This document shows positions 1-44,343 of a stretch of DNA of 44,343 bases, in pieces. The first letter of the stretch is position 1. Each line of letters begins with the position of its first letter. Source of the DNA: Eggerthellaceae bacterium (lineage in GTDB: Bacteria; Actinomycetota; Coriobacteriia; Coriobacteriales; Eggerthellaceae); assembly GCA_022792415.1 (NCBI GenBank), contig JAAWAY010000212.1, forward strand, positions 1 through 44,343. The letters run 5' to 3'. The notes beneath the pieces were generated by a model. It saw only the letters and a program-made list of their open reading frames with translations, did not search any database and was not told the origin of the DNA. A program made the translations under genes and the position numbers.

Positions 1-1
1 G

Positions 2-805
2 CGCGAGAAGGAGAGCAACATCTCCATGCGCATCACCGAGCTGGAGGACAAGAGCGGCATCGAGGTGGCCGGCCGCGGCGTGCTGCACCTGTCGGTGCTG
101 ATGGAGACGATGCGCCGCGAGGGCTTCGAGTTCCAGGTGGGCCGCCCGCGCGTGGTGTACAAGACCGCCGAGGACGGCAGCAAGCTGGAGCCCATCGAGG
201 AGGCCACCGTCGACGTGCCCAACGAGTACGCCGGCAAGGCCATCGAGGTGATGGGCACGGCGGGCGGCATCATGGAGGACATGGCCCAGGACGAGACCAT
301 GACCCACCTGACGTTCCGCATCCCCTCGCGCGGCACGATGGGACTGAAGACGCGCATCCTCAACGCCACCCACGGCGAGGCGGTGCTGTTCCACCACTTC
401 AAGGAGTACGGCCCGTACTCGGGCGAGATGGCCGGGCGCAAGAACGGCGGCATGATCGCCATGTCCACCGGCAAGGCCGTGGCCTACGCGCTCGACACCC
501 TGCAGGAACGCGGCCGGCTGTTCGTCGAGCCGGGTGACGAGTGCTACGAGGGCATGATCGTGGGCGAGTCCGCCAAGGAAGGCGACATGGTGGTCAACGT
601 CGAGAAGACGAAGAACTTGGGCAACCAGCGCTCGTCCACCGCGGATAAGGCCATCCAGCTGACGCCGCCCATCACGTTCACCTTGGAAGAGGCGCTCGAG
701 TACATCGAGGACGACGAGCTGGTGGAGGTGACGCCGCAGTCCATCCGCCTGCGTAAGCGCCTGCTGTCCGCCACCGACCGCAAGAAGGCGGCCAAGCGCG
801 CGTAG
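2..805 (+). CDS. typA: Ribosome-associated GTPase TypA/BipA, C-terminal part (5' end outside window)
   Basis: This is the C-terminal ~267 residues of TypA/BipA, a translational GTPase of the EF-G/LepA family that binds the ribosome and affects 50S assembly and stress growth. The reading frame is open from base 2, so the ATG at 26 used by the ORF track is internal and the gene starts upstream of the window. The stretch GIEVAGRGVLHLSVLMETMRR matches the domain III/V junction of the family. The unique C-terminal domain is complete: LQERGRLFVEPGDECYEGM, then NLGNQRSS, then the late motif DELVEVTPQSIRLRKR. The G domain with its GTP-binding motifs is not visible. The TAG stop at 803-805 is followed by 520 bases without a gene. 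The family assignment is secure; only the missing N-terminus limits it. Confidence 0.96.
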   Translation, partial: REKESNISMRITELEDKSGIEVAGRGVLHLSVLMETMRREGFEFQVGRPRVVYKTAEDGSKLEPIEEATVDVPNEYAGKAIEVMGTAGGIMEDMAQDETMTHLTFRIPSRGTMGLKTRILNATHGEAVLFHHFKEYGPYSGEMAGRKNGGMIAMSTGKAVAYALDTLQERGRLFVEPGDECYEGMIVGESAKEGDMVVNVEKTKNLGNQRSSTADKAIQLTPPITFTLEEALEYIEDDELVEVTPQSIRLRKRLLSATDRKKAAKRA

Positions 806-816
806 CCGCACTGCGG

Positions 817-928
817 CGGGGCGACCGACCTGCGAAGGACGGGCGACCGACCCGCGGGGGAGGGGAACCCGACCTGAGGCTGCGGGGCGACCGACCTGCG
901 AAGGACGCGCGACCGACCCGCGGGGGAC
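817..928. repeat. Direct repeat, period 66 bp, two copies
   Basis: The block beginning CGGGGCGACCGACCTGCGAA at 817 recurs at 883. About 44 of the 66 bases are conserved almost perfectly, differing for example at 842/908. Within each copy the word GCGACCGACC is itself repeated with the variant GCGACCGACCCGCGGGGGA, and a further degenerate unit follows at about 930. It lies directly downstream of the typA stop. Its function is unknown; it may be a decayed intergenic repeat element. Confidence 0.7.
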
Positions 929-982
929 GGGCGCCCGACCCGCGGCGGACGTCGCCGGGATCCGCCGTGGCGGGGCGCGCGG

Positions 983-1010
983 TTGACACGACCGGGCGGG
1001 CTGACATGAT
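983..1010 (+). promoter_or_regulatory. Sigma70-type promoter (TTGACA-N16-CATGAT)
   Basis: A perfect -35 hexamer TTGACA lies at 983-988 and a 4/6 -10 hexamer CATGAT at 1005-1010, spaced 16 bp. Transcription would start near 1017, immediately before a cluster of stem-loops and about 310 bases before the isomerase gene. It could drive a short RNA, a leader for that gene, or both. Confidence 0.45.
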
Positions 1011-1015
1011 GAGAC

Positions 1016-1085
1016 GAGCCGGGGGCCGGGCGGGATGACCGCCCGGCTCCCTGTGGGAGGGGGCTGCCGAGGAGCGGCCCCCTTT
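1016..1085 (+). ncRNA. Candidate structured small RNA or attenuator-like leader
   Basis: Downstream of the TTGACA promoter, GCCGGGCGG (1025-1033) pairs with CCGCCCGGC (1039-1047) around a 5-nt loop. An alternative pairing joins GAGCCGGG (1016-1023) to CCCGGCTC (1042-1049), and CTCCC (1047-1051) can pair with GGGAG (1055-1059), so the structures exclude one another. A last hairpin, GGGGGC (1059-1064) with GCCCCC (1077-1082), is followed by only TTT, so termination there would be weak. The promoter, competing stems and terminal hairpin fit either a ~70-nt sRNA or an attenuator of the isomerase gene. No known RNA family was recognised. Confidence 0.3.
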
Positions 1086-1328
1086 CGCGTTCTGCGCTCT
1101 TCAACTCTGCCCTTGGGGCAGCTTTCCCGGTCGCTTCGTCGCAGGTGAGCGGCGAATTCGGCGTCGGTCGGATCGATGTGTCCGTCGCCTGTGAAGCGAA
1201 AGTGGTCATATTGTGAGAGGCGCGACCGTCGCGGCGGCCGTGTGTGACAATACACGCGAATTGACCATGGGAGCCGATGCCCAAAAACGCGCATCAAAGA
1301 CCGGTGCCCATGATAGAGAAAGGCGATC

Positions 1329-2549
1329 ATGAAGAAGCTATCTGTCGCGAAATCCGTCTGCGCCGCCGGATTGGCCCTCGCCTGCGTTTGGGGCATCGCC
1401 GGCTGCTCGGGCGGGACCACCGTCAACGGCGTCAAGCTGACCGGGGGCACCGCCGCCACCGTCAACGGCACCGCCATCCCCGAGGACGACGTCACGCTGG
1501 AGGTGCAGGCCATCCGCGAGCGCATGGCGCTGACCGACGAGCAGGCGTGGGGCGAGTGGATGGCCCAGAACGACTTCACCCCCGAGACCGTGCGCGAGCA
1601 GGTCATCGAGACGCTGGTGAACCAGGAGCTGGTGCGTCAGCTGTCCAAGGACAGCGACATCGTGGTGGAGAAGGCCGAGATCGACTCGTACGTGGACGAC
1701 ATGCGCTCGCGCTACGACACGCAGGAGCAGTGGGAGGCCGCCCTGGAGGCCGCCGGCCTCACCGAGGACGAGTATCGTGAGAGCATCGAGCTGTCGCTGC
1801 TGTCCAACCGCCTGATGGAGACCATCGACACCGAGAGCGAGCCCGCCGCCGAGGACATGCTGAACTACGCGAAGATGTTCGCGTCCAGCTACGACGGGGC
1901 CAAGAAGTCGAGCCACATCCTGTTCTCGTCTGACGACGAGGCCACGGCCCAGGAGGTGCTGGACAAGATCAACTCCGGCGAGCTGGACTTCGCCGCCGCC
2001 GCGCAGCAGTACTCCAAGGACACCGGCTCGGCCGCCGCGGGTGGCGATGTGGGCTGGGATAAGCTGACCTCGTTCGTCACCGAGTACCAGACGGCGCTCG
2101 ACGGCCTGGATGAGGGCGCGGTCAGCGGGCTGGTGCCCAGCCAGTTCGGCATCCACATCATCAAGTGCACCGACGTGTTCGAGGCGCCCGAGGAGGTCAC
2201 GAGCACCGACCAGCTGCCCGAGGAGTTCGTCGAGTCCATCAGCACGATGCTCACCCAGAGCCAGAGCTCGCAGAACTACAGCACGTGGCTGAGCGAGCAG
2301 CGCGAGACGGCCGACGTGGTGATCAACCCGATGCCCGAGGGGCTGCCGTACTATGTGGACATGACCCAGTTCGAGACGGAGGACGAGACCGTCGACGAGA
2401 GCACCGTGGTGTCGCCGGATGACCTGATCGTGCCGGAGGGCTCCACCGACGGGTCGGCCGTGACGGCCGAGGGCTCTGACGCGGAGGGCACCGACGGCGC
2501 GACCGAGGGTGCGACCGAGGGCTCGACGGGGTCCGGCGCGGCCAACTAG
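1329..2549 (+). CDS. Parvulin-type peptidyl-prolyl isomerase lipoprotein (PrsA/SurA-like), copy 1
   Basis: A 406-residue extracytoplasmic foldase that would catalyse cis-trans isomerisation of prolyl bonds in exported proteins. The start has GAAAGG five bases upstream. Residues 1-25 form a lipoprotein signal peptide with lipobox IAGC, lipidated Cys26. Residues ~40-170 resemble a SurA-type N-terminal chaperone region (TVNGTAIPEDDV, then helical Glu-rich sequence). The parvulin domain (~195-290) shows SSHILF, the GGDVGWD turn and the closing FGIHIIKC. The C-terminus is a Gly/Ser/Glu/Thr-rich disordered tail ending in GSGAAN. A paralog with the same architecture lies 1.9 kb downstream at 4434. 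A strong terminator follows. The class is clear; the client is unknown, though the giant exported protein in this window is a plausible one (inference). Confidence 0.9.
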   Translation: MKKLSVAKSVCAAGLALACVWGIAGCSGGTTVNGVKLTGGTAATVNGTAIPEDDVTLEVQAIRERMALTDEQAWGEWMAQNDFTPETVREQVIETLVNQELVRQLSKDSDIVVEKAEIDSYVDDMRSRYDTQEQWEAALEAAGLTEDEYRESIELSLLSNRLMETIDTESEPAAEDMLNYAKMFASSYDGAKKSSHILFSSDDEATAQEVLDKINSGELDFAAAAQQYSKDTGSAAAGGDVGWDKLTSFVTEYQTALDGLDEGAVSGLVPSQFGIHIIKCTDVFEAPEEVTSTDQLPEEFVESISTMLTQSQSSQNYSTWLSEQRETADVVINPMPEGLPYYVDMTQFETEDETVDESTVVSPDDLIVPEGSTDGSAVTAEGSDAEGTDGATEGATEGSTGSGAAN

Positions 2550-2613
2550 CGGACGCGGCGGGCACGGCGCGCGGGCGCGCGGGCGCGCGACTGCGACCGA
2601 GTGAGCGAACAGG

Positions 2614-2645
2614 GGAGGCTTCCGCCGGTGGCGGGAGCCTCCTTT
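2614..2645 (+). terminator. Rho-independent terminator of isomerase copy 1
   Basis: GGAGGCT (2614-2620) pairs with AGCCTCC (2636-2642). The stem continues inward through a T-G wobble and CCGCC/GGCGG to a 3-base loop, 13 pairs in all, followed by TTT. It lies 65 bases after the stop codon. Confidence 0.85.
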
Positions 2646-2694
2646 CACGTGGGGCGTGGGATGGAGGATGCGGAGCGTCGCGCCAGGCGTGTCG

Positions 2695-2714
2695 AATGTT
2701 TCACGTGAAACATT
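2695..2714. promoter_or_regulatory. parS site 1 (ParB-binding centromere)
   Basis: The 16-bp core at 2697-2712, TGTTTCACGTGAAACA, is a perfect palindrome matching the widely conserved bacterial parS consensus, extended by one A/T pair and a further pair on each side to 20 bp. ParB-CTP clamps load at such sites to organise the origin region and direct ParA-driven segregation. It lies 39 bases upstream of the chosen ABC ATPase start. A longer start at 2656 would translate parS into protein (VSRETF), a typical annotation artefact. A 10/16 degenerate half-site (TTTCACGTG) occurs at 2643-2651. Confidence 0.92.
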
Positions 2715-2751
2715 TGTTTGGGCGATTCGACTGAGAAGAGGGGGCGACGAC

Positions 2752-3543
2752 ATGGCGGACGTGCCGTTTCTGGAGCTGCGCGACGCGGTGGTGCGCCGTG
2801 CGGGGCGAGACATCCTGGCCGTGGACGAGCTGATCGTCCCCGAGGGGCAGTCCCTGGCGCTGCTGGGGCCCAACGGCGCGGGGAAGTCCACGCTGGTGCG
2901 GCTGATCACCCGCGAGGTGCTGCCCCTCCACCGCGACGAGCCCCCGGTGCTGTTTCGCGGCGATCCGCGCGCCACGCTCGCTGACGTGAAGCGGGCGCTG
3001 GGCGTGGTGTCCTCGAGCATGCAGGACCAGATAGCCGTGCACCTCCCCGCGTGGGAGCTGGTGGCGGGCGGGCTGTTCGGCAGCGTGGGCGTGCCTCGGC
3101 GCGTGGATGCCTCGCCCGACCAGCGGCGCCGCGCGCTCGACGCGATGGACGAGCTGGGGATAGCGGATCTGGCAGAACGGGACATCATGACGTTGTCCAC
3201 GGGGCAGGCCCGGCGGGTGCTCATCGCCAAGGCACTGGTGGCTGACCCGCGCGCGTTGGTGTTCGACGAGCCGTGCACGGGGCTCGACCCCGAGGGCATG
3301 TACCACGTGCGGCGAGCGATGTCCGAGCTGGCACGGAGCGGGCGGGCGGTGGTGTTGGTCACCCACTATCCCGAGGACATCGTTCCCGAGATCGATCGTC
3401 TGCTGCTGATACGCGACGGCCGCGTGGTGGCCGATGGGCCCAAGTCCCAGCTGCTCACCGGCCCGGTGATGAGCGACCTGTTCGGCGTGCCCCTGCGGGT
3501 GATGGAGGAAGATGGGCACTATGCCCTGCGCGCCGCGGACTGA
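2752..3543 (+). CDS. ABC-type ATPase, ModF-like (COG1119 type), no permease nearby
   Basis: A 263-residue single ATP-binding cassette. Walker A is GPNGAGKST (residues 39-47). The signature is LSTGQ rather than LSGGQ. Walker B is ALVFDEPCTGLDP and the switch His lies in VTHYPEDIVPEID. The run VTHYPEDIVPEIDRLLLIRDGR resembles ModF-like ATPases historically linked to molybdenum transport or photorepair. I chose ATG 2752 because AAGAGGGGG precedes it by about eight bases and because the upstream start at 2656 (ORF track) would run through the parS site. No membrane permease or binding protein is adjacent, so the true partner, if any, is encoded elsewhere. A short CCGGC/GCCGG hairpin follows the stop. 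The family is fairly sure; the substrate is unknown. Confidence 0.88.
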   Translation: MADVPFLELRDAVVRRAGRDILAVDELIVPEGQSLALLGPNGAGKSTLVRLITREVLPLHRDEPPVLFRGDPRATLADVKRALGVVSSSMQDQIAVHLPAWELVAGGLFGSVGVPRRVDASPDQRRRALDAMDELGIADLAERDIMTLSTGQARRVLIAKALVADPRALVFDEPCTGLDPEGMYHVRRAMSELARSGRAVVLVTHYPEDIVPEIDRLLLIRDGRVVADGPKSQLLTGPVMSDLFGVPLRVMEEDGHYALRAAD

Positions 3544-3610
3544 CCGGCGGCCTGCCGGTTGAATCGGCGCCCGCGGAGCGGTTCGCCTGTCGCGGGAAAA
3601 GGTCGCCGGG

Positions 3611-3637
3611 AAAAGAAAAAGCCCCGAGAAGGGGCTT
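3611..3637 (-). terminator. Rho-independent terminator after the tRNA-Ser genes
   Basis: Read on the - strand, AAGCCCC (3637-3631) pairs with GGGGCTT (3625-3619) around a 5-nt loop and is followed by TTTTTCTTTT (3620-3611). It sits 8 bases downstream of the encoded CCA end of the tRNA. Confidence 0.85.
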
Positions 3638-3645
3638 CGAAAATC

Positions 3646-3738
3646 TGGCGGAGGAGGAGGGATTCGAACCCTCGTCACCGGGGTTACCGGTGAAACGGTT
3701 TTCGAGACCGCCGCATTCAACCACTCTGCCACCCCTCC
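3646..3738 (-). tRNA. tRNA-Ser (anticodon CGA)
   Basis: The - strand begins GGAGGGGTGGCAGAGTGG and ends with the acceptor CTCCTCC, discriminator G and encoded CCA. The acceptor has seven pairs, one of them G-U. The anticodon loop is CT-CGA-AA, with the anticodon at 3702-3704. A long class II variable arm (CACCGG..CCGGTG) is present, as expected for serine. The T arm is GAGGG-TTCGAAT-CCCTC. It would read UCG codons. It shares orientation with the second tRNA-Ser 130 bases upstream and is followed by a clear terminator. Confidence 0.95.
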
Positions 3739-3868
3739 GCTGGGGTGTGGCGCCGAATGCCCTGTGGCGCTGGCGCCGCGTCGGGTGCCGCGTGATGCGA
3801 CCGACCCGGGTCTTCTTCCCGCAGGAGCGACTCGCGTGATCCAGGGGGAAGGGATTGGTAAGCGTTAG

Positions 3869-3960
3869 TGGCGGAGAGGCGGGGATTCGAACCCCGGATA
3901 CGCTTTTGGCGCATACACGATTTCCAATCGTGCTCCTTCGGCCAGCTCGGACACCTCTCC
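3869..3960 (-). tRNA. tRNA-Ser (anticodon GGA)
   Basis: The - strand begins GGAGAGGTGTCCGAG and ends CCTCTCC-G-CCA. The anticodon stem CACGA/TCGTG encloses loop TT-GGA-AA, giving anticodon GGA for UCC/UCU codons. The variable arm is long (TGCGCC..GGCGTA type), typical of serine tRNAs, and the T arm is CGGGG-TTCGAAT-CCCCG. A well-spaced promoter lies 45 bases upstream on the - strand. The 78-residue ORF of the track over this gene (AGIRTPDT) is the usual tRNA-Ser shadow peptide. Confidence 0.95.
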
Positions 3961-4004
3961 GCTGCTTACAGGCGCACCGGCTCGCGCCGATGCAGCGAAT
4001 ATGT

Positions 4005-4033
4005 AGTATAGCGGAGCGGCCCCCCGCTCACAA
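4005..4033 (-). promoter_or_regulatory. Promoter of the tRNA-Ser pair (TTGTGA-N17-TATACT)
   Basis: On the - strand a -35 box TTGTGA (4033-4028) and a -10 box TATACT (4010-4005) are separated by exactly 17 bases. The predicted start near 3998 gives a ~38-base leader before the GGA tRNA. It may also feed the CGA tRNA. Confidence 0.7.
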
Positions 4034-4433
4034 GCGTTCTTTTCGCCAGCGGGGAGTTACGAGTGGCTCGAGAATTCTGTATGCACTTTAGTTAGAAAGC
4101 CGTACAATGGCAACGTTGCGCTGCGACCCGGGCGAGCTCGTTCCGCCAGGGCCGCATGGGTTCCGCAGCGCGGCACATTCCATTCCCTGGGCGAGCGTTT
4201 TCTGCCCATCCTCGGAGTCGTCGCCCCGCTCCTCACGTCATCGCAATCCTGGGCGAACGCCGCGCCGATTCTGCGGTCGTTTCGGTAATTCGCGCATACA
4301 GGCCGTGCTCATTCGAAGAACCTGTGGAGACTTGCGGTTTTGCCCACGTCATCGGGCGTCTTTCAGCCTATTTTCAGGTTGATGTGACTAAAATGGGGCA
4401 GCTTTGAAACGTAACAGAAAGGTTACAGCACTC
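4034..4433 (+). other. Gene-free stretch upstream of isomerase copy 2, with weak promoter
   Basis: No supported gene is seen; ORFs 4107-4382 and 4156-4407 lack a convincing ribosome site and protein-like composition. A TACAAT box at 4103-4108 has no clear -35. A second -10-like box, TAAAAT, at 4389-4394 lies 39 bases before the gene start and is the better candidate for the proximal promoter, again without a good -35. AGAAAGG at 4416-4422 is the ribosome-binding site for ATG 4434. Confidence 0.4.
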
Positions 4434-5657
4434 ATGATCAAACTCTCTAGCTTCAAGCGCGTTGGCGCCGTGGCGGTTTCCGCGGCCCTCATCGCTACGC
4501 TGGCCGGCTGCTCCGGCGGCGGCAGCGGCATCTCCGACACGTCGCAGGGCACCGCTGCCACGCTCAACGGCAAGCCCATCGGCGAGAAGGCCATCACCGA
4601 CTACATCGTGGACTTCCGCGAGTCGATGGACCTGACCGACGACGACGCGTGGGCCCAGTGGATGGTATCCAACGGTTACACGCCCGAGAGCGTCCGCACC
4701 GAGGTCATCAACTACTACGCCGACCAGATGCTCTACGAGCAGGCGGCCGAGGAGAACGACATCAAGGTCGAGCAGTCCGAGATCGACGAGGCTCTGGAGC
4801 AGGCCAAGGCCATGTTCGACTCCGACGAGGAGTGGAAAGAGGCCCTGGAGCAGAGCGGCATGACCGAGGAGGAGTACGTCAACGACATCCTCCGCATGAG
4901 CCTGCTCACGCAGAAGCTCGAGGAGGCCGTGGTCAGCGACTCCGGCGAGGGCACCAGCGACGCCGAGCTGCTGGCCTACCTGCAGGACAACGCCGCGCTG
5001 ATGGACGGCACCAAGCGCTCCAGCCACATCCTGTTCAACTCCGCCGATGCCGAGACCGCCGCTGACGTGCTCGATCGCATCAACTCCGGCGAGCTGGACT
5101 TCGCTGAGGCGGCCGAGCAGTATTCCACCGACGCTGCCAGCGCGGCCAGCGGCGGCGACGTGGGCTGGGATGCGACGGCCTCCTTCGTGACCGACTACCA
5201 GAACGCCCTGGACGGTCTGGAGGTCAACCAGGTGAGCGACCTGGTGGAGAGCACCTACGGCATCCACATCATCAAGTGCACGGACGTTTACAACGTGCCC
5301 GAGGAGGGCGTGACCTCCCTGGGCGAGGTGCCCGAGGAGATCGTCGAGACGGTGCGCACCAACATGTCCGCCAGCACCAGCGGCACCTCGTTCTACACCT
5401 GGTACACCGAGTACCGTGAGGCCGCCGAGCTCGAGATCAACCCGATGCCCTCCGGCCTGTCCTACGACGTGGATCTGTCCGAGTACGAGTCTGCTGCCAC
5501 GAACAACGTGCTGAGCTACGATGACGCGTACAGCAGCTACACCACGGATGACACCTACGTGGACGACAGTGCCGCCGCCGGCTCCTCCGACGCCGCGGGC
5601 TCCGCTGACGCCGCCGGCTCGTCCGACAGCGCTCAGGGCAGCACGACCAGCAACTAA
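4434..5657 (+). CDS. Parvulin-type peptidyl-prolyl isomerase lipoprotein (PrsA/SurA-like), copy 2
   Basis: A 407-residue paralog of the gene at 1329. The ORF track starts at a TTG (4404), but ATG 4434 is preferred: AGAAAGG lies 11 bases upstream and this start places the lipobox LAGC with Cys26 exactly where copy 1 has it. The N-terminal chaperone-like region begins TLNGKPIGEKAITDY. The parvulin domain (~205-300) shows SSHILF, NSGELDFAEAAEQYS, GGDVGWD and YGIHIIKC. The C-terminus is a Ser/Ala/Gly/Asp-rich tail (AAGSSDAAGSADAAGSSD). The protein should sit on the outer face of the membrane and help secreted proteins fold. Both copies keep the core parvulin signature; tails and linkers diverge most, which argues for an old duplication. 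A strong terminator follows, so it is probably monocistronic. Confidence 0.9.
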   Translation: MIKLSSFKRVGAVAVSAALIATLAGCSGGGSGISDTSQGTAATLNGKPIGEKAITDYIVDFRESMDLTDDDAWAQWMVSNGYTPESVRTEVINYYADQMLYEQAAEENDIKVEQSEIDEALEQAKAMFDSDEEWKEALEQSGMTEEEYVNDILRMSLLTQKLEEAVVSDSGEGTSDAELLAYLQDNAALMDGTKRSSHILFNSADAETAADVLDRINSGELDFAEAAEQYSTDAASAASGGDVGWDATASFVTDYQNALDGLEVNQVSDLVESTYGIHIIKCTDVYNVPEEGVTSLGEVPEEIVETVRTNMSASTSGTSFYTWYTEYREAAELEINPMPSGLSYDVDLSEYESAATNNVLSYDDAYSSYTTDDTYVDDSAAAGSSDAAGSADAAGSSDSAQGSTTSN

Positions 5658-5706
5658 CCCGCAAGGGACTTGCGTCCCTCAGCGAAACAGTTTGAGATTC
5701 AAAGAA

Positions 5707-5740
5707 AATCCCGTCCCACCTGGGGCGGGATTTTTCTTTT
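5707..5740 (+). terminator. Rho-independent terminator of isomerase copy 2
   Basis: AATCCCGTCCC (5707-5717) pairs with GGGGCGGGATT (5722-5732) through one G-U pair around loop ACCT, followed by TTTTTCTTTT. Confidence 0.92.
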
Positions 5741-6060
5741 CCCACCAACGAAAACGAACCAACGAAAGTAAAACAACGAATACAGACGCAACCAAATTAG
5801 GGCCAACCAAAACGAAGTAGTCAAGCCGAGACAAACCAAGTCGAGACCAATTAAGACGACAAGACGAAGCCAACTAAGCCAAGACCAGCCAAAGTGAGGC
5901 CAACTAAAACGGGAGAAGTCAAACCAGGAGAGAAGAGAACGAGTCGCTCAGAGTCAAGCAGCTAAAACGAACCGACCGAAACGGAAGCGAGTTATGGACG
6001 AAGGCCTAAAGTGCCACACCGGAGTAGCGCAAGGGACTTCGGCAAAGAGGAATGACAGAG
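5741..6060. other. T-depleted, A/C/G-rich spacer with degenerate CCAA words
   Basis: No gene is seen. T makes up about 8% of 5741-6000 on the + strand (20 of 260 by hand count) against a roughly even A/C/G remainder. Short words recur irregularly: GCCAACYAA (three times), AACGAA, ACCAA and AGACGA. The pattern is not a clean tandem array and not CRISPR-like. It lies between the terminator of isomerase copy 2 and the second parS. Confidence 0.7.
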
Positions 6061-6073
6061 CAAGGAGAACGAA

Positions 6074-6115
6074 GTGGGGCGTGGGATGTTTCACGTGAAA
6101 CATACCACGCCCCAC
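6074..6115. promoter_or_regulatory. parS site 2 within a 42-bp near-perfect palindrome
   Basis: The same 16-bp parS core as at 2697 lies at 6087-6102. Here the dyad symmetry runs on through GTGGGGCGTGG on the left (6074-6084) and CCACGCCCCAC on the right (6105-6115), with only G6085/A6104 mismatched. The left flank GTGGGGCGTGGGATG also occurs at 2649-2663, 33 bases before parS 1. The right arm can alternatively pair with TGGGGC at 6123-6128. The core is expected to load ParB; the role of the extended arms is unknown. Confidence 0.92.
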
Positions 6116-6140
6116 GTGCATATGGGGCACAACGGATTGT

Positions 6141-6428
6141 CGAGGGGGAAGGCGGCAAGAGCAGGGGAAAGAAGGCACGCAGGAGAAGAGAGGGAAATCA
6201 GCGAGAAAAGAGGGAGAGAGACGGAGCAGATTCGAGTCGGAAGACTCGGTAGATGGAAAGCTCGGAGGGAGAAGGCGAAGAGAAATCGGGATGAGAGAGC
6301 GGGAGAAAAAGGGAGGGAAAGGAGAGAAAGGAGGGAAGGGAGGGAAAGGAGGGAAAGGAGGGAAAGGAGGCAGGAGAAAGGAGGGAAGGGAAGGGAGGGC
6401 GGAATCGGGGCGGAAAGGGGTTGGTAAA
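6141..6428. repeat. Polypurine (GA) tract with 9-bp GAGGGAAAG repeats and G-quadruplex motifs
   Basis: The + strand is almost purely purine for nearly 300 bases. The core at 6301-6400 contains about 3.5 clean units of GAGGGAAAG (about 6340-6370) among degenerate copies. The run 6383-6399 has four GGG tracts with loops of 2, 2 and 1 bases, a textbook G-quadruplex motif; another lies at 6333-6353. Such mirror-like GA tracts can also form triplex DNA or stable R-loops. No gene is supported: the ORFs translating it are Lys/Glu/Arg/Gly monotony. Confidence 0.88.
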
Positions 6429-6647
6429 ACAACGAATTACGGAATTTTTGTCATGAAAAACGAGGCGCGGATGAGATCGCGAAAATGCGCGAGATTTGGC
6501 GGATGCGGGGTGGGTGGGGGAGGGGTGAGTGGGTGTCCCGAAATTGGTCAACTTGGAGGGCGCTCAAAATACGTCTCTGCAGGTCATGAATGGGATTTTG
6601 GCGGAGACAGTTAGAAAATCAACGGTTTCAGAAATACCTCGATTCGA

Positions 6648-6676
6648 TTGCATTATTGTAACGCCTTGTTTACAAT
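6648..6676 (+). promoter_or_regulatory. Promoter of the giant gene (TTGCAT-N17-TACAAT)
   Basis: A -35-like TTGCAT (6648-6653, 3/6) and a strong -10 TACAAT (6671-6676, 5/6) are 17 bases apart in a locally AT-rich island (about 6590-6690). Transcription would begin near 6683, leaving a ~180-base leader. The -10 box is one arm of an inverted repeat, which suggests regulation. Confidence 0.55.
6655..6676. promoter_or_regulatory. Candidate operator: inverted repeat ATTGTAA-N8-TTACAAT
   Basis: Perfect 7-bp arms at 6655-6661 and 6670-6676 straddle the spacer and -10 box of the giant-gene promoter. The 22-bp size and position suit a dimeric repressor. No regulator gene is visible in the window, so the protein is unknown. 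Confidence 0.5.
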
Positions 6677-6682
6677 CAATCT

Positions 6683-6853
6683 CGGAAGTTTGGCAAGACT
6701 TCCGGGTTTGAGCGTTGCCGAGGCACACCGGTGAAACAGCCTCGGAGTCAGAGTGGCGGAAGGCAGGCAAGACCTTCTGCGAAAACTGAATAGCGAGATC
6801 AGGCAATCCGTCCGCGCCTTGCGTGCGCGTGGCGGAATCCGTCGTCAAAGTAT
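6683..6853 (+). promoter_or_regulatory. Structured 5' leader of the giant gene with a duplicated stem-loop
   Basis: CGGAAGT (6683-6689) pairs with ACTTCCG (6698-6704). CCGAGGC (6718-6724) pairs with GCCTCGG (6739-6745). GAAGG (6759-6763) pairs with CCTTC (6773-6777). The first and third hairpins share sequence: CGGAAG-N3-GGCAAGAC recurs at 74-base offset with 14 of 17 bases identical. There is no poly-T run. No riboswitch consensus was recognised. Confidence 0.45.
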
Positions 6854-6864
6854 GGTGAGAGCGT

Positions 6865-9800
6865 ATGCATGACAATCGAAACTCCCACGATAATCGCGAC
6901 CTTGAAGCCGCGTATATACGCGCGCGCGAGGAATCGCACCCTGAGGCTCCGATAGGAGACGCGACGAGAGACGCGGCCTACGATGCGTACGTAGCCGCCC
7001 GCACCACGGAGTCCCGTGCGTCTCGTCGTGCCCTGGCCCGGGCGGAGCGCACGCGCGCCCGCGCGGCCGCACGCGCACGCGCGTATAAGGGGGGTTCCGA
7101 GGAGGCCGCCGCCGTGGATGCCGAGCCCCGCTCCTTCCGCACCCGGACGTGGGTGAAGGCCGTCTCCACCGTGATGGCCGTGCTGCTGGCCGTGACGATG
7201 TTCGACATCAGCGGCCTGCGCCCCGTGCTGTTCGACGCGGCCGAGGACGACGCCGCCGCCGAGACGGCCGAGCCCGTGGCTGCTGACGACGCGGCCGACG
7301 AGGGCGAGGAGCTGGCCGACACCGGCGACGCCACCGGCGACGACGCCACCGAGGACGACGCTGCAGCCGAGGGCCCCAACGAGCCGACGCCCGTGGCCGC
7401 CGACGACGGCGCCGAGCCCGCGGACGACGCCGACGCCACCGACGACGCCGAGGCCGCCGAGGAGCAGACCCTGCTGGAGGCCGTCGTCTCCGAGCCGCTG
7501 AGCGAGGACGCCCTGGCCGCCCTGCTGCCCGAGGGCCTGCAGGGCGCCGACACCGTGCTGCCCCAGCTCACCACCGACACCACCGATGCCGATGACCTGG
7601 CCGCCCGCGTCGACCCGCGCCTGGACGCGTGGGGCGCCCCGCTGGTGAACGGCTCGGCGTTCTACGTGCGCGACCGCCGCGTCTCCGCCCGCTTCGACCT
7701 GGGCAACCTGGGCGAGCTGCTGGAGGGCGGCTACGTGGCCGGCAGCGACGAGGGCGACGTGATGGTCCTGACGCTGGACCTGCCCTACCTGTACCGCACC
7801 GGCGAGGACACGCTGGACGCGACCTTCTCGCAGGAGGAGTGGCGCCTGCGCTCCGCCCTGTGGAACGAGGCCACCAAGGCCGGCAACGCCGACGCCTCCT
7901 ACGAGGACGTGGCCCTGGCCGCGGCCGCCCGCGCCGCCGACCCCGCCGACACGGCCCGCGCCCCGCGCGCCGCTCTGTACGCCGACGCCATCCCCGTTGG
8001 CTGGACGGTGTGGCAGGAGCACGCCGGCCAGTACGTGCAGCTGACGGACGACGACCTCAAGGCCGGCGCCTCGGGTCACCTCGTGCTGCGCTGGGAGGGC
8101 TCCGACGAGGATCGCCCCCATCAGTTGAGCGCCGCCGACGCCGCGTTCGCCCCCGCCTTCGAGCTGGGCTTCGCCGGCGTCGCGCCCGAGAACGCGGGCA
8201 CCACCGTCACGTACGGCTACGCGCTGAACAGCTACACCGCGCCGCTGAGCGAGCGCGCCCAGGCCATCGCCGCCACCGACCCCGACGCGCCCGAGGCCCA
8301 GCCCCAGGTGACCATCGCCAGCGTGTCGCGCTCGGCCGCCGGGTCTATCGCCATGGTCAACGCCTCGTCCAAGGCCAAGGCCACGCTGTCGGCGTCCTCG
8401 ATTGACGGTGCCAGCATGCCCCAGGCGGGCGGCCACGGCACCGGCTGGTGGGCGCTCATGGCCACCTACGCTGTGCCCCGCGACGTCATCGCCACCAACT
8501 CGGTGGCGCTTTCTGTGCAGTGGCGCGCCGACTGGCAGGGCAAGAACGGCATCCCCGCCGCCGGCGCCGCGCGCTTCCGCGTAGCAAAGGACGACGAGGA
8601 GACCGAGGACGGCTACGTCGATCAGCTGACCATCGAGGAGGGCGGCGTCGACGTCTCCCCCGAGGCGCTGGCCGACAACACCTACGTGGGCGTGCCCGGC
8701 AAGGGCGGCGTGGTGGTGCTGGACGTCACCGAGCTGTCCGACCGCCAGCGCGCCTCTATCGACCCGTCCGACGCGTCCACCATCGAGGCGCTCGGCCTGG
8801 AGCCCATCCCCTACACCGTCAACGCCGACGGCACCATCCTGGTGACGCGCGACCGCAGCCAGGGCCGCGTCGAGCCCGAGAAGGAGCGCGTGCTGTACGT
8901 GGCCGCTGCCTTCGACGAGAGCGCGCTCACCTGGGCCGACAAGCAGAATCCCGACGACCCCAACGAGCAGCCGGCCTACAACCCCGTCAGCGCCACCCTC
9001 GGTCTGCAGGCCGCCAGCGTCGACAACGGGAACCCGGTGTACCTGACCGAGATCATCGACCTGTCCACCACCTTCGCCCCCGTCGACGCCCCGGCCGTCT
9101 CGCAGCCCGGCGACGACGCCGACGCCGACGACCCCGCCACCGACGGAGACGACAGCGCCGACGACCCCGCTGTCGAGCCCGGCGACGACGTCGACGCCCC
9201 CGCGGCCGACGAGCCCCAGGGCGACGTCAACCTGCCCAACGGCCCCACCATCGAGTACGCCCCCACGCCGGGCAACCTGATGACCAACTTCGGCACGTTC
9301 TCCATGACGCGTCCGCTCATGGCCGCGGCCGCCCCGCGCGCCGGCGAGCCCGACTGGAACACCATCATGGACCCCTACTCCACGCTGCTCACCGAGAACG
9401 AGGCCCTGCCGGGCACGGTGAACACGTGGCTCATCAAGGGCGTGCAGGAGCCCACCCGCATCAACCTGACGGCCGACTTCAACTTCAACATCGGCTACCT
9501 GGGCGACATGCAGAACAAGACGAAGTTCACCGTGCAGATCCCGTACCTGTACTTCGACGACAAGAACTCGGTGTGGCAGGCCTACACCTACGAGGAGTAC
9601 CAGTCCAAGATCAAGCAGTACCTCAGCTACAACCAGAACAACGCCATGCGCCTGGCGCTCATCCCCGACACCAGCTTCTGGAAGCAGTGGGACGTGGTGG
9701 ACGACCGCAACCGCCCCATCACGGCGCAGACGTACAACGCCTACTACAAGGACGGCCTGACGGGCTCGTTCACGTTCTCGTACAAGGGCCTCAACGCTCG

Positions 9801-12800
9801 CGGCGAGCTGGACATCAACTTCAAGCGCCCGGAGTTCCAGGTGCAGTTCTTGGGCACCATCCCCGAGAACACGGGCGCCACGGTGCTCATCGGCGGCGAG
9901 GCGTCGCTGTACAACAACATGGTGAACAAGTACACGGGCCACTTCTTCCGTGACCCCGGCGAGATGCGCTCCGGCGACATCCACAACCGCACCATGACGT
10001 TCATCAAGACCAACCTGCAGTGGAACACCACGGTCACCAACATGTGGAGCCCCGCCATGTGGGACCAGTACAACTACATGGTGTACCGCATCGAGACGGT
10101 CAACACCTCCGAGGACCCGGAGACGATGATCGACTTCCTCAGCTACTCGTTCGACTGCACCGGTGACGGCACCGGGTCGGGCGGCATGCGCCAGGAAGAC
10201 CTGATGGCCTGGTGGTCGGACGGCACCAAGAACAACATCTTCACGCCCGACGCCAAGGGCCCCGGCGGCATCCAGACGCTCCTCGGCAAGCCCATGGAGG
10301 GCGGCGTGCTCATCTACGACGTCACCGACGTCGACGACTACATCTGGAAGGGCGAGAGCAACGGCGGCCTGGACCTGGACAAGTTCACCAACGTGGACGA
10401 GTTCCTGGCGGAGGATCCCACCACGGGACAGTCGCTCATCCGCCCCATCCAGTACACCACGGGCGGCATGGACCACCGCATCACGTTCGAGATCGCCGAG
10501 GAGGAGGGCGGCAAGCTCATCGCCCACTCCGACAAAGACCGCCGCGTCATCCTCATGGCGCTTCCCTACACTAATAACTTCACGTCGTTCACCATGAACG
10601 GCGTCAAGGTGTACCCCAACGTGTCGCTGGACACGGCGTCCGCCGTGTACTTCGGCGGCCGCGGTCGCGACGGCTACTCGTGGGCCAAGCGCCTGTACAA
10701 CTCCGACTCGTTCAAGGAGGCCAAGAACGGCTTCCAGCACACGAAGCTGGCCTACAACCGCCTGGGCGGCAACTGGACGGGCGACGCCCGCGACCGCTTG
10801 GGCTACCTGACGCGCTACCGCATCAGCAACCTGACCACCACGGGCAACATGCCGGTGTCGGGCAACGACCTGACCACGCCCTACGGCGCCGTCATCAGCG
10901 ACACATCGCCGAAGAACTACGAGCTCATCAACATCGAGTACCGCATGAAACGCGAGGCGGGCACGGCCCACGACGGGTCGCCTATCCTCAACGACCTGGA
11001 AGACTTCCTCTACATAGACGGGACGAAGGCCAATGGCATCCAGTTCGAGGTGCGCACGGGCAACGACACCGCGTCGTCGGCCGCGCCGCGCCATTGGGTG
11101 ACGCTGCCGCTGGACGCCACGGCCCAGCTGGTGGGCCCCGACCCGGAGAACCCGGCCTACGACCTGTACCGCCTGGGCGGCACCTCCACCAGCGACGGCA
11201 TCGCCAAGATGCTCGAGGACGTGGGCATCGCGGCCAAGCCCCGCAACAGCGCCATCACCATCACGGGCAACAAGCGCATGGAGTTCACGGGCAACATCCG
11301 CATCCTCATGGCGCAGACGCTGCCCAAGAACACCACGCTGCCCATCGAGATCACGTTCTCCGGCATCATGCGCTCGCCCGTCAGCAACGGCGCCGACGGC
11401 CGCTACACCAACACCATCCAGACCGACTACGGTCGCAAGCAGTGGGTCGTGCCCAATCAGCAGTACGACACGGCCAAGTACCACAACGACCCGACCTCCG
11501 CGTCGCTGCGCCCCGAGAGCGGCGTGCGCCCGTGGGTGGGAGGCGCCGGCTACGACAAGCCTTCCGGCGCGGCCAGCCCCAACTACAGCGCGTGGAACGG
11601 CACCATCAACGCGCCCATGAACGAGACGCGTTCCGGCTTCATCTTCCATCTGGGCAACGAGAGCACGTCCATGATCGAGCCGGGCACGTTCGTCACGAGC
11701 AACATGCGCATCGCCGACAAGAAGTTCACTGGAAGCTACAACGGGCGAAGCGGTATATATATGTATCGCGGCTTCGACACGACGAGCGTCGAGCTGTCGG
11801 CGGCACTGTGGGATAAGTCCAACATCACCAAGGTGCGCGTGTACTACCAGAACCCCAACCACCAGTTCAACCACGGCACGTCACTCTATCCCGACTACAA
11901 AGACTGGGATTACAAGGACTTCAGCCGCGCGCAGCTGCTCACCATGCGCCAGTCCAACGGCACGGTGGTCATCCCCAAGAGCAGTTGGGGCTCGCTGAGC
12001 GGCTGGGAGAACAACTACCTGCTGCGCATCGAGATCACGTTCGACACGTTCAACAGCGACGTGGCCAACGCGTCGGGCCCCAGCGCGTCGGGCACGCCCA
12101 CCGTCATCTACCGCGGCAAGACCAGCTACACCGGCAACTTCACCGTGAAGGGCACGTTCAACACCGCCTACGCGCTGGGCGGCACCCAGGTGAGCGCGTC
12201 GGGCACCGGCACGCTTAACATCAACCCGGCCCAGCCGCGTATCTACGCGTCAGCCTACGAGTCGGGCAAGGGCTGGAGCTACTCGTGGAACTACGAGCGT
12301 GCGTCGGCCCTGGGCCGCGCCAACTCGGGCTTCACGTTCCACTGGGGCAACTACAGCCCCACCAAGCTGGAGCCCGGCCGGTTCACGACCACGGCCATGC
12401 CCTACCAGTGGCACAACGGCAAGCGCCGCGGCTTCGACACGAAGACGGTGTACCTGTCGGCTGAGACGTTCACCGTCACGGACAACTCCATCAACGAGAT
12501 CATCATCACGGCGCTCGACGCCGATGACAACGAGGTCACCTACACCTTCAAGAAGGACGACACCGTTGACGAGATCACGCCGCTGCGCGCCGCCAACGGC
12601 AGCCTGACGCTGACCCCCGACAAGTGGGGCAACAACTACTTCAGCAAGGTCGAGGTGCGCTTCGACACCATGCGGGAGAACACCAGCGCGGCCCCGAACG
12701 GCATGGGGACCGGCCCCCGCGTGACCATCGAGGGCGTCACCACGTGGCTGGGCGCCGGCGGCACCAACGCGCGCCTGACCGTGCAGGGCGAGCTGCGCAG

Positions 12801-15800
12801 CTGGTACACCTACGTCGACGAGGACGGCGTGGAGCACCTGGACAACGAGATGAACGTCAGCTCCATCGGCACCGACATCAACGGCAACCGCTTCGGCGGC
12901 TATCCCTGCCAGGCCATCCTGGCCCCCTACAACGCCGACCCGGTCATCGACGCCTACGCGTTCGATCGCGGCAAGTCGTCCATGTTCAGCTCGGACGGCG
13001 GCACGCAGACGGCGCCGCTCAACAGCGAGCGCTCGGGCTGGTACTTCCGCGTGCGGAACAGGAACGACGCCATCGTCGACCCGGGCGTGTTCTCCACGTC
13101 CAACATGGCCTACCAGGTGATCAACGGTGACAAGCGCGGCTTCGAGACGTCGTCGGTGTACATCAGCCGCGGCATGCTCAACTGCTCCACCATCAACAAG
13201 GTGCGCCTGTACTGGTCGGACGCGGCCATGGCCGACAACTACGTCGAGATCCCGTGGGACGCCACCGCGCCGGTGAACCTGCAGCAGTACATCGTGAAGG
13301 CCGGCAGCCAGGAGGCCACCGACTACGGTGCTGCCACGGTGGGCAGCATCGTGCTGCCCTCCACCCTGTGGAATGACGGCTACTTCGCGCGCGTGGAGGT
13401 GTACTACGACCGCTACAACGCCAACGTGAACGCCGGAACCATCGGCACCGTCGACGACCCGTCCGTGGTCATCTTCGGCAAGCCCACCCAGATGGGCAAG
13501 CGATCCGTGACGGGCACCATCCGCACGCAGCACATGGGCAACCAGTCGGACGATGACACCAAGGACAAGTCGTTCGGCTACACGGCGACGCTGGACACCA
13601 CCACCATCGACCCGCAGATCAGCATGGCGGCGGGATGGTCGGCCGGCGGCACCGTCTACGACTCGGGCGTGTACAACAACACCGACCGCAACGGCAAGAA
13701 CGTGTCCGGATCGATGGTGCCGTACCGCTGGGGCGAGAACTCCGCCTACGAGAAGACGTGGTTCGAGTACAGCCTGCAGAACAACACGGAGTGCTCGGGC
13801 GACAACCTGTATTTCAACCTGAACATCAACGAGATCAGCGTTGACGGCGACAAGAACCGCGGCGAGTACCGCGGCTTCGTCGGGCGCGAGCTGGTCATAT
13901 CCGGCTTCAGCCAGAACGCCAAGGGCGAGTGGGTGCACACGTCGGGCATACTGTCGGGCATCGACCTGTACGACTATGCCGGCACGAAGGCCGTCAGCCT
14001 GACCATGGACGACCTGGTGCCCTACATCAGCGGCGGCACGCTCACGCTGCCGTTCAAGGTGACCGACCCGAACACCGGCGACGTGTCCAATTTGGCCGTC
14101 AAGACGGTGCAGCTGCGCTACAAGACCCTCAACGAGTGGGTGACCGTGGGCAACGGCAAGATCCTGCGCGCCCGCATCTACGGCATGATGGAGACGCACG
14201 GATCCGGCCTCAACCAGGCCGCCGGCTACTGGACGGGCACGGGCAGCAACCGCCACTATGTGCAGCCTGATCCGATGTATCGCTACCGTTACACCACGGG
14301 CAGCGCCTCATTCGGCCCGCTGGACAACAGCTACAACGACGCCAACGGCAAGCACACCATCGGCCGCTCCACCAGCTGGCGCAGCTACATCAACTACTTC
14401 AACTGGAACAGCAGCTCGTATGCCTACCGCAGCGCCTTCACGCCCGACGGCGCCACGAGCCCGCTGCTGACCGCCGCCACCGGCGACCCGGTGGAGGTGG
14501 CCCACTACCAGGACGGCTCGGGCTACCACTTCACGGTGAACAACGCCACCAACTCGAGGTCGGACTACAACACCATCACGTTCGACGTGACGTCGGTGGG
14601 CAACAAGCTGGCGGTGACCAATCCCGGCGAGGTGTACGGCTTCCTCACCAAGGAGGTGCGCCTGAGCGCGGCGCTGACGCAGCTCGGCCGCTACTGGGAT
14701 GAGCTGCCGGATGCGACCGGCGCGTCGCGCAAGGGGCAGTCCACCCTGCGCTCGGTGCGGTTCTACTTCGCCGACCCGGTGACGGGCGCGGTGCCCGGCA
14801 ACGCCAACCCCGACGTGGAGCTGAGCGTTGACGACCTGGCCGCCTACCTGCAGTCCAACGGCGACTACCTGTTCACGGTGCATACCGATGACGACCACAC
14901 GGCCGACGCCGCGTTCAAGGCGCACGAGTCGAAGTACCTGCGCCGCGTGGTGCTCAACTACGACGTCATCGACCCCATCTACGCCGAGACGGGCCGCAAC
15001 AAGACGCTTTCCGCCGACTTCAAGGGTGAGACCACCTGGTGGAACAACATGCACAACAGCCAGTACATGGACAACGTGATGACCGCCATCCAGACGGGCG
15101 CGGGCATCCCGGGCGACCTGTACGCCACCAAGTCCACCACGCGCGACCCCAGCCTGTCCACGCCGCGCCCCTTCCTGGACGTGCGCACCCACGGCTACTA
15201 CGTGGAGATGGGAGAGGGCGCCTACAACAACAACTGGTCGACGAGCGATAACAACACCTCGCGCATCGCCGTGCCCTACGACCGCGACTTCGTGCTGTAC
15301 GCCGAGTTCAAGAACACGGCGGCCTACAGCCGCATGGACAGCGTCGACGTGGACATCGCGCTGGGCCTGGGTCGCGAGAGCGGCATCGTCACGCCCGTGG
15401 GCACCACCACGGCCTGGACGGGCTTCCACACCACCAAGATGACCATCACCGCCGACTACCTGGCGCAGTGGGGCAAGCCGGGCAGCATCCAGCTGACGGG
15501 CGCCAAGACCGCCGAGACGGCGGCGTCGCTCAAGGCCACGCTCGACCCGCAGTTCGACGCGTCGGGTGCGCTCACCGGCTTCAAGAGCGGGGCCAAGACG
15601 TTCCCGCTGCAGGCCGACGGCAGCTTCGCGCTGACCGAGCAGGACATCATCGGCCTGGGCATCGACCAGCTCACCTTCGTGAAGCTGGTTGACTGGCGCG
15701 ACGGCGAGCGCGGGGCCTACGACAAGGGCTACGCTAACCAGCGCATCATCTTCAATGGCTTCAGCGACCGCAACCTGGGCGACACCTACACGGGCATCGA

Positions 15801-18800
15801 CGTGCACACGACGGTGTACCTGAACAACATCCGCACCAACGCCCTGCCCGATGAAAACTACTATTACCGCTGCGGCCGCAACGACCGCACCGAGGTGCGC
15901 ATGTCGAAGATGTTCTTCGACGCCAACACGCGCGTGGCCTACAACGACGGCTCGGGCAACGCCTACCAGGAGTGGTCGTATGCCTTCGACGAGGATCACG
16001 ACTACTGGAACAGCTACTATGGCTGGGGTGGCACCGAGATCGACCAGCAGCTGGAGGTGGGCTACAAGTCCCTGGGCTCCTACACCGTCGACTTCCGCCA
16101 GCTGCAAGGACGCAGCGGCGTGGAGAAGGCGTGCCACTACGACCAGTGGTGCGGCACCCACAACACCTACGCGAGCGACTATTGGTGCGCCGATGGCCGC
16201 GCCGGCGAGCACTACTGCACCATCGACGGCCGCACGTACAACACGGCCGCCGTGCTGGACTTCGAGCAGACCATCCCCTCCGACGCCTTCGATGCGTACT
16301 ATATCCGCGTGCGCGACGCGGCCGTGCCCTACCTCAACTCCATCACCGTGTACTACGGCGACGGCTCGTCGTTCAAGGTGGACAAGGCCGACATCCTGGC
16401 CAACCGCCGCAACGGCAACGCCTCCAGCGTGGACGGGCAGAAGTACTTCCGCCTGAACCTGCTGGCCAAGGACGCCAACGGCAACCACGTCGCCGACTTC
16501 AGCAGCGATGAGACCAAGTTCTTCAAGGACGCCTTCGACGGCTACTGGAACGCGTCTGACCCGGCGGCGGCCGACCGCGTGACGAAGATCGTCTACAACG
16601 TGTCCATCAACCAGAACCAGTACACCGACGCCAACAAGAACCGCGCCAACCAGGTGGACTTCGGCACGTGGTTCCAGTGGAACAACCCGAACTACGACGC
16701 CTTCGAGGTGACGGGCCGCTTCTACCAGGTGAAGGGCGAAGTCTACTCCACCACCAACGTGAAGATGCGCATCGGCGACGCCCAGGCCACTGACGCCGCG
16801 GGTTCGGGCAACGGCAACAGCGCCACGCGCACTGGCCACACGGCCCAGATCCGCTACGATGACGGCCTGCGCAACGCCGGGCAGAACTACCGCTCCAACT
16901 TCTCGTACCAGGACTACGTGCACACCGGGTTCCACAGCCACACGCCCTACAAGATGCGCCACCTGTACACGCGCGCCCGCGCCGTGGTGGTGGAGGCCGG
17001 CGCCTACACGCGCAAGGGCTACTGGAGCAACACCACCAACGGCCGCGACGGCATCGTCGACAGCGCGCACCCCTACGACATCCGCTTCGGCAGCGACCAG
17101 TATTTCAGCGTGTCGTTCCAGCGCCACTACGGCTGGGGGCAGTACAACCAGTGGAGCAACAAGCTGTCGTTCAGCGACCAGGCGGTGCTGCGCGACGTGA
17201 TGCCCGTGTGCCGGCCCGACGCCGAGCTGGACTACTACGGCTTCCTGTCCACCGGCATGCAGATCCTGGGCAAGAACACGGCCAACTACGAGAACATCCT
17301 GCCCCACGTGAAGGAGGTCATCTTCCGCCTGGAGCAGTACAACGCCGCGGGCGCCGTCATCGGCACGCGCACCGTCACCGTGTCGCGCGATGACCTGAAG
17401 ATCGACGCCGCCGTTGCCGCCGGCCAGGGCGTGTACATCTACTTCGACCGCCCGAAGGCCAACAACATCAAGGAGGACCCGCCGGAGGCCCCGAGCGACT
17501 TCGCGGCGGCCGTGGCCAACGGCACGGCGTACTCGCTGACGCTGGGCGACGAGGAGTTCGTCGACAGCTACGACATCGTGCTGGAGAAGTTCGGCGGCGC
17601 GGGTGACTACACCCAGGAGCTGGGTCGCAAGCGCTCGCCGCAGGCTAACGCCGATCGCGGCATCCCCGACGTGCGCGTGTACGGCCGCCCCTACGCCTAC
17701 GTCAACCAGACCCCCACGGTCAACAGCGACGTCAACAACACGTCCCAGACGTTCACGCGCCGCTACCTGACGCAGATGAACCCCGGCAACCAGGAGTACT
17801 GGTTCGGCACCGACGGCCTGAACACGTCCTCCACGTCGGACGACTTCGTCAACACCGACAACGCGTACCTGCTGGGCTACCTCATCCCGTACGGTTACCA
17901 CTACAGCATCCAGCGCATGGAGAACGGCTCGCAGAACCTGAGCAGCACCGGATCGATGTCGCACTTCGCGGCCAGCGACAACCTGTCGCCGGCCCACGGC
18001 ACGTTCGAGGCGCGCTTCTGGAACATCCGCGACCGCTGGCCGGACAACCCCGACAAAGACAACGCGGGCCGCGCGTCGCACATCAACCAGGCGACGCTGC
18101 GCACCACCACGTCGAGCGATTTCCGCATGCAGAAGGTGTACGTGCCCAAGGAGCTGGTGCCCACCGATGCCAGCTGCGCCAAGGATGCCGACGGCAACCC
18201 GACGTGGCTGGCCGTGCGCACGTTCACGTTCGTGTACAACGGCAAGACCATATCGGTGACGTGGCCCCAGCTGGAGGCCATGGGCATCGTGTCCAGCCAG
18301 CCCCTGGCCAGCGGCACCTACGCGGGCTGCTACGTGGTTGACCTGGAGCGCTACCTGCGCGAGCAGTTCAACCTGTGGTACAGCAGCAACGGCACGCAGG
18401 GCATCCGCCCGGCCACCTACACGGCCGTGCAGGCCACCAACCTCATCCCGGGCTTCGCGGCCGACCTGACCACCGTCAACCGCACCTACGTCAACAGCCG
18501 CATCAGCAGCCTGGCCATCGACTACTACTCGCCCACGGCCCACCGCAAGAAGCCCGAGACGATGCTCGACGCCAACCAGTACCTGGCCGGCGACCGCAAC
18601 GCCACGCGCGGCAGCGCCTACAACTACGCCTTCGCCTACGACGGCGTGTACGTCGACCGCACGCTCGACGACTTCCTGAGCGCCACGGAGACCACGTACT
18701 CCAACCTGGCCACGGGCAACTGGAACGAGTTCGCCACGCCCGCCGGCAACAAGCAGGGCATGGCCTACCCCGACGTCACGTGCCGCGAGACGCTCGACAT

Positions 18801-21800
18801 CACGAGCACGCAGACGCGCGACCCCAACCACTCCGTGGCCAACGAGTGGAGCTACGTGGGCGCCCACATCGGCCAGCCCACGGCCGACCGCTACGCGGAC
18901 AACGTGCTGTACCACCGCCTGGCCCAGATGGAGACGTCGAGCGTCCGCGGCAAGAGCGTCGACCTCAACGGCACCACCAAGACCATCTTCGCCTACGACT
19001 ACTCCAACAACGACATCGAGTCGCCGGTGTCGTACAGCCCCGAGTCCACGGCCAAGGACGCCAACATCCCCGACGGCGGGTTGTATGCCGGCGATTACGT
19101 TGAGTACGTCGTGCGCGTGGGCAACAAGTCCGCGGCCGCGGGCAGCCGCAACGACGTGCCCCTTGAGGCCGTGAGCGCCCGGTTCCAGGTGGAGGCCGGC
19201 CAGCGCATCGTCGGCTGGGAGGTGCAGAAGGTGCGCCAGTCCGACGGCACGTGGGTGGCTGACAACTCCACCGGCCTGCCCGTGACCGCCCAGATCGGCG
19301 ACACGAGCCTGAAGTCGCTGCGTGACGCGCCCCAGCAGGTGGACCTGTCCACCGGCAGCGTGACGCTGGCCGACGGATCCGTCGTCACCGGGGAGCAGTA
19401 CGCCCAGAACCGCGTGCTCATGTTCACCGTGGGCTCCGAGAAGTGGGAGAAGGTGGACACGGGTCGCGTCGACGAGAATGGCAACCCCGTCTACGAGGAC
19501 GTCATGACGCCGCAGTCCGACCGCCAGATCATGCCCGGCGAGTCGGTGGCCATCCGCATCATCACGCAGATGACCGGCGAGCGCGGCACCGACGCCTACC
19601 ACCAGTCCGAGAACACCACCGGCCGCTACAACACCGACAGCGACATGCCGTCGTACCGCGACCTGGCGCTGCGCGCCGACTTCTACGCGGCGTCCGCGCC
19701 CATGCACGGCTACCTGCAGTACACGGTGCCCGGCGGCGGTGACAACGACCACAACGTGTGGGGCTACTCCAACGACACCGGCCTGCGCACCATCAGCAAC
19801 GGCGCCTACAGCCCCACCTATTACACCACCGCCCACCAGCGCGGCAACTACGTGGTGGACGGCAAGCACAACCAGTTCGGATCGCGCGTGTACAACTACG
19901 TGCGGTTCTACAACCACCGCTATGACCGGGCGCGCAACGGCACGGATCATTACAACGACCCGCGCATCACGTTGGACTACACCGGCCAGGACCCGGCCAC
20001 GCTGCTGCACTCGCGCCCGCGCGCAGACGGCGACACGGCACAGTTAACTATATCTAACATCACGAACCCGACGTACCACACCAGCGATCTGACGGTGACG
20101 GTGAGCCTGCTCGACCAGTACGGCAGCGGCCGCCAGGTGTTCGAGCTGACGGACACGCCCAAGCTGGCCAACGGCACGTCGGCCGTCAAGCGCATCACCG
20201 ATGAGGGCCCCGACAAGGGCAAGATGATCAACCTGCGCTACCCGACCAACATCCCCAGCAGCCTGAACCTGAACAGCCGGGACAGCCTGCTCAAGGACGT
20301 GGTCAACTCCATCGGCAACGCCGGCGGCATCACCGGCGGCGACAAGGTGGACGAGGTGCCCTCCGACACGCCCACCTACACCATCACCTACCAGGCCGCC
20401 GCGGGCGGCGAGGTGGACCCGGATACCGATCCGGGCACCGATCCCGCCATGAAGGGCGAGCTGCCCGCCAACTCCTCCTACGCGGAAGGGGACATCGCGG
20501 GCTCCACGGCCACGGCCAAGCAGGGCTACGAGTTCGAGGGCTGGTACAAGCGCACGGTCAATGCCGACGGCACCTTCACGGACGTCAAGATCGACGGCGC
20601 CACGGCCGAGCTGTCCCCGGCCATCATCGCGGCCAACCTGAACACGCGCGTGTCCACCGACACCGAGAAGCCGTCCACGCCCGGCCCCGGCGCCGGCGAC
20701 GGCGACAGCTCGGGCGACGGCACGGATGACGGCACCGGCGATGGTGACGGGGAGGGTGACTCAGGCGAGGCCGGCGACGGCGACGGCTCGGGCGACGGCT
20801 CCGGCGACGGAGACGGATCGGGCGAGAGCGGCACCACCGGCGGGTCCGGCGATGCCGACGTGCCCAGCACCGGCTCGGCCACCCTGTACGACGACACGCT
20901 CTTCGTGGCCAAGTTCAAGCTGGACGAGAAGCGCAAGTACTCCGTGGAGTACCTCAGCTCCAACGTCGAGCACGGCAAGGTGTCCAACGACGGCGACCTG
21001 GCCATGCAGGCGCTGCTCACCAACGGCATCACCGGGTCCACGGCCACCCCGGCCGAGGGCTACATCTTCGACGGCTGGTACCTGCGCACCACCGCCGAGG
21101 GCAACGAGCCCCAGGACACCCTGGTGTCCGAGGACCTCGCCCTGGAGCCGGCCACCATCATCGAGATCCTCAACAAGCAGTTCCGCGACGAGTACGGCCT
21201 GTACTCCGACGCCACGTTCGTCGCCAAGTTCGTCGACGAGTCGCAGCGCAAGTACACCGTGACCTACGTGGCCGAGGGCGAGGGCCAGGTGCGCACCGCG
21301 GGCTACACCGTGGGCGAGGGCAACGAGGCTACCACCGTCGATCCCGGCGAGTGGGGCGCTACCGCGGTCAACCGCAAGGTGCCCATCGACGGCGGCACCA
21401 TCACAGGCGCCGAGGCCCAGGCCTCGGCCGGCTACGAGTGCACGGGCTGGTACCTGCGCACCACCGACGACGACGGCAACGTCACCGACACGCCCGTCGT
21501 CAGCACGGCGGTGCTGGCGCGCGAGAACGTGACGACCCTGTTCACCGAAGACGAGACCTGCGAGCTCACGGGCGACGTCACCCTGGTGGCCAAGTTCGAG
21601 CCCCGCACGTCGCAGCGCTACACCGTCACCTACGCCGCGGGCGCGCACGGCAAGGTCAGCGAGACGACCAACGCCGACATCGTGGCGCTCGTCACCACGG
21701 GCGTCACCGGATCCAAGGCCACGGCCGACCCGGGCTACGCCTTCGACGGCTGGTACGTCAACCTGAAGGACGCCGACGGCAACGTCACCGAGAAGCGCAT

Positions 21801-24800
21801 CTCCACCGACCCCGAGCTGACAGCCGACGTGGCCGCCGCATCGCTCAACAAGACCGGCTGGGTGGAGCGCATCACCCGCGAGGAGGAGCGCGTCGTCTAC
21901 GACGAGATCACGCGCCCCAAGACCGAGATCGTCACCCAGGTGAAGCAGATCCCCGTCATGCAGCAGGCCGTCGACGAGAACGGCGACCCGGTGGTGGACG
22001 AGAACGGAGACCCGGTGATGGAGCCGGCCGTCGACGAGGACGGCGAGCCCATCATGGAGCCGGCGCTCGACGACGAGGGCAACCCCATCATGGAGGACGT
22101 CGAGGTGCCCGTGACCGACAGCGAGGGCAACATCGTCATGGAGACGGTGAAGATCCCGCAGCTCAACGAGGACGGCACCGAGAAGACTGAGATCGTCACC
22201 GTGGTGGAGGACATCGTCCACGAGGGCGAGACCGTGTACGTGGACACCACCTTCACGGCCAAGTTCACGCCCAACACGACGCTCACCTACACCGTCAGCT
22301 ACCTGGTCACGCCGGGCGGCAAGGTGTCCGTGGCCGCCAACACCGACCAGGTGCTGTCCACCACGAACCTCACCGGATCGCAGGCCACGCCGCTGCCGGG
22401 CTACGAGTTCACCGGCTGGTACAAGCGCACCTACGGCCCCATCCCCGAGGACGGGTCCGATCGCACCTACACCGACGCGATGGTGAGCGACGTGGCGTTC
22501 CTGACGGCCGCCGACGCGGCCGCGGCGCTGGCCAAGGACGACGACGGCCTCAACGCCGACACGACGTTCGTGGCCAAGTTCCAGCCCTCTGGCAGCGACA
22601 CCTACACGGTCACCTACCAGCCGGGCGACAACGGCGACGTCGACACGCCCGAGAACGCCGACCTGCAGGCGCTCAGCACCGACGGCGTCACCGGCTCGAC
22701 CGCGCTGCCCGCCAGCGGCTACAAGTTCGCCGGCTGGTTCGTGCGCACCTACGTGACCGAGGAGCAGGTGGTCATGGAGCCCGTCATGGAGGAGACGTTC
22801 GAGACCATCCAGGTTCCCGTGCTGGACGAGGACGGCTACCAGACCTTCGACGACTTCGGCGACCCGGTGTACACCACCGAGACGCGCCAGGTGTTCGACG
22901 ATGACGGCAACCCGGTGTACTCCGCGGTGATGGTGCCGGTGCTGGACGAGGACGGCCAGCCCATGAAGGACGAGAACGGCAACCCCATCACCGAGCCCAA
23001 GATGCAGGAGAAGAAGGACGAGAACGGCAACGTGGTCACGGAGACGGTGACCTCGCCGAAGGACGAGCCCATATCCGCGGGCGCTACCATCACGCCCATG
23101 ATCGTCATCGCCCAGCTGGAGAAGAACAAGGACGCCAACGGCCTGTACCAGGACCTCACGCTGGTGTGCAAGTTCGCCGAGCGCACGGGCAACGAGCCTG
23201 ACATCGAGATCGACCCCTACACCGTCACCTACGTGGCGGAGCCCTACAACCCGGCCGTCGACGGCACCAACGTGGCCACGGTGACCCCGGCCAGCAACAT
23301 CAACCTGCCCGGCGACAGCGTGGACGACGTCACCGGCGCCGAGGCCACGCCCAAGGACGGCTACGAGTTCGTCGGCTGGTACGTGCGCACCTACCAGGAC
23401 GTGCCCGACACCAGCGGCAACGTCCAGAAGCAGCAGGTGGACGTCAAGATCGACGGCGCCGGCCTGCAGCTGAGCGCCTGGGAGGCCCAGGCGCAGGTGC
23501 AGCGCAACGCCGAGGGCCTGTGCGTGGACACCACGTTCGTGGCCAAGTTCCAGAAGGCCGCGGTGAAGGAGAACCTGAGCACCCAGTCCGTCAGCCAGCC
23601 CGAGAACCTGGGCGACCGCGATCCCATCCTCATCGAGTACTGGGACACCCGCGCCATCAACAACGGCGACGGCACCTACTCGGGCGCCTGGATCACCATC
23701 GACGAGCTCGATCGCCTGAACGCCCTGCCCGAGCGCGTGCCCACCGAGGCCGACGAGGGCTACTACAAGAACTCCAACAAGTTCCGCTACATCACCCAGG
23801 TGCGCTGGACGTACTACGACCTGCCCGCCACCATGAGCGACGACGGCACGACGGCCTACCGCCTGGATGACGTGGCCCTGGTGGGCGTGGCCCGCTACCA
23901 GGACCACCGCGACTCCACCGGCGAGCTGTACGAGAGCTGGACCGCGCAGAAGGTGCCGGTCGACCTGGGCTACACCCATCGCCACGCCGAGGACGCGCAG
24001 CTCGACTTCTACCAGGAGAAGGACGGCGAGAACCCCGGCGGCCTCATCCTGACCAACCCCATCAAGCACTTCGAGCAGGTGATTGAGGGCGAGGCCAAGA
24101 GCGTGCTGCAGACCAAGCAGGACAGCGGCAAGACCACCAACTTCACGGTGTACCGCCGCACGCCGGTCGTGCGCTTCCAGAACCAGGTGTTCCAGACCGA
24201 GGCCCAGGCCAAGGGCACGAGCGCCAAGAGCTGGAACGCCGCGCAGAAGACGGGCTACATCCCCGGCGAGCAGTTCTGGTACAAGGACACGCTGTGGAAC
24301 GTGCCGCGCGGCACCAACTCCTACATGAACATCGAGGGCGAGGTCTACAACCCCGTGTTCTACGAGCGCATCCCGCTCGACTACTTGAAGCAGGCCGACG
24401 GCAGCGACATCGACGCCGACTACCTGGCGGCCCGCCTGCAGAACAACATCCGCTGGATCGACATCTTCGGCAAGGACGTGAAGGCCCAGCGCCTCAACGG
24501 CATGAAGCTGAAGGTCACCCGCGTGGCCGAGGAGGATGCCCCCGAGGTCGCCAGGGACTACGGCGGCATGATGAACTACAACAACTCGGCCAAGGGGTAC
24601 TCGACCTATCGCAACGGCAAGCCGTTCAACGACCTGAACCCTGCGTCGGGCAACACCTCCGAGTACACGCGCTTCGCCCTGTTCCGCATCGAGTGGGTGC
24701 CCGACCCCGACGTGCCCAACCCCGGCTCGGTCATCCCGGACAACCGCGAGGAGATCTCGCCGGTCGACCTCATCCAGCCCGGCAACGTGTGCGTGGAGGT

Positions 24801-27800
24801 GGGCGACACCATCGAGCTGTGGTTCGACGTGACCGCCGCCATCGACGGCCTGCCCCAGGTGTACGGCAACATGGCCAACGCCTACGCGTCGACCACCAAG
24901 GGATCCGAGCCGGTGTACTTCCCGCGCATCGGCGAGTACTGGTCGTCCTACGGCGACTCCTACGTCGGCAACAACTACCAGACGGGCCGCATCAACGTCA
25001 ACCCGCTGGCCGGCAACAACTTCACCGCGTCCAACCCGGGTGTGGGGGCCTCGTACGTCAACAACGGGTCGGTCCTCATGGACATGGACTCGCTGCTGCA
25101 TGAGTCGGCGTTCACGGCCGACAAGCCCAAGAACACCGACCGCTGGGAGATGTGGGACGGCTCGCTCACCTTCATCCCCGGCGAGGCCAACAACCAGAAC
25201 GTCGACTACAACTACACCTATAACTGGAACTCGCGTCCCAACACGATGAACGGCACGGACGGCTTCCGCGGCACGTTCCTCGACACTGATTCCAAGACGT
25301 CCAACTACGTGCAGTGGGCGCGCTACACGCCCAAGCGCCCCTACAGCGCCGGGACGCAGGCCAACCTGTACAAGAACGCCTTGCCAAGCACCCGCTACCT
25401 GGTCAACGGCATGAGCTCAGGCTGGAACGAGGACGTGGTGCGCGTCAACGAGCGCGTCAACAGCACCTACGACTACCGTCGCAGCTACTGGCGCGACTAC
25501 GACAACTTCGTCACCATCCGCCGCACGTGGGCGGGCAACAAGGTGCACAAGGACGACGAGGGCAACACGGTGGGCCTGCCCACCCAGTGGGGCAGCACCA
25601 CGCCGCTTCTGTGGTCGCAGACGCGCGTCCACCTGCAGAAGGCGTGGCTGGCCACGTCGTCGCAGTTCATCCCGTCCACTGATGTGCAGGCGCCGCCGTC
25701 GGGCCCGCAGGGCACTACCTCGCCCTACGAGGCCGAGCGCCAGTACCTGAGCGGCCGTGACGCCAACGAGTGGTGGTACGAGCGCAACGACGCGTACGTG
25801 TGGTACCGCCAGACCCTGCGCGACCAGCGCGGCGTGCTGTACGGCCAGTACGACACCACCCTGCAGTACAACCAGAGCTACACCGCCCGCCTGCAGGCGC
25901 TCAACTACGGTGACCGCAACCTCGACGGTGTGGAGTTCACCTATATCTTCCCGCGTGGCGCCGAGCCCAACCTGAACGCCGACGGCGTCCCCATCCTGAC
26001 AGCCTATACGCTGAGCAGCGTGGGAGGTCCGTACGGCGCGGGTGGCACCACCGGCGTGAGCGAGTCGTGGGCGCCCATCGACTCGTCCTACGTGGACGTG
26101 GAGGTCGTCCAGACGCCCTACGGCGACTACCAGGGCTACGACGCTCCGTCCGACTCGCAGAACCCGGCGGACTACCGCAACGGCCTGGCGCTGCACTCCA
26201 CCGACCTGTCGGTCGACCCGGCGCTGTCCACCTACGAGGCCGTCGCCGGTGGCGATGCCTCGCGTCGTGGCGAGGACTACGTCACCAGCTCGCAGCCGTG
26301 GGTGGTCAAGATCACCGTGCGTAGCCCGCTGACCAAGTGGTTCGGCCGCGACATCGACACCAACGCCGCCAACACGGCTGATCGCGACAACGTCAGCGGC
26401 ATGCGCGGCTACAAGATGATCGTGGACATCAGCTCGCACGTGTTCAGCACCAACACGTCGGGCTACTGGTACGACCGCGTGCTGACGCGCCCCGTGGACA
26501 CCCGCGAGGTGACCGGCTCCGACACGTCCAAGGGCGAGCTGCCCTCCAAGTCGAGCGCCTACTACCAGGTGTACGACATCGACCACTTCGAGGGCCGCAC
26601 CGCCTGGGAGCCCGACGGCAACAAGAGCGACGGCGATACCAACAACAGCCAGCCCTACGGCATGGACTACATCTGGACGGCGCGATCCTGGTACGCCCAG
26701 AGCTACTGGAACCTGCCGACCGTCTATGATCAGTCCTACGGGTCGCCCAACATGCCCTCGGTCAACGGGCGCCTGGTGCAGAACAACACCGTCGTGCTCA
26801 CGCGGTGGGAATACGATGCCGACGCCAACGACGGCAAGGGCGAGTGGAAGGACACCGGCGAGGACGTCAAGGCCGGCGTGAAGGTGTCCAACACGGGCGC
26901 CCAGACCGACTGGCACAAGGCCTACAAGAACTCCGGCGTGGAGGGCACGCCCGAGCTGTACGCCCAGACGGGCACGCGCGCCCGCATGCGCAAGCCCGTC
27001 GTGCGCACGTGGAACACCCTGGGCACCGATGGCGTCACCGGCAGCCTGGCCGAGTACTACGTGGAGAGCGAGGGCGCGCGGCGCCAGCTCAACGTCCATG
27101 TGGAGAACCGCTACTGGTGGGATATGCTGGCCCAGAACACCACCGAGCGGAACGACACCCGCTGGAACATCTGGGGCGGCTGGTGGGAGCGCCTGTACCA
27201 CACCTATTCCGTGGACGGCGGCCAGATGGGCGATCTGGTGCTGCCCGTGGTGACCGTGGTGCTGCCCGAGAACATGGTGCCGCTGCGCGCCGACGGCCTG
27301 CCCTATGACAAGCTGCCCGACGTGGAGCAGGGCATGGCCGCAGGCGACTGGAGCGTCAACTACGCCACCGACGCCACCACCAACTCCAAGTACAAACTGG
27401 CCAACAACATGGATGCCAAGGAGCCTTGGCGTGACTTCAAGGCCACCGTCACCTACGAGAAGGTGGCCGACGAGGGCGTGGCCGGTACCGACACCATCCC
27501 GGCCAAGCCGGTGACGGAGTCGTACCGCTTCGTCATCCGCTTCGAGGCCCGCGGCGACGTGGACACCTCCGGCGAGACGGCGGCCGACTACGCGCTGGGC
27601 TACGACCCCTCCAAGGTGACCGTGACCGGCGCCGTCAACGGCGGCCGCAACAGCAACTACAACACCGGGCGCAACAACCGCTACGACTCCGCCGCCACCA
27701 AGAACGGCAACGGCGAGCAGCGCATCCGCGCCTACGACATGAACACGTTCAAGTTCAACATCATGACGGTGGGCGCGTCGCGTTCCGACGCGGACGAGAC

Positions 27801-30800
27801 CGCCTACTCCGAGACGTGGCGCAGCTACGAGAACATCCGCACCTACGTGTCGTCGAAGATGGACGGCTACCAGTTCCTGGCCGACTCCAACATATCCGGC
27901 AACCCCTACCAGGTGGGCAACACGCCGCAGTACCGCCGCATCTCGGGCGTCTACGATGACACGCGCCTCGACACGCGCCAGGCCGAGTACCGCACGAGCC
28001 GCAGCGACGGCATCGCCTACGACTACGACCGCACCGACTACCTGAACCACCCCACGACCACGGGCAACATGTACCCGTACCGCACCAGCGTGGTGGGCGT
28101 GCTGCCGAAGAACTCCATCTTCGACGGCAACTACACGCGCGCCAACGAGCCGGCCACCAACTACCTGCCCGGCTTCACCAAGCGCTACACCGAGAGCCAG
28201 AACGGCCTGGACAGCGTGACGCCCACGGGCAACCTGGGCATCATCGTGGAGGACTACCGGTTCCGCGAGAACCTGGCGCTGTCCGCCACGGCCACGTACC
28301 GCCTGAACGGCAACGAGGCCGTGCGCACGGCCGACAACTTCAAGCGCAACCGCACGGGCACGGCCGACACGCGCGACGACCAGGGCTTGATGACGGGCCT
28401 CAAGCTGCGCTGCTCGTATCCCACCGTCAAGGCGGAGTACGAGGTGGCGCGCGGCACCGGCACCAACGGCGCCACGCCCGAGGCCATGGGCAACGGCGCG
28501 TACTGGGACCAGAGCCAGTACTACAAGGATTCGTGGAGCACGGGGATGCCCCAGGGCTACTACCGCAACGACCGGTACTACTGGCTGGCGCGCAGCGCGT
28601 CCTACGACGGCAGCTACCATTCGCTCAACCCGTTCCGCCCCTATCGTCCCAACACCTCGCCGGGGTGGTCCAACCAGTTCATCAAGGACACGGGTCGCCA
28701 GATGGGCGGCATCTCCGACAGCGCGGCGTTCCAGTACGGCGACACGCTGTGGTACCAGGCCAAGTTCTCCAACCTGAACAACGGCTACGACCAGTCGGGC
28801 CGCCTCATGCACGCCAAGCTGGTGTTCGCGCTGCACCTGCCCAAGCAGGTGACGTTCTACACCGACAAGATGCTCACCGACGACCCGGCCGTCGTGGCCG
28901 CCGACAGCGGCTACAAGCTGATCAACGACTACGAGGGCGATGACTACCAGTTCCTGGTGGAGTACTACCACTGGGATCGCCACAAGCGCACGTGGGTGAC
29001 CGAGCACCTCACCCCCAAGCAGCTGGTGGAGAAGGGCTGGACGGTCAAGATCGTCGAGCAGCCCAACTACACGTCCAACAACTACGACGGCACCCAGGGA
29101 GGCATCGACTACGGCAAGGTCGACGCGGACAACCCCGACGACGAGGCCGCGCCCAACATCAAGACCTACGAGCACGACGCCGAGGTGGTTGTCTTCGAGC
29201 TGGCCCCGCCCGATGACGCCGACGACGAGGAGTTCGAGGAGTACGACAACCTGCTCCACGCCATGTGGGGCGGCGTGTACGCCGACGGCCACCTGGGCAT
29301 CGGCGACTACGTCACGCTCAAGGTGCGCACGCGCATCGACAACCTGGGCGACGCCGAGAGCGCGCTGACCGGCATGCACACCTCCTACGCCGACCAGCTC
29401 AAGGAGCTGCGCACGTGGGACGGCGGCAACTCCACCATGTACGCCACGGTGCACGATACCGACATGTCGTGGCTGGATGCCGCCAACGGTGGCACGGACT
29501 GGACGCACACCTACGCCAAGGACGTCTACGACAGCGACGGCGTCACCATCACCAAGCCGGCCGGCTCGACCGCCGTCAAGCCCACCAAGCCCGCCGTCAC
29601 CCAGGTGGGCCAGGAGGGCTACGGCTTCAACGAGCAGAAGATGGCCCGCTTCATCCGCTGGGGCCGCTACAACGGCTTCGTGCGCCTCATCTCCGACATG
29701 GTGTCCAAGATCGACCCGGTGACGGGCGAGGAGATCCCCGCGGTCGACTACGATTGCGACGGCGACCTGACGGACAGCTACATCTACGACCGCTCGGGCT
29801 TCTTCAAGATCCTGAAGCCCAGCGCCAGCGTGCGCGGCGACACGTTCGTCCAGCGCGCCCTCATGACCGACCAGGACTTCGACATCAACCTGGCCGACGA
29901 CTCGCACCAGGCCGGTGACAACGAGTTCCTGGTGACGCAGGCCATCAACACCGGCTCGGCCGTCAACAGCTTCATCGTGGACTGGCAGGTGCCCTACTAC
30001 GGCACGCTCAACGCCCTGTCCTACGACGCGCCCCTGGCTGACGTCAGCCAGCCCGTCGTGCGCACGCTGCCCTACGTGAGCTACGTGCAGACGGGCGTGT
30101 GGGAGGTTCCCGGATCCAGCTGGTCCAAGCGCACCGTGCAGCTGAACCAGACCAGCTCGGGCACCGACCAGGACGACGGCCTGACGCCCTACAAGGTGGA
30201 GTACTACCTGCAGAACATCGACGACGACAACTACAGCCTGAGCACCGACTCGTCCATCACGGCGCGCGCCAAGGCGGGCGACCCGGTGACGGCCGTGCCC
30301 CAGTCGCTGTCCGGCTTCACGTACAACCCGGATGTGGCGGGCACCGTCACGTCGGGCACCGTGGCCGAGGACGGCTCGCTCGTGCTGAAGCTGTACTACG
30401 ACCGCGACACCTACACGCTCACCTACGACTACGGCGAGGCGCCCCTCGGCGCCACCGACCTGCCGGCCGGCGGCACGTACAAGTACGACGAGACCGTCCA
30501 GGTGGCCGACGCGGCCACGGCCCCGGGCTACTCGTTCTCGGGCTGGGGCGTCACGGGCTACTTCAGCATGCCCGCGGGCGACCTGACGCTGTCGGGCACG
30601 TGGACGAAGAACGACATCACGTCCACGCCCACCGAGTACTCGGTGACCTACCGCACCAACAACAGCTTCGGCACCGTCAGCAAGACGGGCAACTTCAACA
30701 TCCTGCAGGGCCCCAACTTCGAGCTGGAGGACGGCACGCCCGGCATCACCGGCTCGGTGGCCTACCCGGCCAAGGACTGCGAGTTCATCGGCTGGACCGT

Positions 30801-33800
30801 CGTCGTCACCGACGACAAGGGCAACGAGATGGAGATGCCCATCACCACCACCATCAACGCCGACGGCTCGTCCGAGCTGACGGCCGAGCTGGTGAAGAAG
30901 AACCTCAACTTCACCACGGGCGAGGACGGCAACAAGTACTACCGCGCCACCAAGTTCGTGGCCAACTTCAAGCAGATCGCCTACAGCGTGTACTACCAGG
31001 CCGAGGCCAACGGCACCGTGGACACCGCCAGCAACCTGGAGATCCCGTATCGCCAGGACATGGGCGTGTCGGGCGCCAAGGCCATCCCCAACGAGGGCTA
31101 CCAGTTCGAGGGCTGGTACAAGCGCGTCGTGGCCGAGGACGGGACGAACGTCGACACCCGCATCACCGGCCTGCGCGACCCCGTCGACCTGTCGGGCACG
31201 CTGTCCACCGACATCGCCAAGCAGTGGCTGACCCGCGCCACCGAGGGCGAGAACGTGGGCTCCACCTTCGAGGACACGGTGTTCGTGGCCAAGTTCGAGG
31301 AGACCCCCAAGACCAAGGAGGTCTACGACAAGCCGCTCAACGCCGCCGCCCAGACGGAGTCCAAGCTGCGCGTGTTCGTGCTGGCGCGCATCGTCAACAC
31401 GTCCACCACCGAGGCTGACAAGGCCAGCGGCCTGTCGGTGTACGGCGAGCAGAACGGCCCCGAGCCCAACAGCCGTGAGAACTACGCGCTGCCCGGGTCG
31501 GACGCCGACCGCGACTACCTGTACGGCGAGGATGACGCCGCTGGCACGCCGGGCTCCCCCGACGGCAACACGGCCAACGGCACCATGTCCGGCACGTGGG
31601 GCGGCACCAGCTCGGGCACGTGGGTCATCCTGGGCAACCAGGACGGCTACGCCATCCGCGACAAGGAGAACGTCCGCATCGACACCACCCAGTTCAACGC
31701 CGCGGGCGGCTACGACATCCGCCAGATCCGCTGGGTCATCAAGGCCGTGGACCAGGATGCCGACGGCAAGATCCTGTCCGACAAGCACGGCTGGGATCTC
31801 ATCATGGACGATGAGACGGCCCAGCGCACGCCCGTCCCGCGCGGCTTCCGCCTGGACGTGGACGCCGTGCCCGACGTCACCGGCGCCGCCGACGACGGCA
31901 AGAACGACTACCGCGACACCATCGGCAAGCAGGAGGCCGACTACCTCGACCCGCAGCGCCTGAACGTGGGCTGGACGTGGGAGCGCGACGCCGCCACCGG
32001 CAAGTACGTCATGACCAGCGACGGCAAGCGCAAGAAGCTGCAGACGAAGGCGCAGATCCCGCAGTCGGTGTACTCCAACGCGGCCAGCATCATGTGCCAC
32101 ACGTTCGTGCTGGAGGACTTCACCATCACCACCATGGGCCTGCGCACGCTGGCCGACGGCCCGGTGACCGGCGATGACGATGGCAGCGGCGGCATCTCGG
32201 CCCTGTCCGACGACGGCATCGCGACCCTGGCCGACGGCGACGCCACGGGCGGCACCGGCGACGGGTCCGGCGATGGCACGGGCGATGGCTCGGGCGACGG
32301 CAGCACCACCCAGGTGTCCAAGGAGGCCCACCTGAACCACTACGTGTCGGTGGCCCTGCGCTACGACGACACGAAGTACGCCCTGCCCGAGCGCGACCGC
32401 GTGGGCTTCTACCGCGTGGCCGAGTACCCCACGCTCAAGCTGGACATGGAGCAGGCCTACTACAACGGCAACGCATCCGAGCAGTACGAGTGGGTCACCG
32501 GACGCCCGTCCATCGACCCGGCCGCATCGCTCATGATGCGCTACAAGGTGGTGCTCACCAACCTGAGCACCGACCAGCTCAAGACGCTGGGCATCGTGGG
32601 CCAGCAGGGCGACTTCTGCTCGAACCCCGACCTGTCCATGGTGCTGCCCTTCATCGAGGGCTTCGGCGCCGCGTCCACCATGTCGCCCAGCTCGTTCCAG
32701 TACGTGCCCTACGACCAGTCGCAGAAGAGCGACTGCCCGCTCAACCTCAACTACAAGTCGGTGGCCAAGTACCACGAGGTGCCGCTGCTCGACGGCGACG
32801 GCAACCCGCTGGTCAACCCCGACACGGGCGAGCCCTTCATGGAGATCGTCTATGACGAGTACGCCCAGAACCTGGACGGCGCCACGCCGCTGTGGACGTG
32901 GCACGTCGAGAAGCTGGACGAGGCGTTCAACAAGGTCGAGGACGTGACCAACCCCAACATCACGTTGATCAACCCGTTCATCGGCACCAACAGCTCTGGC
33001 GTGAAGGGCAGCGTCACCGCGGCCGACAAGCTGGGCTCGGTCAACTCCGGCTACAACCGCAAGTTCATGAACTGGCGCTTCACGTCTGCGGCAGGCGGCA
33101 ACATCCGCGGCACGCTGCAGCAGGGCCAGGCGGTCGTCGTCGAGCTGATGATGCCCATCCGCGCCGACGCCAACGCGTCCATCAGCTCCGACCTGATGAC
33201 CACCACCGGCTACGCCTACAAGTCGGGTAACTACAACCCCTACATCCCCACGCAGCAGGGCAGCAACAAGACGGGCTTCATCCTGGATACCCGTGATGCC
33301 AACCTGGACGACAACACCAACGAGATGCTGCTGTCGCTGCAGCTGGAGGGCGCCGGCTTCGTGGCCAACACGGCCCAGGGCCAGTCCAAGTTCTCTAGCT
33401 CCGATCTGGGCACGCTGTACACGCAGGTGGTCAACGGCCCGGTCATGGTGGGCGAGGGCGGCAACTACAACTACCTGTCGCGCGCCGAGAACCTGGGCTC
33501 CAGCGAGTCCATCGCCAAGAACTACGTCCACGCCGTGCTGCTGGACATCCTGCCCTACGAGGATGACTACAAGGTGCTCGACGGCTCCTACGCGGCCGAC
33601 GACGAGACGGGCGAGGTGTACCGCGTGCCCGTCAGCCGCGGCTCCAACTGGCACGGCTGGATCGAGGACCTGGACACCATCCACGTGCGCAGCTACAGCC
33701 CCAAGACGGCCAACGACTACCCCGAGGGCGTCGAGCTGAACTTCGACCCGGCCAACGGCCGCAAGGACGTGTCGGTGTGGGTGGGCCCGTTCCAGTCCAC

Positions 33801-36800
33801 CAAGAACGCCCAGGGTGCCGTCACCAACATCAAGGCGCTCAACTTCGACTCGCTGCCCGAGGTGTGGAAGCAGGGCTCGAGCGCCCTGCAGCTGCAGTTC
33901 CTCAACGAGCTGCGCTCCGACACCACCGGCGTGCGCCTGCGCGAGCAGGGCTTCGTGCCGCTGGAGGAGCTGAAGGCCTATGTGGAGGCCAACCCCGACA
34001 GCAAGCTCAACCTGCTCCACGCCATCCGCGCGTTCTGGGTGCAGGCCGAGCATGACAACGTCGTCCTGCCTCCCACGGGCTACATCTCGCTGACCTACGA
34101 CATGCACGCGCCGCTCAACCTGCCCAAGTACCTGGGCTCGACCACCGGCGACGCGCTGTTCGACCTGAACCTGGACATCACCAACCCCAACCTCAACCCC
34201 AACGGCGCCAAGCGCCTGGGCCAGGTGGTGCAGTGGAACAGCTTCGCCCAGCGCGTCAACGTGACGAGCGCCGACGCCCAGGGTGACGCCAGCGCCCGCC
34301 TGGTGGAGAACCGCCTGGCCGGTGCCCTGGTGGCCGCCCCCGACGAGCGCGGCTACGTGGGCGACTACGTGTGGCTCGACCTCAACTGGGATACCTACAA
34401 GAACGACACGAAGGACGGCCTGCCCGTGTCCACCGACCCGCAGGGCCGCCCGACCACCTACCACAAGGGCAGCAACGGCCGCGCCATGCTGGCAACCGAC
34501 TCGGTGTACAACTCTGCCACCGGCACGTGGGAGGGCACCTATGAGGGCACCGACGCGGACGGCAACCCCGCCACGCTCAAGTCGGCGGACATGCTCACCG
34601 ACCTGAACTTCGACGGCCAGCCCGACGACCCCGGCATCAACGGCGTCGTGGTTGAGCTGCTCAACGAGTACGGCCTGCCCGTCAACCGCGACGGCCAGGT
34701 GTCGGTGTGGATGGACGGCGTGGCCGGCGACGGCTCCGGCCGCTGGGTGCAGTGCGACCAGCAGACGGGCGAGCCCCTGCTCAACGCCGGCGGCGGCTAC
34801 ATCAACGCCGACGCGGGCGCGCCCTACACCTACACCACCGAGAGCGACTACCACGGCAACCAGGGCTACTGGATCATGTCGAACATCGTTCCCGGCAACT
34901 ATAAGCTGCGCTTCACGTTCCCCAAGAAGTACTCGGGCTACACGCTGACCACGCTGTCCATCGGTCCCGACAAGGACGGCGACGGCAAGCCTGACTACGT
35001 CATGGACATCGAGCACCGCGAGGACGACCCCGACACCCCCGACGTGGACGAGACGGCCCTCGTGGCCACCACGGCCGAGGCGTTCGAGATCCGCCCGGTG
35101 GAGTACGACAAGGACTACTTCCTGAACCTCGACAACACCGACGTGTTCGAGAACCCCGAGCGCATCCACCGCGCCTACGACGCCGAGATGACCAGCTACC
35201 AGGTGGGCATCAGCGCGCCGGTGACGGTGGAGGGCGTGACGTTCCGCGACGACATGTACGACGGCGGCATCCCGATGGACGATCCCGAGGATCCCAGCGA
35301 TGACAACATCGACCTCATCGACGGCTACCTGGATCACCAGAAGGATCAGAACGACCCCGATTCCGCCGAGCAGTACCAGAAGGAGCAGCGCCTGGCCAAC
35401 ATGCAGGTGTCGCTCTACGAATACAACCCCGACACCGGCGAGGTGTCCACCGACCCGGCGCTCGACGCCGAGGGTCGCCCCGCCGTGCAGCTGACCGGCG
35501 AAGACGGCCTGTTCAACTTCATCATGAAGCCGGGCCGCTACTACCTGCTGCGCTCCGAGGACGCCCTGGGCACGCGCCTCATCAAGCCGACGCCCTACCT
35601 GTACACCAAGGACCCGCTGGAGGCCCCGGCCCACAACAGCCTGCTCGACTTCATCATCGCGCACTACGCCGAGCTGGGCCTGGCCAAGGCGCCGCTGCAC
35701 CTGAGCGACCTGACGGACGCCCAGCTGGCCACGGCCAAGGACCGCTACCCCAAGGACTCGTGCGCCATCTGGGACAACGACCTGTACCTGAAGACGTACG
35801 TCGAGCCCAACCCCGACTTCGACTCGCGCTACCCCGAGTCGGAGGAGAACAGCCGCACCAAGAAGGTCGTCAAGGGCGAGTGCTATCCCATCCACGCGGT
35901 GATCCCCACCGACGACGACGGCCACGCGGTGTACGAGGACAACGAGGAGTGGAAGGGCTTCAAGGTCTACCGCAAGTTCGGCCTGGGCTACGTTGACGCC
36001 ACCAAGGGCTACCTGGGCAACTACGTGTGGAACGACCTCAACTACAACGGCGTGCAGGACCTGCTGGAGCCGGGCGTGCCCAACGTCAAGGTGACGCTGG
36101 AGCAGTACTGGTGGAACCCCAACGCCCGCGGCACGGGCCGTGGCGCCTGGCAGCTGGTTGAGCGCACCCGCAAGTTCAACGAGATCACCCAGGAATGGGA
36201 GTGGGCGCCCAAGCAGCACATGACCCGCATCACCAACAAGGCGGGCCAGTACGTGTTCGCCGGCCTGCCCACCTACGTCCCCGACCCGTTGGACGACGAC
36301 CTGGACAAGATGGATGACGACAAGGAGAAGTACCTGGCCGGCTACCGCCTGCGCATCGACCGCGGCAACCTGCTGACGCTGGGCACCAACTGGGGCTTCA
36401 CCTACCGCAACCAGACCGATGCCATCACCGACCCGGCCGACGAGCAGGATTCCGACCTGCTGAGCACCGTCATGAACGGCCCGCTGGACGGCTCGTCGAC
36501 CGATCCGACCACCGGCGCTTTGCTCACGGTGCCCGTGTACTACATGAACGCGCCCACCGACGGGCTGCGCCCCAACACCGAGATGGGCATCGGCACGGAC
36601 TCCATGATCGTCCTGGCCGGCGCGCCCACCGAGGAGACCATGGCCGAGAACACGGTGATGGTGAAGCTGACCAACGGCACGAGCTACCTGTACGACCTGA
36701 CCAACGCCCAGCGCTTCGAGAACTGGGACACGGGCCTGGTGGCGGTGCCCGAGGGCGCCATCTCCGGCGTGCTGTGGGAGGACGCCGACTACGACGGCAT

Positions 36801-39800
36801 CCGCGACATCAAGGACGACCCGGCCGACGGCTCCGGCGCGGGCGACGGTTCCGGCGACGCCACCGACCCCGATGCCGGCGACGGCGAGGGCGACGGCGAC
36901 GACGAGACGTTCGACCCGGACAACCCGGGCGAGGTGGAGAAGCCCGAGCAGCCCGAGGAGGTCAAGTACGACAAGCCCATGCCGGGCGAGAAGGTCGTCC
37001 TGACCCAGTGGTACTGGGATCCGGCGGCCGTGGACGAGAACGGCCGCGTGGGCGCCTGGGTGCAGAACCTGACGTTCGGGTCCGACCTGCGCACGTCGCA
37101 CGTGGCCGGCACGGTGCCCGTCACCGTGGACAACCCGGACTACCCGGGCACCGGCAGCGAGGCCGTGGCCCCCGAGGAGAAGATCACCGTCAACCTTGAG
37201 ATGCGCGTGCCCAACGTGACGGGCGGCGTGTCCAAGGCCGTGACCGAGTGGAAGGCCGGCCTGGACGGCACCGTGGACGTGGACAAGCTCCGCGCCCTGA
37301 TCGAGGCCGCCCTCAACCCGGCCGACTGGGACGCCCTCACCGATGGCGCCTTCGACGCCGACGCCTGGGCCAACCTGGGTGACGGCGAGGTGGGCGTGTA
37401 CACCGACGAGAACGGCGAGTACCTGTTCGACAACCTGCCCACTGCCTACACCGACGCCTCCGGCGCCCACTACCTGGCCTCCTACCGCGTCAAGCTGTAC
37501 GAGACCCACGTGGACTGGAACGGCACGGGCGAGGGCGGCACGGGCAACCCCGATGACGACAACTACTGGCTGCTGACCAAGAGTCACATCGGCGACGACC
37601 TGACCATCGACTCCGACGTCCTGTCGACCGACACGCTGGCCATCGAGGACCGCGACGACGTGGACGCGACCGACCGTGACAAGTACACCCGCATCAACGA
37701 CGGCCAGATCATCCTGGCGGACACCGTCAGCACGATCGACCGTACCCACGAGGCGCACGTCAACGTGCCCGGCTACGGCCTGTCCAGCGGCACGGCCGCC
37801 ATCTACGACTGGCTCACCATCCGCAAGGACGGCGACGACGTCGAGCTGCGCCAGGTGGAGGATGAGGACGGCACCACGTCCGAGCTCATCGTCTTCCGCG
37901 GCGGCGACGCCGGCCAGCTGCCCGCCCCGCGCCGCGACATCTCGGGCGTGGTGTGGAACGACGTCAACTCCAACGGCATCCAGGACGCGGGCGAGCCCGG
38001 CTACGCCAGCACGCTCGTCCAGCTGGAGCTGCTGCGCTACGTGCCCGACGAGGACGCCGCCGACGGCTGGAGCCCCGACCCCAGCTGGACGCCGCGTCTG
38101 GAGTACCCGGGCAAGGGCGGCTGGTTCTGCTTCGAGGACCTGCCCTCCCAGCGTCGCGAGGAGGACGGCACCACCACGGTGTTCGCCTACCGCGTGTGGG
38201 TGAAGGCCGCGCCGGACGTGCGCTACACGCTGTTCATCGCCAAGTACCAGCAGGGCGATGACTACATGGTGGACTCCGACCTGCGCTACGAGGACTCCTA
38301 CCTCATGAACCTGGACGTGGACGAGTACGACGTGCTGCTCGACCGCCGCGTGCCCGACTCCTTCGCGGACAACGTGGTGGCGGCCGCCCCGTCCAACAAC
38401 CCCAACCAGGGCGACGGCGTGGGTTCGCGCGTGGCCAACACGGTGCGCCGCGCCATGCGCTCGGCGCGTGCCGCCAGCCCGTTCAGCTACAACTACGACC
38501 TGGCCATGTCGTCGAGCCGCGAGGACAACGACGCGGGCCTGGAGATTCCGCCGTCCGCCGACATCGCCGGCTACGTGTGGAACGACCAGGACTACGACGG
38601 CATGCTCGGCGATGACGAGGAGCGCTTCGAGGGCAAGACCGTCATCCTGCACCGCTGGTACTACGATCCCGACGACGGCACGTGGAAGTCGCCGGGCGAG
38701 GACGCGGTGCGCACGGTGGAGACCGACGCCGACGGCCACTTCCTGTTCGCCCAGATGCCCGTGTCCATGCGCATGGAGCAGGACAGCGAGCGCTGGTACC
38801 TGCAGGGTTACACGCTGGAGATCGACGGCCGCGAGAACGAGCCCACGGGTGTGGGTGGCCGCCCCGTCACGCTGTGGCAGCAGACGAGCGACCCCGACGA
38901 CCCGAGCATCGACGACGAGGTCAACTCCAAGGCGGTGCGCCCGGTGAACGTGCCGGCGTCTGACGCGGCCCTGTACGACCTGGACGACAACTACCCGATC
39001 ACCTACAACCTGTCCGTGGACGCCAACGCGCCCGTCATCGACGGCCGCCTGGTGCTGTGCAACCCCGCCGTGCCCGACAGCGGCACCGAGGAGGAGTACA
39101 TCGTCCGCGGCTACGACATCACGGCCCCGGCCGACCGCACCACCATGAACGCCGGCTTCGGCAACTTCCAGACCACCACCCTGCGCGGCGTGGTGTGGAA
39201 CGACGTCAACTACAACGGCATCCGCGAGTACTGGGCGGATCGCGTGGACGGCGACTACGACGAGGACTTCGACGACGAGGACATCGACACCCCCATCGTG
39301 GTGGGCGAGGCCGGCCTGGCCGGCATCGAGATGCGCCTGACGCGCTGGCTGATGATCAACGGCACGTGGCAGCAGGACGACAACTTCGCCGACTCCTTCG
39401 CCGACGAGATGGCCAACAGCGTGGGCACGGACGCCGAGATGTACGCCAAGCCCGGCGACCCGGCGGTGTACGCCAAGACCGGCGCCGACGGCGTGTACGA
39501 GTTCAACGACCTGCCCGGCTTCGTGCCCAAGGGCACCGGCGCCGACAAGGACGAGTTCTACCTGGCGGCCTACCATATGGAGGTGGTGCGCGACGCCACC
39601 ACGTCGGCGAGCGTGGTCACGCGCTTCCACGTGGAGGACGCCACCATCCGCACCGACTCCGACCTGCACACGGCCGATGACGACATCGTCACGGGCAGCT
39701 CGACCAACTACCACCTGTTCGAGACGTATCCCATCGTCCAGCCTGACGGCACCGAGACCGGCTACCGCAGCGAGGGCCTGATCATCGTGGCCAAGCCGCG

Positions 39801-42800
39801 CAGCGACCAGCGCGCCTCGCAGTACAAGGTGGAGGCCAACGGCGGCGAGTACGACCCGCTCGACCCGATGCTGGAGTACCGCGGCGGCGACGCCGGCTTC
39901 AAGGTGCCCTCGCCCGTGGAGATCGCCGGCACGGTGTGGATCGATGCCAACGGCGACGGCGAGTACGATCCGTCGGCCGGTCCTGACGGCAGCCCCATCG
40001 TCAAACCCGACGGCACCGTGGTGTACCCCGAGAAGGGCATGCCCGGCGTCAAGGTGGAGCTGCGCCGCTACTGGTACGACGTGGAGAACCGCGTGTGGGT
40101 GTTCGACGAGCGCCTGGCGCCCGCCACCGGCGGCGTGGCCACTACGGTCACCGACGAGTGGGGCGACTGGATCTTCGAGAACCTGCCGGCCTTCGAGGTG
40201 CTCAACGCCGAGAGCGGCCTGCTGCCCGACGGCGAGGACTCCCGTCCCGTGGTGTTCGGCTACCGCGTGAACATCCCGTCCATCCCCGACGGCTACGCGG
40301 TCACCGACCTCAACGCCATCGACGACGACACCTACGATTCCGACCTCGATGAGAACACCACCCGCATCCTGCCCGACGACCCGCAGAACGGCCTGTTCGT
40401 TCCCATGCGCGAGGCCGAGCCCGACGAGGACCTGGCCACGCTCATCAAGGGCCCCGAGGACAGCGAGTGGGAGAACCCCGACCATGTGGGCCTGTGGTCC
40501 CAGGCTAACGTGGACAGCAGCTACAACAACGACGCCGGCCTGGTGCCCTACTCGGGTGCGGTCATCGCCGGCCGCGTGTGGGACGACGCCAACCTGGACG
40601 GCATCCAGGGCGACGACGAGGTGCCCCTGCCCATCGGCACGGTGTACCTGGAGCGCATGCTGGTGCCCGAGGACGAGTCGCCCATCTCGCCTGAGAACAT
40701 GGCCCTGCTGGGCTGGACCATCACCGACGGCGCCGCCGGATCCAACCTGGACGGCGTGACGGGCGAGCCGCTCGTCAAGGCCGACCGCGTGCCCCCGACG
40801 GGCCGCAGCGGCCGCATGTCCGTGGCGGCGCTGCTGAGCGCGGTGGCCGCGCTGGCCGACGAGGGCGGCGAGGGCGAGACGGGCACGGAGCCGGTGGAGC
40901 CGGGTACGGATCCGACCGAGCCGACGGATCCGACCGAGCCGACCGAGCCTGGCACCGACCCGACGGATCCGGACAACCCGGGCACCGATCCGGTCGACCC
41001 GGACAACCCGGGTACCGATCCCGAGGATCCGGACAATCCCGGCACCGACCCGGACGACCCGGATAATCCCGGCACCGACCCGGACAACCCGGGTACTGAT
41101 CCGGACGATCCCACCGTGCCCGATACCCCGGGCACCGAGCAGGGCGTGCGCCCGTACGACCCGACCACCGACGACTACGACGGCGACAAGGGCGACTGGG
41201 TCACCATCGCCCAGCACGCCGTGGCAGCCGATGGCCGCTACGAGTTCGCCAACCTGGCGCTGGTGGACGACGAGGGTCACTCCTATCGTTACCGCCTGCG
41301 CTACGAGAAGCCCGACGGCACGTTCTACGCGCCGCTGGACCTGGGCGGCAACGACGACGTGGACAACGACTGGTTCCCCATCGAGGAGCGCGAGAACCCG
41401 ACGGTCGACCTGTCGCCGCTGTGGGGTGCCACGCAGGCCTACGACGTGGTGAAGCCGCTGTTCGGCAACACCGTCAACGCCTATGGCCAGCTGTGGCAGG
41501 CGCACCGTCCCATCAACCACCGTGACGAGGTGGACGAGGACGGCAACCCGGTGGGCAGCTCGGTCGACATGGGCTTCACCTACCCGCCGACGGTGACCAT
41601 CGCCGGCGTGGTGTGGAACGACGCCAACCACGACGACCTGCGCAACTACGAGCTCAAGGAGATCCCCGCCGGCCCCGACGCCGCCGAGGACGCCGAGCCC
41701 GCGTACGAGCGCGCCTACACCGAGGACGGCATCGAGGACGTGTACGTCGAGCTGCGGCGCTACTACTTCCTGCCTGACGAGTTCACCGAGTTCGAGGCTG
41801 ACGAGCCTGAGCAGCCCGATACCCCGGAGAACCCGGACGACCCCGACCACCCCGAGAACCCGGACGACCCGACCGACCCCGACGAGGGCGACGACGGCTC
41901 CGGCGACGAGGGCGAGGGCGGCGAGCCGACCGATCCCACGGATCCGACTGACCCGACCGACCCGACCGACCCCGACGAGGGCGACGGCGGCGAGGAAGGC
42001 ACCGATCCGACCGATCCGGATGCCGGCGAGGATGCTGGCGACGAGGGCGACGATTCGGCGACCGACCCCGACCAGGGCGACGACCCGGCAGAGCCCGCGA
42101 TGATCCAGCTGCTGTCGCTGGAGATGGCGGTCGAGGCCGTGGCGTCCACCGTGGACGGATCCGCCGGCGTGACCGACGACGACGCCGTGGTGACCGCGGA
42201 CGTCGATCCGAACCTGGACAACTACGATATGAGCAAGGGCCGCTGGGTGTACGACGAGGGCTTCAACGTCACGGGCCCGCAGTCCGGCGTGCCGTGCGAC
42301 TACACCGATGAGAACGGCGACTGGGCGTTCGAGGGGCTGCCCACCACGGGCGTCGTCACCATCGACGGCGAGGCCCATCGCGTGGTCTACGGCTACCGCG
42401 TCAACGTGCCGGTGCTGCCCGAGGACTACGAGGTGGCCATGCTCCGCGTCGGCAGCGACCGCACGGTCGACTCCAGCCTGGACGAGTCAAACACCCGCCT
42501 TGTGCCCGACATGGCCGAGGGCGGCGCCTGCGGGCTGATCGTCCCCTCTCAGGGGTCCAACGGCACCGAGGACAAGCTCTCGCTGGTCAAGGACGGCCCC
42601 GGCGGCGTGCCCCGCTCGCTGGCCGTGGGCTACGACAGCCTGCGCAACGACACGGGCCTCGTGCCCTACCAGAACGCCGTCATCGCCGGCGTGGTGTGGA
42701 ACGACGCCGACCGCGACGGCCTGCGCCAGGAGGGCGATGAGGTGCTGCCCGGCATGACCGTCCGCCTGGAGCGCAAGCTGGTGGACGACGAGCCGGCCGA

Positions 42801-44181: not shown

Positions 44182-44187
44182 CCGCAC

Positions 44188-44215
44188 GGGCCCGCTGCCT
44201 TTTGGCGGCGGGCCC
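44188..44215 (+). terminator. GC-rich hairpin just after the giant gene
   Basis: GGGCCCGCTGCC (44188-44199) pairs with GGCGGCGGGCCC (44204-44215), 12 pairs with one G-U, loop TTTT. It begins 6 bases after the stop. There is no T-tract, so it may protect the 3' end or assist the next hairpin. Confidence 0.6.
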
Positions 44216-44233
44216 GCCCGTTACCACACCCTC

Positions 44234-44265
44234 AGGGGCCGGGTTATCACCCGGCCCCTTTCTTT
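44234..44265 (+). terminator. Rho-independent terminator of the giant gene
   Basis: AGGGGCCGGGT (44234-44244) pairs perfectly with ACCCGGCCCCT (44249-44259) around loop TATC and is followed by TTTCTTT. Confidence 0.87.
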
Positions 44266-44268
44266 CGA

Positions 44269-44343
44269 CCCCCCGTTCCCCCCGTTCCCCCCGTTCCCCC
44301 CGTTCCCCCCGTTCCCCCCGTTCCCCCCGTTCCCCCCGTTCCC
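44269..44343. repeat. Perfect tandem repeat (CCCCCCGTT)n, runs off the window
   Basis: Eight exact 9-bp units plus CCC reach the last base, so the full length is unknown. The - strand is (AACGGGGGG)n, a strong G-quadruplex former; the + strand could form i-motifs. It begins right after the terminator and may lie upstream of, or inside, the next gene's control region. Confidence 0.95.

Follow-up and report, generated by a model that had tools for sequence, protein, structure and literature searches.

The parS site is usually taught as a lone sequence of 14–16 bp, with one to about twenty copies per genome close to the replication origin. The locus analysed here raises the question of how a 42-bp palindrome came to form around such a site, and what its arms might do. 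It is located in a stretch of 44,343 nucleotides from an Eggerthellaceae bacterium (the window), corresponding to contig C81 of a 2.39-Mb assembly that is 77% complete. A first-pass annotation had offered three roles for the arms, namely the binding of another protein, extrusion as a cruciform or membership of a mobile repeat carrying parS.

Structure and context of the palindrome

To begin with, an inverted-repeat search of the window returned two arms of 21 nt each (6074-6094 and 6095-6115), 95% complementary and with no spacer between them, in agreement with the 42-bp palindrome with a single mismatched pair that had been annotated around parS. The sole mismatch, G6085/A6104, lies directly outside the 18-bp core ATGTTTCACGTGAAACAT (6086-6103), and the 16-bp centre matched exactly the parS consensus as used in PMC10197239, which confirmed the identity assigned to it (Table 1). 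The exact core TTTCACGTGAAA appeared at two positions of the window, 6089 and 2699, the second of them within parS 1. Moreover, the arm GTGGGGCGTGG occupies 6074-6084 and, in reverse complement, 6105-6115, with a further copy at 2649-2659. This last copy belongs to a shared piece of 15 nt (GTGGGGCGTGGGATG, 2649-2663) that sits 33 bp before parS 1; one flank is thus repeated next to that site, as annotated, although this constitutes weak evidence because about 4% of the non-coding 42-mers of the region have an exact match of at least 15 nt elsewhere in it.

Table 1. Features around the parS-centred palindrome, in window coordinates
Feature	Positions	Strand	Basis or remark
PPIase A	1329-2549	+	SurA/PrsA-like, PPIC-type
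TTTCAC followed by the 15-nt left-arm copy (GTGGGGCGTGGGATG)	2643-2663	+	Partial repeat of uncertain meaning
parS 1	2697-2712	.	Exact over 16 bp; just four perfect pairs (AATG/CATT) beyond the 12-bp core, long arm absent
PPIase B	4404-5657	+	Paralogue of PPIase A; upstream neighbour of the palindrome
Intrinsic terminator of PPIase B	5705-5738	+	Ordinary terminator
Near-perfect 42-bp palindrome (21 + 21 nt)	6074-6115	.	Inverted repeat, hairpin fold, swap control
Left arm outside the 18-bp dyad, GTGGGGCGTGGG	6074-6085	+
16-bp parS, TGTTTCACGTGAAACA, inside the perfect 18-bp dyad 6086-6103	6087-6102	.	Exact match to consensus
Right arm outside the 18-bp dyad, ACCACGCCCCAC	6104-6115	+

The genome of the window (G000) encodes ParA and ParB beside dnaA, rnpA, yidC, jag and rsmG, together with a dense parS cluster on contig C142. 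There, about 18 parS sites were counted in about 6 kb (L016:15000-L017:930), interleaved with rlmN, parB, parA, rsmG, jag and yidC. Furthermore, a parS was found downstream of the PPIase A orthologue in the four species of the genus examined (G000, G001, G002 and G003), and in G001 and G002 this orthologue lies about 25 kb from parB. As the window is a contig of its own, the origin-proximal position of its site was derived from this synteny. With its exact 16-bp core, a genome that also encodes ParA and ParB, and proximity to parB (by synteny only), the sequence at 6087-6102 is classified as a chromosomal parS of the ParB/Spo0J type.

Between the paralogous genes of PPIase A and B, both PPIC-type foldases, lie tRNA genes and a gene for an ABC-ATPase, and a tRNA was the sole match to known RNA families in window positions 1-7500. 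In the open frame of 12,438 codons downstream of the palindrome (6865-44181), Pfam detected InlB B-repeat-like and SdrD B-like domains, so that its product is probably a repetitive surface protein of giant size. The 800 bp or so of non-coding DNA ahead of this gene (5740-6560) are extremely purine-rich on the + strand, with an AT skew of up to 0.8, a GC skew of up to 0.77 and repeats of the GGGAGGGAAAGG type.

Regarding transcription, the RNA hairpin predicted for the palindrome reached −38.1 kcal/mol (z = −5.5 against dinucleotide shuffles), comparable to the stable GC-rich hairpin of an intrinsic terminator. No T-tract was found directly after the stem on the + strand (GTGCATAT), and the sequence following it on the − strand (TTCGTTCT) is merely T-rich, with no − strand gene predicted there. 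Nor does the palindrome lie just after a gene stop, being 417 bp beyond that of PPIase B. It was consequently ruled out as the terminator of this gene, given the missing T-run, the wrong place and the ordinary terminator that intervenes.

Symmetry of the arms across the family

The symmetry of the arms was compared with a swap control, in which the left flank of one site was combined with the right flank of another from the same genome, so that column composition and any consensus were preserved. Of the 15 positions next to the 12-bp core, 14 are paired between the two flanks of the window site; the 1892 left/right swaps, made among 44 sites from its genome, gave at most 13 pairs. Moreover, perfect arms of at least 8 outside the 12-bp core were more frequent than expected from swaps in every genome examined: 4 of 44 sites in G000 (0.6 expected), 12 of 79 in G001 (0.5), 16 of 49 in G025 (0.4), 10 of 99 in G006 (0.8) and 7 of 32 in G034 (0.3). 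The same was found in the parS-poor or intermediate genera of the family (12 of 34 sites, 0.12 expected) and in other actinobacterial families (5 of 70, 0.04 expected). In 838 kb of sequence, 46 perfect zero-loop palindromes of at least 28 bp were centred on parS and one was located elsewhere; in terms of palindromes extending from 16 to 28 bp, the proportions were 46 of 267 for parS and 1 of 42 for the others (p = 0.01).

At the locus itself, just 4 arm pairs flank the parS at the corresponding position of G001, and no parS was found in the stretch examined after PPIase B in G002. This lack of conservation is what a chance symmetry around an ordinary parS has in its favour, and the first-pass annotation had taken the absence of the arms from related strains as a sign of chance. 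The absence was real at this locus, but the conclusion did not follow, as symmetric arms of differing sequence are common family-wide. With no swap attaining the symmetry of the window site and an excess of arms in all the genomes examined, chance was ruled out, its probability being practically nil, and the annotated impression of arms beyond chance was upheld. On these comparisons, the window element is classed as a real parS with arms of the type present in the family.

The long arms of different sites were unrelated to each other beyond the first few bases beside the core, and at orthologous positions (one genome per species) parS was kept while both arms changed together. Since comparing G025 with G061 and G062 at the DNA level gave a single alignable site, a protein-anchored comparison was used instead. 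After yidC, in eight species with arms of 5-13, 49 of 64 arm pairs were formed compared to 30.7 (sd 4.2) in swaps, and the covariation score of the alignment (A3) was 0.69 vs. 0.22 when shuffled. In genus g5, the palindrome just 3′ of parB, between convergent genes (L108:2307-2350, L266-L269), also has a parS core, with arms of 12-14 in five species, one of them with a mismatch beside the core. In the corresponding alignment (A2), both bases had changed in 10 of 12 pairs and just one of them in no pair, with a covariation score of 0.98 vs. 0.35 when shuffled. Interior mismatches (4 G.T, 2 A.C and 4 others) were too few for G.T against A.C to tell RNA-level from DNA-level selection, and showed no clear wobble preference, which fits copying of DNA; the overall G.T excess was accounted for by composition.

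Such arms are hard to reconcile with recognition of their sequence by a protein. A second sequence-specific protein, as initially suggested, found no support and was ruled out, given that the arms differ at every site and are not conserved at orthologous ones. It is also very improbable that ParB or a partner reads more bases, with the arms forming a longer binding site: a weak consensus beside the core was detected in G000 (gaacgaRTG...CAYtcgttc), but the arms differ site by site, the swap control already removes any consensus, and independent half-sites cannot covary beyond it. Because independent half-site recognition by ParB gives no left-right correlation beyond the consensus, a cause at the level of the hairpin (templated copying and/or selection) is needed.

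A mobile repeat carrying parS has, if anything, even less in its favour. The 15-nt arm piece preceded by TTTCAC near parS 1 could be a trace of it, as could double-parS elements with similar linkers in G006. Against this, no second copy of the whole arm turned up in the flanks of 45 sites or in the 184 kb of G000 sequence examined, and the arms of different sites are unrelated, which leaves the suggestion of a mobile repeat unsupported for the window site. Overall, among the three roles offered, the cruciform/hairpin class seems to fit best, because the symmetry is present without sequence conservation and the arms covary. A function of the cruciform as such, in which the palindromes would extrude in supercoiled DNA and aid ParB loading or SMC recruitment, is nevertheless improbable. 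It would account for a symmetry that counts regardless of sequence and for an enrichment specific to parS, but most parS of the same genomes have short arms, so that these are unnecessary for a parS, and easy extrusion is not expected of GC-rich arms.

Terminator-like hairpins and the proposed origin of the arms

Among sites with arms of at least 8, a T-rich tail (at least 4 T in the next 8 bases) was found on 17 of 33 sides just after a nearby gene stop (52%), compared to 4 of 41 other sides (10%; p = 9e−5), where distances and categories carry the error of gene calls made with a simple codon-usage predictor. Judging by stem and tail, about one in two long-arm sites that closely follow a gene fuses parS with a predicted intrinsic terminator. 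For instance, jag of G000 (C142) is followed by a parS palindrome with 13-bp arms and then CTTTTTTT, while jag in G002, G006, G034 and G025 has an ordinary terminator and a separate parS. Similarly, a parS palindrome with a T-rich tail follows BipA in G001, where G006 has an ordinary terminator, and another follows gene L221 of G001, with an ordinary terminator in G000.

These observations speak for selection on RNA hairpins alone, in which terminators, attenuators or 3′-end stabilisers would have parS set in their loop and the compensatory changes would reflect RNA pairing. The stability of the predicted hairpins, the replacement of ordinary terminators by parS-terminators at orthologous genes, and the covarying stem kept after parB in the five species of genus g5 point in the same direction. 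However, arms of at least 6 were found at 10 of 35 sites between divergent genes and at 11 of 39 inside genes; because long arms also appear in such places, terminators are insufficient as the sole cause. Moreover, alignment A2 lacks the one-sided (G-U) intermediates, interior mismatches have no wobble preference, and the window site has neither a U-tract nor the position of a terminator. Selection on RNA hairpins alone is therefore considered unlikely, albeit the most credible of the alternatives.

Slightly better than even chances are given, on sequence evidence, to the window site being an origin-proximal ParB nucleation site whose 18-bp dyad was enlarged into a hairpin-forming palindrome by copying at the hairpin level. 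As with any other parS, ParB would bind to the 16-bp centre, and the arms would most likely be no recognition sequence. During replication, the nascent strand may fold back on the parS palindrome, and one flank would then be inversely copied onto the other by template switching of the quasipalindrome type. The resulting hairpins would be kept where useful, as intrinsic terminators in about half of those with long arms. As for the arms in the window, they could delimit transcription ahead of the giant gene or be a neutral by-product.

Template switching predicts unique arms, perfection at the DNA level and no one-sided intermediates, all of which were observed. In addition, after yidC of G062, the coding left arm, stop codon included, reappears as its mirror image in the right arm, and this left flank is coding sequence common to its relatives, which is suggestive for G061/G062. 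According to PMC7202029 and PMC8794818, template switching homogenises inverted repeats in E. coli and can create and maintain RNA hairpins. Counting against the enlargement reading are the mismatched pair beside the window core, the arms unconserved at the window locus, the missing + strand T-run of the window site and its place 417 bp beyond the gene stop and behind another terminator, and the fact that covariation would also be expected from strong hairpin selection. Probably, both template switching and terminator selection act.

A more tentative proposal, to which we give somewhat less than even chances, is that parS in this family is a dual-function element, one palindrome nucleating ParB and terminating transcription, with arms that grow and are repaired by template switching. 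If true, ParB occupancy at 100 or more sites would be physically coupled to the formation of transcript 3′ ends, and the dual-function elements would include the terminator after parB itself in one genus.

Number of parS sites and comparison with known systems

Counting only the exact 12-bp core, for which reversed-pattern controls gave 0-1, at least 45 parS were found in G000, 115 in G001, 129 in G002 and 110-151 in G006, G025, G061 and genus g32, while most other genera of the family had 2-15. In a phylum sample of 297 genomes, the maximum outside the family was 33, in one genus with genomes of 6-10 Mb. In G000, one ParB scored above the cut-off, with N-terminal and HTH domains, and no second ParB (Noc-like paralogue) was found above it in G000, G001, G002, G006, G025 or G034. 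A ParB duplication was thereby ruled out as the reason for the many sites, a single standard ParB having been found.

In G001, 66 of the 115 cores were within about 100 kb of parB, and the 207-377 kb section of its contig C1 was noted for its cores, several genera of the family having more than 100 per genome. In the closed chromosome of G006, among the 100 sites listed, 40 were within 100 kb of parB and 32 more than 1 Mb away. On inspection of these sites, 8 cores appeared at 557-619 kb of C1, near the point opposite parB, which is an unexpected place for parS. For additional parS far from the origin, tolerance has been reported only up to about 600 kb from the native locus (PMC7333895). Furthermore, of 276 sites placed relative to genes, 215 were between genes, 39 within genes and 22 at locus edges, the intergenic share of the DNA being only 14-19%.

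The elements described here share with the chromosomal ParABS parS of the ParB/Spo0J family the same 16-bp sequence, a single ParB, a ParA and an origin cluster beside dnaA. They differ in that the flanks are mirrored into long palindromes, and in number, G000 having 45 sites and the family reaching 151, with a chromosome-wide distribution in G006, compared to the 1 to 20-23 per genome given in reviews. Streptomyces-type arrays (about 20 sites) likewise place many parS in an actinobacterial genome, and the highest counts outside the family (8-33) belong to the genus with 6-10 Mb genomes, which is presumably Streptomyces-like; the parS-rich genomes of the family have 3-5 times more sites at half the genome size or less. 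With intrinsic (Rho-independent) terminators, about half of the long-arm sites share the GC-rich hairpin and T-rich tail, but the palindromes of the family are zero-loop stems with parS at the apex, and that of the window has no T-run.

As in the quasipalindrome template-switch mutation described in PMC7202029 (E. coli) and PMC8794818 (hairpin origin), one arm may be perfected from the other and the symmetric arms are unique, except that here the process would recur at one protein-binding palindrome. REP/BIME-type repeats are also intergenic palindromes, some of them terminator-like; here, only the parS centre is common and the arms form no repeat family.

No earlier reports were found among open-licence papers. 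The pattern, little noticed so far, is that genomes of one bacterial family can hold more than 100 parS, many of them as perfect hairpins and some apparently doubling as stop signals. Gut actinobacteria with more than 100 exact sites, one genome being closed, and with parS seemingly merged into terminator hairpins, make it testable why the number of parS varies and whether partition complexes are coupled to transcription. Moreover, the perfect covarying arms may serve as a natural record of the way in which a protein-binding dyad becomes the centre of a long palindrome.

Finally, pairs of parS 34-36 bp apart were observed scattered on the chromosome of G006 (L078, L083, L089, L092, L098, L106, L196 and L205), several of them with a similar linker (CATCTGTTTGCGC...), which makes a dispersed double-parS element possible in this other genus.
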